NCBI GenBank assembly: GCA_017469785.1
Contig: JAFUFU010000025.1
Coordinates: forward strand, 46,413 to 110,412
Length of the DNA stretch: 64,000 bases
Origin: Treponema sp.
GTDB lineage: Bacteria > Spirochaetota > Spirochaetia > Treponematales > Treponemataceae
Direction: 5' to 3'
Shown: in pieces, positions 1-64,000 of the stretch
How positions within the stretch are numbered: position 1 is the first letter of the stretch
How the letters are laid out: every line of letters starts with the position of its first letter
Notes under the pieces: generated by a model
Seen by the model: the letters and a program-made list of their open reading frames with translations, nothing else
Told to the model about the DNA's origin: nothing
Databases searched by the model: none
Translations under genes and position numbers: made by a program

Positions 1-26
1 AGGGCTCCGCCCAAGCGAAGCCCCTG
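1..26. repeat. 26-bp hairpin repeat, copy 1
   Basis: This 26-bp sequence (AGGGCTCCGCC...GAAGCCCCTG) recurs exactly at 1153-1178. Both copies lie just past the stop codon of a minus-strand gene. It folds as an imperfect stem of about nine pairs around a short loop, so it may act as a terminator or be a dispersed palindromic repeat. No T-run follows on the minus strand within the window. Confidence 0.6.
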
Positions 27-41
27 ACTTGCAATTGTTGA

Positions 42-479
42 TTAGTAGTATCTGTCTAAGGCAGTACCTTCTATGCTTAATATTTTCCCATCTGAGGAAA
101 TTGTATAAGACACAACGCCTTCCTGGCTTCCGTCAGAAGGGATAAGTGTCAGTTCTTTTTTAGCTTTATCTTGTGACCATTTCACAACTCCGTAACAAGA
201 GATACCAAGTTTAGTTATGTCAGCCTCAGAAACATTTTTTTTAGTCAGAACCTTTAAAACTTCACCAATAGAATGAAGTTTATCGGTGATCATAAAACAA
301 CGTCCATCTTCTTTAAAATAGAAGCCTGCTATACACTCATCAATGTCATCTCTTGTACAATAGGCATGTCCAGAAAAATCATCGGGTGTTTGTTCGGCAA
401 ATGCAAATGTTACACAAGCGACCAGCATGAACAAAGCAAGCACAAGCTTTGTGACCAGTTTTTTTGATTCGAATTTCAT
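42..479 (-). CDS. Small secreted protein of unknown function
   Basis: The protein has 145 residues. It starts with a clear Sec signal peptide: positive charges, a hydrophobic core at about residues 12-27, and a likely signal peptidase I site after AFA. The mature part is about 116 residues with four cysteines (CTRDDIDEC, RCF, ISCYG), which could form disulfides in the periplasm. I recognise no domain. The start is fixed by AGGAGG about 6-7 bases upstream. It is the last gene of a run of minus-strand genes that each have their own Shine-Dalgarno. The protein is probably periplasmic or surface exposed. Confidence 0.75.
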   Translation of the reverse strand: MKFESKKLVTKLVLALFMLVACVTFAFAEQTPDDFSGHAYCTRDDIDECIAGFYFKEDGRCFMITDKLHSIGEVLKVLTKKNVSEADITKLGISCYGVVKWSQDKAKKELTLIPSDGSQEGVVSYTISSDGKILSIEGTALDRYY

Positions 480-515
480 TTCAAACCTCCTTTTCGAAAT
501 TAAAATTTGAATGTT

Positions 516-1037
516 TTACAGGAAATTTCTTGCAATAATAATTGCTGCGATTACAGCTATGACTATAACGGGCAACCACAAAAAGAATTTGCGGAATTTC
601 TGAATTTTTCTCGGGAGAGGAACAAACTTGATTGTAATTCCGATACCAGTACCAAGAACAAGCGAGAAAATCAATGCCCAAATCGGGAAGTTACTAACTG
701 AATATTTTGTAGCGAAAGGCAGAGCAACTAAAGCAGACCAGCCCAAATAAGGTGCAACAAACGGAAGAACTTTAGTTAGAATCCATGTCACTACAAAATT
801 CCATAAGTCTCCCTGAACACTGGAACTGCTACTGCTAGAGCTTGAGCCGCCAGAGTTTTTTTTCGCTTTGTCATAATCGGCTTTTCCTTTGTCATAACAT
901 GCTTTGCTGCAATACTTCCAGTCATTCGTACTGTCACCATCGAAGCCTCTTGAATCCGGGCGAGAACGCGTATACTTTACTTCACCCATCGGAATTGATT
1001 GACCACAGTATGCACAAGTTCCACCTAAACTTCCCAT
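516..1037 (-). CDS. Zinc-ribbon membrane protein with serine linker
   Basis: The protein has 173 residues and no signal peptide. The N-terminal 55 residues hold two CxxC-like pairs (CAYCGQS, then YCSKACYDKG), which look like a treble-clef or zinc-ribbon knuckle. A Gly/Ser linker with nine consecutive serines follows at about residue 64. The C-terminal half has three hydrophobic segments (about 80-105, 115-137, 150-172). A cytoplasmic zinc domain tethered to the inner membrane is the simplest reading. Function is unknown. The start has AAAGGAG about 8 bases upstream, and a promoter-like block lies at 1071-1152. Confidence 0.7.
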   Translation of the reverse strand: MGSLGGTCAYCGQSIPMGEVKYTRSRPDSRGFDGDSTNDWKYCSKACYDKGKADYDKAKKNSGGSSSSSSSSSVQGDLWNFVVTWILTKVLPFVAPYLGWSALVALPFATKYSVSNFPIWALIFSLVLGTGIGITIKFVPLPRKIQKFRKFFLWLPVIVIAVIAAIIIARNFL

Positions 1038-1070
1038 AATAATACTCCTTTATATTAAAATTTATTTTTA

Positions 1071-1152
1071 TATTCTAGCCATGAAAAATTTTTTTGTAGT
1101 GAGTAATCCCGCATGAAATTCAGTGAAAAATTCACAGGAATTCTGTGAAAAA
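1071..1152 (-). promoter_or_regulatory. Duplicated upstream block, copy 1
   Basis: This block of about 80 bp upstream of the zinc-ribbon protein gene resembles the block at 2724-2804 upstream of another minus-strand gene. Shared parts are a TAGAAT -10-like hexamer, an A/T tract, ACTACAAAAA and a dyad TTCACAG-N5-CTGTGAA (1131-1149) that could be an operator. The arrangement suggests two genes under one control. The promoter role is inferred. Confidence 0.5.
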
Positions 1153-1178
1153 AGGGCTCCGCCCAAGCGAAGCCCCTG
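1153..1178. repeat. 26-bp hairpin repeat, copy 2
   Basis: This is the exact second copy of the sequence at 1-26. It lies five bases beyond the stop of the leucine-rich-repeat lipoprotein gene. Its position after stop codons favours a terminator-type role in the minus direction. Confidence 0.6.
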
Positions 1179-1182
1179 TTCA

Positions 1183-2004
1183 TTAGTCAACTTCTGTAAG
1201 ACCGCCCTTAATAGGGTAAAGGTTATCATTGAACCACTTCACATAGTCTTTTTCTCTAGCAGAGCGAAAAGACTCTTTATCACGAGCATTTTTTATTTTT
1301 CTGAGTTTTTCCTGCAATGCAACGCTATTATCTATGGCTTTGCCTGTAAAACAGTCTTGTGGTGTCATATATTCGGCATCTGTTCCGTAAACAAAAACGG
1401 AAAGCCCTTCCTCAGGAATGTTTATTTCTTTAAGATTATCATGTTTTACAAAAGCAAGTTCATTAATAAATTTAATGCTTTTCGGGAGTGTCACGCTTTC
1501 AAGCAAACAGTCTTCCACGGTTCCAACAGGTCCAAGATATTTTACACCTTCTGGAATAGTTATGGATTTTAGGCTTTTTGCATATATGTAGGAAATTTGA
1601 ACTACCCCTTTTGGAATTTCAAGTTGCTCTAAAGCCCCACTAGAAAGTCTCAGATATATCAGGGTTGATGGAAGCTGAATGTTTTTTAATCCCGAAGCGC
1701 TTACATCGATTCCTTTAACACCTTCAGGAATAACCACACTTTTTATTTTCTCACTGAAATCTATAATCCTAACAAATAAAACAGGTTTATCTTGTATTGT
1801 TGAAGGAATTACAAGGTTTTCTTTTTTTCCCTCATACTCAACATAAAGACCTTCTCCATTTGGTGTCAGGCTAATTTTCTTAAATTCTTTCTCGCTCGCA
1901 GGCTTTGCCGAACCAGATTTTTCATTGCAGCCAGTCGCAGCAAATAACTGAGCCGAAACCAAAAGTGCAACAAGCACCTTATAAATTGATTTTGTCGCTT
2001 TCAT
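1183..2004 (-). CDS. BspA-like leucine-rich-repeat lipoprotein
   Basis: The protein has 273 residues. A signal peptide ends in a lipobox-like ATGC at about residue 26, so it is probably lipidated and exported. Repeats of the type 'VVIPEGVKGI', 'ITIPEGVKYL' and 'VTLPKSIKFI' from about residue 60 to 200 are typical of the Treponema/BspA LRR_5 family, whose members often bind host proteins or mediate adhesion. The C-terminal 60 residues are charged and lack repeats. GGAG lies about 9 bases before the ATG. Role in adhesion is a family-level inference. Confidence 0.8.
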   Translation of the reverse strand: MKATKSIYKVLVALLVSAQLFAATGCNEKSGSAKPASEKEFKKISLTPNGEGLYVEYEGKKENLVIPSTIQDKPVLFVRIIDFSEKIKSVVIPEGVKGIDVSASGLKNIQLPSTLIYLRLSSGALEQLEIPKGVVQISYIYAKSLKSITIPEGVKYLGPVGTVEDCLLESVTLPKSIKFINELAFVKHDNLKEINIPEEGLSVFVYGTDAEYMTPQDCFTGKAIDNSVALQEKLRKIKNARDKESFRSAREKDYVKWFNDNLYPIKGGLTEVD

Positions 2005-2088
2005 CTTGAAAACTCCTTGTAAAATTTTTGGAAACCTGTACGGATTTCCGTTGTATGAGTATGGGCAAACCTTTGCCCGATAATCACC

Positions 2089-2685
2089 TTATGAATTGAA
2101 TTTTTCTTTCCACATGATGAGAAAGTCGATTTTCTTTACCGCCGAAATGTCCGTGTATTCAGGAAATGCATTGTCAAATTCGTGGATTGCGTTTGCGGCG
2201 TTCTCCGTATTCAAAAATACCCTGTATTTTTGCTGTAAAATTTCGTACTGCTCAACGGCATTTTCGAGCCGCTCCGCAAACTCCCCGCCGTTTAGAAAGT
2301 TCAGTTCGCAATGCTTTGTTACGAACTTGTCTACAATCGGTTTTGAGGTGTCGAGCATTGCGAGCATTTTCGTCGCAAACGAGATTTCAAGATTTTCTAT
2401 GTCGTCTTTTTCGTGCAGTTTTTGAAGGATTGTCCTGATGCTAACTTCATTTCCGTTGTCTTTCTGATTCTTGCAGTCTATAAAAACCTCAAAAAAAGCA
2501 TTTCGCCAAGCACCAGACCTTCCGACCACATTGTAGAAATTGCAGAAAGCCTTTCTGTACTCCTCATTTTCAAGGTCAATGTTGTCCAAAAGACGCTTGT
2601 ATGTGGCGACTCCGCAACATTCCGCTAGTGTTTTTGTGATTGTTGTTATCGTATTTTCACTATTTAATGAAATATCTGTGGGCAT
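2089..2685 (-). CDS. Hypothetical cytoplasmic protein
   Basis: The protein has 198 residues, is charged, and has no signal peptide or membrane segment. I recognise no motif. It looks alpha-helical, with a likely coiled-coil stretch around residues 130-165. CGGAG precedes the ATG by about 7 bases. Upstream is the duplicated promoter-like block, and beyond that, divergently, the toxin-antitoxin pair. Confidence 0.65.
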   Translation of the reverse strand: MPTDISLNSENTITTITKTLAECCGVATYKRLLDNIDLENEEYRKAFCNFYNVVGRSGAWRNAFFEVFIDCKNQKDNGNEVSIRTILQKLHEKDDIENLEISFATKMLAMLDTSKPIVDKFVTKHCELNFLNGGEFAERLENAVEQYEILQQKYRVFLNTENAANAIHEFDNAFPEYTDISAVKKIDFLIMWKEKFNS

Positions 2686-2723
2686 TTTATGACTCCGATG
2701 AATAAAAGTTTCTTGTTTTCCGA

Positions 2724-2804
2724 TATTCTACCACCGAAAATTTTTTTTGTAGTGAGCAATTCTTCATAAAAATCAGTGAAAATTTCACAGAAATCTTGTG
2801 AAAA
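2724..2804 (-). promoter_or_regulatory. Duplicated upstream block, copy 2
   Basis: This is the diverged second copy of the block at 1071-1152: TATTCTA, an A/T tract, TAGTGAG, and the dyad TTCACA...TGTGAA at 2784-2802. It lies between the hypothetical gene (minus) and the antitoxin gene (plus), so the dyad could affect either one. The shared dyad implies a common regulator; that part is inference. Confidence 0.45.
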
Positions 2805-2889
2805 GTGTATTTTAATCGATATTTATAGCCATTTTGCTTGCTTTATGGCTAGATATGTAATAAACTCAAATTGTGACAAGGGGGTGCTT

Positions 2890-3183
2890 ATGTGCAGGGC
2901 AACGATTTATGACGCTAGGAACAATTTTTCGGCTCTGGTTAAAAAGGCCGAGGGTGGCGAGCCAGTGGAGCTTACGCGGCATGACAAACCGGTGGCTGTA
3001 ATTATCAGCTACGAGGAATACGAAAAGCGTGGCAAAAAGAAGAGTTTTTTTGAGCGCTGGGAAAAAACTCGCAAAAAATATGCGGATGTTTTTTCTGACC
3101 CGACTTTTGAAGGGCTTCCGATTCCTGAAGATGGATATCCGGATGAAGCCTATGAAAAAAGAATCAGGGAAATGTGGGGGTAA
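2890..3183 (+). CDS. Phd/YefM-type antitoxin
   Basis: The protein has 97 residues. The N-terminus ('YDARNNFSALVKKAEGGEPV', then 'RHDKPVAVIISYEEYE') matches the Phd/YefM fold, a DNA-binding antitoxin domain that represses its own operon and neutralises a partner toxin through its C-terminus. The ATG at 2890 is chosen because AAGGGGG lies 5 bases upstream; an in-frame start 38 codons earlier adds a stretch with no family similarity. The stop is two bases before the start of the PIN toxin gene, a typical coupled TA layout. Confidence 0.88.
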   Translation: MCRATIYDARNNFSALVKKAEGGEPVELTRHDKPVAVIISYEEYEKRGKKKSFFERWEKTRKKYADVFSDPTFEGLPIPEDGYPDEAYEKRIREMWG

Positions 3184-3185
3184 AA

Positions 3186-3611
3186 ATGAGTGCCGTTTAT
3201 TTGCTGGATACAAATGTTATCTCAGAGTTTTCAAAGCCGATTCCAAATCAGCATACTTTGGAAATGATAAGAGAACACGAAGATATGTGTGCGATTTGCG
3301 CAACGGTTTGGGAAGAAGCGGTTTATGGTTACGAGTCAATGCCGGAAGGTAAGCGAAAAAATGCTGTTTTGGATACAATACTAGATATAAAAGAATCTTA
3401 CGACATTCTTCCTTACGATGACTTTGCCGCCAAAATTTGTGGTGAAATCCGGTCAAAGTGTAAAAAAGCAGGAAAGCCGGCACCATTTTACGACAGCCAG
3501 ATTGCCGCCACAGCGATTGCAAACGGCATGGTTTTAATCACCCACAACACCGAAGACTTCGCCGCACTCTGCGAAAACTCCATGCTAAAAGTGGAAGACT
3601 GGTGGGGATAA
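3186..3611 (+). CDS. VapC-type PIN-domain toxin
   Basis: The protein has 141 residues. It opens with 'YLLDTNVISEFSKP', the PIN-domain motif with the first catalytic Asp. A middle Glu (ATVWEEAVYG) and the later 'PFYDSQIAATAIANG' and 'LITHNTEDF' supply the remaining acidic metal-binding residues of VapC ribonucleases. The family cuts tRNA or rRNA when the antitoxin is lost; the target here is unknown. ATG 3186 is preferred because TGGGGG lies just upstream and the antitoxin stop is adjacent. Pairing a Phd/YefM antitoxin with a VapC toxin is common. Confidence 0.9.
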   Translation: MSAVYLLDTNVISEFSKPIPNQHTLEMIREHEDMCAICATVWEEAVYGYESMPEGKRKNAVLDTILDIKESYDILPYDDFAAKICGEIRSKCKKAGKPAPFYDSQIAATAIANGMVLITHNTEDFAALCENSMLKVEDWWG

Positions 3612-3645
3612 AAAAATACCCGCAAGACAAAACTTGCGGGTTCAC
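3612..3645 (-). terminator. Terminator between vapC-type gene and binding-protein gene
   Basis: ACCCGCAAG (3618-3626) pairs perfectly with CTTGCGGGT (3633-3641) around a six-base loop. On the minus strand the stem is followed by ATTTTTTT, so it is a good intrinsic terminator for the binding-protein gene. It may also stop the plus-strand operon. Confidence 0.85.
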
Positions 3646-3659
3646 GTCGTGAAGTTCGA

Positions 3660-4793
3660 CTACGGATTTACTGTTGTGTTATAAACTGTTGTGAGTTTTC
3701 CGTCTGCACCTTTTACAAGCTCAACGATAACTGCGCCCTTGACCGGGTTGTGCTTTTCGTTGAATGTGAGGTGGCCGGTAACATAGTCGCCATTTGTTGC
3801 CTCAAGGGCAGTGCGGACTGCCTCAGAATCTGAACTGCCAGCCTTTTCGATAGCGTCGCGGAGCATGTAAACTGAGTCGTAGCCCAAAGCTGCGAAAGAA
3901 GTCGGTGTGAGGCTGTATTTTGCCTTGTAGTTCGTTACGAAATTCTGAACTTTTGGCTCTGTTGAGTCAGCCGCATAGTGATTAGAGTAGAATCCGTTGA
4001 GAACCTCGTCGCCAGCGTTTTCGGTGAGACCGTCCCATCCGTCAGCGCCGACAATTGGAGTGTTGATGCCCTGAGCGCGGAGCTGTTTTACGATGAGGGC
4101 GACCGTTGAGTAGTAGTCAGGAAGATAAACTACATCCGGGTTTGCGTTCTTGATTTTTGTGAGCTGGGCGTTGAAGTCTTTGTCGCCGGTTGAGTATGTT
4201 TCCAGAGAAATGATTTCGCCGCCGTTAGCCTCGAAAGATGCCTTGAAGTTCTCTGTGAGACCCACTGAATAGTCATTTGAAATGTCGTAGAGAATTGCGG
4301 CTTTTTTTGCGCCAAGAGTTTCAGAAGCGAATTTTCCGCCGACAGTTCCCTGGAAAGGATCATCGTAGCAGGCGCGGAAGATGTAGTTTCCTGCGTCTGT
4401 GAGAGCCGGTGCTGTTGCGGCAGGAGCAATCTGAACGATTTTCTGAGCCTGTGCCAGCGGGCTGATTGCGATTGCGCATCCTGATGTGAGTGAGCCGATG
4501 ATGAGCTTAACGCCGTCTTTTGTGACGAGCTTTTTGTAAGCGGAAACAGATTTTTCTGCCGCGCCCTCATCATCTTCAGCGATAAGTTCAATCTGCTTGC
4601 CGTTGATTCCGCCGGCCGCGTTGATTTCGTTTACGGCAAGTTCGATGCCGTTTTTGCAGTCACCGCCGTATACAGCGTACTGTCCTGAGAGAGGGCCGAC
4701 TGAGCCGATTTTGATAGTTGAACCTTTTGAGTTACATCCGATTAAAGACAAGACAGCGATTGTCAGTGCCGCAATGCTTTTGACCATTTTCAT
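3660..4793 (-). CDS. ABC amino-acid-type substrate-binding lipoprotein (LivJ family)
   Basis: The protein has 377 residues. A lipoprotein signal ends at LIGC (about residue 20). The mature part begins 'IKIGSVGPLSGQYAVYGGD', the hallmark of the periplasmic type-1 binding fold for Leu/Ile/Val-type ligands. The C-terminal region 'GYVTGHLTFNEKHNPVKGAVIVEL' style also fits. The start at 4793 is chosen because GGAGG lies 6 bases upstream; an in-frame start five codons earlier lies across that site. No permease or ATPase gene is adjacent, so partner genes would be elsewhere. The ligand is not determined. Confidence 0.9.
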   Translation of the reverse strand: MKMVKSIAALTIAVLSLIGCNSKGSTIKIGSVGPLSGQYAVYGGDCKNGIELAVNEINAAGGINGKQIELIAEDDEGAAEKSVSAYKKLVTKDGVKLIIGSLTSGCAIAISPLAQAQKIVQIAPAATAPALTDAGNYIFRACYDDPFQGTVGGKFASETLGAKKAAILYDISNDYSVGLTENFKASFEANGGEIISLETYSTGDKDFNAQLTKIKNANPDVVYLPDYYSTVALIVKQLRAQGINTPIVGADGWDGLTENAGDEVLNGFYSNHYAADSTEPKVQNFVTNYKAKYSLTPTSFAALGYDSVYMLRDAIEKAGSSDSEAVRTALEATNGDYVTGHLTFNEKHNPVKGAVIVELVKGADGKLTTVYNTTVNP

Positions 4794-4862
4794 TTTGTGC
4801 CTCCACAATTTTATATGAAGACAATTTTAATGAAACTCTACAGGCTTGTCGATAAGGCGCTC

Positions 4863-5195
4863 TTACTGGAGCTTTTTCCACTCAGAAACGATGAAAATGC
4901 CGTCTTTAAGGACATTCAGTCCGTTTCCCTGTGATTTGTCGATTGTGCCGGTGAATTGCAGGGCAAAGCCCTGCTCCTTTTCGATATCCTCGATTGTGAA
5001 AGGAGCGTTTTCTTCGACCTGCAGCGTGTACAGATATCCGTCGGCAGTTTCGATTCCCGGGAATTCAAATGGAGCGTTTCCGTAATATTTGATATGCCCT
5101 GTCACAGTTTCAGGAGCGCGGCCTCCGAATGCAGAGACAATGGTCACCGAGGCCAGGAGAAGCAAAGCGATGCAAATTGATTTTTTATTTTTCAT
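4863..5195 (-). CDS. Small secreted protein
   Basis: The protein has 110 residues. A signal peptide ends at about VSA-FGG, and the mature domain is about 85 residues, predicted beta-rich ('ETVTGHIKYYGNAPFEF', 'FALQFTGTIDKSQG'), possibly a small OB-like barrel. I recognise no family. It follows the first metalloprotease gene by seven bases on the same strand, so the two are likely co-transcribed. An inhibitor or accessory role for the protease is conceivable but unproven. Confidence 0.7.
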   Translation of the reverse strand: MKNKKSICIALLLLASVTIVSAFGGRAPETVTGHIKYYGNAPFEFPGIETADGYLYTLQVEENAPFTIEDIEKEQGFALQFTGTIDKSQGNGLNVLKDGIFIVSEWKKLQ

Positions 5196-5202
5196 CTTAA
5201 AC

Positions 5203-6999
5203 CTACTTAATATAAAGGAATAATTTCATGCCGGTTTTGGTATAACCGCTCTTTGAACTGAAGGTAATCGTGTAGCTGTTTGTTCCAGACGGAATGACAG
5301 CGCTTTTTCGTTTTAAGGCCATTCCATATGACTGAGAAATGGAGGTCAAAAGAGTATTTGCGTTAAATACCAGCGGCCCGAAATACTTGTATTGTGAATC
5401 AATGTAAGAAGCGCCGATTTCACTTTCACTGTATTGCCTATAGGTAAGTGACTTCCCAGGAATTAGCGCGGCGTTCAAGTCATACATTGATGAAGACTCC
5501 CACAGGTTGATGGCTGTCATAGGATAATCGTAAGTCGTGCTTTCGCTTGAATAGGTGATTGTTTTGGCCGCATCTTTATTGAAGGTGTATTCTGAATCTT
5601 TACCGTAGCAGGCCTTGATGAACTGAGCGAACAAATCGTCAAAAGTGAAGCTTGTTCCATTTAATTCGTTGACGGCCGCCACGATACATTCGTTGTTTGT
5701 CTTTTCGTTCGACATCATTTCCTTGACCAGGGCCGCTCCCCCGTACTGACGGCAGAGCCATGAGCCGAAAGCGTAGGCATTTGCATAGGCAAGCGATGAA
5801 TTGTCGTAACCGCGGATGCCGCATCCGAAGTATTCAATCATGAATTGCAACATTCTGGACTTTGGAGAATCCTTGTCTTCAATCGTGTAGCCTTTGTCCG
5901 TCAGGAATTTCTGCATCATGTCTTCACAGAGCATGGAAAGCATTTCGTTGAAATTTGTGTCGGTGTCATTGCCTTTCACACCGAAGTGAACCATGTGCTG
6001 GAATTCATGTGCCAGCGTGGAAATAATTGTATTAACAGATTCCTCCTGAGTTGCGAAGAATGAATCGACATAAAAATACTTTCCCTGATTTGAATAGGAA
6101 TAAAGGTCTTTTGCATAATAGTCGCCGGATGAGAAGAAGCCAAGGACATTGCCCTCTTCACCGTCTGCGAACAAGTCATAAATTACGATATTGATTTTTT
6201 CACCAGTATCGCTCACTTCTGTCATGGGGCTGGTAGTGTATTCTCCCGAAAGAAGGGAGGTGGAAACATAGTTTGTATAAATTTCATCTGATTCTTTGCC
6301 GAAAACATTGGTCACGACCGGATAAAAGGCAGCGAAAGCGGCGGCGAATTTTCCTGCCAGATTCTGTTTTTCGGTATCGCTTGTAAGGTATTTATCACTG
6401 TTCACGACCCACACATTGCAGGTGTCGTTGACGGCCCAGAGTGTCGCGGACGCTTCGCGGCGGGCTGTATCATCGCTACTTGAGTCTGCAATAAATACGC
6501 TCTTTGTGGTGCCAACCTCTCGGACGATTTGAGTTACCGAATATGATGGAGAAGCGATTGATCTGGCGGAAGAGAATTCATTTGGATTCGGTTTGAAATT
6601 GTAGCCGACGTAATGCTTGAACCTTCCTGAGGATACTTTTTTTGCGGCCGCTACTTCCTGTAAAGGCTCTTCTGATTCTTCTGCCGCACTGCGGTTTGAA
6701 TTCGTGCTGGACATATATTTGATGTAGTCTGCTGCGATGGAAGAGTCCGAGGTGTTGACTTCTGCAAGGTAGAGATTTTTGCCGCCGATATCTCCGGAAA
6801 TCGTAATGGAATTCACGGATTCATCAACGATAAATGTGTCTCTTCCGCTGGAATTGTATGTCCATGTATCTGTTGATGTGAAGGAAACATCGTCGAGACC
6901 AAGAAGTCTTCTGATGGTATCGCTTCCTTCGCCTGAAAAATCACATCCTGTCAGCCCGAGCAGTGAAAGTGAGATAAGTCCGAGAATAAGTTTTTTCAT
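5203..6999 (-). CDS. M30-like zinc metalloprotease lipoprotein, paralogue 1
   Basis: The protein has 598 residues. The lipobox is LTGC (about residue 18). A zinc site 'STLAHEFQHMVHF' lies near residue 330, giving HExxH plus a downstream 'FNEMLSMLCEDMMQ' that can supply the third ligand. This pattern matches the peptidase M30 (hyicolysin-like) group found in several treponemes. A prepro-like region of about 170 residues precedes it, and a beta-rich C-terminus follows. The ATG at 6999 has CGGAG five bases upstream. The next gene upstream is a paralogue. Substrate is unknown; the protein is probably surface or periplasmic. Confidence 0.82.
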   Translation of the reverse strand: MKKLILGLISLSLLGLTGCDFSGEGSDTIRRLLGLDDVSFTSTDTWTYNSSGRDTFIVDESVNSITISGDIGGKNLYLAEVNTSDSSIAADYIKYMSSTNSNRSAAEESEEPLQEVAAAKKVSSGRFKHYVGYNFKPNPNEFSSARSIASPSYSVTQIVREVGTTKSVFIADSSSDDTARREASATLWAVNDTCNVWVVNSDKYLTSDTEKQNLAGKFAAAFAAFYPVVTNVFGKESDEIYTNYVSTSLLSGEYTTSPMTEVSDTGEKINIVIYDLFADGEEGNVLGFFSSGDYYAKDLYSYSNQGKYFYVDSFFATQEESVNTIISTLAHEFQHMVHFGVKGNDTDTNFNEMLSMLCEDMMQKFLTDKGYTIEDKDSPKSRMLQFMIEYFGCGIRGYDNSSLAYANAYAFGSWLCRQYGGAALVKEMMSNEKTNNECIVAAVNELNGTSFTFDDLFAQFIKACYGKDSEYTFNKDAAKTITYSSESTTYDYPMTAINLWESSSMYDLNAALIPGKSLTYRQYSESEIGASYIDSQYKYFGPLVFNANTLLTSISQSYGMALKRKSAVIPSGTNSYTITFSSKSGYTKTGMKLFLYIK

Positions 7000-7087
7000 A
7001 AACACTCCGTGTGTAAATCCTTACAAAAATCAGAAGAAGTTCTGAAATCTGTAAGTTATTATAACTTATTCTTAAAATAAATTCCTA

Positions 7088-8713
7088 CTATTTCACGTAA
7101 ATATACATCAACAGGCTTGAATTTGTTTTTCCTGAATCGGAGTTGAAAGAGAGCGTCACAGTATTTCCGTCAATTTCGCCGAATGTTTTGAGGAAGATTC
7201 CATAAGACGGGGCGATTTCTGTAATCGCGTCGTTTTCAAAGATGGTCATTGTCTCGCCGAGATTAGTGATTTCCGTGAGATTGATATTGCGCATGGGGTA
7301 GTCATAGCCGTCTTCTGAGCGTATTGTCTGGGGAGCGTCCTTGTTCCTTGCGCTCAGTTCACCATCGAAGCAAGCCGCGATGAATTCCTGGAACAAGTCA
7401 TCAAAAGTGAATGCGCGGCCTTCGATTGCGCTTACGGCGGCCGCAATGCATTCATTGTTTGCCTTTCCGTTCGACATCATTTCTTTTATGAGAGCCGCTC
7501 CGCCGTATTGACGGGCAAGCCATGCTCCGAAAGCGTAGGCGTTTGAATATGACTGGAGCGATGTTGCCTGTCCCCGGATTCCGGCGTCATAGTAGTGTGA
7601 AAGGAATCTTCTGAGCCTGTTTTTTGGTGTGTATGCGTCCTGAACATTGAGGTATTCCTGCATCATGTCCTCGCAGAGCATGGAAAGCATTTCGTTGAAA
7701 TTCGAGTCGCTTGCCTGTTGATTCATAGCCTTGACGGAAAAGTTAATCATGTGCTGGAATTCATGGGCGATGGTCGAAAGTGTGTATTCAAGATTTTTTG
7801 TTGCCAGATATGAGTCAATGTAGAGATATTTTCCTTCGTTTGAGCTGTCGATTTCTTTTCCGCTTACCGTAAGGCCGTTCTTGAAATAGTCGCGGTTTGA
7901 GAACATTCCGATTACCTTGCCTGAAATGCCGTCATTGTACAGGTCGTACATTACGATGTTCACTTTTGTGCCAGTCTCGCTGAACTCATTCATAGAAGCA
8001 AAGTCGCCCTCTGATGTCACATAAATCAAGTCAGATTCCTTTCCGAAGACCTTGCATACAACCGGATGCATTTTGGCGAATTTCTGCGCGTAAGTTTCAG
8101 CAACTTCTTTTCGCTTGCTCTGGGGAATGTGTTTTTCGTCATCCACAATCCACACATTGCAGATTTCATTTACAGCATAGAGGGTTGCTGATTTTTTTAT
8201 GGAAGAATCTTTATATTCAGAAAGAAACAATGTCTTTTTTGACTCGAAAGGAACTTCCTCGATTCTGTGAGCTTTTCTGGCCGGTTCACTGGCGGCAGCG
8301 CGCGCGCTTGATGCTGAAAAAACCGGAGTGATGTCATCTTCATGGTGGCAGGTAAAAAATTCCTCGTCAGCGTGGGAATGTGTGTCATGCGTGATGTTGC
8401 GCGAAACAACTGCGGCTGAGCGCGCGTTCTGTGAAACGATGTATCTGACGTATTTGCCTGAGATTTCGTTTGAGCTTGTGTTTACCATGGCGTAGTAAAG
8501 ATTTTTTCCTGAAATATCGCCGGAGAGGGTAACAGAGGCGACAGAGGCATCAACCGTATAAATCTCAGAATTTGAGGAAACCGAAAATGACGCTGAATTT
8601 GAGGGAGTGATTGTTGCCGATGAGGAAGAAGGTGACTCGAATGAATCTTCCTCATCGAACTGGCAGGCGACCAAAGAAAACGCCACAAAGCAGACAAAAA
8701 GTAATCTCTTCAT
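7088..8713 (-). CDS. M30-like zinc metalloprotease lipoprotein, paralogue 2
   Basis: The protein has 541 residues with a lipobox-like LVAC near residue 17. It shares with the neighbouring paralogue the N-terminal motif 'SGDISGKNLYYAMVNTS', the zinc site 'TIAHEFQHMINF' (about residue 318) and 'FNEMLSMLCEDMMQEY'. A His-rich patch (HDTHSHADEEFFTCHH, about residues 109-124) is absent from paralogue 1 and might bind metal. The C-terminus is about 60 residues shorter. TAGGAG lies about 10 bases upstream of the start. The tandem layout points to gene duplication. Confidence 0.82.
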   Translation of the reverse strand: MKRLLFVCFVAFSLVACQFDEEDSFESPSSSSATITPSNSASFSVSSNSEIYTVDASVASVTLSGDISGKNLYYAMVNTSSNEISGKYVRYIVSQNARSAAVVSRNITHDTHSHADEEFFTCHHEDDITPVFSASSARAAASEPARKAHRIEEVPFESKKTLFLSEYKDSSIKKSATLYAVNEICNVWIVDDEKHIPQSKRKEVAETYAQKFAKMHPVVCKVFGKESDLIYVTSEGDFASMNEFSETGTKVNIVMYDLYNDGISGKVIGMFSNRDYFKNGLTVSGKEIDSSNEGKYLYIDSYLATKNLEYTLSTIAHEFQHMINFSVKAMNQQASDSNFNEMLSMLCEDMMQEYLNVQDAYTPKNRLRRFLSHYYDAGIRGQATSLQSYSNAYAFGAWLARQYGGAALIKEMMSNGKANNECIAAAVSAIEGRAFTFDDLFQEFIAACFDGELSARNKDAPQTIRSEDGYDYPMRNINLTEITNLGETMTIFENDAITEIAPSYGIFLKTFGEIDGNTVTLSFNSDSGKTNSSLLMYIYVK

Positions 8714-8800
8714 AACAAAATGCTCCTAACCGTGCTTTCGCACAAAATCACTTTTTGACTGACTTATTTATGGAACATTTTGTTTAAGCTTTATGAATAG

Positions 8801-8829
8801 TTACTTAAATTTATGCAAACTATTATAAT
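8801..8829 (+). promoter_or_regulatory. Candidate promoter of the RsmE-like gene
   Basis: TATAAT at 8824-8829 lies 29 bases before the ATG at 8859, with a weak TTACTT 17 bases further upstream. AAGGA before the ATG serves as a ribosome site. This transcript would have a normal leader, unlike many genes in this window. Confidence 0.45.
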
Positions 8830-8858
8830 ATAATTCAAATAAAAATCAAGGACTTGCC

Positions 8859-9597
8859 ATGAATATTTGTCTTTTTACTCACGAAGAAATTAGGAATCCG
8901 CTTCCCAAAAATGATGATCGGGCAAAACACATCATTAAGGTCCTTCATAAAAATACCGGTGATACCTTTGACGCCGGAATCATCGGCTGGGGCTGCAGGA
9001 ACTGCCACGATTACAGAAATTTCCCAATCTGGGGAGATTTTCTTTGATTTTGAGCCGAAGACGGCTGGCAAAAAGCTTTATCCCCTCACGCTCATTATCG
9101 GGTTTCCACGGCCCATCCAGCTCAGGCGGCTTTTGCGGGATGTCGCGGGGCTGGGTGCTCAGAAGGTAATTCTATGCGCTACCGATTTGACAGAAAAATC
9201 CTATCTTGATTCAAACGTGGTCGCAGACGGAAGCGCATATAAAATGCTTTTGGACGGAACTGCTCAGGCTGCCAGCACCCATGTTCCCGTTCTGGAAGTG
9301 GCAAAATCGCTGGACGAGCTTCTAAAGTCCGCAAATTTAGCCTGGGAAAACAGCTCAAAAATTGCCCTTGATAATCGGCGAGCTTCTTCGTCACTGCATG
9401 ATTTTCTGGCCCACGAGTCGGCTCATTCGGTGATTGCGGCCATCGGAAGCGAGCGGGGGTGGACTGAGCGGGAGAGGGATTTACTTGAGTCCGCGGGATT
9501 TTCCCTCTGCTCCATGGGAACACGAATCCTTCGCACCGAGACTGCCGCAACGGTTGCAAGCTCAATCATTCTTGACGCGATGGGCTTTCTTCAATAG
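8859..9597 (+). pseudogene. RsmE-family rRNA methyltransferase, frameshifted
   Basis: Two overlapping frames together make one RsmE-like protein of about 246 residues, the usual family length. Frame one gives 'MNICLFTHEEIRNPL...DTFDAGIIG'; the other continues 'GAAGTATITEI' to the knot-type C-terminus 'IGSERGWTERERDLLESAG...MGTRILRTETA', which binds SAM in the SPOUT fold. The shift lies near 8982-8992 in GGCTGGGGCT; removing one base restores one frame. The family methylates U1498 of 16S rRNA. An intact RsmE gene lies at 17166, so this copy may be a divergent paralogue, decaying or carrying a sequencing error. Confidence 0.8.
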
Positions 9598-9642
9598 AAT
9601 ATTTATCAGTTTTACAAGTATCCTTAATGGTCGATTAGCTCA

Positions 9643-9717
9643 TAGGGAGCGACCCGTCAGGGGCAAAACCTGCGAGGCAGGTTTTGAGCGATTCTCGGAA
9701 AAATCTATGATTTTTTC
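9643..9717. repeat. Palindromic insert in the outer D-arm
   Basis: About 75 bases separate GCTCA from GTGGTAGAG of the outer tRNA relic. The insert holds a perfect 9-bp stem, AAAACCTGC (9665-9673) with GCAGGTTTT (9677-9685) around GAG. Its GGGAGCGACC...CAGGG portion resembles the repeat at 35705-35720, so it may belong to the same repeat family. Confidence 0.6.
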
Positions 9718-9726
9718 GTGGTAGAG

Positions 9727-9944
9727 TATTTTTGGTGGTCAATTAACTCAGTGGTAGAGTGTGTGGTTTACGATGATTGTGTGTTTTTAATGGTCGATTA
9801 GCTCAGTGGTAGAGCGCTACCTTCACACGGTAGATGTCACTAGTTCGATCCTAGTATCGACCATTAAAAACATCCTATAAAGGTAAAGCCACTTTCACAC
9901 GGTAGAAGTCACTGGTTCGAACCCAGTATTGACCACCAAAAATA
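9727..9944. repeat. Middle split tRNA-Val-like palindrome
   Basis: TATTTTTGGTGGTCAAT (9727-9743) is the perfect inverse of 9928-9944. The 5' half carries an acceptor strand GGTCAAT, TA, and an intact D-arm (ACTC-AGTGGTA-GAGT). The 3' half carries TTTCACACGGTAG (anticodon loop and stem), then a full T-arm ACTGG-TTCGAAC-CCAGT and ATTGACC. The two halves are separated at the anticodon-stem region by the inner tRNA unit, so the middle copy cannot form a normal tRNA without removal of the insert. Confidence 0.8.
9792..9863 (+). tRNA. tRNA-Val(CAC)
   Basis: This is a complete 72-nt cloverleaf. The acceptor GGTCGAT pairs perfectly with ATCGACC, the discriminator is A, the D-arm is GCTC-AGTGGTA-GAGC, the anticodon stem CTACC pairs with GGTAG, the loop is TTCACAC (anticodon CAC, reading GUG), and the T-arm is ACTAG-TTCGATC-CTAGT. 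CCA is not encoded. The flanks GTTTTTAAT (9783-9791) and ATTAAAAAC (9863-9871) extend the acceptor helix by nine pairs, which is unusual for a tRNA precursor. Confidence 0.93.
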
Positions 9945-10020
9945 TTTGCGCTCCCGCGGTTCGATCCTAGTATCGACCATTAAGGATATTTTTTTGTCTT
10001 TCAGCATTTTTCTATTTAAA

Positions 10021-10049
10021 ATAAAAAACCGCCCTCGATTGAGAGCGGT
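10021..10049 (-). terminator. flaB terminator
   Basis: ACCGCTCTC and GAGGGCGGT (read on the minus strand, 10049 to 10028) form a nine-pair stem with one G-T type mismatch around AATC, followed by TTTTTTAT. It lies 28 bases past the flaB stop and is a strong intrinsic terminator. Confidence 0.9.
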
Positions 10050-10076
10050 ATCTGCTGTTTTATGCAGCTATTAGGC

Positions 10077-10937
10077 TTATCGGAGCAAGCTCAAGACTGA
10101 CTGTGACTGCTGGTTTGCCTGAGCAATCATAGCTGTTCCTGCCTGCTGGAGGACCTGGTTCTTTGTGAAGTCTACCATTTCCTTAGCCATATCAGTATCA
10201 CGGATGCGTGACTCAGAAGCCTGGAGGTTCTCAGCACCGATGTCGAGTCCGACTACTGTCTTCTCGAGGCGGTTCTGGTAAGCACCGAGGTCTGCACGCT
10301 GCTTGTTAATCTTTTTGAGAGCTTCGTCCAAAGTTCCGATTGCGCGGTTAGCTGAATCAGGATCTTCGAGAGACATAATCTCTTCGTTTCCAACGTTGCG
10401 GAGTCCGAGAGCACCAGCTGTCATTGTACCGATGTAAGCCTGGATGCGCTGATCCATGTTAGCGCCAACGTGGAACCACATAGAAGCTGTAACAGAGTTT
10501 TCGCCTGTTGAGCGAGCGAAACGACCAGTCAAGAGGTTCATGCCGTTGAACTGAGCCTGTGAAGCGATTCGGTCAACCTCAGCGATGAGAGCTGAAACTT
10601 CAACCTGAATCTGCATGCGGTCTTCATCGGTATAGATACCGTTTGATGACTGAACTGCGAGTTCGCGGATTCGCTGAACGATGTCAGTTGTCTCCTGAAG
10701 GTATCCTTCAGTTGTCTGGATGAACGAAATTGCGTTCTGAGCGTTCTCAGAAGCTTTGTTCATACCGCGAATCTGTGCGCGCATTTTCTCAGATACTGCA
10801 AGGCCTGAAGCATCATCGCCAGCACGGTTGATTTTCATACCAGATGAAAGTTTTTCCATGTTTTTGGTGTTGCTCAACTCTGTAAGACCTGTTGAACGCT
10901 GTGCAAACATCGCACTCATGTTGTGATTAATAACCAT
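10077..10937 (-). CDS. flaB: Periplasmic flagellar core flagellin FlaB
   Basis: The protein has 286 residues, the usual length of spirochaete core flagellins. The N-terminal D0/D1 helix '[14 protein letters not shown]' and '[19 protein letters not shown]', and the C-terminal '[20 protein letters not shown]', are diagnostic. There is no signal peptide, as expected for export by the flagellar type III system. It builds the core of the periplasmic filament. AAGGAG lies 8 bases before the ATG. It stands alone with its own terminator and a leader of about 100 bases. Confidence 0.98.
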
Positions 10938-10974
10938 AGTTTTATCTCCTTATACTAACTACCTGGTTTTAACG

Positions 10975-10999
10975 ACAGGTCTTCAGATTTGAAACCTGT
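10975..10999 (-). promoter_or_regulatory. Hairpin in the flaB leader
   Basis: ACAGGT (10975-10980) and ACCTGT (10994-10999), with inner TTCA/TTGAA pairs, form a stem-loop about 20 bases upstream of the flaB ribosome site. It could modulate translation or mRNA stability. Flagellin leaders in other bacteria are CsrA targets; binding here is only a guess. Confidence 0.4.
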
Positions 11000-11043
11000 T
11001 GCCTGTTCTGGGCGCCCACCCACCGGGTTTTTGTGCCCCACAG

Positions 11044-11070
11044 TTATAGTTTCGGAGTTTGAAAAATTTA
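11044..11070 (-). promoter_or_regulatory. Candidate flaB promoter
   Basis: On the minus strand TAAA (11070-11067), 15 bases, then AACTATAA (ending 11044) resembles a sigma-28 promoter with a partly matching -10 (5 of 8 against GCCGATAA). CTATAA could instead be a sigma-70 -10. Transcription would start near 11037, giving a leader of about 100 bases. Confidence 0.35.
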
Positions 11071-11112
11071 CTTAAGTGAATTTTTAATTTTTTTTGATTT
11101 TTTTTATTTTTC

Positions 11113-11192
11113 TGGGGGGGGAAGTCTCCCCCTACGCGCCCATTTCATTGGTCGCTACCCTCTCTACGGGGGCTAGCCCCCGTAACGCCCCC
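11113..11192. repeat. G/C-tract palindromic repeat
   Basis: Between the flaB promoter and the acetyltransferase gene lie GGGGG...AAGTCTCCCCC (a short dyad at about 11114-11132) and a perfect 18-bp palindrome ACGGGGGCTAGCCCCCGT (11166-11183), followed by CGCCCCC. The composition is far from that of neighbouring genes. It looks like a dispersed palindromic repeat; no coding sequence is present. Confidence 0.6.
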
Positions 11193-11209
11193 TTCGATAT
11201 AATGACCTT

Positions 11210-11881
11210 ATGATTATTTGTCCTGCACAGCCTTTTGATATTTTCTCTATTATGAACATTGAGCGTCAGTCTTTTATCCCTGCCATACAGGAAAAAAAGC
11301 GGGTTTTTGAAAAAAGGCTCAAACTCATTCCCGAAGGATTCCTCGTGCTCGCTGATTCCAGTGAGGAAGTGGTCAAGAAAAACAAAGTCGCCCTGGTTTG
11401 TGGCTATCTCTGTGCCGAGCGCTGGGATTCCCTGCCGGATTTTTCTGTCCTGGAAGGCTTGGGCGAAAAAGAGCGTAAATCTGCCCTTAAAAAGCTGGAA
11501 AAACGCTTTGAGCTGGGGCATAATCCCTTCCACACCCACAAAACAAATGGCTCAATTCTCTATATAAGCTCATTTGCGCTTTTAAAAGACTACCGGGGCA
11601 AGGGCTTGGGCGAGAAATTCTTCATGAATTCAGTGGCGGCCCTCTGCTCGTCTCTGGGCGGAATCAAAAAAGTCCTGCTTCTCGTAGATTCTGAATGGAA
11701 AAACGCACTGAAAATCTACGAAAAGTGCGGATTCAAGACAATCGGCAGCCTGGAAAAATTCTTCCCCACGATTCAAAAAAAAGAATTCGCTGACGGGCTT
11801 GTCATGGTGGCGGAAGCTGATTCCTTCAAAAACATTGAATTCTCTTCTAATTCAAATGATTTGGGCGGAATCCAAATTTAG
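11210..11881 (+). CDS. GNAT-family N-acetyltransferase
   Basis: The protein has 223 residues. The GNAT acetyl-CoA site is seen as 'LLKDYRGKGLGEKFF' (Q/RxxGxG/A type, about residues 125-140), followed by 'VDSEWKNALKIYEKCGFKTIG', the usual beta-bulge and C-terminal motif. The N-terminus 'MIICPAQPFDIFSIMNIERQSF' fits the substrate-binding half. Substrate is unknown. TATAAT (11198-11203) lies six bases before the ATG with no Shine-Dalgarno, so the mRNA is probably leaderless. No clear -35 is visible, because that region is the palindromic repeat. Confidence 0.85.
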   Translation: MIICPAQPFDIFSIMNIERQSFIPAIQEKKRVFEKRLKLIPEGFLVLADSSEEVVKKNKVALVCGYLCAERWDSLPDFSVLEGLGEKERKSALKKLEKRFELGHNPFHTHKTNGSILYISSFALLKDYRGKGLGEKFFMNSVAALCSSLGGIKKVLLLVDSEWKNALKIYEKCGFKTIGSLEKFFPTIQKKEFADGLVMVAEADSFKNIEFSSNSNDLGGIQI

Positions 11882-11901
11882 ACGCGGATTAACGCAGATA
11901 A

Positions 11902-11930
11902 TTGCTAATTGTCTGTCGCTTATTTATAAT
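11902..11930 (+). promoter_or_regulatory. Promoter of the GH43 gene
   Basis: TTGCTA (11902-11907), a 17-bp spacer and TATAAT (11925-11930) form a good sigma-70 promoter. The ATG begins seven bases after the -10, so transcription would start at or next to the start codon. Confidence 0.7.
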
Positions 11931-11937
11931 TTTGCCT

Positions 11938-13458
11938 ATGAATTATAAAAATCCGATTTTGCTTTGCGATTATTCTGACCCGGATGTGATTCGTGTTGAG
12001 GATGATTTTTATCTTACGGCCTCCAGTTTCAATTTTGTTCCGGGGCTTCCTGTCTTGCACTCCCGCGATTTGATTCATTGGAATCTTATAAACTATGCCT
12101 GCAAATCGATTCCTCTGCCCGGATATGAAAAAGTGCAGAACGCAAAGGGCTTGTGGGCGCCTTCAATCCGCTTTCACGAGGGATTTTTCTATATTTTCGT
12201 CGCAACTCCCGACGAGGGCATTTTCTTTACAAAAGCGAGCGATCCTTACGGAGAATGGAGCGGATTACAGTGTGTATGGAGCGGAAAGGGCTTTGAAGAC
12301 CCCTGTCCCTTGTGGGAAAAAGACGAGAGAGGCATAGAGCATCTTTTTGTCGTCCACGCCTATGTAAAAAGCCGTATAGGATTCAATTCAAAACTCGGTC
12401 TTTTGGAGCTTGATACAAAAACTTTCAAGGCAGTCAGCGAAGATAAAATCATTTTTGACGGAATGAAAACCCAGCCAACGATTGAAGGCCCCAAATTCTA
12501 CAAAAGAAATGGATTTTACTATATTTTCGCCCCGGCTGGAGGAGTCACCACCGGCTGGCAGACAGTTTTGCGCTCAAAAAGAATCGACGGTGACTATGAA
12601 GAAAAAATCGTGCTGGCACAAGGAAAAGCCCGGACAAACGGCCCTCATCAGGGCGGCTGGGTTACGACGGCAAGCGGTCAGGACTGGTTTATTCACTTTC
12701 AGGATGCGGGAATTTTCGGCAGGATTACCCACTTACAGCCGATGAAATGGGTTGGTGACTGGCCGGTTATGGGAAGTGCAGTCAAGCTGAATGAGGAAAA
12801 AGCACTTTTTGTTGTCGGTGAGCCTGTGGATAAATGGAAGTGCCCGGAAGTCTCTGTCGATGAAAACAGACGCGGATTGACGCAGGGTAAAGCGGATGTG
12901 CCGCAGGAATGGGGCAGAAATGGAAAAAATCCGCCAGTGTCTGACTTTCAAACCAGTGCCAATGTTGAAAAAAATGCCGGCACTGTCGCTACAACAGACA
13001 AATCTCTCTGGCTTACGCCCTCTGTATGCACGAAAAAGATTGATTCAAAAAAATTCGCTTACGAAAAAGAAATCCCTCTGGGCGGCGTTTGGCGTGAAAA
13101 GGAAAGGCGGGGAATCATATTTTTGGGAAACGAATACGCCGCCCTGCAAGTCGAAAAATCTGGCGAGAATGAATTTAAATTCTCTTATATCGAGTCCAGC
13201 GGAAGCGAGAGCGGGGATGATGAACGAAAGGAAAGCGTGATTTGGCGCGAGAAGATTTTTGTGACAAGCGATTCACATAAAAACACGGAAAAATCTGTTC
13301 TACTCAAAATGAAATTCAAGTCTGCCCGGGACGGAAAATCGGGAACAGTTTGCTTTTTTGTGAAAATCAGTGGTTTTGATAAAAAAGTCTCGTTCAAGTC
13401 AAAGCCGTTTCAGACCGTGAACGCGCATTGGGTCGGCGGACGATACGGCTTTTTTTGA
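11938..13458 (+). CDS. Glycoside hydrolase family 43 (beta-xylosidase/arabinosidase type)
   Basis: The protein has 506 residues. The GH43 five-bladed propeller opens with 'NPILLCDYSDPDVIRV', which holds the catalytic base Asp; 'GFEDPCPLW' and 'TIEGPKFYKRNGFYYIFAP' carry the pKa-tuning Asp and the acid Glu. The C-terminal 170 residues are a beta-sandwich like GH43_C2. There is no signal peptide, so it acts on imported xylo- or arabino-oligosaccharides. The ATG at 11938 is preferred over one 12 codons upstream, which overlaps the promoter. There is no Shine-Dalgarno. Confidence 0.9.
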   Translation: MNYKNPILLCDYSDPDVIRVEDDFYLTASSFNFVPGLPVLHSRDLIHWNLINYACKSIPLPGYEKVQNAKGLWAPSIRFHEGFFYIFVATPDEGIFFTKASDPYGEWSGLQCVWSGKGFEDPCPLWEKDERGIEHLFVVHAYVKSRIGFNSKLGLLELDTKTFKAVSEDKIIFDGMKTQPTIEGPKFYKRNGFYYIFAPAGGVTTGWQTVLRSKRIDGDYEEKIVLAQGKARTNGPHQGGWVTTASGQDWFIHFQDAGIFGRITHLQPMKWVGDWPVMGSAVKLNEEKALFVVGEPVDKWKCPEVSVDENRRGLTQGKADVPQEWGRNGKNPPVSDFQTSANVEKNAGTVATTDKSLWLTPSVCTKKIDSKKFAYEKEIPLGGVWREKERRGIIFLGNEYAALQVEKSGENEFKFSYIESSGSESGDDERKESVIWREKIFVTSDSHKNTEKSVLLKMKFKSARDGKSGTVCFFVKISGFDKKVSFKSKPFQTVNAHWVGGRYGFF

Positions 13459-13468
13459 TTTTGAACTG

Positions 13469-14461
13469 TTATTGAGCCTTTTGAGCGTGTTTCTTCAATA
13501 GATAGCCTGCAATCGCAACACCGACTCCGCCAAGAATCATGAGAAAGCATAGAATCTGTCCGGTGGAGATATTCAGAAGGCTTGTGTTCATGTAGAGCGG
13601 AGCGTTCGTGTCAGCCGCGATTCTGTAGCCGATGTCTGCGTCAGGCTCGCGGAAATATTCGATGAAGAATCTGAAAAATCCGTATCCGCCTGTGTAAATC
13701 GCGCCTGAGAAACCGTCGAAGGGCTTATTTTTGTGCAGGAACCATATAATCGAGAATAGAATCAGGCCTTCAAAGAGGGCTTCGTAAAGCTGGCTCGGAT
13801 GCCGGGGAAGATTCACAAGGTTTGTGGTGACTTCCATGCCGATTTTGTCCATGAAATCCTGAACCCATCCGTTTGAGACTGAAAATTTTTCGGCATGGGG
13901 AAAGATGATACCCCAGGGGACCGTGGTGATTCTGCCGTAAAGCTCACCGTTCATGAAATTTCCGATGCGACCGAAAGTGTAGCCCAGCGGAATTGCCGTG
14001 ACCATTGCGTCGGCCCATTTGAAGAAGGGAACTTTGTGCCGGAAACACCAGAAAATCATTCCGAGAAGCCCCCCTATGAAGCCGCCGTGGTAGCTCATTC
14101 CTGCAAGGCCCGTGAACCTTCCGTTCTGGAATGGCCAGAAAATGAGCCATGGTTTTTTGAGATAAATTCCTGAAGTGTCATAGACGAGCGTAGAAAAAAC
14201 ACGGGCTCCAATCAGCAGGAAGACAATTCCTGTGGCTATGAAGCTGAAAATGTCGTCTTCCGTTGCCTTGCGCATTGTGCCGTCAGCGTTTACTGAATCC
14301 AACGCACCTTCGCGCAGAAGTTTTTTGAGGACAAAAAATGCCGTTCCAAAGGCAAAAATGTACATGAGTCCGTACCAGCGTAAAAGGCTCAGAAAGGGGA
14401 GCCCGGGGAAAATTTCTGGATGAATCCATGATGGATAGGTGATATACAATGGAAAAATCAT
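13469..14461 (-). CDS. lgt: Prolipoprotein diacylglyceryl transferase
   Basis: The protein has 330 residues with about seven membrane segments. The Lgt signature 'RIGNFMNGELYGR' (about residue 165-178) and 'MSYHGGFIGG' (the essential His) are present. It transfers diacylglycerol to the lipobox Cys of prolipoproteins in the inner membrane, which fits the many lipoproteins encoded nearby. It is longer than E. coli Lgt mainly by loops. The start overlaps the stop of the upstream MinD-like gene (ATGA), so it is translationally coupled to it. Confidence 0.96.
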   Translation of the reverse strand: MIFPLYITYPSWIHPEIFPGLPFLSLLRWYGLMYIFAFGTAFFVLKKLLREGALDSVNADGTMRKATEDDIFSFIATGIVFLLIGARVFSTLVYDTSGIYLKKPWLIFWPFQNGRFTGLAGMSYHGGFIGGLLGMIFWCFRHKVPFFKWADAMVTAIPLGYTFGRIGNFMNGELYGRITTVPWGIIFPHAEKFSVSNGWVQDFMDKIGMEVTTNLVNLPRHPSQLYEALFEGLILFSIIWFLHKNKPFDGFSGAIYTGGYGFFRFFIEYFREPDADIGYRIAADTNAPLYMNTSLLNISTGQILCFLMILGGVGVAIAGYLLKKHAQKAQ

Positions 14462-15573
14462 AGTTTGAATCCTTGTTGTGCCGCTTTTACGAGGCGTGAT
14501 TTGAGCATGATATTTTCGTTTTTGAGCTGTGTAAGCTCGTATTGCTGTGTTTTAATCATTTCGGCAAGCTCGCTGACATTCAGTGCGCCTGAGCCGACCA
14601 AATCCTCAACGTATGAGAGCTTGGCTGAATAATCGTCGCTGGCTTCTTCCGCGGCCACATCGAAAGTTTCGTCGAAATCAAGGGATTCTCCCTGCATGAT
14701 TTTCTCAGCGATGCGGAAAATTGCCTGTGCGAGAACAGAATTGGGCTTGTAGACCGTGACCGGAAGGCTTGATGAAAGTGCCTTGTCCTGCATTGAGTCC
14801 CTGTACATCACTCCCAAAGACTCAACTTCAAGCCCCAGATATTGCTGGCATGAGCGCCGGATTTTCTGGGCCTTGTCAGCGTCTTTTGGCTCGTCAATCA
14901 TGTTCATAATCAGCCGTGGGCGGAACTGGCTGAGACGCTTCTTGAATTTCGCGCCGTTTTCAGGATCGATTTCAGTGATTTTTTCTATCAACTTGGGAAT
15001 GTAGAGACGCTGGAGGGATGCAGAATCATTGCGGAGCTTGTTGATGAAATCCGCAGCCTTTGAATTTTTTTTGAAAGTTGCCGCCATCAGACGGAAGACT
15101 GCATTTTTGAGGAAAAGATAGCCGTTGAGGGTTGCCGTTACGGTGGGGGCTGTGACGATGATTCCTTGGGGAGATGTGAGGAAAAGATCCAGAATCGTAA
15201 GGTGGGTTCCGGCTCCCAAATCGACAATCAGATAATCCGCATCAACAGAATGGAATTTTTTTATGAGAGCGTTTTTCTGAGCGACTTTCAGCGCGCTTAA
15301 TCCAGGAATCTCAGAGTCGCCGGCAATGAAGCTGACGTTCTGGTAATCTGTGGGCGAAATGATTTCTTCAAATTTTGATTCGCCCGTAAGGAATGTGCCG
15401 ATTCCTTTTTTGGGTGAATTCTGCCCGATAACAAGATGAAGGTTTGAGGCGCCCAAGTCTAAATCCGCCAGCACTACTTTTTTGCCAGCCTGACCTAGGG
15501 CGATTGCTAAATTTGCTGAAAGAAGGCTTTTTCCGACACCGCCTTTTCCGCTTGCCACTGGAATAATTTGCAT
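14458..15573 (-). CDS. MinD/ParA-family ATPase
   Basis: The protein has 371 residues. It starts 'MQIIPVASGKGGVGKSLLSANLA', a deviant Walker A typical of MinD/FlhG/ParA proteins, with 'VVLADLDLGASNLH' and 'DYLIVDLGAGTH' as further switch motifs. The C-terminus (about residues 325-360) is a coiled coil. Family members place division or flagellar machinery in the cell; FlhG-like flagellar control is plausible in a spirochaete but not shown. ATG 15573 is chosen because the P-loop follows at once and TATAAT (15581-15586) lies seven bases upstream. The mRNA is probably leaderless. Confidence 0.87.
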   Translation of the reverse strand: MQIIPVASGKGGVGKSLLSANLAIALGQAGKKVVLADLDLGASNLHLVIGQNSPKKGIGTFLTGESKFEEIISPTDYQNVSFIAGDSEIPGLSALKVAQKNALIKKFHSVDADYLIVDLGAGTHLTILDLFLTSPQGIIVTAPTVTATLNGYLFLKNAVFRLMAATFKKNSKAADFINKLRNDSASLQRLYIPKLIEKITEIDPENGAKFKKRLSQFRPRLIMNMIDEPKDADKAQKIRRSCQQYLGLEVESLGVMYRDSMQDKALSSSLPVTVYKPNSVLAQAIFRIAEKIMQGESLDFDETFDVAAEEASDDYSAKLSYVEDLVGSGALNVSELAEMIKTQQYELTQLKNENIMLKSRLVKAAQQGFKL

Positions 15574-15611
15574 AAACTTGATTATATCACAAGATTCTTT
15601 CTTTATAAAGA

Positions 15612-15640
15612 TTGATTTTTCTCTTATAGAAACATAAAAT
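15612..15640 (+). promoter_or_regulatory. ctpA promoter
   Basis: TTGATT (15612-15617), a 17-bp spacer and TAAAAT (15635-15640) lie directly before the protease gene. The start codon is nine bases past the -10, leaving a leader of at most about three bases. The divergent MinD-like promoter lies 50 bp away. Confidence 0.65.
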
Positions 15641-15649
15641 ACCATTAAT

Positions 15650-17146
15650 ATGAAAAAATTTGATTCGGTAATGAAGCGCGTTAATTCCGTACTTCTGATT
15701 TTCGTTATTGCTCTTTTTGCGTCTCAGTGTTTTGCACAGTCATCTTCTAACTCGGCTTCCGAGAAATCAAATAAATCCCGCCAGTACATGGAATTGATGA
15801 ACAGCGTGTTTGATTTCGTCCAAAGAAACTATGTTGACGAAATTGATCCTCAGGTCATGTATGAAGGCGCGCTCAAAGGAATGCTTGAGTCTCTCAAAGA
15901 CCCTTACACGGTTTATCTTGATAAATCAAGTTTTAGGAATATCAACGATACCACATCCGGCTCATTCGGTGGTGTGGGTCTTCAGATTTCAAAACCTGTC
16001 GAAAGCAGCTCGGAAAAGCCTGCCTATGTGGAAGTCGCTTCTCCTGTTGAGGACACTCCTGGGTTCAAGGCTGGAATCCTTGCCGGCGACCTTATCATTT
16101 CGATCAACGGAACTGATACTTCCACCATTACCATGGAGCAGGTTCTGGACATGCTTCGCGGCAAGGTAGGGGAGAGCGTTGATTTAGTCATCCGGCGCGG
16201 CAAGAATATGGAATTCCCTGTTACCCTTGTGCGCGCGGTTATCGAGGTTCCTACAGTCAAATATGGCATGATTGAGGGAAGTAAAATCGGCTATGTTCGT
16301 CTCATCGAATTCACTCCGCAGACAGTGGAGCGCACTCAGGAAGCCCTTGACTCATTCAAAAAGAACAATGCAAGCGGTATCATCATTGATTTGCGCAACA
16401 ATCCGGGCGGACTGATTACAAGCGCCGCTGACATTGCGGACAAATTTATTGATAACGGTCCGATTGTCACCACTAAGAGTCGTCTTTCATTCGAGAACTC
16501 GGTTTTCACAGCTACTGCCAAAAAAACCGTGGTTCGCAACACTCCGATTGTCGTCCTTATCAATAAAGGCAGCGCATCCGCTTCGGAGATCGTAAGCGGC
16601 GCGCTCAAAGATAATCACCTTGCTTATCTTGTGGGACAGCGCACTTACGGGAAAGGCTCAGTCCAGCAGGTTCTGCCGCTTTCGGCAACGGACGGCCTTA
16701 AAATCACCATGGCCCGCTACTATACTCCCAGCGATGTGAACATTGATAAAATCGGGATTCCGCCGGATCGGGAGGTTCTCTTCCCGGTTTTGAGCGAGGA
16801 AGGTGAAAAACAGTACCTTGAGCTTTACAAATCAACGGAAATATCTGATTTTGTTGACGGCCGCACTGATTTGACCGAAAAACAGATTTCAGACTTCGCG
16901 AAAACCCTCAAGTCAAAGTATTCAGAGATTGACGAGGCAAGCCTGCGCAAGCTTGTCCGTAATGAAGCCACAAAGACAAAGGGAACCATGCTCTACGACT
17001 TGGACTACGACATCCAGCTGAATGAAGCTATCTCCATTTTGAAGAACGAAAAATTCAGCGACCTGATTAAAAATACTAAGACGCTGAAAGAATTGCAGGA
17101 CTTGGCTATCCTCGAGGAAGAAAAGTCCGAGAAAGAAAAAAAATAG
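15650..17146 (+). CDS. ctpA: Carboxyl-terminal processing protease (S41)
   Basis: The protein has 498 residues. Its order is a signal anchor (about 10-28), an N-terminal helical cap, a PDZ domain (about 105-190, 'GVGLQISKP', 'AGDLIISINGTD') and an S41 protease core with catalytic Ser in 'NKGSASASEIVSGALKD' (about 308) and Lys in 'RTYGKGSVQQV' (about 333). It is periplasmic and trims or degrades exported proteins from the C-terminus. The last 25 residues are highly charged. rsmE follows after 19 bases and is probably in the same operon. Confidence 0.95.
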   Translation: MKKFDSVMKRVNSVLLIFVIALFASQCFAQSSSNSASEKSNKSRQYMELMNSVFDFVQRNYVDEIDPQVMYEGALKGMLESLKDPYTVYLDKSSFRNINDTTSGSFGGVGLQISKPVESSSEKPAYVEVASPVEDTPGFKAGILAGDLIISINGTDTSTITMEQVLDMLRGKVGESVDLVIRRGKNMEFPVTLVRAVIEVPTVKYGMIEGSKIGYVRLIEFTPQTVERTQEALDSFKKNNASGIIIDLRNNPGGLITSAADIADKFIDNGPIVTTKSRLSFENSVFTATAKKTVVRNTPIVVLINKGSASASEIVSGALKDNHLAYLVGQRTYGKGSVQQVLPLSATDGLKITMARYYTPSDVNIDKIGIPPDREVLFPVLSEEGEKQYLELYKSTEISDFVDGRTDLTEKQISDFAKTLKSKYSEIDEASLRKLVRNEATKTKGTMLYDLDYDIQLNEAISILKNEKFSDLIKNTKTLKELQDLAILEEEKSEKEKK

Positions 17147-17165
17147 AAAAAGCCTTTGCGAAAAA

Positions 17166-18005
17166 ATGCGCCAGTACATTTCACAGAATGACATCGACAG
17201 AAACGGAATTCTCACCATTGCAGGAAAAGATTTCCGCTATCTTCACGGTGTCCTTCGTCTCAAAGCCGGTGACATGATTCAAGTCCGGCTTCCTGCTGGC
17301 GGCTTGCAGCCTATGACCGTGTGCGCAATCGAAGAAAAGGCAAAAAAAATCACCCTGCAGGTTTGCGATGTAGCCGCTGGGGCAAAAATCGAAAATCAGC
17401 CCGAAGAAACCGAAGCAATAGAATCTTCTGAATTCACTCTGTTTATGGCCGTTCCCAAGGCTTCCAAATTCGAGCAGGTTGTCAGGCAGGCAACCGAATG
17501 CGGTGTGGCGCGGATAGTTCCCGTCAAGACAGAATTTTCCCAGACAGGAGCTGAAAAAATGAATTTCCGCTCCGAGCGTTTTGAAAAAATCATCAAGGAA
17601 GCCCGGCAGCAAAGCGGCAGCCCGGTGAACACAAAAATTGAAAGCTGTCTGTCGCTCAAAGAGTCGGCCGGGCTTTGGATGCGCGAGACAGAAAATCTTT
17701 CAGGTGCAGAAAAACTCGCTGTGGTGCTTTACGAGCGGAACGATTCCACCGTAAGCATGAAAGTAGCATTAGACCGCTGTAAAAATCAAACTCAGGCGGA
17801 ATCAGAAAATTCCCCCGGCCTCAAAAAAATCGCTCTTTTCTGCGGAAGTGAGGGGGGGATTTCCCCAGACGAAATCCATTTCCTTCAAGAGTCAGGTTTT
17901 ACGGCTGTCCACCTCAAAACAAACATTCTACGCTGTGAGACGGCGGCCTTGTACGGAATCTCGGCAATGCAAACGCTGATTGCTAATTTTTTGCCGCTAT
18001 GCTAA
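17166..18005 (+). CDS. rsmE: 16S rRNA m3U1498 methyltransferase RsmE
   Basis: The protein has 279 residues. The N-terminal PUA-like domain 'MRQYISQNDID...DFRYLHGVLRLKAGD' and the SPOUT domain with 'MAVPKASKFEQVVRQATECGVARIVPV', 'KEARQQSG' and the knot 'CGSEGGISPDEI...LKTNILRCETAALYG' are all intact. It methylates U1498 in the 30S decoding centre. It is slightly longer than usual because of inserts around residues 75-90 and 195-215. This is the second RsmE-family gene in the window; the one at 8859 is frameshifted. Confidence 0.95.
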   Translation: MRQYISQNDIDRNGILTIAGKDFRYLHGVLRLKAGDMIQVRLPAGGLQPMTVCAIEEKAKKITLQVCDVAAGAKIENQPEETEAIESSEFTLFMAVPKASKFEQVVRQATECGVARIVPVKTEFSQTGAEKMNFRSERFEKIIKEARQQSGSPVNTKIESCLSLKESAGLWMRETENLSGAEKLAVVLYERNDSTVSMKVALDRCKNQTQAESENSPGLKKIALFCGSEGGISPDEIHFLQESGFTAVHLKTNILRCETAALYGISAMQTLIANFLPLC

Positions 18006-18036
18006 TCTATGAAAAGTAAAAAGTGGAGTCCTTTCA

Positions 18037-18849
18037 ATGACCAGAATCGAATTGCTCGGCGTTCCTGTTGATGTGTGCCGTCCTGAACATCTCGAAGAAG
18101 AAATAATGAGAATCCTCGAAAAACCAGGTACGAAGCAGATTGTTTTTCTTACGATTTGGGATTTGCTTAAAGCCCGCAACAAGAAAAAAGATTTTGGTGA
18201 GGCTCTGCGCAATGCTGATTTGGTTCTCCCGATTTCAAAGAGCATCCTCAAGGGCGCGCGATTCCTTAAACTTGAAGTTCCCGTCCGCTACAATCCCTTC
18301 AATGCGGTCATTCAGATTTTAAATACTCTCGATTACCATTACAAAAGCCTGTATCTGCTTGGCGCGCGAAAAAAGACCGTGCAGAAAGCCGAGCACAATG
18401 TCCATGATACTTTCAGAAACTTGCGTATCGTCGGGCGTTATGTAGGATATTTTCCAAAGACTGTCGAAGACAATGTTGTTCAGGCGATTTATAAGGCTTC
18501 TCCGTCGCTTGTCATTGTCAGCGAGGGCATAAAAGAAAAAAATCTTTGGTCTTATCACCGACGCGACCGTTTTTCATCTAGCATTTTTCTGTATTATCGT
18601 GATTGCATCGGAATCTTCGCTGGCCGAATCCGTCGCGTAAGTGAAAAAACATTCGATTCTGGAAAGGAAATCTGGAATGAGATTGGCCATAATCCTTTAT
18701 GCCTCTTCCTTGTTTTTCCCTATATCTACTATAAAATGCTTCTGGTCTTCTATCGCCTGTTCCGCAAAAATAAAATGGGAAAGGAAGCCGGAATCTATCA
18801 CGTTGACAGTCTTGAAAAAAAGGCATCCCCCGAAAATACCAAAGCTTAA
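18037..18849 (+). CDS. WecG/TagA/CpsF-like glycosyltransferase, divergent
   Basis: The protein has 270 residues. The fold is recognisable from 'IELLGVPVDVCRPEHLEEEI', 'EALRNADLVLP', 'LYLLGARKKTVQKAEHN' and 'RIVGRYVGYFP', all GT26 landmarks. The usual 'PDG' with the catalytic Asp reads 'LPISKS', and 'GxPKQExW' reads 'GIKEKNLW', so classical activity is doubtful. A hydrophobic C-terminal segment ('LCLFLVFPYIYYKMLLVFY', about 222-245) tethers it to the membrane. GGAG lies 10 bases before the ATG. Its stop overlaps the start of the next gene. Confidence 0.75.
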   Translation: MTRIELLGVPVDVCRPEHLEEEIMRILEKPGTKQIVFLTIWDLLKARNKKKDFGEALRNADLVLPISKSILKGARFLKLEVPVRYNPFNAVIQILNTLDYHYKSLYLLGARKKTVQKAEHNVHDTFRNLRIVGRYVGYFPKTVEDNVVQAIYKASPSLVIVSEGIKEKNLWSYHRRDRFSSSIFLYYRDCIGIFAGRIRRVSEKTFDSGKEIWNEIGHNPLCLFLVFPYIYYKMLLVFYRLFRKNKMGKEAGIYHVDSLEKKASPENTKA

Positions 18850-19913
18850 TGTCAGAAAAAATCCTAATTCTTTCAGGGAATCTTGAACATATCACTTTTG
18901 CGCGGGAGTTGCTTGGGGATGAAATTCTCTATGCTTCCGACCTGAATTTTCTCAAAAGAATTCTAGAGCATGAGAGTCTGTCCCTTGCTTACATTCATTC
19001 TGATTTTTTTAGCCCTGAATTGGAATCATTCCTTCAGAATCAGGGATGCCATTACCGCGTTTTTCATTCCAGCCTTGATTTAGAAAAATCTCTCGCTGAA
19101 AAATCCGCAGGAAAAGACGGGCAAGAAAACTCATCCGGAAATCTCAGTTTTTCAGAAGATGCTTTTGCAGAACTTAGCCCGAGTTTTTCCCTGCTGGCCG
19201 GAACTTCACGGCAGATGCAGCAGCTTCGCCAGACGATTCTGAAAATCGCCGCTTTTGACGTTTCCGTGCTGATTCTCGGCGAGACCGGAACTGGCAAAAC
19301 CACGGTGGCCAGGGCGATTCACGAGCTTTCTGCCCGGCGAAAAAAGATTTTCAAGGAAGTTGTTCTTTCGACCATGAACGAAAGCCTGATTGAATCAAAA
19401 CTCTTTGGCGTTGCGGAAGGTGGTTTCACTGGTGCTGTTGCCGGAAAAGGTGTCTTTGAGGAAGCGGATGGAGGCACGCTTTTCTTTGATGAAATCGGGG
19501 AAATTTCCGCCAATGTGCAGACTAAAATCCTGCAGGTACTTAGTGAAGGCGTGATAAATAGAATCGGCTCAAACAAGGACATTCGCGTTGACAACAGGAT
19601 GATTTTTGCCACGAATGCAAACCTTGACATGAAAATAAGGACAAAGGAATTCCGTGAAGATTTGCTTTATCGCATTAACGACGTGACAATCAGAATACCG
19701 CCTTTGAGGGAACGGCTTGAGGATATTCCTGCTCTGGCAAGATGCTTTTTGAAACGGAGCAAAATCAACAAGGAGATTTCAGGGCCTGCCCTTGCCGCCT
19801 TGCAAACTTTTTCATGGAAAGGCAATGTGCGCCAACTTGAAAAGGTGCTGAAAAATGCGGCCCTGCTCTACTGTGACGGGGATGTCATAGAGCCAGAGCA
19901 TATACGTTTTTAG
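18849..19913 (+). CDS. Sigma-54-interacting AAA+ protein lacking a DNA-binding domain
   Basis: The protein has 354 residues. An N-terminal 110 residues resemble a degenerate receiver. The AAA+ core has Walker A 'GETGTGKT' (about 143), Walker B 'GGTLFFDEIGE' (about 208) and the sigma-54 contact loop as GGFTGA instead of GAFTGA. 'NVRQLEKVLKNA' marks the C-domain end, and no Fis-type helix-turn-helix follows. It probably activates RNA polymerase-sigma-54 from solution, or is a degenerate relative. It starts on the last base of the upstream stop (TAATG). Confidence 0.85.
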   Translation: MSEKILILSGNLEHITFARELLGDEILYASDLNFLKRILEHESLSLAYIHSDFFSPELESFLQNQGCHYRVFHSSLDLEKSLAEKSAGKDGQENSSGNLSFSEDAFAELSPSFSLLAGTSRQMQQLRQTILKIAAFDVSVLILGETGTGKTTVARAIHELSARRKKIFKEVVLSTMNESLIESKLFGVAEGGFTGAVAGKGVFEEADGGTLFFDEIGEISANVQTKILQVLSEGVINRIGSNKDIRVDNRMIFATNANLDMKIRTKEFREDLLYRINDVTIRIPPLRERLEDIPALARCFLKRSKINKEISGPALAALQTFSWKGNVRQLEKVLKNAALLYCDGDVIEPEHIRF

Positions 19914-19917
19914 GCTC

Positions 19918-20655
19918 TCACCCTTCTGTTTTGTGCTTTCCTGCCAGCCCGGCCGCTTTGTTGAATATTTTTTCGATGTAGGCAGCCTCACCTTCGCTTA
20001 TGGCGGCCCTGGAAAGCACGTCTGTCCAGAATTTTTCCATATCGGCCCGGCCTGCAACCTTGAAAAAACCGATTTTCTGAAGATTGTCGGCGATGCCACA
20101 TACGGTTTTGTTCAATCTTTCAAGGGAAACTGGAACAGAGCCTGATGAAATCCTGTTTTCTTCGGAGAGGCTTTTTCTGTAGATGTGATATGCGATAATC
20201 TGTACCGCGTGAGAGAGATTGAGGGAAGCGAAACCTTCGTCCGAGGGGATTGTAACGCCCATCGTGCATTCATCCAGTTCTTCTTCTTCAAGCCCGGTAC
20301 GCTCGTTTCCGAATACGATAGCCGCCTTTCCGTTTTGGGTGATTGACGACGCCGTGCCGGCAAGTTCTTCCGGTAGAAGCAGTTTTCCGCGTTTTTTGCC
20401 CCGGCGGCGTGTCGTTCCGGCGCAGAGCACGCAGTCTTTCGCAGCATCCGTAATTGAATCAAAAAATTCGGCACGTTCCCAGATATCAGCGGCATGGATT
20501 GCCAGGATCCTGACACGTTCTTCGTCAAAATCAGATTTTTTCCCAACGATACGAAGGGTTTTCAGCCCGTTGTTTGCCATGGCTCGGCAGACAGCTCCTA
20601 CATTCCGGCTTTCCTCTGGACGGCACAGAATAATTACGATGTTTGAAAGATTCAT
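19918..20655 (-). CDS. SpoU/TrmJ-like RNA 2'-O-methyltransferase
   Basis: The protein has 245 residues. It opens 'IVIILCRPEESRNVGAVCRAMANNG', the SPOUT motif 1 with the catalytic Arg. Motif 2 'AAIVFGNERTGLEEEEL' and motif 3 'SLNLSHAVQIIAYHIYR' form the SAM knot. The C-terminal extension of about 60 residues is typical of TrmJ, which methylates position 32 of tRNAs; other group members act on rRNA. The promoter ATGACA-N17-TACACT (20690 to 20662) ends six bases before the ATG, so the mRNA is probably leaderless. It converges with the sigma-54 AAA+ gene. Confidence 0.88.
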   Translation of the reverse strand: MNLSNIVIILCRPEESRNVGAVCRAMANNGLKTLRIVGKKSDFDEERVRILAIHAADIWERAEFFDSITDAAKDCVLCAGTTRRRGKKRGKLLLPEELAGTASSITQNGKAAIVFGNERTGLEEEELDECTMGVTIPSDEGFASLNLSHAVQIIAYHIYRKSLSEENRISSGSVPVSLERLNKTVCGIADNLQKIGFFKVAGRADMEKFWTDVLSRAAISEGEAAYIEKIFNKAAGLAGKHKTEG

Positions 20656-20661
20656 GAGCCA

Positions 20662-20690
20662 AGTGTAGTGGAAAAAAACAGATTTGTCAT
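20662..20690 (-). promoter_or_regulatory. Promoter of the TrmJ-like gene
   Basis: On the minus strand ATGACA (20690-20685), 17 bases and TACACT (20667-20662) form a sigma-70 promoter. The start codon (20655) is six bases downstream. No ribosome site is visible. Confidence 0.6.
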
Positions 20691-20704
20691 TCTGACCGGC
20701 TAGC

Positions 20705-20733
20705 TTGTTTCAGAGGCTTTTTCTGATTAAAAT
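20705..20733 (+). promoter_or_regulatory. Promoter of the SDR gene
   Basis: TTGTTT (20705-20710), a 17-bp spacer and TAAAAT (20728-20733) lie eight bases before the ATG at 20742. It stands back to back with the TrmJ-like promoter. The transcript would be leaderless or nearly so. Confidence 0.6.
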
Positions 20734-20741
20734 CATTTTGT

Positions 20742-21500
20742 ATGGAAGAAAAGTTTTTTTGCGGGAAGCAAGCTCTCATCGTCGGCGGAACAGGCGGAAT
20801 CGGACGTGAAATTTCCCTTTCTCTTGCGGAAAGTGGCGCTGATTTGTGCATCCATGGTGCCCACGGGGGGGAAAAATGTGATTCCCTTCTGAATGAAATA
20901 TCTGCCCGCTGTGGAAAATCTCCAGACGTTATAATCCAGAATCTTCTTGAAATCCCTTTTTCTGAACTTGAATCTACCGAGCTTTTTGAACGGGCCAAAA
21001 GGACTGATATATTGTGCCTTTGTTTCGGGCCGTTTGTGCAGAAGCCTCTCCATGAGACTTTGATAGAAGACTGGCAGCGTGTTGCCTTGTACGATTACGC
21101 CCTGAGCGGCGCGCTTTTATCGGCTGCCCTCCCGGGAATGATGGAGCGCAGGTGGGGAAGGATTCTCTTGCTCGGCGGAACCGGGACTTCTGTCAGAAGG
21201 GAATTTGCCTCTAATGCGGCTTATGCTGGCGCAAAATCGGCCCTGAACGTGCTGCTTGATTCCACCGCCGCTTTTTACGCTGATTATGGAATTACCTGCA
21301 ACATGATTCTTCCGGGGTTCGTTGATACCGAATATCAGGATACGAGGCTTAAGGAATCGCTTGCCGCTAAAATGCCCTTAAAAAGTATGATATGCCCCAA
21401 GTCCATAGCAGAAAAGGCTTTATTTCTCATGAAAAATGCCGATATTAATGGTGCGGCCGTCCGCGTTGACAGAGGATGGTCAGCTTTAAAAAGTCTTTAA
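20742..21500 (+). CDS. Short-chain dehydrogenase/reductase
   Basis: The protein has 252 residues. The Rossmann motif 'VGGTGGIGREISLSLAESGADL' (about residues 12-33) and the active-site 'YAGAKSAL' (YxxxK) are present, with 'GFVDTEYQDT' at the usual position. The catalytic Ser region reads 'LLGGTGTSVR'. It resembles FabG-type oxidoreductases, but no fatty-acid gene is adjacent, so the substrate is open. No Shine-Dalgarno is seen before the start. Confidence 0.88.
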   Translation: MEEKFFCGKQALIVGGTGGIGREISLSLAESGADLCIHGAHGGEKCDSLLNEISARCGKSPDVIIQNLLEIPFSELESTELFERAKRTDILCLCFGPFVQKPLHETLIEDWQRVALYDYALSGALLSAALPGMMERRWGRILLLGGTGTSVRREFASNAAYAGAKSALNVLLDSTAAFYADYGITCNMILPGFVDTEYQDTRLKESLAAKMPLKSMICPKSIAEKALFLMKNADINGAAVRVDRGWSALKSL

Positions 21501-21584
21501 AATAAAAAAAAACTAGACTAAACACTGTTTTTTGGTGTATCATATAGAGACTGTTTAGAAAAGTTTTAAATTGAGGTAGGTAGC

Positions 21585-22136
21585 ATGAGCAACAACAATG
21601 ATCTTGTTCCTGGATTTAACGATGAAAAAGACGATAGTCTCAAAATTAACCTTGAAAGAATTACCGATGTTGATAATGGTCTTGTAATCTATTTGAATGG
21701 TTATATCGATACTTACAACTCAAGCTTTTTCCAAAAGCGCATTTCAAAAGTCGTTGAGTCAGGATTTGTCAATTTGATTTTCAATTGCTCAGCGCTTAAT
21801 TATGTGTCATCAACAGGCATCGGTTCTTTTACTGCCTTCCTCAAATTAATCAAGCCGAAGGGCGGCGATATCGTTCTTCTTGAGATTCAGCCGAAAGTTT
21901 ACGAGGTTTTCCAGCTTTTAGGATTCTCTCAGTTCTTTAATATCAAAGACTCTTTAACAGACGCAATCAATTTCTTCAAGCAGGGCGCGCCTGTTGCAGA
22001 AAGCATTTTCCCAAAGATTTTCAGCTGCCCGGTATGCTCAAAGCGTCTCAAGGCAACTCGCGCAGGCCGTTTCCGCTGCTCAGAATGCAAATCAATCCTT
22101 GCAATCGACCAGCACGGTCAGGTTTTCCTGGGATAA
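21585..22136 (+). CDS. STAS-domain protein with C-terminal zinc ribbon
   Basis: The protein has 183 residues. Residues about 25-130 form a STAS domain of the anti-sigma-factor antagonist type, with the phosphorylatable Ser in 'NYVSSTGIGSF'. A C-terminal zinc ribbon 'CPVCSKRLKATRAGRFRCSEC' follows at about 148-168. SpoIIAA-like proteins bind a kinase/anti-sigma partner; no such gene is adjacent. GAGGTAGG lies before the ATG and the leader is about 30-40 bases. A terminator follows. The STAS plus ribbon fusion is unusual. Confidence 0.88.
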   Translation: MSNNNDLVPGFNDEKDDSLKINLERITDVDNGLVIYLNGYIDTYNSSFFQKRISKVVESGFVNLIFNCSALNYVSSTGIGSFTAFLKLIKPKGGDIVLLEIQPKVYEVFQLLGFSQFFNIKDSLTDAINFFKQGAPVAESIFPKIFSCPVCSKRLKATRAGRFRCSECKSILAIDQHGQVFLG

Positions 22137-22155
22137 AATCATCAAAGAATCTGGC

Positions 22156-22184
22156 AACCACTTCAAAAAGAAGTGGTTTTTTTT
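22156..22184 (+). terminator. Terminator after the STAS gene
   Basis: AACCACTTC (22156-22164) pairs perfectly with GAAGTGGTT (22170-22178) around AAAAA, followed by an uninterrupted T-run. It is a strong intrinsic terminator, so the two membrane-protein genes downstream have their own promoter. Confidence 0.93.
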
Positions 22185-22211
22185 ATCTATTCGTGTTATT
22201 CTTATAATACA

Positions 22212-23177
22212 ATGAAACGCGTTCTTTATTTCGCTGTAATTTATGTGGCTTCAATGCTTTTGGGCACGCTTGTTTTTGCGACGCTCTTTATGTTTGGCTG
22301 CAATCTCACCATGTTCGTCACGGGGGCAACCACTTCATTTTATTCTCTCTATTTTTTTGTAAAAGGAATACTCGCCGCGATTCCCCTTGTATGCGTATTG
22401 ATTCAGGTTCTTCTTGTTTTGTACACAATCCGGCATCCGGCTTCTCATATTCTTTCGTGGATTATGTATCTTTTGCTGGGACTGCTTTCATGGCTGGTCA
22501 TTATTCCCACTGATGTCAAGCTTATCGAGCGTTACGATTCTGGCGTGGAGTCATTTCGCGTCACATCAACATCTGCCGGCGTTTTCAGAAAAGAAGATTC
22601 CGGAGTATATTATTTTTCGCGTATTGGTGACGACGGTAAAGCCGAGGGAATTTTCCTTGATACTACAGGATTCCTTGGGCACGAGGGGACGGCAATTCCT
22701 CTTTTTGATTATGAAGCCAAAAACGAATCTGCCTTTCCATACTCGGACATTATCATAAAAAATTCTCTGGAGCCTCCAAGACTGGTTTCTTATCCTCTTG
22801 CCGTTTACGATGCCCTGCTGACGGCCGCCCGCTATGCTTCATCTTTGGGATTCCTCTCCTGGCTTGCCTTTGCTTCTCTCGGGCTTTCATTGCTCAGTGT
22901 GTACGGAGTCCAGTTTACCAGCTCATGGAAACTTGCGAACGTTTCTTGTGTTATTACGGCCTCCGCTGTCATTTTATTCATGAATTATTTGTATTATATG
23001 CATTTGATGCCGCCCATGCTCAAAGAAATTGCCGAAAAGCTTTCTGATTTGACAGGCCATACCGATTCTTTGATTGTGCTGGCAAATCTTGTTATCGCTG
23101 TTCTTCTTGCCCTTTTCGGGCTGTTCATGGGAATCTATCGTCTCAGAGGGGAATCTGTTTTGGAGAGTTCTAAATGA
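22212..23177 (+). CDS. Polytopic membrane protein of unknown function
   Basis: The protein has 321 residues. Hydrophobic segments near residues 5-30, 45-70, 78-100, 215-240, 245-265 and 290-312 flank a soluble loop of about 100 residues (about 105-205). I recognise no family. The ATG at 22212 is preferred over one 13 codons upstream, which lies in the terminator T-run. A TATAAT sits three bases before the ATG, too close for normal use, so the promoter is unclear. The stop overlaps the next start (ATGA), so the two products probably act together. Confidence 0.75.
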   Translation: MKRVLYFAVIYVASMLLGTLVFATLFMFGCNLTMFVTGATTSFYSLYFFVKGILAAIPLVCVLIQVLLVLYTIRHPASHILSWIMYLLLGLLSWLVIIPTDVKLIERYDSGVESFRVTSTSAGVFRKEDSGVYYFSRIGDDGKAEGIFLDTTGFLGHEGTAIPLFDYEAKNESAFPYSDIIIKNSLEPPRLVSYPLAVYDALLTAARYASSLGFLSWLAFASLGLSLLSVYGVQFTSSWKLANVSCVITASAVILFMNYLYYMHLMPPMLKEIAEKLSDLTGHTDSLIVLANLVIAVLLALFGLFMGIYRLRGESVLESSK

Positions 23178-24997
23178 GAAAGACTGGAATTATCGTTTTA
23201 ATATACGCGGTTCTGGCATTTGCTATCTGTCTGCTTGTGTCAAATATCATGGGAAAGGTACCGATGCTGCTTCCGGGCGAAGAAAGCTCGTATATTTTCC
23301 TGCGCGGTTTTTTGTTTTTCTGCAAATTCCTGCCTTCCCTCGTTTTTTCTGCTTTTTTAATCGGATGTGCGATTGCCTATGGTCGGGATGCCGAAAAAGC
23401 CCAGGTGCGCTATTCTCCGCTTATCATGGCCCATTTCCGCAGGACTATGATTGCTTCAATTATCATTGTTTTCGTTGTTTCGCTGATAACCGAGGTTTTT
23501 GTTCCTATATTTGAGCAGCGACAGGCTAGAGCGCGCATAAAGCCAATTCTTTTTTCCGAATTTCTGACTTTGAGTCAGGAATATTACGACAAGGGCAATA
23601 TGAATCTTGCATTTGAGTATTCTTACAACGCCCTTCTTTTAAACCCAAAGGACAAGGATGCTCTTTTTATCAAGGAACATTCCGAGGCAGAGTTGAATTC
23701 CCTCAAGATGGTACTTGACCGTCCTGTTGAAGAGCCTAAATATGTTTTTATTCCCGCAAAAGAAACCAAGGGTGAGACAATCACTTCTCTTCTGAACAAG
23801 GCAAAGGCTGCCGAAGCCGTTGAAAACTGGTTTGATGCCCACTATTACGCCTATCTTGCGATTGAGGTTGGCAACGAGAAAGACATAAATCTTGATGAGG
23901 CGAACAGGCTTGCAAGCGAGGCCTGGAACCATCTTTTTGATCCCACGGTAATCAAGGACTCTGATGAACAGGTCTTGTTCAGAAAAAAGCGCGATGCTTA
24001 CCGTACTCTGATTCGTGGTGACAACATCGAGGCTTACTACCAGTTCCGTGAAATTGCCGCTTTCTCTGATGTGGCGGCCCTGGATCCAGATGTGTCAAAA
24101 TTCCTTAGCATCGCGGAACAGAGAGTGAGCGAGCAGTGCTTCTTTATCGAGGAAGTGGAAAATTTACGCCGTTTTGAGGCCTACAATAATATTTATTTTG
24201 CCATTTCACATGATGATGGCACAAAAGATGTCGTCTATATCCGGGGAATCACCCCTGTCAAGAATTCCGGGCGCATGATTCAGTATGTCCGTGGATTTTC
24301 CGTCTTTACCTACGCTGAAGACGGCCGCTTCTTGCGCTCCATTTATGTTCCGTACGCTAAGATGCTTTCTGAGAAGGTGTCCACCTTTGACAGCGATTCC
24401 AAAATCCGCTTCGGCATTAAGGATTCTTTCAAATCCGTTCCCTATCTTATGTTGGAGAGCATTTCCCGTACTGACCGTGGCGGACGTATTTCGCCTGTAT
24501 ATGAGTATGACGCTGAATATACTAGGACAAAAGAGCCATACTTGAACAATTATTTTATTCTTGGACTTCCCATGTCTGATTTCAATCTGCTTTGTGATGC
24601 GACGTCTGGTTCAGGAAAGATGACTTTGATTTCCCTAATGCGCTTTTTGCCAAAGGCCCGCGAATACGGGTACTCTTACGAAGTGTACAATTCTGATTTC
24701 TTGTACAGGCTTACTTACCCGCTGATTCTTCTGATTTGCTGTATCTTTATGGCCTGCATGGCATGGAATTACCGTCTGAAGGATTCCCAGCTTTTCAAAT
24801 TCAAGTGGATTTTCTTGATGCCGGCCATTACGCTTATTCTGTACTTTGTGATGGAGTTCGGCCTGTATGTCTGCCGGATCCTGGACTATGCGCTTGTCAT
24901 CATGCTGGGAAGCGGCGCTGTGTATGTGAGCGTCGTGATTCTTGTAGTTGTGCTTTTTATCGTGTGTTTTGATTTTGTATCGCGAACAGCTGAATAA
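23174..24997 (+). CDS. Large membrane protein with LptF/G-like topology
   Basis: The protein has 607 residues. Three N-terminal membrane segments (about 7-27, 44-66, 93-115), a soluble region of about 390 residues with a tetratricopeptide-like start ('YYDKGNMNLAFEYSYNALLLNPKDKDAL', shortened here to its core), and three C-terminal segments (about 513-533, 547-570, 577-600) are visible. The 3+domain+3 layout and the 'SLITEVFVPIFEQRQ' helix end recall LptF/LptG permeases, but this is topology only. It overlaps the preceding membrane-protein gene by four bases. Function is unknown. Confidence 0.75.
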   Translation: MRKTGIIVLIYAVLAFAICLLVSNIMGKVPMLLPGEESSYIFLRGFLFFCKFLPSLVFSAFLIGCAIAYGRDAEKAQVRYSPLIMAHFRRTMIASIIIVFVVSLITEVFVPIFEQRQARARIKPILFSEFLTLSQEYYDKGNMNLAFEYSYNALLLNPKDKDALFIKEHSEAELNSLKMVLDRPVEEPKYVFIPAKETKGETITSLLNKAKAAEAVENWFDAHYYAYLAIEVGNEKDINLDEANRLASEAWNHLFDPTVIKDSDEQVLFRKKRDAYRTLIRGDNIEAYYQFREIAAFSDVAALDPDVSKFLSIAEQRVSEQCFFIEEVENLRRFEAYNNIYFAISHDDGTKDVVYIRGITPVKNSGRMIQYVRGFSVFTYAEDGRFLRSIYVPYAKMLSEKVSTFDSDSKIRFGIKDSFKSVPYLMLESISRTDRGGRISPVYEYDAEYTRTKEPYLNNYFILGLPMSDFNLLCDATSGSGKMTLISLMRFLPKAREYGYSYEVYNSDFLYRLTYPLILLICCIFMACMAWNYRLKDSQLFKFKWIFLMPAITLILYFVMEFGLYVCRILDYALVIMLGSGAVYVSVVILVVVLFIVCFDFVSRTAE

Positions 24998-25000
24998 ACC

Positions 25001-25051
25001 TGAAAACAGGAATTGAAAATTCGATTTTGAGCTTTCAAATTCCTGTTTTCA
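25001..25051. terminator. Stem-loop between convergent genes
   Basis: TGAAAACAGGAATT (25001-25014) is the perfect inverse of 25038-25051, with a 23-base loop. It lies between the 607-residue membrane-protein gene and murA and can serve as a bidirectional terminator. The T-runs are short. Confidence 0.7.
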
Positions 25052-25063
25052 ATGCTTAAATTG

Positions 25064-26350
25064 TCAGTCTTCGATTTCGACCTGTTCAATCCGTGCGCCA
25101 AGAGAGCGCAGTTTTTCAACCAGATTTTCATAGCCCCGTTCAATCTGATACACGTTTGAGATTTCACTTTCACCGTGGGCGATAAGGGCTGCTATTACCA
25201 TGGCCATGCCAGCCCGGACATCTGGAGAAACGAGTTTGTCTCCGTGCAGGGTGCAGGGGCCTGAGACAACTGCCCGGTGGGGGTCGCAGAGAGTGATTCT
25301 GGCTCCCATAGAAATGAGTTTGTCAACGAAAAACATTCTGCTTTCAAACATTTTCTCAAAAATCAGGACAGTTCCTTCGACCTGAGTTGCGACTACAGTC
25401 ATGATTGAGGTTAAATCCGGCGGAAATCCCGGCCATGGCGAGTCGTCGATTTTTGGAATCATGCCGCCAAGGTCAGTGTTTACTTTCATTTCCTGCCCGA
25501 GGGCAACGGTGAGGGCGTCTCCCTCGATTGTCCAGCGGATGCCAAGCTTTCCGAAAGCCACACGCAGCGGGCGCATGTCTTTGGGATTCACGCCTGTAAT
25601 GGTGATTGACCCTTTTGTGGCGGCTGCCAGTCCGATGTATGAGCCGATTTCCATGAAATCCGGGCCGATTGCAAAATCAGCGCCGTGGAGTTTTTTTACG
25701 CCATCAATCTGGAGAATGTTGCTTCCGATACCTGTTATTTTTGCGCCCATTGATACGAGCATGTTGCACAAGTCTTGTACGTGAGGCTCGCTTGCGGCAT
25801 TGTTGATGATTGTATGGCCTTCTGCGAGGACAGCTGCCATGATTGCATTTTCTGTGGCAGTGACTGATGTTTCGTCAAGGAATATGTCAGCTCCTACGAG
25901 CTTGTTTGCCGTAAAGGTAAAGGGACCTTCAACGGAGATTCGAGCGCCCAGTTCCTGCAAAGCCAGGAAGTGAGTATCAACTCTCCGACGACCGATAACG
26001 TCACCGCCTGGTGGAGGCAGTACTGCCTTTCCTGTACGGGCAACGAGGGGGCCTGCAAAGAGAATCGAAGCGCGTATTTTTTTGCTTAAAGTGGCTGGTA
26101 TATCTGAACTGCGGATTGAAGACGCATCGATTTTCCAATCATGGGAGCCGATTTTTTCAACAGTGGCTCCAAGTGCCTGCAAAATCAGGAGCATGACGCC
26201 TGTGTCTTCGATTTCGGGGATGTTCCGCAAAATGACCGGCTCTTCACTCAGAAGCGTTGCCGCGATACAAGGAAGAGCCGCATTTTTGTTTCCGCTGGCG
26301 GCAATCGTTCCGCGAATTGGGATGCCGCCTTCAATTCTGTACTTATGCAT
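25064..26350 (-). CDS. murA: UDP-N-acetylglucosamine 1-carboxyvinyltransferase with Asp at the catalytic Cys position
   Basis: The protein has 428 residues, full length. It transfers enolpyruvate from PEP to UDP-GlcNAc, the first committed step of peptidoglycan synthesis. The EPSP-synthase-like double fold starts 'IEGGIPIRGTIAASGNKNAA'. The active-site loop reads 'PPPGGDVIGRRRVDTH', so the usual Cys (C115 in E. coli) is Asp117. Natural Cys-to-Asp MurA enzymes, as in mycobacteria and Borrelia, are active but insensitive to fosfomycin. TATAAT (26357-26362) is six bases before the ATG and no Shine-Dalgarno is present. Confidence 0.96.
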   Translation of the reverse strand: MHKYRIEGGIPIRGTIAASGNKNAALPCIAATLLSEEPVILRNIPEIEDTGVMLLILQALGATVEKIGSHDWKIDASSIRSSDIPATLSKKIRASILFAGPLVARTGKAVLPPPGGDVIGRRRVDTHFLALQELGARISVEGPFTFTANKLVGADIFLDETSVTATENAIMAAVLAEGHTIINNAASEPHVQDLCNMLVSMGAKITGIGSNILQIDGVKKLHGADFAIGPDFMEIGSYIGLAAATKGSITITGVNPKDMRPLRVAFGKLGIRWTIEGDALTVALGQEMKVNTDLGGMIPKIDDSPWPGFPPDLTSIMTVVATQVEGTVLIFEKMFESRMFFVDKLISMGARITLCDPHRAVVSGPCTLHGDKLVSPDVRAGMAMVIAALIAHGESEISNVYQIERGYENLVEKLRSLGARIEQVEIED

Positions 26351-26371
26351 GGGAAAATTATAGCAGAAATA

Positions 26372-28390
26372 TTAAATCTGTACTATATTTCCCAAGTTAA
26401 TCTCGGTTGTGAAGCCATCGTCCCTGTACAATTGATAGGGAGCGTTTCTATTTCCCAGCTTTGAAAGCGCTGAATAATCGACTTCCGAGCTTGAGAAAGC
26501 TGGCTTTGCACAAATCGGGATGGACCTGCTGTTTTTGATGAAGAAGACCACTGTGTCTTCTGGAACGCTGATGTAGTGGCTGCCTTTCTGAATTGGACTT
26601 TCTTTTGCTTCGCACTTTTCCCAAGTGACCTGAATCATGTCCTCCGGAAGATAGACCAGCCGCCCCTTTGCGTTCTGCTGATAGACAGGCGCAATCAGAA
26701 CTTCGTTTCCAAGCATGAGCTCGTCCTCGATATCGCGGGCAATCTCGTCTTCCGGATAATCGAAGGTGAGCGGACGGAACATCATCTCGTTATTGACGCT
26801 GGCTTTGACGAATTCACTGTAGATATAGGGAAGCAGGACATATCGAAGGGAAAGCACGCTTTTGAAGTCTGAGCTTTCACCGAATGCATAACATTCCTGA
26901 TTCCGAGTGTTCCATGCCGCGTGGTTTCGCATGAGAGGTGTAAAGACACCCAATGCAAGCCAGCGGAGCACCAAATCTCTGGATGAAGAGTCTCCAAAGC
27001 CGCCGATGTCAGCGCCTGTGTACAAAAATCCGCACATATTGAGGGATGGCAGCATACGGATTTCCAGGGCGATATTGTTCCATTGCGAGACATTGTCGCC
27101 CATCCAAATTCCGCCATAACGGTGAGAACCGATGCATGAGGCTCTGGAATAAAGTAGAGTACGTTTGCCTGGTTTGATGGAATCAAGACCTTCCCGGGCG
27201 GCTTTTGTCATAAGCGCGCCGTACATATTGTGGACGCGGTCGTGGCGGATTGTGAAAGATTCCCCGTTTGGCTTTTTGGCCTGATGATAGAAACGCTTGT
27301 AATCGCTGAGCTGGTTATTCGTGCTTCCTGCCAGTGAGGTGAATTCGAAGAATGAATTAATGTCCAGATTCCGGTTCTTGTAGGTCTCGAATTTCTGGAA
27401 AAGTTCATTGAGACCTTCTTCTGTGTAGAAAAGCGCAGGCTCGTTCATGTCGTTCCAGAATCCTTCGACGCCACAGTCCGTCAGGGCTTTATATTTACTT
27501 CCGAACCAGGCCCGCGCGTCGTCCCTGAAAAAATCAGTGAAGACGCTTTTTCCAGGCCAGACGCCCGCAACAAAAGTCGAGCCGTCTGATTTTTTGCAGA
27601 AGAAGCCTTTTTCTTTACCTTCTTCGTAAACTGGATAGCCTTCCTTTTGTTTGATTCCTGCATCAATAATCGGGATAAGGTGGATTCCTTCATTGAGCAA
27701 ATCTTCGTTGAGTTTCTTGAAATCCGAGAATTTCTTGCTGTCAATGGTGAAATCCATGTAATCTTCCATGTAGTCGATGTCGAGACAAACGCTGTCGAGG
27801 GGAAGAGATTGCTCCTTGTGTTTCCTTACAACTTCCCGTACATCTTCTTCTGTGCGGTAGCCCCAGCGACTCTGTTGAAAACCGAAGCCCCAGAAGGGCG
27901 GAATGTAGCTCTGGCCAATCATTGTGCGGAACTGCTTTACAATGTCCTTGAGGGCATTTTTTTTGTCGGAGCCGCCGCTTTTTATCAGGTAGAGATTTAG
28001 ACCTTCTTCGTCGCATTTTACGCTGAGGGTGTTCTGTTCTGTCCAGCCGATGTCGAATTCGATTCTGGCGGCTGTGTCAAAGTAGAGCCCGAAAATCTCT
28101 TTTCCGAAAATGACGATGAAATTGTGTGCTCCGTATAGAGATGTGTCGGATTCGTTTCCGCCCGGCTTGTCAGAACACCAGCTGATGTAATGAAAACCGC
28201 GTTTGTTGATTCCGCGCGTGTTCTCACCGAGACCGAAAACAATGTCATCTTTGCCTAATGCATATTCGTAGACGAAAGGATGCTCGGATTTTACGGTTCC
28301 AGTACTGAGGACCGATTTACAAAAATCGACATCGTTTACGATTGCGTCTGTTTTGACGGGAGGAATCCCGATACGATATTTTTCTACCAT
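26372..28390 (-). CDS. Glycoside hydrolase family 31 alpha-glucosidase/xylosidase
   Basis: The protein has 672 residues. The N-terminal beta domain is followed by a (beta/alpha)8 barrel with 'FWGFQQSRWGYRTEEDVREVV', the nucleophile region 'GFWNDMNEPALF' (about residue 311-322) and 'GGIWMGDNVSQW' with the acid/base Asp. 'RSWGDSS'-like loops are replaced by 'GGFGDSSSRDLVLRW'. There is no signal peptide, so it works on imported alpha-glycosides. GH31 also contains alpha-xylosidases, and specificity cannot be read here. A TATCAT -10 lies seven bases before the ATG. Confidence 0.93.
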   Translation of the reverse strand: MVEKYRIGIPPVKTDAIVNDVDFCKSVLSTGTVKSEHPFVYEYALGKDDIVFGLGENTRGINKRGFHYISWCSDKPGGNESDTSLYGAHNFIVIFGKEIFGLYFDTAARIEFDIGWTEQNTLSVKCDEEGLNLYLIKSGGSDKKNALKDIVKQFRTMIGQSYIPPFWGFGFQQSRWGYRTEEDVREVVRKHKEQSLPLDSVCLDIDYMEDYMDFTIDSKKFSDFKKLNEDLLNEGIHLIPIIDAGIKQKEGYPVYEEGKEKGFFCKKSDGSTFVAGVWPGKSVFTDFFRDDARAWFGSKYKALTDCGVEGFWNDMNEPALFYTEEGLNELFQKFETYKNRNLDINSFFEFTSLAGSTNNQLSDYKRFYHQAKKPNGESFTIRHDRVHNMYGALMTKAAREGLDSIKPGKRTLLYSRASCIGSHRYGGIWMGDNVSQWNNIALEIRMLPSLNMCGFLYTGADIGGFGDSSSRDLVLRWLALGVFTPLMRNHAAWNTRNQECYAFGESSDFKSVLSLRYVLLPYIYSEFVKASVNNEMMFRPLTFDYPEDEIARDIEDELMLGNEVLIAPVYQQNAKGRLVYLPEDMIQVTWEKCEAKESPIQKGSHYISVPEDTVVFFIKNSRSIPICAKPAFSSSEVDYSALSKLGNRNAPYQLYRDDGFTTEINLGNIVQI

Positions 28391-28460
28391 AACTATGATG
28401 ATATTCGCAAAAACAGCAAAATAATAGAGAGAAAAGTCGGAATTTTTATGACGATAGTAT

Positions 28461-29702
28461 TTAAACCTTGCTGATGAGATTCACCAGCACCTGCGCGGCT
28501 TTTTCCATCTGCTCAAGGCTTGCCCATTCAGTGCGGGAGTGATAGTTGTGACCGCCGGTAAAAATGTTGGGCGTGGGAATTCCCATCTCCGTGAGGCGGG
28601 AGCCGTCAGTGCCGCCTCGGATTGGAGAGAACACTGGCTCGACGCCTGCTTTTTTGTAGGCTGCGGTGAGCTTTTCGATAATATCCTTTCTTTTTTCAAA
28701 GCCCTTCTTCATGTTGAGATATTGCTGGCTGTGGACGACCTCGGCTTTTCCGCCGAAACTGTCTGCCGTAGCTTGTGCCAGCGTCTCAACGAGTGCCTTG
28801 CGCTTTTCCATGTTTGCCGAGTCAAAATCCCTGAGAAAGAGAAGGACTTTTGATTTTTCCATGGAGCCTTCGATTGTCATGGGGGCATAAAATCCCTCAT
28901 AGCCGTCTGTCGTTTCCGGGGCCTCTTGGCGTGGAAGATTTGTGACGAAATTTGATGCCATTGTGACCGCATTCACAAGTTTGCCGCGGGCCGAGCCTGT
29001 GTGGGTTGAGATTCCGGTGAAGGTGATTTCGGATTTGAAGGCGTTGAAGCACTCGGTTTCAAGCTCGCCGATATGGCCTCCGTCTACCGTGTATGCGTAT
29101 TTTGACTTGATAAGATTTAGCGGAACATTGTCCATGCCGTGACCGGTTTCCTCGTCGGGAGAAAAGCAGACTTCAATTGCTCCGTGGGGAAGCTTGTTTT
29201 TTATGACGGTTTCCAAGGCTGACATGATTTCGGCCACGCCAGCCTTGTCGTCCGCCCCTAGAAGAGTGTTTCCATCGCTTGAAATTATGGTCTCGTGATT
29301 TTTGCCCGCAAGCGCGAGGGCGGAATCAGTCTCTGGGTTGAGGACATTGCCTGAGGCCAAAGTGATTTTTTGGCCGTCATAATTTGTGTGAATCTGGGGT
29401 TTTACATTTTCTCCGCTCACTTCCTCAACGGTGTCCATGTGGGCTAAAAGACAGAAAGACTCGACATTTTCCAGACCCTCGCTTGCCGGAAGCCAGCCGT
29501 AGACATAGCATTTTGAAGTGACACAGACATTCTGTAACTGTAATGATTTTAATTCTGATTCCAAAATCCGGGCCAAGTCGAACTGGCGCTCCGTTGAGGG
29601 CTGACTGCCTGAATCAGCGGAAAGCGAATCCGAAGTGGTCCAAGTCTGAACGTAGCGTAGAAATCGCTCTAAAAGCGATGATTGTAATTCCCCTGTATCC
29701 AT
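28461..29702 (-). CDS. pepT: Peptidase T (tripeptide aminopeptidase)
   Basis: The protein has 413 residues, the usual PepT length. Zinc ligands and catalytic residues are seen in 'LLAHMDTVEE', 'TLLGADDKAGVAEI', 'SPDEETGHGMD' and 'GGHNYHSRTEW'; 'IRGGTDGSRLTEMGIPTPN' is a family signature. This M20 cytoplasmic enzyme removes the N-terminal residue from tripeptides, in line with the Opp-type transporter near 57-60 kb. The promoter CTGACA-N17-TATAAT ends six bases before the ATG, with no Shine-Dalgarno. Confidence 0.96.
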   Translation of the reverse strand: MDTGELQSSLLERFLRYVQTWTTSDSLSADSGSQPSTERQFDLARILESELKSLQLQNVCVTSKCYVYGWLPASEGLENVESFCLLAHMDTVEEVSGENVKPQIHTNYDGQKITLASGNVLNPETDSALALAGKNHETIISSDGNTLLGADDKAGVAEIMSALETVIKNKLPHGAIEVCFSPDEETGHGMDNVPLNLIKSKYAYTVDGGHIGELETECFNAFKSEITFTGISTHTGSARGKLVNAVTMASNFVTNLPRQEAPETTDGYEGFYAPMTIEGSMEKSKVLLFLRDFDSANMEKRKALVETLAQATADSFGGKAEVVHSQQYLNMKKGFEKRKDIIEKLTAAYKKAGVEPVFSPIRGGTDGSRLTEMGIPTPNIFTGGHNYHSRTEWASLEQMEKAAQVLVNLISKV

Positions 29703-29708
29703 AGTGGA

Positions 29709-29737
29709 ATTATAGCGGGAATTACAAATTGTGTCAG
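29709..29737 (-). promoter_or_regulatory. pepT promoter
   Basis: On the minus strand CTGACA (29737-29732), a 17-bp spacer and TATAAT (29714-29709) give a near-consensus promoter. It ends six bases before the ATG at 29702. It is one of the clearest leaderless candidates here. Confidence 0.72.
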
Positions 29738-29739
29738 TG

Positions 29740-30708
29740 TTATTTTGTCACAATGAATTCAACGCGGCGGTTTTTCCACCAGTGAGCCTGATCTTCCCAT
29801 GATGCAATTGGGTTTGCGCCGCCAAATCCTACTGCAGTGAGATTCTTTTCCTGAAGACCGCGCTTGCCCAATTCCTTTTTGATTACATCGGCTCGGTCTT
29901 TAGAAAGCGGAAGCAACTCTTTTTCGTTTTCTTCTTCAGTGTTAGAGACATTGTTTGCGTAGCCCTGAACCTCAATTTTGATGTCTTTGCTTAATTCGAG
30001 GACCTGTTTTGCGATGCTGTCCAAAGTCTCTTTGTTTTCTGCGGCCTGTTCTTTTGAAAGGTCTTTGAAAGTTGCGGCATTTGCGTCAAAGTAGATTGTG
30101 TTGACGACGATTTTCCATTGCTTTTCCGGGATAATTTCTTCCATGAGAACGCCGGTCTTGAATTTTGCATTTCCATAGATTTCATTTTTGCCAAGTGATT
30201 CTCGCTCAGACTGCTCTGGCACGACTGTTGTCTTAACCTCATAAGTTTCTGAAGAAAAGAGTTGCTCTCCGGAATTTGTCTGACCATTCCATTTTAAGGT
30301 TGCCGGAAGATTGCCCTTTCCTTCCCAAGTTTTTAATGTTTCGTTATTCTTATCAAGGATTTCTACTTTCCAGCTTTCCGGGGATTTTTTGATGTCTTTT
30401 GTCTTTTGAGTGAATGTGATTTCATCATTAACACCGTTTCCGTCCGGCGTAAAGCCTTTCTTGGGATTGATAGAAATGCTAACTGAGCCTTTTGAAGAAG
30501 GTTTTTTCTTAAAATCACCGATGGCAGCGCTTTCTGATTTATCCACCAAATTATCTGAATTTTTTTCAGAGGCGCTGGAATCTGCTGGTCCGAAAATATG
30601 GAAAAGCGGATCAGTAGAATTAGGGTAAATTGGTTTAATTGAACTTACAGCAAAGATTGTTGTGCAAACTAATGTAACGCCGGCAAGGGCGAGAAAAAGT
30701 CGTTTCAT
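29740..30708 (-). CDS. OmpA-family protein with FlgD-like Ig domain
   Basis: The protein has 322 residues with a signal peptide (about 1-21). Residues about 80-165 resemble a FlgD/CHU_C-type Ig domain ('FTPDGNGVNDEITF', 'LKWNGQTNSGEQLFSSETYEV'). The C-terminal OmpA domain has 'IYFDANAATF' and 'IEVQGYANNVSN...LSKDRADVIKKEL' plus 'AVGFGGANPIAS', the peptidoglycan-binding pattern. It probably links envelope layers in the periplasm. AAGGAG precedes the start by about 7 bases. The gene is monocistronic. Confidence 0.9.
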   Translation of the reverse strand: MKRLFLALAGVTLVCTTIFAVSSIKPIYPNSTDPLFHIFGPADSSASEKNSDNLVDKSESAAIGDFKKKPSSKGSVSISINPKKGFTPDGNGVNDEITFTQKTKDIKKSPESWKVEILDKNNETLKTWEGKGNLPATLKWNGQTNSGEQLFSSETYEVKTTVVPEQSERESLGKNEIYGNAKFKTGVLMEEIIPEKQWKIVVNTIYFDANAATFKDLSKEQAAENKETLDSIAKQVLELSKDIKIEVQGYANNVSNTEEENEKELLPLSKDRADVIKKELGKRGLQEKNLTAVGFGGANPIASWEDQAHWWKNRRVEFIVTK

Positions 30709-30779
30709 AGTGTGCTCCTTTTTTATATTTGATTAAGAATAAAATTCTTATATGTAACTGTCAAGGCAAGCGTTAATTA

Positions 30780-32882
30780 TCAGAGCTTTTTAGAGTCTTT
30801 TAGGATTTCAATGACTTCCTCTGGTTTTCTGGCGTTCAAAAGTGATGAGCGTACCTCTTCGTGCATGAGCGCGCCGCTGAATGCCGCCATCGCCCGCATA
30901 AGGGGATTGGAGCCGTCTACAGGAGAGACTAGCATTACAAAAATCTTCGCGGGTTTTCCGTCCAGCGAAGCATAGTCCATGCCATCCGCCTTGATTCCGA
31001 TAGCGACGCAGGTTTCTTTTACGCCGTTGGTCTTTGTGTGGGGAATGGCGATTCCGTTTCCGATTCCCGTGCTCATTGAAGCCTCCCGCTCCTTGAGGGC
31101 CTGCTTGACCATCTCACGGTTTTCCACAGCTCCGGACTGGCAAAGGAGGGTGAGCATCTCTTCAAGAATCTCGTCTTTTGTGTTTCCCTTGAGATTGACG
31201 GAGATGCAGTTCTTGTCCAGATAGCGTCTGATTGAATTTGTGACGCGGTTTTCCGGGCTTGCAAAGCCGTACTGCAGGGAAGCGGTGTTTTTGAGGGCAG
31301 AAAGAGACTGCATGGACTTGTTCAGTCGGATCATGATTTCATAAAGCTCTCCTTTCACGAAGCCCATGTCCTTTTCATCAGTCTCGATAACGAGTTTGGT
31401 GTCTTCTTCCCGGAGAGAAATTGCCGTGTCGCCCCGGCGAGCCGTGCAGATTCCGTCGGTGATATTCATCATCTGAACATAAAAGCCTTCCGCCCGCAAG
31501 TCCCGGTGCAGAATATCCATGACCAGATGGGTAAGCTCCTGATTCTTAAAATCCCACTCAAAAATCTGACTTTCTGATGAAGCGACTTCTTTTTTTGTTC
31601 CCCGGCCTTTGATTGAAAGGGAGACATTGAGGATTGGTGGAGCGACGAGGGTGGTCACAAGAGTCATCAAAATCACCACGCCGAACAAATCCTGATTAAC
31701 GATGGGAAGCCCCGCCGTGTCCTTTGCCGTAAGACCGATTCCAGCGATGATGAGGGCGACTTCTCCACGGGGAATCATGCCCGAGCCGATTCTGAATCCG
31801 CCCTTGACATTGAAGCCCCAGCCCAAAGCCGGAAGACCGCAGCCCAAGAGTTTTGAGAGAACTGCAAGCAAAGTGTAAATGCCGCCGCAAATCAGGACAT
31901 TTCGGCTGAAAAGTTTGGTGATGTCCACGCTCATACCCGTTACCGCAAAGAAAATCGGAACGAAGAATTTGTAGAGGGAGTGGATTTTTTCCTGAATGAC
32001 CGGGGCAATGTCCGTGCCGGAAAGGGCGAGACCGGTGGTGTAGGCTCCGATAATCATGGCTATGCTTTCTTTTTCAAAAAATCCTGCCAGAAGGAAGGCA
32101 ACGCCCAAGGCCGCGATTGAAAAATCCGTAGCTCCGCCAAAGAAGCGGACGAAGCGGGCGATTTTTTTTGAAAGAAGGATGAAAACGACCGTAGCCACAA
32201 GCCAGATTCCGAAAGCCTTGAGGGCAATCAGGCCGATTTTACCGCCAGAAAGAGCTGCCCCGCTTCCCAAAGCCGAGACGATTCCCATGACAACAGCGAG
32301 AAGGACGATTCCCAAAACATCATCGAAAACTGCCGCCGCAAGGATTGTGACTCCCTCCGGGGAATCCATTTTCTTTTTGTCAGAGAGAATGCGGGCGGTG
32401 ATTCCCACAGAAGTTGCCGTAGACATGATTCCCAGAAAAAGACACTTCACGTCAAAAAGGCCGGAACAGTCGATTCCCAAAACCGGAAGAATGAGCATGG
32501 CACAGCCCGCCCCAAAGAAGAAGGAAACGACGACTCCGCCCAAGCCGATGATTCCGCCGGAAACCGAATATTTGATGAAAAGAGAAAGGTCGGTCTCCAG
32601 GCCGGAAGAAAAAAGCAAGATAATAGAAGCAATCTGTGAGAATGCGTACAATTCAGGGGAGACCGCTCCCGCCAAAGATTCTGTTACGCCGAAAAGACCG
32701 TGGGGAAAGCCCGGGAGAGCTAGCCCTCCCAGCGCGAAAGGCCCGATTATGATGCCGGAAATAAGCTCGCCCAATACAGAGGGAATTCCCACGCGAGATG
32801 CCAGTTTTCCGAAAATCCGTGCGGCAAAGATGATGACAGCAAGCTGAAAAACAAGATTCGTGATGATTTCTGTAATATCCAT
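30780..32882 (-). CDS. CPA2 cation/proton antiporter fused to a PTS EIIA-like domain
   Basis: The protein has 700 residues. Residues about 1-420 form a 12-13-segment sodium/proton exchanger domain ('GELISGIIIGPFALGG', 'SSGLETDLSLF', 'IPRGEVALIIAGIGL'). After a linker, the last 150 residues are a type-2 EIIA domain with 'GIGNGIAIPHTKTNGVKE', whose His is the phosphorylation site. Such fusions may link ion transport to PTS phosphorylation state. GGAG lies about 12 bases before the ATG. The neighbouring genes are unrelated. Confidence 0.92.
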   Translation of the reverse strand: MDITEIITNLVFQLAVIIFAARIFGKLASRVGIPSVLGELISGIIIGPFALGGLALPGFPHGLFGVTESLAGAVSPELYAFSQIASIILLFSSGLETDLSLFIKYSVSGGIIGLGGVVVSFFFGAGCAMLILPVLGIDCSGLFDVKCLFLGIMSTATSVGITARILSDKKKMDSPEGVTILAAAVFDDVLGIVLLAVVMGIVSALGSGAALSGGKIGLIALKAFGIWLVATVVFILLSKKIARFVRFFGGATDFSIAALGVAFLLAGFFEKESIAMIIGAYTTGLALSGTDIAPVIQEKIHSLYKFFVPIFFAVTGMSVDITKLFSRNVLICGGIYTLLAVLSKLLGCGLPALGWGFNVKGGFRIGSGMIPRGEVALIIAGIGLTAKDTAGLPIVNQDLFGVVILMTLVTTLVAPPILNVSLSIKGRGTKKEVASSESQIFEWDFKNQELTHLVMDILHRDLRAEGFYVQMMNITDGICTARRGDTAISLREEDTKLVIETDEKDMGFVKGELYEIMIRLNKSMQSLSALKNTASLQYGFASPENRVTNSIRRYLDKNCISVNLKGNTKDEILEEMLTLLCQSGAVENREMVKQALKEREASMSTGIGNGIAIPHTKTNGVKETCVAIGIKADGMDYASLDGKPAKIFVMLVSPVDGSNPLMRAMAAFSGALMHEEVRSSLLNARKPEEVIEILKDSKKL

Positions 32883-33066
32883 GAAAAAAATGACTCCAAA
32901 AATGATAGACGGTCAACATTTGTTGACATGTCCAATGACCGATTATACTATCAGATTTTTGAAAATGATGTAATACTTTTGAAAATATTCGAGCCAATTT
33001 CAGAAATTTGTCACTGTTTGAAACAGATTTGCAAAAACATCATTTTATTGCGTTTTTCTTGAAAAA

Positions 33067-34074
33067 CTATTCTTCTTCCATTTCCCAGAATTTCCTCGCG
33101 GCAAGAATGATTCTGTCGCCGATTCTCACATTTTCGCAGGAAATCGTGTCAAAATCCGCGGTGATGATTTCTTTTTCGCTGGTGCTGTCGCTCTGAATCA
33201 CGAAACGGCTTTTGCTTCCCAAAAATTCCTCGGATAAGACCGTGCCTGAAAGCAGGATTTTGTCGGCTGGCAGGAGATTTTTTTCGTAGGCGGGAGACTG
33301 GGGCGCGATTTCAAACCATTCCGGGCGAATCATGAGCGATTTCTCGCCTTTTTTTATTAAATTGGCCTTTCCCACGAAGTCGGCCACGAAAGCATTTTTC
33401 GGCTCAAAATAGATTTCTTTGGGGCTGCCTTCCTGCAAAAGTTTTCCATTGTCGATGACGGCGATTTTTGTGGAAAGGGAAAGGGCTTCTTCCTGATCGT
33501 GGGTCACATAAACCGTGGTGATTTTAAGCTTTTGCTGGATTTCCTTAAGCTCTTCCCTGACTTTCGTGCGGAGTTTTGTGTCCAGCGAAGAAAGAGGCTC
33601 GTCCATAAGAAGGATTTTCGGCTTTAAAACCAGGGCGCGGGCAAGGGCGACCCTCTGCTGCTGGCCGCCGGAAAGCTCATTGGGAAAGCGGGCCAGCAAA
33701 TCTTCGATGCCGAGAGCCTTGGCGATTTCAGGAACTTTGCTTTCAATTTCAGATTTTGAGAATTTCTGGATTTTTAGTCCGTAGGCTATATTCTGAGAGA
33801 CTGAAAGATGGGGAAAAAGGGCGTAATCCTGAAAAACCATGCCGACTTTTCGCTCGTTCACTTCGATTCCGGACTGATTCACGCCGTCAATGATGATTTC
33901 GCCTGATGACGGCTCCAAAAATCCCGAAATGAGGCGCAGGAGAGTGGTTTTTCCGCAACCGCTGGGCCCTAAAAGCGTGGTGAAGCTGCCTTCTTCCACG
34001 GTGAGGGAAAGATTGTCGATTGCGAGACTTTTTCCGAATGAGAAGGAAATGTTTTTCAGTTCAAGTTTAGTCAT
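33067..34074 (-). CDS. ABC transporter ATPase, FbpC/PotA type
   Basis: The protein has 335 residues. Walker A 'GPSGCGKTTLLR', Q-loop 'VFQDYALFPHL', signature 'LSGGQQQRVALARAL', Walker B 'ILLMDEPLSSLD' and H-loop 'YVTHDQEEAL' are all present. A C-terminal regulatory (TOBE-like) domain follows from about residue 235. It energises the adjacent permease. ATG 34074 is preferred over GTG 34083; it overlaps the permease stop by eight bases and GGGTG lies upstream. It is the last gene of the iron-type operon. Confidence 0.93.
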   Translation of the reverse strand: MTKLELKNISFSFGKSLAIDNLSLTVEEGSFTTLLGPSGCGKTTLLRLISGFLEPSSGEIIIDGVNQSGIEVNERKVGMVFQDYALFPHLSVSQNIAYGLKIQKFSKSEIESKVPEIAKALGIEDLLARFPNELSGGQQQRVALARALVLKPKILLMDEPLSSLDTKLRTKVREELKEIQQKLKITTVYVTHDQEEALSLSTKIAVIDNGKLLQEGSPKEIYFEPKNAFVADFVGKANLIKKGEKSLMIRPEWFEIAPQSPAYEKNLLPADKILLSGTVLSEEFLGSKSRFVIQSDSTSEKEIITADFDTISCENVRIGDRIILAARKFWEMEEE

Positions 34075-35638
34075 TTTTTTCACCCTTTTTTGATTCTAAC
34101 ATTTTGACGGCTGCCTTTCCAATCAAGAGGACAGAGAATGTGAGTGCCGTAAGGATTGTGGCCAAAGCGGCTGATTTTCCCCATTCACCCTGCTCAGCCA
34201 GATTGAGGATTTTGATTGAAGCGAGGGGCGTGTTGAAAGAAACGAGGAAGATAACCGCGCTGATTGTTCCCACTCCGCGGACAAAATCATAAATAAAAGA
34301 AGAGAAAATGCCGCCGCTGCTTAAAGGAGCCAAAATCGTCGTGAGAAGGTGCATTTTGTCTGCTCCCAGCGAGCGCGCTCCGTCGTCCAGACTGCTTTTT
34401 ATCTGAGAAAAGACCGTGCTGATAATCCTGTAAGAAAAGGGCATGAAACCTACGGTCATGGCGATGACAATCATGAGGGCGGAAAAGTGAATATTCAGCC
34501 GGTTTGAAGCCAGTGAAAAGGCGAGCCCGAAAAGAGAGCCGGGAACTGCCGCCGGAATCTGAACGCAGATGTCCAGATATTTTTTGCAGGGCAGGCTTGT
34601 CCGTGAGACAAAAAATGTAATTAAAAGGGCCAGAGTCGTGCTGAAAAGGGCTGCGACAAAGGCGAAGAAAATTGAATTCCGCAATTCGACGCCGTATTTT
34701 CCAATCATTTTAATATGGTCGAGGGTAAAAGCCGTGTTGATTCCCCAGATTTTCTGGAAAGCGCCTGCGAGAATAGCGATGAACTGAGCCAGAACCAAAA
34801 GTGAAATGACTGAGCAGAAAAGAGTGAGGAAAATCTTTGTGGCGGGCGAAGATTTTTTTTCTGGCAGGGGGCTTCCTTTTTGCCCTATGGTGGCGAATTT
34901 TGCCTCCTGTTTTTTCATGAAACGGTTTTGAAGAATAAATAAAATCACCGAGGGAATGACCAGAATGATTCCAAGGACGGCACTTGTTCCCGCGCTGACC
35001 CAACCTGTAAGCTGAGTGTAGACTTCGACGGCAAGGACGCGGAATCGTCCCGCCACAATCATCGGGTTTCCGAAATCACTTAAAACCGAAACCGCGATAA
35101 AAAGGGCGGCGGACAAAATGCCGTTTGCACAAAGGGGAATGGTAACGGTAAAGGCAATGCGGGCCTTTGAAGCCCCCATAGCTCTTGCCGCCTGCTCCAG
35201 GGAAGGATTGATTCGCCTGAGAACCTGGGCGCACATCAAATAAGAAATCGGGAAAAAGCAGAGAACCTGAGCGATTAAAAGCCCCCAGAATCCGTAGAGA
35301 CTCACATCCAGTCCCAGAAGAGTCTTGGTGAAAAATCCCTGGCGGCCGAAAAGAAGGATAAAGGAAAGACCGCCGACAAAAGGCGGAGTCATCAAGTGCA
35401 GAATCGGAATGATGCCGAAGATTTTTTTGAAAGGAATGTCGGCTTTCACCACGGCATAGGCGAAAATGTAGCCCACGAGAACGGAAAGCAGGGTGGAAGA
35501 GACGCACTCCAAAAGCGTGTTGAGCATAGCCCTGTGCCAGACGCCAGAAGAAAGCACCGAGGAAAAATCCTTGAGCTTTGGAGTGAGGCCGACTGAGAGA
35601 AGAGGAAAGACCACGCAGGCCGTGAGGATAAAAATCAC
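34067..35638 (-). CDS. ABC transporter permease, two fused FbpB-type halves
   Basis: The protein has 523 residues with about 12 membrane segments in two repeats, each with a binding-protein-dependent permease motif (EAA loops 'EQAARAMGASKARIAFTVTIPL' core and 'DDGARSLGADKMHLLTTILAPL' core). This matches ferric-iron type permeases. The start is uncertain. GTG 35638 has no ribosome site, and the frame stays open upstream (…KVSSTKILYLA) into the GC-rich repeat at 35679-35809 without an ATG. The repeat may have displaced the original start. Confidence 0.88.
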   Translation of the reverse strand: MIFILTACVVFPLLSVGLTPKLKDFSSVLSSGVWHRAMLNTLLECVSSTLLSVLVGYIFAYAVVKADIPFKKIFGIIPILHLMTPPFVGGLSFILLFGRQGFFTKTLLGLDVSLYGFWGLLIAQVLCFFPISYLMCAQVLRRINPSLEQAARAMGASKARIAFTVTIPLCANGILSAALFIAVSVLSDFGNPMIVAGRFRVLAVEVYTQLTGWVSAGTSAVLGIILVIPSVILFILQNRFMKKQEAKFATIGQKGSPLPEKKSSPATKIFLTLFCSVISLLVLAQFIAILAGAFQKIWGINTAFTLDHIKMIGKYGVELRNSIFFAFVAALFSTTLALLITFFVSRTSLPCKKYLDICVQIPAAVPGSLFGLAFSLASNRLNIHFSALMIVIAMTVGFMPFSYRIISTVFSQIKSSLDDGARSLGADKMHLLTTILAPLSSGGIFSSFIYDFVRGVGTISAVIFLVSFNTPLASIKILNLAEQGEWGKSAALATILTALTFSVLLIGKAAVKMLESKKGEKND

Positions 35639-35678
35639 GGCGAGATAGAGAATTTTTGTTGAAGAGACTTTTGCGTTA

Positions 35679-35809
35679 GGGATTGTAGCACCGCCTTTGG
35701 CGTTCGGGAGCGACCGCAGGGAGCGGACGAATGAAGCGACAGCGGAAGTGCGAAAAGCCCGACCGCCGCGTTACGGAGCGAAGCGCAGTAGCGGGGGAAC
35801 GCCAATCCC
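35679..35809. repeat. GC-rich inverted-repeat element inside the transporter operon
   Basis: The outer arms GGGATTG (35679-35685) and CAATCCC (35803-35809), and the inner arms TTGGCGTTC (35697-35705) and GAACGCCAA (35797-35805), bound a core rich in GAGCG/AAGCG units. Part (GGGAGCGACC-GCAGGG) resembles the insert at 9643-9717. It sits between the binding-protein and permease genes of one operon and next to the uncertain permease start. It is probably a dispersed REP-like element. Confidence 0.7.
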
Positions 35810-35833
35810 ATATTCTGCGCTATGCATTATGAA

Positions 35834-36841
35834 TTACTTAATTGCCTTGACCCATTTGTCCAGAACTTCCGATTTTTGAGCGGATGCTTTCTGCACGTCG
35901 TAGTCGATTAAATCGATTTCAGAAATCGCGATTCCGCCGTCAGGGCCTTTTGCCTCTGGATTTACAGGAGTTGTGTAAGTGATAGAGCTCATCAGGCTCT
36001 GTGCCTCTGGCGAAAGAATGAAATCCACGAATTTTTTTGCCGCAGGAAGATTTTTTGCGTTTTTCATGATTGAAACGCAGTCTACGTCACCCACGGACTG
36101 GGGAGGAGCAATCGGGCGGACATTGAAGCCCTGGGCGTTGTATTTGGCGAGGGCATGAAGATAAGAGATACCGATGGCATATTCGCCGCTTCCCAAAAAT
36201 TTTGCCGGAGCGCTGCCAGAATCCGGGAACTGACCGACATTTTTTGTGAGGGAAAGAAGATATTCCCAGCCTTTTTCATCGCCCAGACGCTGCAGCTGAT
36301 TTTGTACGAAAAGATAGCCCGTGCTTGAAGCGACAGGATTAGTCATGACGATTTCGCCTTTGAAAGCCGGATTAAGCAAGTCTTCCCAAGTTGCAGGGAG
36401 AGGCGTGCCGGGGAATTTTTCGGCAAAGCGTTTTTCGTTTACGCCGATTCCCAGGGTAAGGACGCAGAATCCTGTCCAGGTGTTGTCAGAAGCGACAGCA
36501 TAAGACGGAAGATTTTTTGCCAGCGGCGAGACATAGCTTTCGAGCGCTCCTTCTTTTGCAGCCTGAATATGATAGCTTGAGGCTCCACCCAGAAGAATGT
36601 CAGCCATAGGAGATTCTTTTTCAGTGATAACGCGATTTACCAGCTCGCCCGTAGTCGCACGGAGATAGCTCACTGGAACGCCGGTCTTTTTTGTAAAAAG
36701 TTTTGTGAGAGCTTCCGTTTCTTCGTCATGGATGATGGAGTAAACGCGAAGTTCCTTGGACGATGATTTTTCTTGGCAACCTGAAAGGCTGAATGCGAAA
36801 GTTGCAATGGCCACTATTAAGACAAAAAGATTTTTTTTCAT
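35834..36841 (-). CDS. Iron-type ABC substrate-binding lipoprotein (FbpA-like)
   Basis: The protein has 335 residues. The signal ends at a lipobox LSGC (about residue 19). The mature part starts 'ELRVYSIIHDEETEALTKLF', and contains 'ADILLGGASSYHIQA' and 'ISYLHALAKYNAQGF', the family-1 solute-binding pattern of ferric or related ligand uptake. The ATG at 36841 is chosen because GAGGTG is just upstream; an open frame 46 codons longer has no export signal. It is first in an operon with the permease and ATPase. The ligand is inferred only from family. Confidence 0.88.
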   Translation of the reverse strand: MKKNLFVLIVAIATFAFSLSGCQEKSSSKELRVYSIIHDEETEALTKLFTKKTGVPVSYLRATTGELVNRVITEKESPMADILLGGASSYHIQAAKEGALESYVSPLAKNLPSYAVASDNTWTGFCVLTLGIGVNEKRFAEKFPGTPLPATWEDLLNPAFKGEIVMTNPVASSTGYLFVQNQLQRLGDEKGWEYLLSLTKNVGQFPDSGSAPAKFLGSGEYAIGISYLHALAKYNAQGFNVRPIAPPQSVGDVDCVSIMKNAKNLPAAKKFVDFILSPEAQSLMSSITYTTPVNPEAKGPDGGIAISEIDLIDYDVQKASAQKSEVLDKWVKAIK

Positions 36842-36991
36842 AAACACCTCTTTTTTAGTAATGGGTTGAGTATAGAGTTTTTCTGAATATAAGAAAATAG
36901 CCAAAAGTGTGAAAAAAGTATAATACCAGATTCTCTTTTCCATGAGAGTTTGACCCTTTAAAAAAGAGAAGATTTCCATTAGACTGACTGT

Positions 36992-37942
36992 ATGAATCAG
37001 AATATTGAAGAAAATAATGAATCTGAATTGAATGTGAATGAGACGCAGCCTCCTGTAGGCGACAAGACTGCCCTTGTAACGATTATAGGCAGACCATCCG
37101 CAGGAAAATCCACTTTCTTGAATACGGCGGCGGGAGAGCCTGTCTCAATAGTAAGCGCAATGCCCCAGACCACGCGAAATGCAATCCGTGGCATCGTAAA
37201 CACGTCTTTCGGTCAGCTTGTTTTTGTTGATACTCCGGGCTATCACGATTCAGAAAAGAAAATGAACCTGCGCATGAGAAATATCGTCGCCGAGCAACTT
37301 GACTCCAGCGACCTCGTGCTTTACATAATCGACACGACCCGCTCTTGCGCCGAAGAAGAGCGAATGATTGCTGAGCTGCTCGAAAATCATCAGGATAAGC
37401 TTGTCATTGCCCTGAATAAAGTGGATGCGGCCCGCCCCCTTTTGGAACACGCTCGAAAATTCATCAAAGCTCATCTGCCTGCCGTTCCAGAAAAACGCAT
37501 TCTTGAAATGTCAGCCAAAAATGATCAGGGAATAAACGAAGTCCTCAAGGCTCTGTATGAAATGGCGAAGGTGGCTCCCCACTTGTACACAGACGACGCG
37601 TACACTGACCAGGAAGTTGATTTCCGAATTGCCGAAGTAATCCGCGAGCAGGCAATCAACCGCCTTGACGAAGAAGTTCCCCATGCCGTTTATGTTCAGA
37701 TTGCCGATTTGGAGATGCGTTCTCCTACAAAAATGTGGTGCCGCGCCTTCCTTTGCGTCGAAAAAGACAGCCAGAAAGGAATCGTTATCGGAAAAGGCGC
37801 CCAGATGATTAAGACAATCCGCGTAGAAAGCATCAAAGCCCTTAAAAAGATTTTTGACTACAAAATTGATTTGGACTTGCAGGTTAAAGTCGATAAAAAC
37901 TGGCGTCAGAGAGATGCAACGCTGAATAAACTTTTGAAATAA
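36992..37942 (+). CDS. era: GTPase Era
   Basis: The protein has 316 residues. G1 'GRPSAGKSTFLN' (about 33-44), G3 'DTPGYHDSE', G4 'ALNKVD' and the C-terminal KH domain with 'GIVIGKGAQMIKTI' are clear. Era binds 16S rRNA and helps 30S maturation. The N-terminus carries about 22 extra acidic residues compared with typical Era. A -10-like TAGACT (36980-36985) lies six bases before the ATG and no Shine-Dalgarno is seen. It is divergent from the iron-type operon. Confidence 0.95.
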   Translation: MNQNIEENNESELNVNETQPPVGDKTALVTIIGRPSAGKSTFLNTAAGEPVSIVSAMPQTTRNAIRGIVNTSFGQLVFVDTPGYHDSEKKMNLRMRNIVAEQLDSSDLVLYIIDTTRSCAEEERMIAELLENHQDKLVIALNKVDAARPLLEHARKFIKAHLPAVPEKRILEMSAKNDQGINEVLKALYEMAKVAPHLYTDDAYTDQEVDFRIAEVIREQAINRLDEEVPHAVYVQIADLEMRSPTKMWCRAFLCVEKDSQKGIVIGKGAQMIKTIRVESIKALKKIFDYKIDLDLQVKVDKNWRQRDATLNKLLK

Positions 37943-38000
37943 ATCTTCAAAAATGAAGAATAAATGAGAATAAAAGAAGTTAATTCTTTATATTTGACGC

Positions 38001-38029
38001 TTGACATATTGAAGAACTCGTTATAGCAT
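38001..38029 (+). promoter_or_regulatory. hipB-type promoter
   Basis: A consensus TTGACA (38001-38006), a 17-bp spacer and TAGCAT (38024-38029) lie directly upstream of the antitoxin ATG at 38036. TATAGC at 38022 is an alternative -10. The six-base gap predicts a leaderless transcript. Confidence 0.65.
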
Positions 38030-38035
38030 GAAGCC

Positions 38036-38419
38036 ATGTGGAAGAAAGCATTTTTCTGGCAGACAGACGAGCAAATTCTCATTGAACTTGGCCAAAGGCT
38101 AAAAGCGGCCAGAGTTCGCGCACAGCTCACACAGGCGGAGCTTGCCAAAAACAGCGGCGTGGCAAAAAGCACCATTGAACGGGCCGAAAAGGGCGAGGGC
38201 TTGCAGCTTCTCAATCTGGTAAAACTTTTTCGCGCCCTCAACATGCTTTCCTCTCTCGAAAGCCTTCTTCCTTCCGCAGAGCCAACACCCATGGAATATC
38301 TTGCCGTAAAAGATTCAGGCACTCTTCCCCAGAGGGTCAGGGCAAGTTCCAAGGCAAACAAGGATGTCCGGTTCAAGATTGACCATACCAGCCATTTTGT
38401 CTGGGAGGAAGATAAGTGA
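38036..38419 (+). CDS. HipB-like XRE-family antitoxin
   Basis: The protein has 127 residues. A Cro/CI helix-turn-helix spans about residues 18-75 ('LGQRLKAARVRAQLTQAELA', 'GVAKSTIERAEKG'). The remainder is a tail of about 50 residues that could contact the kinase. It is expected to repress the operon and hold the HipA-like toxin inactive. The stop overlaps the kinase start by four bases (ATGA-like, GTGAG at the junction). It has the HipB operon order but a longer C-terminus than E. coli HipB. Confidence 0.88.
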   Translation: MWKKAFFWQTDEQILIELGQRLKAARVRAQLTQAELAKNSGVAKSTIERAEKGEGLQLLNLVKLFRALNMLSSLESLLPSAEPTPMEYLAVKDSGTLPQRVRASSKANKDVRFKIDHTSHFVWEEDK

Positions 38420-39735
38420 GATACAGCGCTCAAATCAAGCTCTGGGGGGCGACAATCGGTGCAATCTCATTGGACGATTCCCAGCGAATTGCGGAATTTG
38501 AATACGACGAGTCTTTTCTTTCTTCTGGAATCCAAGTTTCCCCGGTGATGATGCCGCTAAGGCCGGGCGTCTTCCGCTTTCCTGATTTATCTTATGACTC
38601 ATTTTTCGGGCTTCCGGGGCTTTTAAGCGACTCCCTGCCCGACAAATTCGGTAACGAGCTTATTTCTGTTTATCTTGCCAGGCAGGGGCGGCTTTTGGAA
38701 TCCTTTAACGCGGTGGAGCGTCTTTGCTACACAGGCAGGCGGGGAATGGGTGCGCTGGAATACTTTCCCGTCATCAGCGAAGAAAGCGGGCAAAATCAAA
38801 ATGAACAGATTGCTGTTTCAGAGCTGGTTGAACTGGCTTCCCTCATTCTTTCCCACCGGCAGAATCTTTCGGTCGTGCTTGACGAGGCCGACAAGCGAAA
38901 TCTTTCAAAGTCCCTGCAAAAAATCATCTCACTGGGAACATCGGCTGGAGGAGCCAGGGCAAAAGCTGTCATCGCCCTCAATCCGGAAACAAACGAAGTC
39001 CGCTCAGGTCAAATTGAGGCAGGCAGTGGCTTTGAGCACTGGCTCATCAAATTCAGCGGAGTTGAGAACAACCGCGACAAGGAAAGCGCCGACAAGACGG
39101 ATTTTGGCCTGATTGAGTACGCCTATTACCTCATGGCAAAAGAGTGCGGAATCAGCATGAGCCCCTGCCGCCTGCTTTTTGACGGCAAAAACCGCCATTT
39201 TATGACAAAACGCTTTGACCGCTTTATTGACGAGCGGGGGCGGGTGCAAAAACTCCACATGCAGTCTCTGGCCGCTATGGGGCATTTCGATTTTAATCAG
39301 GCGGGCAGCGCAAGTTACGAGCAGGCCTTTACGATTATGAACATTCTTTCCCTTCCCCACAGCGACAAGGCAGAGCTTTTCCGCCGCATGATTTTCAATG
39401 TCCTGGCCATGAATTGCGACGACCATGTAAAAAACATTTCCTTCCTCATGGACAAAAGCGGAAGCTGGCATCTTTCCCCTGCCTATGATGTTGCCTTTGC
39501 CTACAATCCCGCAGGCGCATGGACGAGCAGCCACCAGATGACCATTAACGGCAAGCGAAAAAATATCGAATTTGAAGATTACGAAAACTGTGCCAAAATC
39601 GCAGGCCTCACCAATGCCGAAAAAAAACGAATTTATGCCCAGGTGCGCGAGGGCGTTCAAAAATGGCAGGAATGTGCGGGTGAAGCCGGCGTGAGCGAGG
39701 AAGATATTCAGGCGATTGGGAATTTACTGGGGTAA
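38416..39735 (+). CDS. HipA-like serine/threonine kinase toxin
   Basis: The protein has 439 residues, the usual HipA length. An N-subdomain 'LWGATIGAISLDDS...FEYDESF' is followed by the kinase core with ATP-binding 'FEHWLIKFSG', catalytic 'MNCDDHVKNISFLMD' (about residue 333) and 'AYDVAFAYNP'. HipA kinases inactivate glutamyl-tRNA synthetase or other targets and cause persistence. The start is GTG at 38416, four bases inside the antitoxin gene. It converges with the YoeB-type gene five bases away. Confidence 0.93.
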   Translation: MRYSAQIKLWGATIGAISLDDSQRIAEFEYDESFLSSGIQVSPVMMPLRPGVFRFPDLSYDSFFGLPGLLSDSLPDKFGNELISVYLARQGRLLESFNAVERLCYTGRRGMGALEYFPVISEESGQNQNEQIAVSELVELASLILSHRQNLSVVLDEADKRNLSKSLQKIISLGTSAGGARAKAVIALNPETNEVRSGQIEAGSGFEHWLIKFSGVENNRDKESADKTDFGLIEYAYYLMAKECGISMSPCRLLFDGKNRHFMTKRFDRFIDERGRVQKLHMQSLAAMGHFDFNQAGSASYEQAFTIMNILSLPHSDKAELFRRMIFNVLAMNCDDHVKNISFLMDKSGSWHLSPAYDVAFAYNPAGAWTSSHQMTINGKRKNIEFEDYENCAKIAGLTNAEKKRIYAQVREGVQKWQECAGEAGVSEEDIQAIGNLLG

Positions 39736-39740
39736 GTTGA

Positions 39741-40004
39741 CTATTTATCGCTGTAATGGTTTTTGCACTGATAAATCTTAATACAGGCGTCTTCAATTTT
39801 ATAAATGAGTCGGTTTTTCTCGTCAATTTCTCGGCTCCAAAATCCTGAAAGGTCTCCTTTGAGCGGTTCTGGATGCCCAAGTCCATCGTTGCCGTTTCGG
39901 TTGATGTCTTCAATGAGTTTATTTATTTTTTTTAGCGTTTTTTTGTCTTGGTTCTGCCAATAAATGAATTGCTCCCATGCGTCTTCATAAAACTGGATTT
40001 TCAC
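39741..40004 (-). CDS. yoeB: YoeB-type mRNA interferase toxin
   Basis: The protein has 87 residues. The RelE/YoeB fold is seen in 'FYEDAWEQFIYWQNQDKK', 'LKGDLSGFWSREIDEKNRLIY' (shortened core) and the end 'CKNHYSDK', which carries the conserved His-Tyr pair. The Glu and Arg expected for catalysis (REIDEKNRL) are present. YoeB cuts mRNA in the ribosomal A site. It overlaps the antitoxin gene by four bases. Confidence 0.92.
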   Translation of the reverse strand: MKIQFYEDAWEQFIYWQNQDKKTLKKINKLIEDINRNGNDGLGHPEPLKGDLSGFWSREIDEKNRLIYKIEDACIKIYQCKNHYSDK

Positions 40005-40237
40005 TTTTCCATTGCCTCCAGTTCTTCCAATGTTTTTGTGACAAAATGCAGTTTTCCTTCGTCATCAAGCCGTTTTAATTCTTTTAGGTGTTGGATATTC
40101 TCCTCGCTATAAAATTCATCTTTTGGTGTTTTTTTGATGCTGAGGTGTGCTGACGGAGCGAGTTTCACAAGACTTTTGATTGCGTCAACGAGATTTTTAT
40201 TTGCATTCTGAATCGTTATTGTTGCTGTCTGTGTCAT
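40001..40237 (-). CDS. Antitoxin of the YoeB-type pair
   Basis: The protein has 78 residues. It is short and acidic toward the C-terminus ('HLKELKRLDDEGKLHFVTKT', 'ELEAMEK'), with an N-terminal strand 'TATITIQNANKNLVDAIKSL' that resembles ribbon-helix-helix or related small antitoxins rather than YefM. GGAG precedes the ATG. Position and overlap with the toxin gene are the main evidence. Confidence 0.82.
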   Translation of the reverse strand: MTQTATITIQNANKNLVDAIKSLVKLAPSAHLSIKKTPKDEFYSEENIQHLKELKRLDDEGKLHFVTKTLEELEAMEK

Positions 40238-40294
40238 AATTTTCTCCTTCCGTGTAGTATATCATGATTTTTCTCTTTCTGCTATAATTTTGCC

Positions 40295-41143
40295 ATGCGA
40301 ACAGGCTTGGTAATGGAAGGTGGAGCCATGCGGGGAATGTTTACCGCTGGCGTTTGCGATGTCTTTCTTGAAAACGGAATTTCTTTTGACGGAGCGATTG
40401 GCGTTTCTGCGGGGGCGACTTTTGGCTGCAATTTTAAGTCTAAGCAGGTTGGGCGGGCTATCCGCTACAACAAGCGCTTTTCTCACGACTGGCGATATTG
40501 CTCTTTCCGCTCACTTCTTTTGACCGGTGATATGTACGGCGCGGATTTTTGCTACAATGTGCTTCCAAACAAGCTGGATTTATTTGATTACGCGACTTAC
40601 CGCTCAAATCCTCTTGCTTTTTATGCGGTGGCTTCTGATTGCAAGACTGGAAAACCGATTTACAAAGAGTTGAAAACTTGTGACGAATCTGATTTGACCT
40701 GGATGCGGGCAAGTGCCAGTATGCCCCTCGTTTCCCGCGTGGTAAAAATTGACGGCTACGAGCTTTTGGACGGCGGCATGACCGATTCCATTCCCTTAAA
40801 GGCTTTTGAGGAAATGGGCTACGAAAAGAACCTTGTGATTCTCACCCAGCCTAAGTGTTTTGTAAAAGAGCCTTCTTCTGCCCTTAGATTTATGAAATTC
40901 TCTCTTCGAAAATATCCCAAACTTTTTGACGCCATGCTCCACCGCCACGAAAACTACAACGCTCAGAAAGATTATGTCTTCGTCCAGGAAGCGGCGGGAA
41001 AAGCCATGGTTATCTGCCCGACTGAATCTTTGGGAATCAGCCGCACAGAAAGCAATCCCGACGAACTCCAGCGGGTCTACGACCTGGGGCGGCTTGCGGC
41101 TCAGGAAAATTTAAGTAAAATCAAAGACTTTCTTGAAAAATAA
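40295..41143 (+). CDS. Patatin-like phospholipase
   Basis: The protein has 282 residues. It opens 'GLVMEGGAMRGMFTAGVCD' (oxyanion glycines), has the nucleophile elbow 'IGVSAGATFG' (Ser about residue 40) and the dyad Asp in 'LLDGGMTDSIPL' (about 158-162), so both catalytic residues are present. The family hydrolyses acyl lipids; this is the bacterial YjjU/RssA type without a signal peptide. TATAAT (40283-40288) lies six bases before the ATG and no Shine-Dalgarno is seen. Confidence 0.93.
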   Translation: MRTGLVMEGGAMRGMFTAGVCDVFLENGISFDGAIGVSAGATFGCNFKSKQVGRAIRYNKRFSHDWRYCSFRSLLLTGDMYGADFCYNVLPNKLDLFDYATYRSNPLAFYAVASDCKTGKPIYKELKTCDESDLTWMRASASMPLVSRVVKIDGYELLDGGMTDSIPLKAFEEMGYEKNLVILTQPKCFVKEPSSALRFMKFSLRKYPKLFDAMLHRHENYNAQKDYVFVQEAAGKAMVICPTESLGISRTESNPDELQRVYDLGRLAAQENLSKIKDFLEK

Positions 41144-41283
41144 ATCCTCTATTGACAATTGATTGCGGATATCTGCCTGACGAGTGGGCCAGCAGATACA
41201 GCGGAAGTCAGACTGAGTGTGCACTTGGCTATGTTTTCTGCTCGACGATTGTGCTTCTTCCGATAGGTGCCCCTTTTGCTTTG

Positions 41284-41325
41284 AAGGGGATGACTCATAC
41301 TTATTGGTCATCCCCTTTCATTTTT
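41284..41325. terminator. Bidirectional terminator between patatin and tkt genes
   Basis: AAGGGGATGAC (41284-41294) is the perfect inverse of 41307-41317, with a 12-base loop. On the plus strand CATTTTTT follows. On the minus strand it lies downstream of the transketolase stop. The 180 bases between the genes otherwise hold nothing I can identify. Confidence 0.85.
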
Positions 41326-43292
41326 TATGCTTCGATTAATTCAGCGAGTTTTGCAGCCGTGAAGCCGAAGTGCTCCGCGACTTTGTTCGCCGGTCCGGAT
41401 TCGCCGAAGCGGTCAATCGTGAACAGGTCTTTCTTGCTTGAAACGTAGCCTTCCCAGCCAGTCTTTACTCCGGCTTCAGCGATGATAACCCGCTTGCTGC
41501 CAAGAATCTGTTTCTGGAATTCTTCGCTCTGTGCCTCGAAGAGATTTTTATCGAGCATTGAGACGACTCGGACTGATTTTCCGCTTACTTTTGCGGCGGC
41601 TTCAAGAGCCATATTGACTTCTGAGCCGGTTGCGACAACTGTGACATCAGGATTGTCCGAAGTGCCTTTTACGACATAAGCGCCTTTTTTGATTGTCTCG
41701 CGCCAGTTTTTGTCTTCCTTGGCGTAGACCGGAACGTTCTGTCGTGTGAGAGAGAAGAGAACCGGATGATCTTTAGAAGCCATAGCGATATGCCATGCTT
41801 CGACAGTTTCTTCGGCATCGCCCGGTCGCAAAACCTGCAAGTTCGGAATTGAGCGCAATGACGAGAGCTGCTCAATCGGCTGGTGGGTCGGGCCATCTTC
41901 GCCGAGGTAGATAGAGTCGTGGGTGAGATCGTAGATTACCGGCTGCTTCATGAGGGCTGCCAAGCGGATTGACGGACGCATGTAGTCAGAGAATACAAGG
42001 TAGGTTGCGCAGAATGGGCGGATTCCGCCATGCAGGCTCATGCCTGCCGCTTCGCTTGCCATGCCGAATTCTCGGATACCGAACTCGATTGAGCGTCCGG
42101 CACGGTTTTCTGGCGTGTATGTGCCGCCGTCGCATTTCATTCCTGATTTGTTTGAGCCTTTAAGGTCGGCGCTTCCGCCGGCTAGGTATGAGTAGCGCAA
42201 GCCCATGGTAGAAATCATGTCGCCAGAAGCCGTTCGGGTTGCAACTGATTTGCCGACTTCGTATGTCGGATCTTCTGCGCTTCCGTCAGCGCTGCCTTCG
42301 TAAGAAGCCTTCCACTGTTTTGCAAGCTCTGGGTTTTCTTTTGCCCAAGCATCAAATTCTGCCTGCCAGTCTGATTCGAGTTTTGCGAAAGCTGATTTTT
42401 TCTCTGCGAAATAGCTGAGAGCGTCTTCGTCAATCTGGAAGAATTTTTCAGGATCGAGACCGAGATTCTTTTTTGTCTCAGCAACTGCTTCAACACCGAG
42501 TGGCTCTCCGTGAACTGCCGAAGTTCCGGCTTTTGGTGAGCATTTTCCGATAACAGACTTGAGCATTATGAGGGTCGGCTTGTCGCTTTCCTTTTTGGCT
42601 TCCTCTACGAGAGAGACGATTTTTTCAACATCGTACATGTCGCCTTTGAGAACCTGCCAGCCATAAGCTTCATAGCGTTTGCCGATATCTTCTGTGAATG
42701 TGATGTCTGTTGAGCCGTCAATTGAAATGCGGTTTTCGTCGTAGAAAACGATGAGTTTGCCGAGCTTGTTGTGACCTGCGAAAGAACATGCTTCTGAAGA
42801 AACGCCTTCTTCGAGACAGCCTTCGCCTACGAGAGCGTATGTGTAATGGTCAACGATTTTGTGAGATGCCGTGTTGTATTTAGCGGCGAGCATTGTCTCG
42901 GCGAGAGCCATACCGACTGCCAGAGCAATGCCCTGCCCGAGAGGGCCTGACGTATTTTCAACTCCGTCCGTGATTCCATACTCAGGATGTCCGCAGCATA
43001 CAGAGCCAATCTGACGGAAATTTTTGATATCTTCAAGGGTAATTTTGTATCCGGCCAGATGAAGGATAGAATACAAAAGCATTGAGCCGTGACCGGCTGA
43101 GAGAACGAATCTGTCCCGGTCTGCCCACTTTGAATCAGCCGGATTGTGCTTTAAAATTTCTCCGTACAAGACAGCAGCGAGTTCTGCGCATCCCAGCGGA
43201 AGTCCAGGGTGGCCTGAATTGGCTTTTTGGATGGCATCGATAGACAAGCTACGGATGGTCTTTGCAACGGCAGCAATTCCTTTACAGTTCAT
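41325..43292 (-). CDS. tkt: Transketolase
   Basis: The protein has 655 residues, full length. Thiamine-diphosphate and substrate motifs 'NSGHPGLPLGCAELA', 'GEGCLEEGVSSEACSFAGH', 'VFYDENRISIDG' and 'LGEDGPTHQPIEQLSSLRSIP' are present. It interconverts pentose and hexose phosphates, which fits pentose use from xylan (GH43 upstream). GGTTAGG upstream gives only a weak ribosome site. The gene has its own terminator at 41284-41317. Confidence 0.97.
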   Translation of the reverse strand: MNCKGIAAVAKTIRSLSIDAIQKANSGHPGLPLGCAELAAVLYGEILKHNPADSKWADRDRFVLSAGHGSMLLYSILHLAGYKITLEDIKNFRQIGSVCCGHPEYGITDGVENTSGPLGQGIALAVGMALAETMLAAKYNTASHKIVDHYTYALVGEGCLEEGVSSEACSFAGHNKLGKLIVFYDENRISIDGSTDITFTEDIGKRYEAYGWQVLKGDMYDVEKIVSLVEEAKKESDKPTLIMLKSVIGKCSPKAGTSAVHGEPLGVEAVAETKKNLGLDPEKFFQIDEDALSYFAEKKSAFAKLESDWQAEFDAWAKENPELAKQWKASYEGSADGSAEDPTYEVGKSVATRTASGDMISTMGLRYSYLAGGSADLKGSNKSGMKCDGGTYTPENRAGRSIEFGIREFGMASEAAGMSLHGGIRPFCATYLVFSDYMRPSIRLAALMKQPVIYDLTHDSIYLGEDGPTHQPIEQLSSLRSIPNLQVLRPGDAEETVEAWHIAMASKDHPVLFSLTRQNVPVYAKEDKNWRETIKKGAYVVKGTSDNPDVTVVATGSEVNMALEAAAKVSGKSVRVVSMLDKNLFEAQSEEFQKQILGSKRVIIAEAGVKTGWEGYVSSKKDLFTIDRFGESGPANKVAEHFGFTAAKLAELIEA

Positions 43293-43349
43293 AATAAAAC
43301 CTAACCTTGTAAAAAATTTTATATTTAAGCCATAGAGCAGACTGTTCTG

Positions 43350-44801
43350 CTAAATGACGTTAAACCTGTTTTTTTTGACCTTGTCCAAGGCCGAAATTAG
43401 CAACGGTTTTATATCTTCAAAGTTCATTTCCATTCCCTCAAGGGAAAGTTCCATGGCGCATGTTTCTTCTTCTTCACAGTCTGAATCCTCGGACAGGATT
43501 TCGAGGATGCGGGAAACATGCGTGTACAGCTGGCTCAGCGTGACAAGTTCCTGTTGCGGCAGCATATCAAGCTCCTTGTTGTCGCAATCAAGTTCGTAAA
43601 CTAGCGAGCCGACTTCGCCGAAAAGCTTGAGTGCTCTGTGACGGAGCGAACCATTTGCGAAATCTGCAAACCAATTGTACTTTTCGCGAAGTATAGCATT
43701 TCTTTGCTCTATTTGCAATGCGAGCATCTTTTTTTCTTCTTTTGAGAGGGGAAGTTCCTTGGGAATAATTTTGTCGATGATTTCCTGCAGGTTGTTGCGC
43801 TTTTCGTACATCTGGTCCTTGATGTAGCAGTCGATGACGAAATCTGGGAGCATGAAGTAAGGAATCGCACGGTCATCTCCGACGTACATTCCTTCGTTCC
43901 ATTTGCCGACGGCGGGAACATCCTGACCTTTGAACCAGAGACGGGTTTCGACGCCGAACAGCTCAAGGGCGACTTTTTTAGAATAGTCAAGGAATTCGTG
44001 TATCGAGCCGCAGTCAGGAACGCAAAGCTGGTTTTTGTTCTCATAGAAAACGTTGGCCAGCTGCTCCTCGATGCTGGAGCAGGGGCCCATGCTGTCAAAG
44101 CTTTCAAGGAGGGCGTTTTCGAGGGTTTCGTTCCATTTTTGCCGCTCCATGTCCTCGCTGCTGATTTGGAAGGGGTTGAGTTTGTGGGTGAGGAGAGGAA
44201 TAAGCTCGATGATGCCTTTGTCCCAGTCGTAGACACGGCAGAGAATCCTGTCGCCATATTTGAAATCGACCTGCTCGAAAATAGGCTCCATGGAGATGCC
44301 CGTAAGATTGAGCTTGAAAGGCAGCTCGAAACTGTTTTCGGCAATATGAAGGTCTTTGCAGGCTGGGTCGGAACTGATGTATTGGGCTGAAAATTCGTCG
44401 CCATAGAGACAGAATAAATCCCTGGCTGTGTTGCAGTCAGTGGAAAATAATTTGTTGGGGAGCTTTTTGCCCATGTACTCAAAAGACAAAGAAAATGAAA
44501 GGATGTCCAGGTCTACGAAAGGCATGCAGCGGTCTCCGGGGATGAAAACCTTCTGCTCGACTTCGCGCTGGGTGGGAACAAAACTGAAAAGCTGATTTGT
44601 GAAAGCACCTGCCCTGGTGATGTACATGTTTTTTTGCAAGGCAAAAACCCTGATGTCGTTGTCCAGGAATTCGCGAAGTTCGTTAATGGTAATCTTGTGC
44701 CCGAGGCCGCAGAGCATGGCAAGCAGTTCCTTTGCGGAAAAGGGCATCGGATAAGTTCTGAGAAAGTTAGTCAAAAAATTTTCTATTGAGATGCTCACCA
44801 T
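43350..44801 (-). CDS. Conserved-looking protein of unknown function
   Basis: The protein has 483 residues, is soluble and acidic, with no signal or membrane segment. The N-terminal 90 residues ('PFSAKELLAMLCGLGHKITINELREFL') look like a winged-helix fold. The middle is beta-rich with 'GDRILCRVYDWDKGIIEL', and the end is a helical, acidic tail ('EDSDCEEEETC'). I recognise no family. The ATG at 44801 is chosen because it begins the amphipathic N-terminus; an in-frame start seven codons upstream is possible. tkt follows on the same strand after 57 bases. Confidence 0.72.
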   Translation of the reverse strand: MVSISIENFLTNFLRTYPMPFSAKELLAMLCGLGHKITINELREFLDNDIRVFALQKNMYITRAGAFTNQLFSFVPTQREVEQKVFIPGDRCMPFVDLDILSFSLSFEYMGKKLPNKLFSTDCNTARDLFCLYGDEFSAQYISSDPACKDLHIAENSFELPFKLNLTGISMEPIFEQVDFKYGDRILCRVYDWDKGIIELIPLLTHKLNPFQISSEDMERQKWNETLENALLESFDSMGPCSSIEEQLANVFYENKNQLCVPDCGSIHEFLDYSKKVALELFGVETRLWFKGQDVPAVGKWNEGMYVGDDRAIPYFMLPDFVIDCYIKDQMYEKRNNLQEIIDKIIPKELPLSKEEKKMLALQIEQRNAILREKYNWFADFANGSLRHRALKLFGEVGSLVYELDCDNKELDMLPQQELVTLSQLYTHVSRILEILSEDSDCEEEETCAMELSLEGMEMNFEDIKPLLISALDKVKKNRFNVI

Positions 44802-44943
44802 ATAAAGATAACTGAAAATCAATAAAAAGGCAAAGAATACTCAAAAAAAGTACGAAAAAAACATGCACTGGGTAATTTTGACACATATTGTAATGAAAAT
44901 ATGACACAGAGAGGAAAAAAGTCCAAAGCGCAGCCGGAAAATC

Positions 44944-45039
44944 CCTGCTGAAACTATGAAAAGCCGCCCCGCTATGGAATGGTTGCGAAGCAAGTGCGCA
45001 GCACCGAGCGTCAGCGAGCCATGGAACAGCGGCAGCAGG
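44944..45039. repeat. GC-rich inverted-repeat element upstream of hsp20
   Basis: CCTGCTG (44944-44950) and CAGCAGG (45033-45039) bound 96 bp containing CCGCT...AGCGG and GCGAAGCAAGTGCGCAGCACCGAGCG-type units, much richer in G+C than its flanks. It resembles the element at 35679-35809 in size and style. The rest of the 387-base gap (44802-45188) holds an A/T-rich stretch with TTTTGACACATAT and ATATGACACA repeats and the sigma-54 promoter. Confidence 0.5.
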
Positions 45040-45086
45040 ACAAATTGGCGCAAAAAAAAATAAAATTTTAAATTTTGTTAAAAAGT

Positions 45087-45102
45087 TGGCACGCTTTATG
45101 CT
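45087..45102 (+). promoter_or_regulatory. Sigma-54 promoter of hsp20
   Basis: TGGCACGCTTTATGCT matches the -24/-12 consensus TGGCACG-N4-TTGCW except for one base, with the required ten bases between GG and GC. The transcript would start near 45112 and have a leader of about 76 bases ending in GGAAGGAG. Confidence 0.75.
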
Positions 45103-45188
45103 TAATCTTTAGTGTCGGAAATCAAAAGTTCCGGCAAACAAAATTAAACTACATACAATACCTGACCAAGCTCAGGAAGGAGAACATT

Positions 45189-45629
45189 ATGAACGCACTT
45201 TCACTTTTTAACGACTGGCTCAACAACGATTTTTACGGTACAGACGGACTTTGCAGTTCCTCAAATGTTCCGGATGTTGATGTTACTGAGAACAAGGATT
45301 CATATATCCTGGACATGGATTTGCCGGGACGCTCTGAGAATGACGTCAGCCTTGAATTGAACGACGGAGTTCTGACAATTTCTTCTGAGAAAACTGAGAC
45401 AAAGCAGATTGAGGATAAGGGCAAGAAGCACGAGGAGAAAAAAGAGGAAGAGAAACCGCAGTATCTTCTCCGTGAGCGCCGCCGCACTTCATTCCGCCGT
45501 AGTTTTACGCTTCCGAAAGACGTTGACGCAGAGGGCGTTACGGCCGGATTCAAGAACGGTGTCCTGACCGTAAAGATTCCGCGCAAAGCAGAAGTCGCTC
45601 CCCGAAAGATTCAGATTAATATCGCTTAA
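45189..45629 (+). CDS. Small heat-shock protein (Hsp20/alpha-crystallin)
   Basis: The protein has 146 residues. The alpha-crystallin domain spans about 28-140, with 'VDVTENKDSYILDMDLPGRSE' core, 'LNDGVLTISSEK' and the classical 'GFKNGVLTVKIPR' signature near the C-terminus. A charged insert (about 66-92, KGKKHEEKKEEE) enlarges one loop. It holds unfolded proteins soluble. ATG 45189 is fixed by AGGAG; a longer in-frame option overlaps the promoter. The end overlaps the convergent histidine kinase gene by four bases. Confidence 0.95.
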   Translation: MNALSLFNDWLNNDFYGTDGLCSSSNVPDVDVTENKDSYILDMDLPGRSENDVSLELNDGVLTISSEKTETKQIEDKGKKHEEKKEEEKPQYLLRERRRTSFRRSFTLPKDVDAEGVTAGFKNGVLTVKIPRKAEVAPRKIQINIA

Positions 45630-47020
45630 TCATCCGGAAATTCGATAGTGAAGCCCGCACCGTGAGGAATCATGTTGCGGGCTTTTATTTTTGCCCCGAG
45701 AGCATTGCATAAGGTTCGGGCAATTGCAAGGCCCAGCCCGGAGCCGGCGATTTTCCGTGAATGGGATTCGTCGGCGCGATAGAAACGCTGGAAAATGTGG
45801 GGCAGGGATTCTTCCGTAAAACCAGGGCCGTCATCGCTTTGCTCAATCAGCACAAGGCCGTCGCGCTTTTCGGCATGGAGATGGATTGAGCAGTTTTCGC
45901 CGGCATATTTTATGCTGTTCGAGATAATCACCGTGAGAATCTGGTGGAGCATTTCCGAGTCCGTGCGGAGCGTGATGTCCGTGATGTCGAAGTTGATTTT
46001 TGCGTCGGGAGCCACTGCCTTGAATTCTTCGGCGAGCCATGAGAAAAGCCCGCCAATCACTACTTCTGAAATCTGTGGCTTGATTCGTCCGCTTTCAACG
46101 CGGGAAATCTGCAGGAGGTTCGCGATGATTGCCTGCATGGTCTTCGCTTCTGTTTTGATTGCATTCAGGGAGGTTTCAAGCTGTTTGGGGTCTTTCTTGC
46201 CCCAGCGGAGCAAAAGGTTGGCCTGCCCCGAAATCACTGTGAGCGGCGTGTTCAGCTCATGGGAAACGTCGCTTGAAAATTGCCTTTCCCGCTCGAAATC
46301 CTGTTTGAGGCGAAGAAAAAGAGAATTGAAGGTTTTGGAAAGCTCGTCGATTTCATCGTCGTAACCGGTCATGGGGAGCAGGTCGGACAGGTTTTCAATT
46401 GTCACTGACTGGGCCGCTTTTGTTATCTTTGCCACGGGCTTGATGGTCTTTTTGGTAAGGAAGAGAGCCAGCATGAATGAGATGAAAAGAATCGGAATGG
46501 CCATGGAAAGAATTGCCCTTGGAAGGCTTGCAAAAAGTGCCGATGCCTGATTGTTGTCGATGTTTAGGACGACTGCGATTATTATATTGTGGTTTTTATT
46601 ATTTGTGTGGGGCTCTGCATAATAAAGGATGTCCAGGTCGCCGTCAAAGAAATAATCTTTCTGGAAATAATGCCGTGCTTTTTTGTTTGTGTTCGGAAGG
46701 AAAGGAAGAAAAGGATCGTTTGTGGCAAGCAGGGTGTAGGAATCTGAGTCATAGACAATGTAGGTAAGGTAGTATGGGATTTCAAGATTTGAGCCCAGGG
46801 TTCCTCCGAATTTTGGCGTTACGGAGTCATCATGGTCGTATTGCTCCATTTTTTCAAAGATGCGGTCCTCGGCTTTCTTTAATTCTTCTTCCTGGCTTTT
46901 CTCAACGATGGAGCGAGTGAAGAGCAGAAATGAGATTGCGAGGAAAACCACGCTCCCGGTCATGATGAACATGAACTGGAGCGAAAGTCGTACTGAAAAT
47001 GATTTGAAGTGCGGTTTCAT
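45626..47020 (-). CDS. Sensor histidine kinase
   Basis: The protein has 464 residues. Two membrane segments (about 12-34 and 180-203) enclose a periplasmic sensor of about 145 residues. HAMP (about 204-245), the H-box 'SSDVSHELNTPLTVI' (His about 254), and the N, G1 and G2 boxes 'ISNSIKYA', 'DDGPGF' and 'GSGLGLAIA' follow. It pairs with the OmpR-type regulator encoded four bases upstream. It is the last gene of the eight-gene surface-protein operon and probably senses something in the envelope. Confidence 0.94.
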   Translation of the reverse strand: MKPHFKSFSVRLSLQFMFIMTGSVVFLAISFLLFTRSIVEKSQEEELKKAEDRIFEKMEQYDHDDSVTPKFGGTLGSNLEIPYYLTYIVYDSDSYTLLATNDPFLPFLPNTNKKARHYFQKDYFFDGDLDILYYAEPHTNNKNHNIIIAVVLNIDNNQASALFASLPRAILSMAIPILFISFMLALFLTKKTIKPVAKITKAAQSVTIENLSDLLPMTGYDDEIDELSKTFNSLFLRLKQDFERERQFSSDVSHELNTPLTVISGQANLLLRWGKKDPKQLETSLNAIKTEAKTMQAIIANLLQISRVESGRIKPQISEVVIGGLFSWLAEEFKAVAPDAKINFDITDITLRTDSEMLHQILTVIISNSIKYAGENCSIHLHAEKRDGLVLIEQSDDGPGFTEESLPHIFQRFYRADESHSRKIAGSGLGLAIARTLCNALGAKIKARNMIPHGAGFTIEFPDD

Positions 47021-47024
47021 GGGA

Positions 47025-47717
47025 TTAGACCATCATATAGCCGGCGCCACGGACAGTCTTGATGAATTCATCTTTTGAATGCTCTGCGATTTTTGCGCGG
47101 ATATAGCCGACGTAGACGTCAACTGTGTTCTCGTCGATAAAATGTCCTTTTCCCCAGATATTGTCGATGATATCCGAGCGTGAAAGCACTTTGTTGTGAT
47201 TTTCGATGAAGCATTTGAGCATGAGGAATTCTGTCTTTGAAAGCTGGATTTCATTGCCTTCGATCGTGCAGCTCATTCTTCCGGTGTTCAGCGAAAGTGA
47301 GCGCACTGACAGGTTCGGCTCGCTTGATTTCATGAAGCTGATTCTGCGGAATAGAGCGTTGATTCGGGCAAGCAGCTCTTCGATTTCAAAAGGCTTTGCG
47401 ATGTAATCGTCGGCTCCGGCGTTCAGTCCCGTAATCTTATCGACTGTTTCGCCCCGTGCTGTTTCCAGAATGATGGGAACGTTTGAAGTTGAGCGGATGC
47501 GCCTAAGCACTTCCAGCCCGTTCAGCTCGGGAAGCATTACGTCGAGAAGGATTAAATCAGGATTTTCAGATTCGAATTTTTCGAGAGCCTGCCGCCCTGT
47601 TTCTGCGAGAATCGTGGTGAAGCCTTCGTGTTCAAGCTCAGGAAGGATAAAATCAGAGATGCCTTTGTCATCTTCGACGACAAGCACTTTCAGGTTGCCG
47701 ATTTCATTGTTTATCAT
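47025..47717 (-). CDS. OmpR/PhoB-family response regulator
   Basis: The protein has 230 residues. The receiver has acidic 'VVEDDKG', phospho-Asp in 'LILLDVMLPE' (about residue 57) and Lys in 'DYIAKPFEI'. The C-terminal winged helix ends 'VDVYVGYIRAKI...VRGAGYMMV', typical of OmpR-type DNA-binding domains. CGGAGG lies 8 bases upstream. It lies two bases from the preceding secreted-protein gene. A natural target is the 18-bp inverted repeat at 53308-53371; this is inference. Confidence 0.95.
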   Translation of the reverse strand: MINNEIGNLKVLVVEDDKGISDFILPELEHEGFTTILAETGRQALEKFESENPDLILLDVMLPELNGLEVLRRIRSTSNVPIILETARGETVDKITGLNAGADDYIAKPFEIEELLARINALFRRISFMKSSEPNLSVRSLSLNTGRMSCTIEGNEIQLSKTEFLMLKCFIENHNKVLSRSDIIDNIWGKGHFIDENTVDVYVGYIRAKIAEHSKDEFIKTVRGAGYMMV

Positions 47718-47719
47718 TG

Positions 47720-48391
47720 CTAGCCTCCGATAATGATGTCTGTGACTTCAATAGGTTCGATTGTCGTTCCGTCAAAGGACTCCATGTTTTGGATTTTCAG
47801 GGAGAAAACTTCTTTGTCTGTCGGAACTGATATTTTTATTGTATCACCTTTTTTGTTGAAAGCGAATCTTGTTTTTTCAGAAATTGCATCGCCGTTTACG
47901 ATAATGGAATTTGAAGTGAGGGTAAGCGGATTCACGGACTTGTTGAAGGTGATTTCAACGCTGATTTCGCTGCTGCTCATTCTCTGGCTTTTTATTTTCT
48001 GCAGCAGGAAGGAGCCTGTGGTTGAAACAAGCCTGCTGCCCCGGTAGTACAAGATTTCCTGGTCTGCCGCGCTGCCAGTGCCCCTGCTGTCGCCGGAACT
48101 GTTGCCCCCGGGAGCAGATGGTGCCTGTCCCCTTTCCTGTGAGGGGGCTGGAGATGGAGGGGCTGGCTGCCGGCTTCCTGACGGAGCTGGCCCTGAGGGA
48201 GTGCTTGCCGGGCGAGCCGTGTTAGATGCGCGCGCCCCGTTCGATGATGAAGGAGAGGGGGAGTGTTTCCCGCTGGGTGAAGAACTTCCGCCGCCAGTGC
48301 GGCCTGATCCTCCTGAGCGTGGGGCCGAAAACCCGTTCAGGGATACGAGCGTGAGAATAACGAATGCTGCGAGATATCTGCGTTTGGACAT
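47720..48391 (-). CDS. Secreted Pro/Ser-rich protein
   Basis: The protein has 223 residues with a signal peptide (about 1-22). Residues 24-110 are low complexity and rich in Ser, Pro and Gly, like a flexible stalk. The last 100 residues form a beta-rich domain ('ISVEITFNKSVNPLTL', 'IIVNGDAI', 'ISVPTDKEVFSLKI') similar to bacterial Ig-like folds (Big_5 type). It probably presents or bridges at the cell surface. AAGGAG precedes the start by about 10 bases, and the response-regulator gene follows after two bases. Confidence 0.78.
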   Translation of the reverse strand: MSKRRYLAAFVILTLVSLNGFSAPRSGGSGRTGGGSSSPSGKHSPSPSSSNGARASNTARPASTPSGPAPSGSRQPAPPSPAPSQERGQAPSAPGGNSSGDSRGTGSAADQEILYYRGSRLVSTTGSFLLQKIKSQRMSSSEISVEITFNKSVNPLTLTSNSIIVNGDAISEKTRFAFNKKGDTIKISVPTDKEVFSLKIQNMESFDGTTIEPIEVTDIIIGG

Positions 48392-48406
48392 TACAGAGAT
48401 ACTCCT

Positions 48407-49771
48407 TTAAAATTTCTTCTTGAACTTATAGGTGTATGTGAGAGGGACTGAAATGCATGAGACACCATTATAGCATGTTTTATTCATATCGAGGCGAATC
48501 CCGGCCCCGATTGTTCCATAATTTTGCGGAAGGTCGATTTTGAGCCGTGGATACAGGGTAATCCACTGGCAGTCACTGTCGTTAATCATTGTCCGGAGCT
48601 TGAAGTTAAATGCTGCTTCGACGGCATCGGTCAGCTGATAGGTGAGGCGAATCTGGCCATAGAAGGGAATCGCATTGTGCGTGAATTCATCAGTGCGCTT
48701 GGCGCTTCCGTCCTTGTATTTGACGATTGAATTTCCCCGGATTATCGTGGTGATTTTTGTATCAATCAGATTGCCCTCGGAATCATAGTATTTAACCTTG
48801 CCGATGTATTCATTGGTGAGGCCTGTAATCATGTCGCCGTAGATGCCGAATCCTTTTTCTGCCGACTTGTAGCCTCCCGTTAGCCCCAGGGCGTATTTCG
48901 TTGTCTGCTTTTTGAATTCATAGTCGCCGTTTCGTTCGACTTTCATTTCAGGCAGGTAGTCGGAATCAGTAAAGTTGTAGTAGAAGCCGGTGTTGAGCAC
49001 GATATTGCTGTTTCCTGTGTAGCCAAGGAAGGCGCCGAATTTGCGTGTGTCCTCGCTGATATCATGGGCTGTGAATCCGAAATCAAAGAGATTTAAAAGG
49101 CCTGCGTTCACGCCGAAGTCAATGGCTTTCGGGAGCTCATCTGTCTCAGAGTCTTTTTCTGGATAGATTGTCGCGCCGCCTGCAAGCTTAAGGTAGCCAC
49201 TGTCGCCGATGTCCCAGTCACTGGTGATTCCGCCTGCCATTCCGTTTGAGTAGATTCCCACATCGCCGGAAGTGAGATAGCGGTCTTCTCCCAGAGAATC
49301 CGTTAGCATCCTGCCGTATTTTGTGGTGTCGTCGGCAGCCGCAAGGTATCCTGAAGGAATGGCAAAATGCTTGTAGAAATTGTTTCCGCCAACGACTCCG
49401 AATTGTTTTACGGGCTTTATGTGCAAAAATCCGCTCGGGACAAAGAGAATCTTGGGAATCTCGTCTTCGTAATCAACTTTTTCGCCGTCGTAAAATAAAT
49501 CTGTGTCGTGATAAAGCGTTTCCAGGCGGAAGCGTCCTTCAAGATAATTATTGCTCAAATCAATCTGGAACCTGTCACCGAAAGCCAGTGTTTTTGCCTC
49601 GCTGGTTTTATCCGAGATGTCCTTTTCTTTTTGATTTGTGTACAGGTCATAGTCGCCCACTTGGTCAGAATCCGCCCCCACAGTGTTTTTGATGGTGAGT
49701 TTGGTTTTGGCGGAAATGGTTCCCGCCGCAAGCAGGGCAAGGGCTGTAAAAGCAAGATATTTTCGATTCAT
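48407..49771 (-). CDS. Predicted outer-membrane beta-barrel protein
   Basis: The protein has 454 residues with a signal peptide ending at about SAK (residue 22). The mature part alternates polar and aromatic residues in many short strands separated by charged turns, and ends '...LTYTYKFKKKF' with the C-terminal Phe of barrel proteins. There are few cysteines. A porin or anchor role within the surface operon is plausible, and no specific family is recognised. AAGGAG lies 8 bases upstream. Confidence 0.75.
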   Translation of the reverse strand: MNRKYLAFTALALLAAGTISAKTKLTIKNTVGADSDQVGDYDLYTNQKEKDISDKTSEAKTLAFGDRFQIDLSNNYLEGRFRLETLYHDTDLFYDGEKVDYEDEIPKILFVPSGFLHIKPVKQFGVVGGNNFYKHFAIPSGYLAAADDTTKYGRMLTDSLGEDRYLTSGDVGIYSNGMAGGITSDWDIGDSGYLKLAGGATIYPEKDSETDELPKAIDFGVNAGLLNLFDFGFTAHDISEDTRKFGAFLGYTGNSNIVLNTGFYYNFTDSDYLPEMKVERNGDYEFKKQTTKYALGLTGGYKSAEKGFGIYGDMITGLTNEYIGKVKYYDSEGNLIDTKITTIIRGNSIVKYKDGSAKRTDEFTHNAIPFYGQIRLTYQLTDAVEAAFNFKLRTMINDSDCQWITLYPRLKIDLPQNYGTIGAGIRLDMNKTCYNGVSCISVPLTYTYKFKKKF

Positions 49772-49798
49772 GGTCTGTCTCCTTGACGCTAGGGGTGA

Positions 49799-51556
49799 TT
49801 ATCTTCCGCCGGGGCCAGAAGAGCCGCCACTGGATCCGCCCATGCTGCTTCCAGAGCCGCCCTGAGTCGTTGCCGTGCAAGAAACGCTCGTGCCGCCGGA
49901 AACCGTGGCAGGGAAGTAAACGCCCGCGTCAGAATTGTAGACCGTGCCGCCCAGAGTGCCGCCTTTCACGAAGCTGTAAGAAGAGCCGCTCGTGAGTCTT
50001 GGGCTTACCAGGATTGCCGCTCCGTAGCTCTGAGGAGAGGCGAGGGCGATGATTTCGTTTACGCCCAATGATGAAGAGCCGCTGCAACTCGTTGAGTAAA
50101 TCATTGGAATTGTCGTGCTGGAAGGAATGCTTTCCGAGAACATGCTGCTTCCGCCCATGGCAAAGACTGTCGCGCTTGTGCCAGTTACAGTGAATTTGTA
50201 GTTGTCGCCGCAGTCAATGGGTGAATTTCCGTTTCCAGTCTGGCTTACGACCGTGACACCGCCTGAAATCGTGATGTTTCCGTTTGAGTCAAGGCCGTCT
50301 CCCTGAGCTTTTACATAGAGGAATCCGCCTGAGATTGAAAGACTTCCGCCTGAGTTAGACACATTGATTCCGTCGTCTGGAGCCGAGACAACCGTGCTTC
50401 CGCCTGAAATGGTGATTGAGCTGGCTCCTTCGATTCCTTCGGGCGCGAATTTCACCGTGCCTGTTTCTTTTACGCCGTCAGCGTCATACCAGGAGCCGGA
50501 TTTCGTGCTTTCTGAGTAGCTGGTGGTTCCTGTAACGGTGAATGTGTTCGTGCCGCCAGAGATTGCCACTACGGGGGCGTTGATTCCCTTTCCGTTGTAG
50601 GTGGTGACATTCACGGTGCCGCCGTTGATTTTAACATAGCTTGAAGGATAATCTTCATCGTCGGTTTTGAATCCGTTTGCCTTGCGCAAGTCGCTGGTTG
50701 AGACAATTCCGTAGCCGTTGAAAGTAATTGAGCCGTCATTTACGACAATTCCCTGACCGCCAAACAAGCCGTTTTTTCCGGTCTCGCTTGATGAGGTGTA
50801 ATTTTTGAGCGTGAGGGTGCCGCTTTCAATCGTAAGAAGACCGTCCTTTGAGGCTATGCAGTTCTTGTAGGCCTGGGTCACGGAAAGAGAGCCTCCATCG
50901 TCTGATTCTACGATTGTGAGCCCGCCCTTGCAATAGAGCGTGCCTTTTGAGTCACTTCCTTCCGCGCTTCCGATTCTTTCGCTAGCACAGCTGCTTGCCG
51001 AATCTCCGTAGCCATAGCCATATTTTCGTCCGTCAATGAGAGTGTTTGTGCCTGAAAGGAAAACCGTCGCAGAGCCGCCTTTTGTGATGTCAATACAAGG
51101 ATAGTTTGTTGATGTAATCGAGACAGAATCCAAATACAAGCCGATTTCATAACTCGTCGAAGTCTGGATTTTTACGCCGCCAGAAGTTTGGCTTCCGCTC
51201 AGATAGATAGCAAGGTTTTCTGTGGAATCCACTGCGTCAACTCGAATCAGTCCTGTGGAATTGCCAGAATCATCTTCTGTGTATTTTACCTTTACGGTCT
51301 CGTCAAAAAAATCAATCGATGTCGTGGTAATTTCGCTCCAAGTCGTTTCATCCGAAGAAACTTTTGCATTGTCTAAATCGATGTAGATTTTATTTGGTGC
51401 AGAAAAATCTGAGCCGCTTGCCGTTGCCGAAATCGACGTTCCGTCTGACAAGGATGTGCCGGAAGATGAGGAATCAGAAGAATCATCTTCAACGACACAT
51501 GCCGTGATAAAGAAAGAAGCCGCAATCAAAGTTAAGAATTTTTTCGCCTTTTTCAT
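49799..51556 (-). CDS. Cthe_2159-like carbohydrate-binding lipoprotein
   Basis: The protein has 585 residues. A lipobox-like ITAC occurs at about residue 20. Right-handed beta-helix-like repeats occupy about 95-500 ('GGSATVFLSGTNTLIDG', 'DGLLTIESGTLTLKN', 'SITISGGSTVVSAPDDGINV', 'NITISGGVTVVSQTG'), the pattern of the Cthe_2159 family, one member of which binds acidic polysaccharide. The C-terminal 20 residues are Gly/Ser-rich. It overlaps the upstream gene by four bases and belongs to the eight-gene operon. Calcium or polygalacturonate binding is a family-level expectation only. Confidence 0.86.
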   Translation of the reverse strand: MKKAKKFLTLIAASFFITACVVEDDSSDSSSSGTSLSDGTSISATASGSDFSAPNKIYIDLDNAKVSSDETTWSEITTTSIDFFDETVKVKYTEDDSGNSTGLIRVDAVDSTENLAIYLSGSQTSGGVKIQTSTSYEIGLYLDSVSITSTNYPCIDITKGGSATVFLSGTNTLIDGRKYGYGYGDSASSCASERIGSAEGSDSKGTLYCKGGLTIVESDDGGSLSVTQAYKNCIASKDGLLTIESGTLTLKNYTSSSETGKNGLFGGQGIVVNDGSITFNGYGIVSTSDLRKANGFKTDDEDYPSSYVKINGGTVNVTTYNGKGINAPVVAISGGTNTFTVTGTTSYSESTKSGSWYDADGVKETGTVKFAPEGIEGASSITISGGSTVVSAPDDGINVSNSGGSLSISGGFLYVKAQGDGLDSNGNITISGGVTVVSQTGNGNSPIDCGDNYKFTVTGTSATVFAMGGSSMFSESIPSSTTIPMIYSTSCSGSSSLGVNEIIALASPQSYGAAILVSPRLTSGSSYSFVKGGTLGGTVYNSDAGVYFPATVSGGTSVSCTATTQGGSGSSMGGSSGGSSGPGGR

Positions 51557-52380
51557 AAGTTCACCTCGCTAATCTTTGTTCCTTTTGCTTTGTATGCATT
51601 TTCATCGGTTTTGTAGAAATTTTCGTTTCCCAAAAGCCTTATCGTGCCACCAGAAAGTGTGATTCCATGGGGATTTTTCGGGTCCTCTTTTTTTGTGTCG
51701 GTTTTAAGGGCTGTCTTGTTGTCATAGAAATAGAAATTCCCCGAAGCGATGGAAATCTTGAAATCAGCCTTGATGCCGTTCTTGGAATTCAAGAGATATG
51801 CCTTAAAAGTCTTGTCTTTTTCCACAATCAGGTTCTCGCAGTTGATGGCTGAGCCTTCCTTCGTTCCCTGAAGGTAGTAAGTGCCGCTTCCCTTGAGCTT
51901 CACGTCGTCTGCCTTTACCGCATGGTAGACATTTCCCAGAATATAGATTGTTCCGCTGCCTCCCAGCTCCAGGTTCTTCCTGCACTGAATGGCGGCCGGC
52001 TTTTTCTCGCTTTTCCCGGATGAGACCAGGTAATTCTCGCTTCCGGCAAAACTTGAAATCTCGGTTTTCGCCTCGCCTAAAATCGCCGCCTCTCCCTTTG
52101 TGTTTTCGATGTAGGCCTTGTTCAGCTTGATGCAGGTGTTTTTGGTCTTGTTGATGATCTGCCCCTCGAAGTAGCCCGAAATCGTGTACTCCACGCCTTC
52201 TTTCTTGGGCTGGAATACAATCAGCTTCTCGGAGACAGACACTCCCTCGTTCATCGGGCTTACCGAAAGGGGAGAGAGATAATCCTTTTTTTTCTCCGAG
52301 GGATTAATCGCCATACTCTGGGCGAAAAATACATCGCCCGCAAAAAACAATGTCAGAATCGCAAAAATCTTTTTCATCAT
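51553..52380 (-). CDS. Secreted Cthe_2159-like protein, small paralogue 2
   Basis: The protein has 275 residues with a signal peptide (about 1-20). Its order of motifs matches the neighbouring gene: 'ITNKTKNTCIKLNKAYIENTKG'-type rung, 'GGSGTIYILGNVYHAVKADDV', 'KAYLLNSKNGIKADFKI' and 'GITLSGGTIRLLGNENFYKT'. These are rungs of the same beta-helix as the 585-residue protein but fewer in number. Two adjacent ATGs exist; the second fits the GGGGGAG site better. The start shares bases with the preceding stop (TAATG). Confidence 0.8.
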   Translation of the reverse strand: MMKKIFAILTLFFAGDVFFAQSMAINPSEKKKDYLSPLSVSPMNEGVSVSEKLIVFQPKKEGVEYTISGYFEGQIINKTKNTCIKLNKAYIENTKGEAAILGEAKTEISSFAGSENYLVSSGKSEKKPAAIQCRKNLELGGSGTIYILGNVYHAVKADDVKLKGSGTYYLQGTKEGSAINCENLIVEKDKTFKAYLLNSKNGIKADFKISIASGNFYFYDNKTALKTDTKKEDPKNPHGITLSGGTIRLLGNENFYKTDENAYKAKGTKISEVNL

Positions 52381-53243
52381 TATTCTCCCCCATTGTCCTC
52401 ATCCACAAGGGACGCCGGATCAAAATCAAGTCCCTCATCATCCGTAATGGCAAATTCCTTGTTGCCCCCGATGAAGAAAACTCCACCCGAAACCTTGATT
52501 CCGCGCCTCGTCTTTGAGGAATCCTTTTTGATGTCGGTTTTAAGAGCCACGGAATTGTCATACAAATAGAAAGTTCCCGATTTGATATTTATGCTTTTGT
52601 CAGCCTTGATTCCGTTCTTTGAGTTCAGCAAGTAGGCGGAAAAGGCCTTCTTTTCTTCCACCTCAAAGCTTTTGCAGCTGATGGCAGAGCCTCGCCTGCT
52701 TCCTTCAATATAAAAGCCGCCGCTGCCCTTCATCTTTATGTCCTCGGCCTCCACGCCATGGCAGACTGTGCCTTTTATAAAAAGCCCGCCGCTGCCGCCA
52801 AGAATCAAATCTTTTTTCGCGTCCACGGCGCCCCTTTTCATGAAGCTCCTGCCCCGGGAAACAATGTAGTTCACGGATTCTTTCGCGCTGGAAATCTCGC
52901 ATTTTTCGCGGGCATAAAGAGCGGACTTGCCGGAAGAATTTTCCAGAAAAGCATTTTTCAGCTTCAAGACCGTGTTTTTCGTCTCCAGATGGATTTCTCC
53001 CTTGTAATATCCTGAAAGCGTGTAAGTGCGCCCTTCTTCCGCCGGGGCAATCACGATTTTTCTGCCCGAAAGGCTCACTGACTCGTCCATAGGCTCAATT
53101 TTCAGCGGCTGGGGAAAGCTCCTCTCTGGCTCAGGAATGCTGATTGTCATCCTTGGCTTGAAATTCTCCGCGCAAGAAGAAAAAAAAGCCGTTAAAGCAA
53201 GGGAAAGCCCGCAGACGCAAATAAAAGACTTCCTTATTTTCAT
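52380..53243 (-). CDS. Secreted Cthe_2159-like lipoprotein, small paralogue 1
   Basis: The protein has 287 residues. A lipobox-like FSSC falls at about residue 24. It shares with the next gene 'LGGSGGLFIKGTVCHGVEAEDI', 'FSAYLLNSKNGIKADKSINI' and 'RGIKVSGGVFFIGGN', so the two arose by duplication. It is the first gene of the operon that runs to the histidine kinase at 45626. GGGGGA lies about 5 bases before the ATG. Its promoter region contains the 18-bp inverted repeat. Confidence 0.8.
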   Translation of the reverse strand: MKIRKSFICVCGLSLALTAFFSSCAENFKPRMTISIPEPERSFPQPLKIEPMDESVSLSGRKIVIAPAEEGRTYTLSGYYKGEIHLETKNTVLKLKNAFLENSSGKSALYAREKCEISSAKESVNYIVSRGRSFMKRGAVDAKKDLILGGSGGLFIKGTVCHGVEAEDIKMKGSGGFYIEGSRRGSAISCKSFEVEEKKAFSAYLLNSKNGIKADKSINIKSGTFYLYDNSVALKTDIKKDSSKTRRGIKVSGGVFFIGGNKEFAITDDEGLDFDPASLVDEDNGGE

Positions 53244-53307
53244 TTTGATCCCCCGTAGTGTCTTTAGAATACATTGGAATTTGCCGCTTCAAAAGCCTAA
53301 TTTCAAT

Positions 53308-53371
53308 GAAATAAGCGATTTCTTAGTAATCTCATAAATTCCTCAGTTTTATGTAAGAAATCGCTTATTTC
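53308..53371. promoter_or_regulatory. 18+18 bp inverted repeat in the divergent promoter region
   Basis: GAAATAAGCGATTTCTTA (53308-53325) is the perfect inverse of 53354-53371, with a 28-base spacer. It lies between the divergent surface operon and the VTC-domain gene, so it could be a pair of regulator sites controlling both. It could also be a cruciform or a small element. Binding by the response regulator encoded in the operon is a guess. Confidence 0.6.
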
Positions 53372-53412
53372 TGTCTCATGAGTTTAAGAAAAATCCTTGT
53401 TATATTAAAACC

Positions 53413-54141
53413 ATGGCAATTGAGGTTTTCAACAGACAGGAAATAAAATACATGCTCACTGATGATGACAGGAACGCGCTTCTTGCAATCATCGGAAAGT
53501 ACATGGATTCTGATCCCTTCAACAAGGACGGCAAGACCTATTCCATTTGCAATCTCTACCTAGACACAGACAGCGATGAGCTTATCCGAAAATCTTTGGA
53601 AAAGCCCAAGTTCAAGGAGAAAATCCGCTTACGGAGCTATGGAAGAGTCGAGCTTTCTGACAAGGTTTTTCTGGAAAGCAAAAAGAAATTCAACGGCGTA
53701 GTCAACAAGCGGCGCACGAATTTCATCCTTTCAGATGCATATGAGTATTTTGAGAGCGGAAAGATTCCTGAAAATCCGGTTACCGCGGACGGAAAAACGC
53801 TCAAAATGAACCGCCAGGTGATGAAGGAAATCGACTATATCATGCGCTTTTACCAGCTCAAGCCGAAAGTATTCATCTCCTATGACCGCTGGGCTTTCTT
53901 TGAGAAAGGTAATTCCGATTTCCGCCTGACGATTGACACGAACATTCAGACGCGGCGGGAAGATTTGAGGCTGGATTCTCCGGCGTACGGGAAGCAGCTT
54001 TTAAAGCCCGGCCAATGGCTCATGGAGGCCAAGGCTTTCAAGGCCTTCCCCCTATGGTTCACTCATTTTCTGGCGGAACGGCATCTATTCCAGACTTCTT
54101 TCTCAAAATATGGAAGTGAGTTTAAGATGCACAATTCATAA
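53413..54141 (+). CDS. VTC-domain protein
   Basis: The protein has 242 residues and a complete VTC/triphosphate-tunnel fold: 'FNRQEIKYMLT', 'YSICNLYLDTDSDELI', 'KEKIRLRSYG', 'VFLESKKKFNGVVNKRR', 'VFISYDRWAF', 'TIDTNIQTRRED' and 'LMEAKAFKAFPLWFTHF'. Tunnel Lys/Arg and Glu residues are present. In yeast VTC4 this fold makes polyphosphate; bacterial relatives often sit beside DUF4956, CotH or Cthe_2159 genes, as here. TATATT (53401-53406) lies six bases before the ATG, so the mRNA is probably leaderless. Confidence 0.92.
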   Translation: MAIEVFNRQEIKYMLTDDDRNALLAIIGKYMDSDPFNKDGKTYSICNLYLDTDSDELIRKSLEKPKFKEKIRLRSYGRVELSDKVFLESKKKFNGVVNKRRTNFILSDAYEYFESGKIPENPVTADGKTLKMNRQVMKEIDYIMRFYQLKPKVFISYDRWAFFEKGNSDFRLTIDTNIQTRREDLRLDSPAYGKQLLKPGQWLMEAKAFKAFPLWFTHFLAERHLFQTSFSKYGSEFKMHNS

Positions 54142-54150
54142 TGCTGATTG

Positions 54151-54291
54151 AATATGGGAATCTCTAAAAATTGCAATTTTTAGAGATAACTTTGAAAATG
54201 CGATGTTTTAACTCTTGCTATTTTCAAGAGTTAAAACTCGTCGGGTTCTCTAAAAAATCGCCAAAGGCGAGTTTTTAGAGATACCCATATT
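54151..54291. repeat. 141-bp inverted-repeat element with three hairpins
   Basis: AATATGGG(A)ATCTCTAAAAA at 54151-54170 is the inverse, with one mismatch, of 54272-54291. Inside are a perfect 26-bp palindrome (54161-54186), a 13-bp stem GTTTTAACTCTTG with its inverse around seven bases, and a third stem that reuses TCTCTAAAAA...TTTTTAGAGA around TCGCC-AAA-GGCGA. No coding sequence is present. It separates the VTC and DUF4956 genes and may be a mobile palindrome or an attenuator. Confidence 0.8.
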
Positions 54292-54305
54292 TTTTGGAGG
54301 ATACT

Positions 54306-54977
54306 ATGGACATTATGACAGGTTTTATGATTAACGACGAGACAATGGCGATTATGTTCAGCATGGTCATGGGACTGATTGCTGGCGCGATTATTGCAGG
54401 CGGTTACGTGATTGCGAACAATAAGAAGAAATTCTCCAAGAATTTCGTGATTACGGTTCTCGCGCTTCCAGTGATTATGGCGATTATCATTCCATTCATT
54501 GCCACTGATTTGAAGAAGACCCTTTCTCTGGCCGGTGTTTTCGCCTTGGTGCGATTCCGAAGCATTCCCGGCGACTCAAAGGATATTCTCTATACATTCT
54601 TTGCGGCGGCTGCAGGACTTGTCATCGGCCTGGGTAGCTATTTCATCGGCTTTGTGCTGGTGTTTGTTGTGAGCGTGATTTTCATTCTGATGAGCCGCTG
54701 CTGGAAGGTGAGCGAAAAGCAGATTCTCAAAATTACGATTCCTGAGGACATGAACTATAAGGGCGCCTTCGACGATATTTTTGAAAAATATCTTGTGAAA
54801 CACGCCGTAAAAAACGTAAAGACCAGCAACATGGGAACGCTATTTACGATTTCTTATTGGGTTGAGCCAAAGAAAGACTGCGACACAAAGGAACTGATTG
54901 ACGAACTTCGCACACGGAACGGAAACCTGAATATCATTCTGGAAAACCCCGATGACCAGCTCGCCCCGGTGCTGTAA
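54306..54977 (+). CDS. DUF4956 membrane protein
   Basis: The protein has 223 residues with four membrane segments (about 13-38, 49-68, 72-92, 97-120) then a cytoplasmic ferredoxin-like tail. The motif 'LAGVFALVRFRSIPGDSKDILYTF' (core shortened) is typical of DUF4956. The family is usually encoded next to VTC-domain proteins, and a joint role in a surface or polyphosphate-type process is inferred from that. ATG 54306 follows TTGGAGG by six bases. Confidence 0.9.
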   Translation: MDIMTGFMINDETMAIMFSMVMGLIAGAIIAGGYVIANNKKKFSKNFVITVLALPVIMAIIIPFIATDLKKTLSLAGVFALVRFRSIPGDSKDILYTFFAAAAGLVIGLGSYFIGFVLVFVVSVIFILMSRCWKVSEKQILKITIPEDMNYKGAFDDIFEKYLVKHAVKNVKTSNMGTLFTISYWVEPKKDCDTKELIDELRTRNGNLNIILENPDDQLAPVL

Positions 54978-54983
54978 GTATGT

Positions 54984-56015
54984 TTATTCCGGCTGCTCTT
55001 TCATGCTGTAATCGGTGTCCTCATCAATCATCTGCAGCATGATATTTGCGATGTCTGGATCAAAATAAGTCCCACGGCAACGCTCGATTTCTGCCCGGAC
55101 AACTGCCTGAGGCCGGATTTCCGAATAGGCGCGCTTGCTTGTCATTGCATCGTAGACATCGGCGACGGCGATAATACGGGCAACCTCCGGAATCTGATAG
55201 CCTCTCAAGCCTTCCGGGTAGCCTGAGCCGTCAAAATGCTCGTGATGGTATTTTGCTCCCAGCGGGAGGTTTGGAAGCACGGTAATCGTCTTTAAGATTT
55301 CATAGCCCGCCATGGGGTGTTCCTTGATTTCCTCAAATTCATCGTCGGTGAGCCGTTCGTTCTTCCTGATTATGCTTCCCGCGACGCCGATTTTTCCGAT
55401 ATCGTGCAAAAGCCCCATGTAGTAGATTTCTTCCTGCTCTTTTGTTGATTTTCCCATGCGGCGGGCGATTTCCGCTGAATATTTTGCGACCCGGGCTGAG
55501 TGACCACGGGTGTAATGGTCCTTGGCGTCGACAGTCTTCGAGAGGGCTTCCGCAATTTCCCTGGTAAGGACTTTGACCTGTAAAGTCTGCTTGTTTACTT
55601 CTTCCTGAAGATTTTTCTGAAGCATGGTGAGGGCAAGGGTGTTTTTTACCCGCTGCAGGACAACCCCGGGAACAAGAGGATTTTTGGAAATGAAGTCCAT
55701 AGCTCCGTCATGGAGAGACTTGATTTCAGTTTCGCTGTGCTGGTCGCCGGTAAGGATGATTACGGGAATTGAGTTCGTGACAGGGTTTGCCTTGAGCCGG
55801 TGAAGGGTTTCAAGACCGTCAATGCCGGTCATGTGCATGTCGAGAAGAATGAGATGTGGCGTGACGTTTTTTACGAATTCGAGGCATTCTTCGCCGGAAT
55901 GAATCGTGTGCACCGTATATGTTTTTTCGAGAATTCGACGCATATAAGACAAAATCATGGTTGAATCGTCAACGACAAGAATTTCATTTTTAGAGCTGAA
56001 AGAAACATTTTCCAT
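54984..56015 (-). CDS. Response regulator with HD-GYP domain
   Basis: The protein has 343 residues. A receiver (about 8-125, phospho-Asp in 'LILLDMHMTG') is followed by a short coiled coil and an HD-GYP phosphodiesterase with 'LLHDIGKIGV' (about 200-210), 'EHPMAGYEIL' and 'HHEHFDGSGYPEGLRG' (about 255-270). It should degrade cyclic di-GMP when phosphorylated. It starts 12 bases after the last Opp-type gene, so peptide uptake and second-messenger turnover may share a transcript. AGTGAGG precedes the start. Confidence 0.94.
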   Translation of the reverse strand: MENVSFSSKNEILVVDDSTMILSYMRRILEKTYTVHTIHSGEECLEFVKNVTPHLILLDMHMTGIDGLETLHRLKANPVTNSIPVIILTGDQHSETEIKSLHDGAMDFISKNPLVPGVVLQRVKNTLALTMLQKNLQEEVNKQTLQVKVLTREIAEALSKTVDAKDHYTRGHSARVAKYSAEIARRMGKSTKEQEEIYYMGLLHDIGKIGVAGSIIRKNERLTDDEFEEIKEHPMAGYEILKTITVLPNLPLGAKYHHEHFDGSGYPEGLRGYQIPEVARIIAVADVYDAMTSKRAYSEIRPQAVVRAEIERCRGTYFDPDIANIMLQMIDEDTDYSMKEQPE

Positions 56016-56027
56016 TTTTACCTCACT

Positions 56028-56807
56028 TTACAAATCAGCGGCCGCAAGCAATTTTTTCGTGTATGGATGCTCGGGATTGTTCAATAAATCTTCTGTTGAT
56101 TTTTCTTCAACAATTTTGCCTTTGTACATCACGCCGATTCTGTCAGCCATATAGACTACAACTTTAAGATTATGTGAAATAAAGAAATATGTCAATTTAA
56201 GAGATTTATGCATTTCTTTGAGCAGTTTTAGGATTTGTGCCTGAATCAGCACGTCGAGGGAACTGACGCACTCGTCGCAGACCACAAATTCTGGCCGAAG
56301 AATCATGCTGGCGGCAATGGCAACCCGCTGTCTTTGCCCGCCGCTCAATTCGGAAGGATACTTGTCAAGGACATCCGGCGGAAGGGCCACAAGGGTGCGC
56401 ATCTCATTTACAAGCCGCCGTCTCTCCTCAGCATCTGCACCGATTTTGTGGATTTTAAGTCCTTCCCCGATTATCGTGGCAATTTTATGCCGTGGATTGA
56501 GACTTTCATAGGGATCCTGAAAAATTATCTGTGCTTTTTTTCGGAAGTCCAGCAAATCTTTTCTTGGAAAACCAGCTTTTATAAAGCGCGAGATATCCTG
56601 ATTCTCAAAAAGAATTTTCCCGGAGCTTGGAGAGAGAAGGGCTGTAATCATGTTGGCGAGGGTGGATTTTCCTGAGCCGGACTCACCCACAAGACCATAG
56701 ACTTCGCCCTTCTGGATTTTTAGGGAAAGCCCGTCAACAGCGCGGACGATTCCGTTTTTTGAGGAGAAATCTTTGACCAAATCAGAACATTCGAGAATTG
56801 TGCTCAT
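56028..56807 (-). CDS. Oligopeptide ABC transporter ATPase (OppF type)
   Basis: The protein has 259 residues. Walker A 'GESGSGKSTLANM', Q-loop 'IFQDPYESLNPRH', signature 'LSGGQRQRVAIAAS' and Walker B 'FVVCDECVSSLD' are present. Walker B carries Cys where Glu usually follows Asp ('CDECVS'), although 'DE' is kept. The C-terminal 'EHPYTKKLLAAADL' is typical of OppF. The start overlaps the OppD-type gene by four bases. Confidence 0.93.
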   Translation of the reverse strand: MSTILECSDLVKDFSSKNGIVRAVDGLSLKIQKGEVYGLVGESGSGKSTLANMITALLSPSSGKILFENQDISRFIKAGFPRKDLLDFRKKAQIIFQDPYESLNPRHKIATIIGEGLKIHKIGADAEERRRLVNEMRTLVALPPDVLDKYPSELSGGQRQRVAIAASMILRPEFVVCDECVSSLDVLIQAQILKLLKEMHKSLKLTYFFISHNLKVVVYMADRIGVMYKGKIVEEKSTEDLLNNPEHPYTKKLLAAADL

Positions 56808-57577
56808 ATTTTTCCTGCCATGACCAAGGCTTTTGTGTACTCGTGCCGGGGATTACCAAAAATCTCTTCGATTGTGCCGCTTTCGATGATTTTCCCTTTA
56901 TACATGATATAAACCCGGGAACAGAGTTTTTTCACCACTGACAAATCGTGGCTTATGAGAAGCATGGCGATTTTAAGGTTCTGCCTCAGATTTACTAGGA
57001 TTTTTATGATTTCTTCCTGCGTCGATACGTCAAGGGCTGTTGTCGGCTCGTCCGCTATCAGAAGCCGGGGATTGTTCATGAGCGCGCTGGCAAGCATAAT
57101 CCTCTGCTTCATTCCGCCGGAAAGCTCATGGGGAAAACTCTGCATAATCCGCTCCGTGTCGCTCAGACCGATTTTTTTTGCCAGCTCCCGTGCCCTGCGA
57201 CAGGCTTCCTCCTTTGACATTCCGTGAATCAAACCCGCTTCCTCAATCTGTTTGCCGACTTTCATCAGAGGATTCAGGCTTGTCATGGGCGACTGGAAAA
57301 CCATGGAGATTTCCTTTCCAGAGACGGAGCGGAATTCCCTGTCGCTCATGGCGGAAAGATTTTTTTCACCAAGAAGAATTTCTCCGCCTGTCACATGAAT
57401 TTGCTCTGGAAGCAGGTGCATGGACGAAAGAGCCGTCATGGTCTTTCCGCTGCCAGACTCGCCCACAAGGGCCACGAATTCCCCCTCCGAGACCGAGAGA
57501 GAGACATCGCTAAGAATCTGATGCGCTTCATTTTGCTGAGAAAACTCTACTGACAGGTGCTTTATCTGAAAAAACAT
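56804..57577 (-). CDS. Oligopeptide ABC transporter ATPase (OppD type)
   Basis: The protein has 257 residues, shorter than E. coli OppD (no C-terminal iron-sulphur tail). Walker A 'GESGSGKTMTALS', Q-loop 'VFQSPMTSLNPLMK', signature 'LSGGMKQRIMLASAL' and Walker B 'LLIADEPTTALD' are intact. It pairs with the OppF-type ATPase to drive the two permeases. AAAGGA precedes the ATG by about 7 bases. Confidence 0.93.
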   Translation of the reverse strand: MFFQIKHLSVEFSQQNEAHQILSDVSLSVSEGEFVALVGESGSGKTMTALSSMHLLPEQIHVTGGEILLGEKNLSAMSDREFRSVSGKEISMVFQSPMTSLNPLMKVGKQIEEAGLIHGMSKEEACRRARELAKKIGLSDTERIMQSFPHELSGGMKQRIMLASALMNNPRLLIADEPTTALDVSTQEEIIKILVNLRQNLKIAMLLISHDLSVVKKLCSRVYIMYKGKIIESGTIEEIFGNPRHEYTKALVMAGKI

Positions 57578-57604
57578 GTTCGGTCCTTTAAGAATCCCTT
57601 GCGG

Positions 57605-58414
57605 CTAGGCCGAGCCTTCCGCTTCTGAGATTCCGTCTCCCAGCAGATTGAAAGCCGAAACAAGAGCTGAAAGAAAAACTGCCGGGATGATTACGCCTTT
57701 CGGGTCGGTAAAAATGAATCGCTGCGCGTCATTGAGCATACGCCCGAAGCTGGGGGTAGGGGGCTGGATTCCAAGGCCCAGATAGCTCAGAGCGGATTCG
57801 CTTAATATTGCCAGGGCAAAGGAGAGCGAGCAGGTCACCAGCAGTTCAGGAAGAATATTCGGCAGAATATGGACGAACATGATTCTAAAATGTCCGGCAC
57901 CCCGGGCTCTGGCGGATTTTATGAAAAGCGCGTTCTTGCATTTGAGGACTCCTGAGCGTGTAATTCGCGTGAAGCGGGGAAGGCTCATGAGACAGAGCGC
58001 AAGCAGGGTTATTTTTGTATCTGTTCCGAACACGGCAATCAGCATGAGGGCAAGCAGAATTCCGGGAAAGGTCATCTGAACCGCGATGATTTTTTGTACG
58101 ATTAAATCGAGCCAGCCGCCCATGTAGCCTGAAATCAGGCCCAGGAAAAGCCCCGCCAGGCCGCCGAAAAACATTACGACGAAGCCGATTCCAAAGGAAA
58201 TCCTCGTTCCCACCATAAGGCGGGAAAGCACATCCCGTCCTAGATGGTCAGTTCCCAGAATGTGGCTCCGTGACATTGAGGCAAATTTCACGTTTGCGTC
58301 CGTGGCTGTTGGGTCGCATGGAAGGTAAAAAAAGCCGACAAGCATCAGGGCAAGGAAAAAACAGACTAGCGAAAGACCTATGCAAAAGGATTTGTTTTGA
58401 AAATACTTTTTCAT
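57605..58414 (-). CDS. Oligopeptide ABC permease (OppC type)
   Basis: The protein has 269 residues. An N-terminal segment (about 10-31) and five more follow the DppC/OppC pattern, with 'ILGTDHLGRDVLSRLMVGTRISF' core and the EAA loop 'IKSARARGAGHFRIMFVHILPN'. It forms the inner-membrane channel with the OppB-type subunit. The gene overlaps the OppB-type stop by four bases. Subfamily specificity (dipeptide, oligopeptide or metal-peptide) cannot be settled. Confidence 0.92.
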   Translation of the reverse strand: MKKYFQNKSFCIGLSLVCFFLALMLVGFFYLPCDPTATDANVKFASMSRSHILGTDHLGRDVLSRLMVGTRISFGIGFVVMFFGGLAGLFLGLISGYMGGWLDLIVQKIIAVQMTFPGILLALMLIAVFGTDTKITLLALCLMSLPRFTRITRSGVLKCKNALFIKSARARGAGHFRIMFVHILPNILPELLVTCSLSFALAILSESALSYLGLGIQPPTPSFGRMLNDAQRFIFTDPKGVIIPAVFLSALVSAFNLLGDGISEAEGSA

Positions 58415-59349
58415 TTTACAGTCCTTCTCCGGAGCCGGGGATCTATGCGCGTATAGAGAAAATCAACGATAAAATTGCAGGCAAGAGTTATGAGCGCAAG
58501 ATAGAGGACCAGGGCTTGAATCAGCGGAAAATCACGGGTCTGGATAGACGAGGCGACAAGCCGTCCGATACCTGGAAGAGAGAAGACGTTTTCAACGATT
58601 ATGCTTCCACCGAGAATCTCCGTCATGATAAGTCCGATTGTAGTGACCGAAGGAAGCAGGGCGTTTCTCAAAATGTGGCGGGTAATGACAGTCCATTCGT
58701 TAAGCCCTTTGCTTCTGGCCGTGCGCACATAATCCTGTTCTACCTGATTGAGAATGCTGACCGTCGTGTATCTGGCAAGAATGGCCCCGGAACCGAGAGA
58801 AAGTGACATTGCCGGGAGAATGAGGGATTGAAGGTAACTGAAAAATCCCTCGGAAATTCTCGTATAGCCCATTGCGGGAAAAAACCCGAGCTTGACGGAA
58901 AAAAGAAGAATCAAAAAAAGTGCCGTGCAGAAAGACGGAATTGAAAACCACACCTGATGAAGTGTCATAAGCGGCTTGAAAAAGCGAGTTTTTCTGATGT
59001 AGGCGTACAGAAATCCGAAGAAAAATCCAATGAATACTGTAAAAATGAGCGTTATGAGCGCAAGACTGAGGGTGACAGAAAAACTTCCGCGAATCAATTT
59101 GGAAACGCTCTGATTATACTGATAGGAAATCCCGAAATCGCCCCGGAGCGCGCCAGAAATCCACAGAACATAACGTTCCGCGACAGATTTGTCCAGACCC
59201 ATTTTTTGCTCAAAGGCAAGAATTTGCGCCGAATCGGCATCGGGACCAAGAACGGCGAGAGCGGAATTTCCCGGCAGAATCTGGAAAATGAAAAAAGTCA
59301 GAATTGATACGAGAAAAAGCGTCGTTAAAAAATCAATGACTTTTTTCAA
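58411..59349 (-). CDS. Oligopeptide ABC permease (OppB type), TTG start
   Basis: The protein has 312 residues with six membrane segments. The EAA loop 'VRTARSKGLNEWTVITRHILRNALLPSVT' (core) and 'LPGNSALAVLGPDA' mark OppB/DppB. The start is read as TTG 59349, directly before the first membrane helix and one base past the binding-protein stop. A frame 70 codons longer would lie inside the binding-protein gene and has no family similarity. A TTG start and close spacing imply translational coupling. Confidence 0.9.
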   Translation of the reverse strand: MKKVIDFLTTLFLVSILTFFIFQILPGNSALAVLGPDADSAQILAFEQKMGLDKSVAERYVLWISGALRGDFGISYQYNQSVSKLIRGSFSVTLSLALITLIFTVFIGFFFGFLYAYIRKTRFFKPLMTLHQVWFSIPSFCTALFLILLFSVKLGFFPAMGYTRISEGFFSYLQSLILPAMSLSLGSGAILARYTTVSILNQVEQDYVRTARSKGLNEWTVITRHILRNALLPSVTTIGLIMTEILGGSIIVENVFSLPGIGRLVASSIQTRDFPLIQALVLYLALITLACNFIVDFLYTRIDPRLRRRTVK

Positions 59350-59350
59350 A

Positions 59351-60841
59351 TTAGTCAAAGTGCATTCTCGCAAAATTATAGAACAGCACGGGATATGTTT
59401 CATATCCGCGGATATCTTTCCGCAGTAAGAGAGTGTTGTTTGGGTCGGCGATGAATACCGCAGGGGCAGATTTTGTGAGCAGCTCCTGACAGTATTTGTA
59501 GTATCGGATACGTTTTTCCTTGTCCGTTTCCATAAGGGCTTTGTCAAATGTTTCGTCAAAGACTGGATTGTCGTAGCGGGTGAAATTTCTCTTGTATGAA
59601 GAGTAGTAGCGCCTGAGAACTTCGGCAGGATCCAGTTTGCCGCCGAAAGCTATGACCGTGGCCTGATAATCGAATTTTGTGTAAACCTGGTCGAGCCATG
59701 TCGTCCATTCAACCGTCTTGATTTTGCAGCGTATTCCAATTTTCTCAAGCTGTTTCGCGATGATTTGAGCCGTGTCCACATGAATGCGGTAGTTTCCGGG
59801 AACCGTGATTTCCAGATCAAATCCGCTGGCGTATCCGGCGTTTGCCATGATGGACTTTGCCATTGTAACGTCATTTTTGTAAATCTCGGAAAGCCTGTCA
59901 TTGTAGAATTCGCCAAGAATCGGCGAAAAATTGCTGTAGAGCTTTGTGCCGAAAGACCCCATTGCTCCTGAAATGATTTCGTCCTTGTTGATTGCCATGG
60001 TGATGGCCTGTCTGACAAGAGGATTGTCCAGCGGATGCACGGTATTGTTAAGTCCCAGCACCTGAACCATGTTCTGCGGAGATGAGATAAGCGTGAATTT
60101 GTTTGAAAGGGATTTTGCGTTTTCTGCGGAAAGCATTTGGCCGATGTCCAGCTGTTTTGTTTGCAACGCCGACAGTATGGCATTTTCATCGGACATGACG
60201 TAAATCTCGATTTTCTCTATGGTAGGAAGATTTTCTACATTCCAGTAATTTTCGTTTTTTTCAAGTACAACTTTTTGATGCAGCTGATATTCCACGAACT
60301 TGTAAGGGCCAGTTCCAATCGGCTTTTCGGCGTGATTTGTGTATCCCATGGGAAGAATCGGGCTTATTGTGAGGGCAAGAAAACCGCCGTAGGGCTGTTT
60401 TGTCTTGATTGTGAAAGTGTATGCGTCTGGAGCCGAGATGCTGTCGATTTCCTTTGCCATTATGTCTGAGCGTGGCGGAAGAGAATTCAGGCCCGCAAGA
60501 TTTTCGTATGTGTAAAGGCAGTCCGCGCTGGTGAAGGTCGCGCCGTTGTGGAAGCGTATTCCTTTGCGCAGATGGAAAGTATATGTCACTTTGTCATCGG
60601 AAATATCATAGGATTCGCACAAGGCCGGATGAAGCGCGCCTTTTGAATCGAATGAGAGAAGCCCGTCGAAAATATTGTAATAAATGGCTGCTGTATCGGC
60701 GGCCGCAGATTCCCACGGAAAAAATGAATCAGGCTCGGAACTTACATTGATGCGGAGAACATTCTTTGATGGCCTGATATTGCATGATAATAGAAGAATT
60801 GAAGAAAAAAATAGCGCTGAAAGAAAAAGTGATTTTTTCAT
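59351..60841 (-). CDS. Oligopeptide-type ABC substrate-binding lipoprotein
   Basis: The protein has 496 residues with a lipobox LLSC (about residue 20). The SBP family 5 fold shows 'LRINVSSEPDSFFPWESAAAD', 'GLLSFDSKGALHPALCESYDI' core and 'VTYTFHLRKGIRFHNGATFTSADCLYTYEN' (shortened). It captures peptides, or less likely nickel or sugars, for the downstream permeases. TATTCT (60853-60848) lies six bases before the ATG with no Shine-Dalgarno. It is divergent from trkA across 56 bp. Confidence 0.92.
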   Translation of the reverse strand: MKKSLFLSALFFSSILLLSCNIRPSKNVLRINVSSEPDSFFPWESAAADTAAIYYNIFDGLLSFDSKGALHPALCESYDISDDKVTYTFHLRKGIRFHNGATFTSADCLYTYENLAGLNSLPPRSDIMAKEIDSISAPDAYTFTIKTKQPYGGFLALTISPILPMGYTNHAEKPIGTGPYKFVEYQLHQKVVLEKNENYWNVENLPTIEKIEIYVMSDENAILSALQTKQLDIGQMLSAENAKSLSNKFTLISSPQNMVQVLGLNNTVHPLDNPLVRQAITMAINKDEIISGAMGSFGTKLYSNFSPILGEFYNDRLSEIYKNDVTMAKSIMANAGYASGFDLEITVPGNYRIHVDTAQIIAKQLEKIGIRCKIKTVEWTTWLDQVYTKFDYQATVIAFGGKLDPAEVLRRYYSSYKRNFTRYDNPVFDETFDKALMETDKEKRIRYYKYCQELLTKSAPAVFIADPNNTLLLRKDIRGYETYPVLFYNFARMHFD

Positions 60842-60884
60842 GACTTTAGAATAGTACCATGTGGAGCAATTTTTAACAACACGC

Positions 60885-60890
60885 TACAAT
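60885..60890 (+). promoter_or_regulatory. -10 element of trkA
   Basis: TACAAT lies seven bases before the ATG at 60898 without a ribosome site. No convincing -35 is visible. It faces the -10 of the binding-protein gene 32 bp away. Confidence 0.45.
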
Positions 60891-60897
60891 ATTGATA

Positions 60898-62334
60898 ATG
60901 AAAATCGTAATTATCGGTGCTGGCTTTACAGGAACTCAATTAGCTAAACGTCTCATTAACGGAAAAAATGATGTCGTTCTTATTGATAATGACGAAACAA
61001 CTGTGCGCCATGCATCAAACCGTCTTGATTGCAATGTGATTCAGGCAGACGGAAACAATCTGGACACTCTTGAAGAAGCCGGAATCGAAACGGCAGATGC
61101 CCTGGTCTGTGTCACTTCAAACGACGAGGTGAACATGATTACCTGCTCCCTTGTTGATTCAGTTTATCCAAAAATCCTCAAAATTGCCCGGGTCCGGAAT
61201 TACGCTTACTACGCAAACACCAGTGCGGCGATTCAAAAACATGCCACCAAGCTTTCAAGCGAAAACCGTCATCTTTACGGAATTGATTTCATGATTCATC
61301 CTGACGTCGAGGCTGCGGAAGCAATCGTTGCGGCTGTGGAGCACGGAGCTATTACAGATTCCCTGCAGTTTGACAACTCTCCTTATGAGCTTATTCGCGT
61401 CACTGTTGAAAACGGCAGCCGCCTTGACGGGATTGCCCTGCAGAACATGCGCAAGCTCACCGAAAAGCATTTTCTGGTCGGCTATATCGAAAACGAAGGC
61501 GAGACATCCCTTCCCAGCGGCGGCACAATCCTTCATGGAGGAAATTGTCTTGGTGTCCTAATGCGGCGCGGTGATTTGCCGGAAATGCTCGCTCTCTGTG
61601 GCTCCAAACTCAAGGACGTCAAAAAAATCGCTCTGGTCGGTGCCAACAGAATCGGAATGATAGTCGCCGAACGTCTCATCCAAAAGAAAACAAATAAATT
61701 CGCGCGCTTCTTCGGATTCAAGTCAAAAATGAGTCAGGATTTCGTGATTGTTGACTCAAACGAAGTCAACGCAAAAGCAGCAAGCGAAAGATTTCCTACA
61801 ACCAAAGTATTTTGCGCGGACATCACGGAAGAAGGATTCGTCGAGGAGGAAGGAATCAACACTTTCGACCTGGTGATTTGTGCAACACCGAATTATGAGA
61901 TGAACATGGTCATGGCAGCTTACATCGAGTCGCTGGGTGTCGAGAACAGCATCGCCCTTGTAGCGAATTCTGCCTTCGGTGAGGTTGCCCGCAAAATCGG
62001 CATTGAAGTGGCCGTTCCGATCCGGGATTCCGTGATTGACAGCATCATGAGCCATCTCCGGGGCGACAGCGTAACAGGCATTCACTCGGTCAACGGAGGC
62101 TCCCTTGAAATCGCTGAAATCACGATTCCTGAAAACAGCGAGGTCAAAGGCAAGGCGCTGAAAGACATAGCCGAAAACGGAAAATTTCTTCTTTTACAAG
62201 TGCAGAAAAAAGGCGAGGAAAACTATTCGGTTCCAACAGGAAGCACAGTCTTGGACGAAGGCGACAAAGTAATCCTGATTATCAATGCCAGCGAAAATGA
62301 GACCGTCATGAAGAAATTCGGCACGGAGCTGTAG
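60898..62334 (+). CDS. trkA: Trk potassium uptake regulator TrkA
   Basis: The protein has 478 residues with two RCK modules. The first has 'IVIIGAGFTGTQLAKRLI' and the second 'IALVGANRIGMIVAERLI', both NAD-binding; TrkA_C domains follow each ('YELIRVTVENGSRLDGIAL' and 'LEIAEITIPENSEVKGKAL'). TrkA is the cytoplasmic gate regulator of TrkH. ATG 60898 is preferred over TTG 60892. trkH starts three bases after the stop. Confidence 0.96.
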   Translation: MKIVIIGAGFTGTQLAKRLINGKNDVVLIDNDETTVRHASNRLDCNVIQADGNNLDTLEEAGIETADALVCVTSNDEVNMITCSLVDSVYPKILKIARVRNYAYYANTSAAIQKHATKLSSENRHLYGIDFMIHPDVEAAEAIVAAVEHGAITDSLQFDNSPYELIRVTVENGSRLDGIALQNMRKLTEKHFLVGYIENEGETSLPSGGTILHGGNCLGVLMRRGDLPEMLALCGSKLKDVKKIALVGANRIGMIVAERLIQKKTNKFARFFGFKSKMSQDFVIVDSNEVNAKAASERFPTTKVFCADITEEGFVEEEGINTFDLVICATPNYEMNMVMAAYIESLGVENSIALVANSAFGEVARKIGIEVAVPIRDSVIDSIMSHLRGDSVTGIHSVNGGSLEIAEITIPENSEVKGKALKDIAENGKFLLLQVQKKGEENYSVPTGSTVLDEGDKVILIINASENETVMKKFGTEL

Positions 62335-62337
62335 GAA

Positions 62338-63786
62338 ATGGCACAAATCTTTGTTTTTGCTCGGCTGATTTTTATCGTTCTCTCCATTGTGGGGCTTTCC
62401 CTTATCGTTCCCATTCTCACGGCCCTTTTCTGCGGCGAATTTTCCGTCATTCCGAGCTTTGCGCTTCCTCTGGCGGTCTCGCTTGTCGTAGGATTGATTT
62501 TTTTCTTCGCGGGCAAAAAGGCCACGATAAAATTCTCGATTCGGAGCGTCTTCGCCTTTGTCGCCCTGGCATGGATTTCAATCAGCGTCTTCGGCACGAT
62601 TCCGCTTTTGGCAAGCGGCAGCCTCCCTACTTTCCACGACGCGCTTTTTGAGAGCGTTTCAGCCTTTTCCACCACGGGAGCCACGGTTCTTTCTGATGTG
62701 GAAGCCCTTCCCCGCTCAATCAATCTCTGGCGATGCCAGATGCACTGGCTGGGCGGCATGGGAATCATCGCCCTCACCGTTGCCCTTCTTCCCCTCCTCG
62801 GCGTTGGAAGTTTTCAGCTCATAAAAGCCGAGAGCACCGGCCCCGAAAAAGGCAAAATCACGCCAAAAATGGCCAGCACGGCAAAAACTCTCTGGTTTTT
62901 GTACACAGGATTCACTCTGGTTCAGTTCATTGCCCTTAAAATCTGCGGCCTTGATGTAATCGACTCCCTTTCCTATGCATTTTCCACTTTGGGAACTGGC
63001 GGTTTTGCCACAAAAAACGCCAGCATCGGCGCATACAATTCTCTGGCAGTGGAAATCGTCTGCACGGTCTTCATGTTCCTTGCGGGCGTGAATTTCAGCC
63101 TCTATTTTTATGTGATTACCGGCAAATTCGATGAAGTCAGAAAAAATTCTGAGCTAAAGGCCTATATCTCGCTTTTTGCAATCTGCGTGATTATGATTGC
63201 CCTGATTCTGATTCCTCAATACGGTTCATTTGTCCGCGCCCTCCGCTATTCCAGTTTTCAGGTCGCAAGCGTTATGGCCACCACAGGATTTGCCACATCT
63301 GACTACTCCACCTGGCCACCTGCCGCCCAATTCTTCATTTTCCTGCTCTTTTTTACCGGCGGCTGTTCCGGCTCAACTTCCGGCGGTTTTAAAATCATCC
63401 GCTGGGTAGTGCTCAAAAAGCAGGCGTGGAATGAAATGCTCAGAATGTTGCATCCCCATGGGGTCTTTACCGTGAGTCTGAATCAAAAAGCCGGTCGAAA
63501 GGATTTGGTTTTCAATGTAGCGGCTTTTACTTTCGTTTATTTTGCCCTTGTGTTTCTGTCAACGCTGATAAGCACTTTTTGCGGCCTTGATATGTTTACC
63601 AGCTTCACTGCCAGCCTTTCCATGGTGGGAAATGTCGGCCCTGCCTTCGGAAGCCTCAACCCCAGCGAAAGTTTTGGCTCAATAAGCCCTTTCCTAAAAT
63701 ACTGGTATTGTATTGTCATGATTGCAGGCCGTCTGGAGCTTTACAACTTGATTATCTTCCTTTTCCCTGACTATTGGAAAAAATAA
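62338..63786 (+). CDS. trkH: Trk potassium uptake channel TrkH
   Basis: The protein has 482 residues with about ten membrane segments and four selectivity-filter-like repeats: 'SAFSTTGATVLSD', 'STLGTGGFATKN', 'MATTGFATSDY' and 'SMVGNVGPAFGS'. These line the potassium pore. It pairs with TrkA in a two-gene operon. GGAAATGG before the start gives only a weak ribosome site; translational coupling to trkA is likely. Confidence 0.96.
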   Translation: MAQIFVFARLIFIVLSIVGLSLIVPILTALFCGEFSVIPSFALPLAVSLVVGLIFFFAGKKATIKFSIRSVFAFVALAWISISVFGTIPLLASGSLPTFHDALFESVSAFSTTGATVLSDVEALPRSINLWRCQMHWLGGMGIIALTVALLPLLGVGSFQLIKAESTGPEKGKITPKMASTAKTLWFLYTGFTLVQFIALKICGLDVIDSLSYAFSTLGTGGFATKNASIGAYNSLAVEIVCTVFMFLAGVNFSLYFYVITGKFDEVRKNSELKAYISLFAICVIMIALILIPQYGSFVRALRYSSFQVASVMATTGFATSDYSTWPPAAQFFIFLLFFTGGCSGSTSGGFKIIRWVVLKKQAWNEMLRMLHPHGVFTVSLNQKAGRKDLVFNVAAFTFVYFALVFLSTLISTFCGLDMFTSFTASLSMVGNVGPAFGSLNPSESFGSISPFLKYWYCIVMIAGRLELYNLIIFLFPDYWKK

Positions 63787-63803
63787 ACGCTGGCTCATAA
63801 CGA

Positions 63804-63857
63804 AAAGGGCTGCAAGCGGGATATTATTCCTGATTGCAGCCCTTTCCGTTTTTATTA
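63804..63857 (+). terminator. trkAH terminator
   Basis: AAAGGGCTGCAA (63804-63815) is the perfect inverse of 63834-63845, followed by CCGTTTTTATT. It is a strong intrinsic terminator 17 bases past the trkH stop. Confidence 0.9.
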
Positions 63858-63884
63858 TCAAGTCAAATGTCGAGTTTTGAAATT

Positions 63885-64000
63885 TACAGGCTGTATCAAA
63901 AAACGGCTTCCAGTCGTGGAAACGGCTTAGCGAAACCGCAGGCTCGCCTGCTGCACGCAGTTTGTGCTTGTAATTATATACATTTGCCGCTTACGCGGCA
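63885..64000. repeat. GC-rich non-coding tail, possible repeat
   Basis: The last 115 bases hold GCAGGCTCGCCTGC, GCACGCAG and CCGCTTACGCGGCA dyads and resemble in style the GC-rich elements at 35.7 and 44.9 kb. No gene start is visible. The sequence is cut by the window edge. Confidence 0.4.

Follow-up and report, generated by a model that had tools for sequence, protein, structure and literature searches.

Nested tRNA-Val genes and tRNA-enclosing helices in Treponema and related spirochaetes

Several described systems come close to the arrangement reported here. The intrinsic (Rho-independent) terminator places an inverted repeat and then a run of T at the end of a gene. The REP and REPIN sequences are dispersed GTAG palindromes (PMC3733652), and the interrupted, split and permuted tRNA genes hold the halves of a tRNA apart (PMC3978253). 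At the level of processing, pairing between the leader and the 3' end of a pre-tRNA slows the RNase P of Escherichia coli (PMC9433436). Among the titles and abstract beginnings of open-licence articles in PMC, no precedent came up for a tRNA nested in a tRNA or for a tRNA serving as the loop of a terminator. The locus described below has the first of these arrangements, and the second is how we read it.

Layout of the nested locus

The window is a stretch of 64,000 nucleotides from a Treponema sp. (GCA_017469785.1, contig JAFUFU010000025.1, positions 46,413 to 110,412 of the forward strand). The genome it belongs to is called G000, other G-numbers are the relatives compared and L-numbers are fetched loci. 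Three concentric tRNA-Val units occupy window positions 9619-9988, as the initial annotation had proposed, and each is closed by a perfect 17-bp inverted repeat: 9619-9635 with 9972-9988, 9727-9743 with 9928-9944, and 9782-9798 with 9856-9872. The outer and middle repeats are those given at the outset, and the inner one proved to be one base longer at each end. The extensions differ from unit to unit, as had also been noticed, with the outer arms matching one another and not the middle or inner arms. When the 601-bp region was resampled 200 times under a first-order Markov model, no exact inverted repeat exceeded 12 nt, a length reached in 3 of the resamples, versus at least 16 observed. The features are as follows.

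8911..9597, + strand: upstream gene with an RNA methyltransferase domain (ORF; PF04452, E 9.9e-31), which we take to be RsmE-like
9572..9600, + strand: predicted promoter-like site TTGACG-17-TAGAAT within the 3' end of the upstream gene (consensus scan, 10/12)
9619..9628, + strand: outer unit, 5' arm of the enclosing helix, TATCCTTAAT, pairing perfectly with 9979-9988
9629..9642, + strand: outer unit, 5' part of the tRNA (acceptor strand and first half of the D arm), identical to the 5' end of the inner tRNA
9643..9717, + strand: REP-like dispersed three-hairpin element in the outer D loop, with matches across G000 and relatives
9718..9726, + strand: outer unit, second half of the D arm, GTGGTAGAG
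9727..9736, + strand: middle unit, 5' arm of the enclosing helix, TATTTTTGGT, pairing perfectly with 9935-9944
9737..9761, + strand: middle unit, 5' half of the tRNA (GGTCAAT... to GAGTG); G212 has an intact tRNA-Val(CAC) here
9762..9781, + strand: 5' linker, 20 bp, of which 9763-9771 pairs with 9883-9892 with one bulge
9782..9791, + strand: inner unit, 5' arm of the enclosing helix, TGTTTTTAAT, pairing perfectly with 9863-9872
9792..9863, + strand: intact tRNA-Val, anticodon CAC (ARAGORN, Rfam)
9863..9872, + strand: inner unit, 3' arm of the enclosing helix, starting at A73, with no T-run after it
9873..9893, + strand: 3' linker, 21 bp; the linkers of G023 and G115 are similar by eye
9894..9935, + strand: middle unit, 3' half of the tRNA, with T arm and acceptor strand intact
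9935..9944, + strand: middle unit, 3' arm of the enclosing helix
9945..9947, + strand: TTT, possibly a leftover of the middle unit's T-run (compare ACTTTTTGCG in G099)
9948..9978, + strand: outer unit, degraded 3' half of the tRNA (GCGCTCCCGCGG remnant, T loop, acceptor strand)
9979..9988, + strand: outer unit, 3' arm of the enclosing helix, ATTAAGGATA, pairing with 9619-9628
9989..9995, + strand: T7 run, predicted transcript end (from sequence)
10077..10937, - strand: flagellin gene, convergent (PF00669 and PF00700)

Taken alone, the innermost unit is an intact tRNA. ARAGORN and Rfam agree on it as the sole tRNA at the locus, Val-CAC at 9792-9863 with 68.7 bits, which is how it had been read initially. 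It is also the single CAC tRNA among the 42 tRNAs read in G000, where Rfam gave 43 matches at E up to 1. Since both programs report the inner gene alone, such loci are easily overlooked. The middle unit lacks the 5' strand of the anticodon stem (CTACC), which G212 keeps, and removal of its insert as if it were an intron leaves no CTACC and no full tRNA. In the outer 3' half the anticodon-arm part is gone and a short REP-edge remnant (GCGCTCCCGCGG) is present; this half is fuller, with REP insertions, in G212 and G023. No T-run follows the inner unit, and the middle one is followed by no more than TATTTG. The 395 nt from 9604 to 9998 are predicted to fold into concentric cloverleaf-like units at -151.7 kcal/mol (z = -10.95), with none of 100 shuffles equally stable.

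The surroundings recur in relatives. The same upstream gene lies directly 5' of tRNA-Val(CAC) in G020, G053, G099 and G129, and directly 5' of tRNA-Val arrays or nests in G022, G066, G139 and G212. The outer-unit arms are found again around one single intact gene in G185, and the same T7 follows intact copies in G185, G101 and G066. Further upstream in the window, two adjacent long look-alike ORFs on the minus strand (5203-7005 and 7088-8713) both contain a HEFQHM motif by eye and are presumably peptidase-like.

The genome was assembled from a metagenome, and so were four of the relatives (three Treponema from goat omasum and from roe deer omasum and reticulum, and RUG13083, an uncultured Spirochaetaceae), a circumstance that could suggest an artefact. 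The nest is not an assembly error: nests occur in the separate assemblies of five other genomes (G023, G212, G115, G463 and G038), of which G463 is a 1-contig genome, and an artefact is scarcely conceivable.

The element in the outer D loop (9643-9717) exists in many dispersed palindromic copies, as a REP does. A 411-bp query had 18 matches in G000, most of those listed falling within query positions 41-125, and the segment 44-120 of that query has hits at many positions in G000 and in relatives. In G066, G212 and G023 the outer unit is broken by REPs elsewhere as well. The repeat family itself (TAGGGAGCGAC...) is about 75 bp long with three hairpins, is dispersed in this Treponema clade and has hairpin arms that covary between copies (window 9643-9717, L052-L062). 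It occurs inside and beside tRNA genes, and in one case (L043, G000:C31:120584-121071) a copy begins right at the 3' end of a tRNA-Leu(TAA).

tRNA-enclosing helices outside the nests

Within G000, pairing between leader and trailer occurs outside the nest at one other tRNA, Val-GAC, where a T-run follows. Thirty Val-GAC loci were fetched from the genus as the best matches in 196 genomes, and an enclosing helix was assigned by eye at 21 of them, a share that is biased upwards because the query included G000's own arms. Over 18 distinct leader/trailer sets, 98% of the cells of the ten-pair helix are paired. There are 36 double-change cells, a number that none of 2000 shuffles attains (7.8 +/- 3.7 in the shuffles), and 15 further pair types, which 42 of the 2000 attain (12.1 +/- 1.1); the shuffles ignore relatedness, which inflates such counts. 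Our scan placed an ordinary downstream hairpin at 6 of the 9 Val-GAC loci without the helix versus 1 of the 21 with it (p 0.0009), and at that single locus the hairpin sits further downstream. At another Val(GAC) locus (L103 of G083) the upstream arm of the enclosing terminator is kept and the downstream side is an ordinary hairpin terminator, possibly a half-way state.

The Val-CAC genes of the genus and the order present a similar picture. Of 41 loci read, 16 have by eye an in-register helix adjoining the acceptor stem, in four families: those of G000, G023, G022, G066, G185, G101, G115, G056, G099 and G212, and, in three other families, those of G038, G034, G029, G030, G028 and G037. A fixed rule gave 17, adding G033 to the 16. 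An ordinary hairpin is found at none of the 16 helix-bearing loci versus 9 of the 25 others (p 0.007), and by a crude scan 16 of the 41 have neither. The helix is not confined to nests, being carried by un-nested genes in four families (G099, G185 and G056 in f1; G028 and G037 in f3; G029 in f4; G030 in f5). Covariation was counted in 13 of the 16 helices, three being left out whose arms repeat others. These loci, chosen for having the helix, show 44 double-change cells, a number that none of 2000 shuffles attains (10.2 +/- 3.2 in the shuffles), and 23 further pair types, which 1 of the 2000 attains (16.7 +/- 1.9); here too the shuffles ignore relatedness.

Enclosing helices as a general property of tRNA genes can be set aside in the four genomes compared. 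Among 142 tRNAs from four genomes of three families (42 in G000, 42 in G034, 43 in G029 and 15 of the 40 in G037), a helix score of at least 9 was reached by Val(CAC) in all four genomes, by Val(GAC) in G000 and by no others; the next scores, for Arg (8.0) and Pro (7.5), belong to offset pairings with no T-run after them. Other tRNAs of G000 (Ser, Thr, Tyr, Gln and Gly, at L031, L036, L044 and L049) have at least four T directly 3' and no enclosing helix.

We read the enclosing arms together with the T-run as an intrinsic terminator with the tRNA as its loop, often used by tRNA-Val genes here, since the arms pair, covary between species, usually precede a T-run and mostly replace the ordinary hairpin. 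The inverted repeat stands directly before a T-run in the outer unit (17 bp, then T7) and at the un-nested genes of G099, G185, G056, G029 and G037. By the counts given above (1/21 versus 6/9 for GAC, 0/16 versus 9/25 for CAC), an enclosed gene mostly has no other candidate terminator. The loop is not short, being a 72-nt tRNA or an entire nest. The extended stems seem better explained as such tRNA-enclosing terminators, present at un-nested tRNA-Val genes too, than as part of a mobile hairpin. The arrangement appears to be common in the order at tRNA-Val(CAC) genes that are not nested, and in part of the genus at those for tRNA-Val(GAC). If this reading is true, the terminator that ends transcription of a bacterial tRNA can have that very tRNA as its loop, and the release of RNA polymerase would depend on the joining of the tRNA arms, a simple fold-dependent stop.

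Intermediate states and the origin of the insertions

Comparison of sequences between species brings out not one nest alone, but several nests with their intermediates, covarying helices and inverted copies of flanks. In G099 one intact gene lies between the same two neighbours, and its arms resemble the middle unit's. In G066 an outer-type gene is interrupted by REPs, with GTGGTAGAGCGCTTCC undisturbed and no middle unit, and is followed by a whole copy. In G212 the REP-interrupted outer gene is otherwise nearly complete, an intact middle gene is inserted after GTGGTAGAG, and there is no inner gene. In G000 the inner gene occupies the place in the middle gene where CTACC would be, and G023 has the inner gene with the middle 5' half absent, perhaps lost between GTGGTAGAG repeats. 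In G115, which is more distant, the nest has two levels and sits in a gene whose G056 relative stands alone. Far from sharing one structure at one site, the relatives differ widely, and the empty-site comparison that the initial annotation had proposed was fruitful between species: G066 and G212 lack insertions that are filled in G000.

Nests were also sought more broadly. Of 390 genomes of the order searched with a pattern, 3 matched, namely G000, G115 and G463 (from another genus), a count that is a lower bound because the pattern requires GGTAGAG and misses G023, G212 and G038 (the last has GGGAGAG). A scan of 44 Val-CAC loci for extra halves, which REP-broken arrays escape, found nests in six: G000, G023, G212, G115, G463 and G038. 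The nest of G038, from another family, has two levels (L004, reverse strand, about 1430-1720), with perfect inner and outer arms and a T-run after each. That of G463 (L230, 1491-1804) is an independent tRNA-Val nest, with a 94-bp repeat downstream made of a T8 run, a linker and a tRNA 3' half. In a tree of 20 RsmE proteins (so named by our assumption) the nested genomes are not grouped, G000 standing with un-nested G099 (83/85) and G023 with G212 (97/98), so loss, sideways transfer or a repeated origin of nesting must have come in. Since only 4 of the 17 inner branches of this tree are well supported, the order of events is taken from the intermediates.

Partial-plus-whole tRNA-Val arrays do exist, in G022, G066, G101, G139 and G034, and one could picture the nest as such a tandem array after decay, with the 5' half of its first copy and the 3' half of its last left over by chance. 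We hold this to be very improbable, given that the outer arms match mutually and not the middle or inner ones (likewise in G038), and that the outer gene of G212 is nearly complete save for REPs and the middle insertion. The argument made at the outset, that tandem duplication fails to explain the order of the halves and repeated insertion does explain it, holds up: the pre-insertion states that G066 and G212 preserve for the middle and inner units, together with the separate nests of G115, G463 and G038, speak against the former and support the latter. One of the arrays (L007 of G034, about 1511-1690) consists of a whole enclosed tRNA-Val(CAC) and then an extra tRNA-Val 3' half.

How a copy could be inserted is best seen in G038. 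After two further bases its insert opens with CGGCAAGCGCAACCC, which is the last part of the 3' linker in exact reverse complement (15 of 15 bases). Next comes a copy of the upstream flank of the gene itself (CCCTACATA), followed by the gene, a T-run and the gene's own downstream flank (ATTGTGGGTTGCGCTT), which occurs again after the outer gene. G463 has the same layout, with the downstream flank repeated after the inner and outer units and an inverted copy at the 5' end matching at 13 of 14 bases. Such a layout is what one would expect from template switching, or from fold-back copying at a hairpin, and it is the presence of the gene's own flanks and of an inverted downstream-flank copy at the start that makes template-switch copying the likeliest route. 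A mobile element bounded by terminal repeats would give a similar picture, but it should not draw its repeats from the local flank.

The initial annotation had inferred such an element, a tRNA-derived mobile hairpin, or else nested tRNAs in need of unusual processing. In its fuller form, a transposase-like activity would move a REP-like hairpin to just after GTAGAG or GGAGAG in tRNA-Val, and several observations are in keeping with this: terminal inverted repeats surround the insert in G000, G023, G115, G463 and G038, each of these uses the same tRNA position, and REPs occupy the same tRNA at GTAG/CTAC places. However, the suggested search with the 89-bp unit gave 4 matches in G000, of which the best 2 both lie within the nest, so that no dispersed copy was seen among them, and all three matches in G463 fall within the locus. 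The suggested search for a REP-type transposase was equally unrewarding in G000 (97% complete), where the best match to PF01797, the Y1 (RAYT-type) family, had E 0.27, below the cut-off. Over the 14 genomes searched, a set that did not take in G038, PF01797 was over the cut-off in 5 (G099, G053, G115, G139 and G185) and not in the other 9, which include G000, G023, G212 and G463. The repeat sequence also varies from lineage to lineage, that of G038 being local flank copied in inverted orientation, and by eye the middle insertion looks clean, whereas others lose a few bases of CTACC(T). A freely mobile hairpin is not supported, and a mobile cassette of this kind is, we think, unlikely.

The linkers are harder to place. 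In G000, G023 and G115 they form a 9-bp helix, compared with one bulged base per genome left out, in which 4 of 9 pairs differ between the three genomes and all are compensated; the G115 linkers resemble those of G000 and G023 despite the distance between the species. Compensation of this kind, together with the very stable fold (z = -10.95) and the recurrence in several lineages, could mean that the nested RNA has a function in its own right, its shells and linker helices being selected as a scaffold for folding or processing, or as a decoy. Against this, compensated arms are also expected from inverted copies made separately, the outer unit is degraded and REP-interrupted, and the middle 5' half is gone in G023, and we regard such a function as rather doubtful. 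The compensated linker arms fit either separate inverted copies or selection on structure. In G000, G023 and G115 arm pairing alone is seen, and a linker there could not be demonstrated to be an inverted copy of native flank. A REP origin of the linkers was dismissed, the REP copies in the fetched loci being unlike them by eye. So was an origin of the 5' linker from a gene that we take to be carB, for which two places in G099 match G023's linker at 17/20, near chance; a search of 11 genomes with that linker, a query unable to match G000's own, gave 6 places besides its own versus 2 for a reversed control.

Taken as a whole, the explanation we consider probable is one transcript, a tRNA-enclosing terminator and successive insertions of tRNA-Val genes, likeliest by template-switch copying. 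Promoter use, termination, processing of the inner tRNA and the copying mechanism are what we infer from the sequence. One promoter (about 9572-9600) would give one transcript of about 395 nt ending in the T7 at 9989-9995, the outer inverted repeat and outer acceptor stem acting as the intrinsic terminator with everything between them as its loop. A tRNA-Val gene with its arms would have entered the outer gene at the border of D and anticodon arms, and another would have entered the middle gene, in its anticodon arm. Each of the two events would inactivate the host tRNA yet supply an intact one in the same transcript, which is how the insertions could be tolerated. The tRNA-Val(CAC) would come from the innermost unit only, freed perhaps by double-strand cleavage of the helices before RNase P acts.

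A bolder version joins several of these ideas, and we give it little credence. tRNA-Val genes with enclosing helices would be self-inserting cassettes. In several lineages a hairpin-dependent activity would repeatedly place an intact gene copy, with its own flank duplicated in inverted orientation as the boundary, into tRNA-Val anticodon arms. Insertion would be harmless because the copy replaces the gene destroyed, and the nested RNA would be kept structured for the folding, termination and processing of the inner tRNA.

On the preferred explanation of tolerated template-switch insertions, the nests would be a gene inserted stepwise into itself, with the intermediates present in living species. 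Three or more lineages have such an insertion, each time at the same position of the tRNA.

Comparison with known systems

Like REPs and REPINs (PMC3733652), the element at 9643-9717 is a dispersed palindrome that often starts with GTAGGGAGC and has stem arms that vary together. It differs in having three hairpins and about 75 bp as compared to 20-40 bp, and in the lack of a Y1 transposase over the cut-off here. For the tRNA units themselves no dispersed copy was seen among the best 2 of 4 matches in G000 or among the three in G463. With the interrupted, split and permuted tRNA genes (PMC3978253) the locus shares tRNA halves that lie apart with other sequence between them. Here, however, the insert is another complete tRNA gene, and the host lacks its 5' anticodon strand.

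The initial annotation had also called the extended acceptor stems odd for RNase P, and rightly: pairing of leader and 3' end is documented to slow the bacterial enzyme (PMC9433436), so the processing puzzle is real. The question is how a tRNA is cut from a 17-bp paired precursor nested in two others. In the E. coli case too the leader pairs beyond position 73 and hinders RNase P. There a few pairs form with the 3' RCCA, whereas here there are about 10-13 pairs and usually a T-run, and CCA is not encoded beside A73.

The closest likeness remains that to the intrinsic terminator. The 5' arm here is upstream of the tRNA and the loop is a whole tRNA or nest, a length that is not textbook for such a terminator. 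What the two share is an inverted repeat and then a T-run at the end of the gene, in a place that many relatives fill with an ordinary hairpin.
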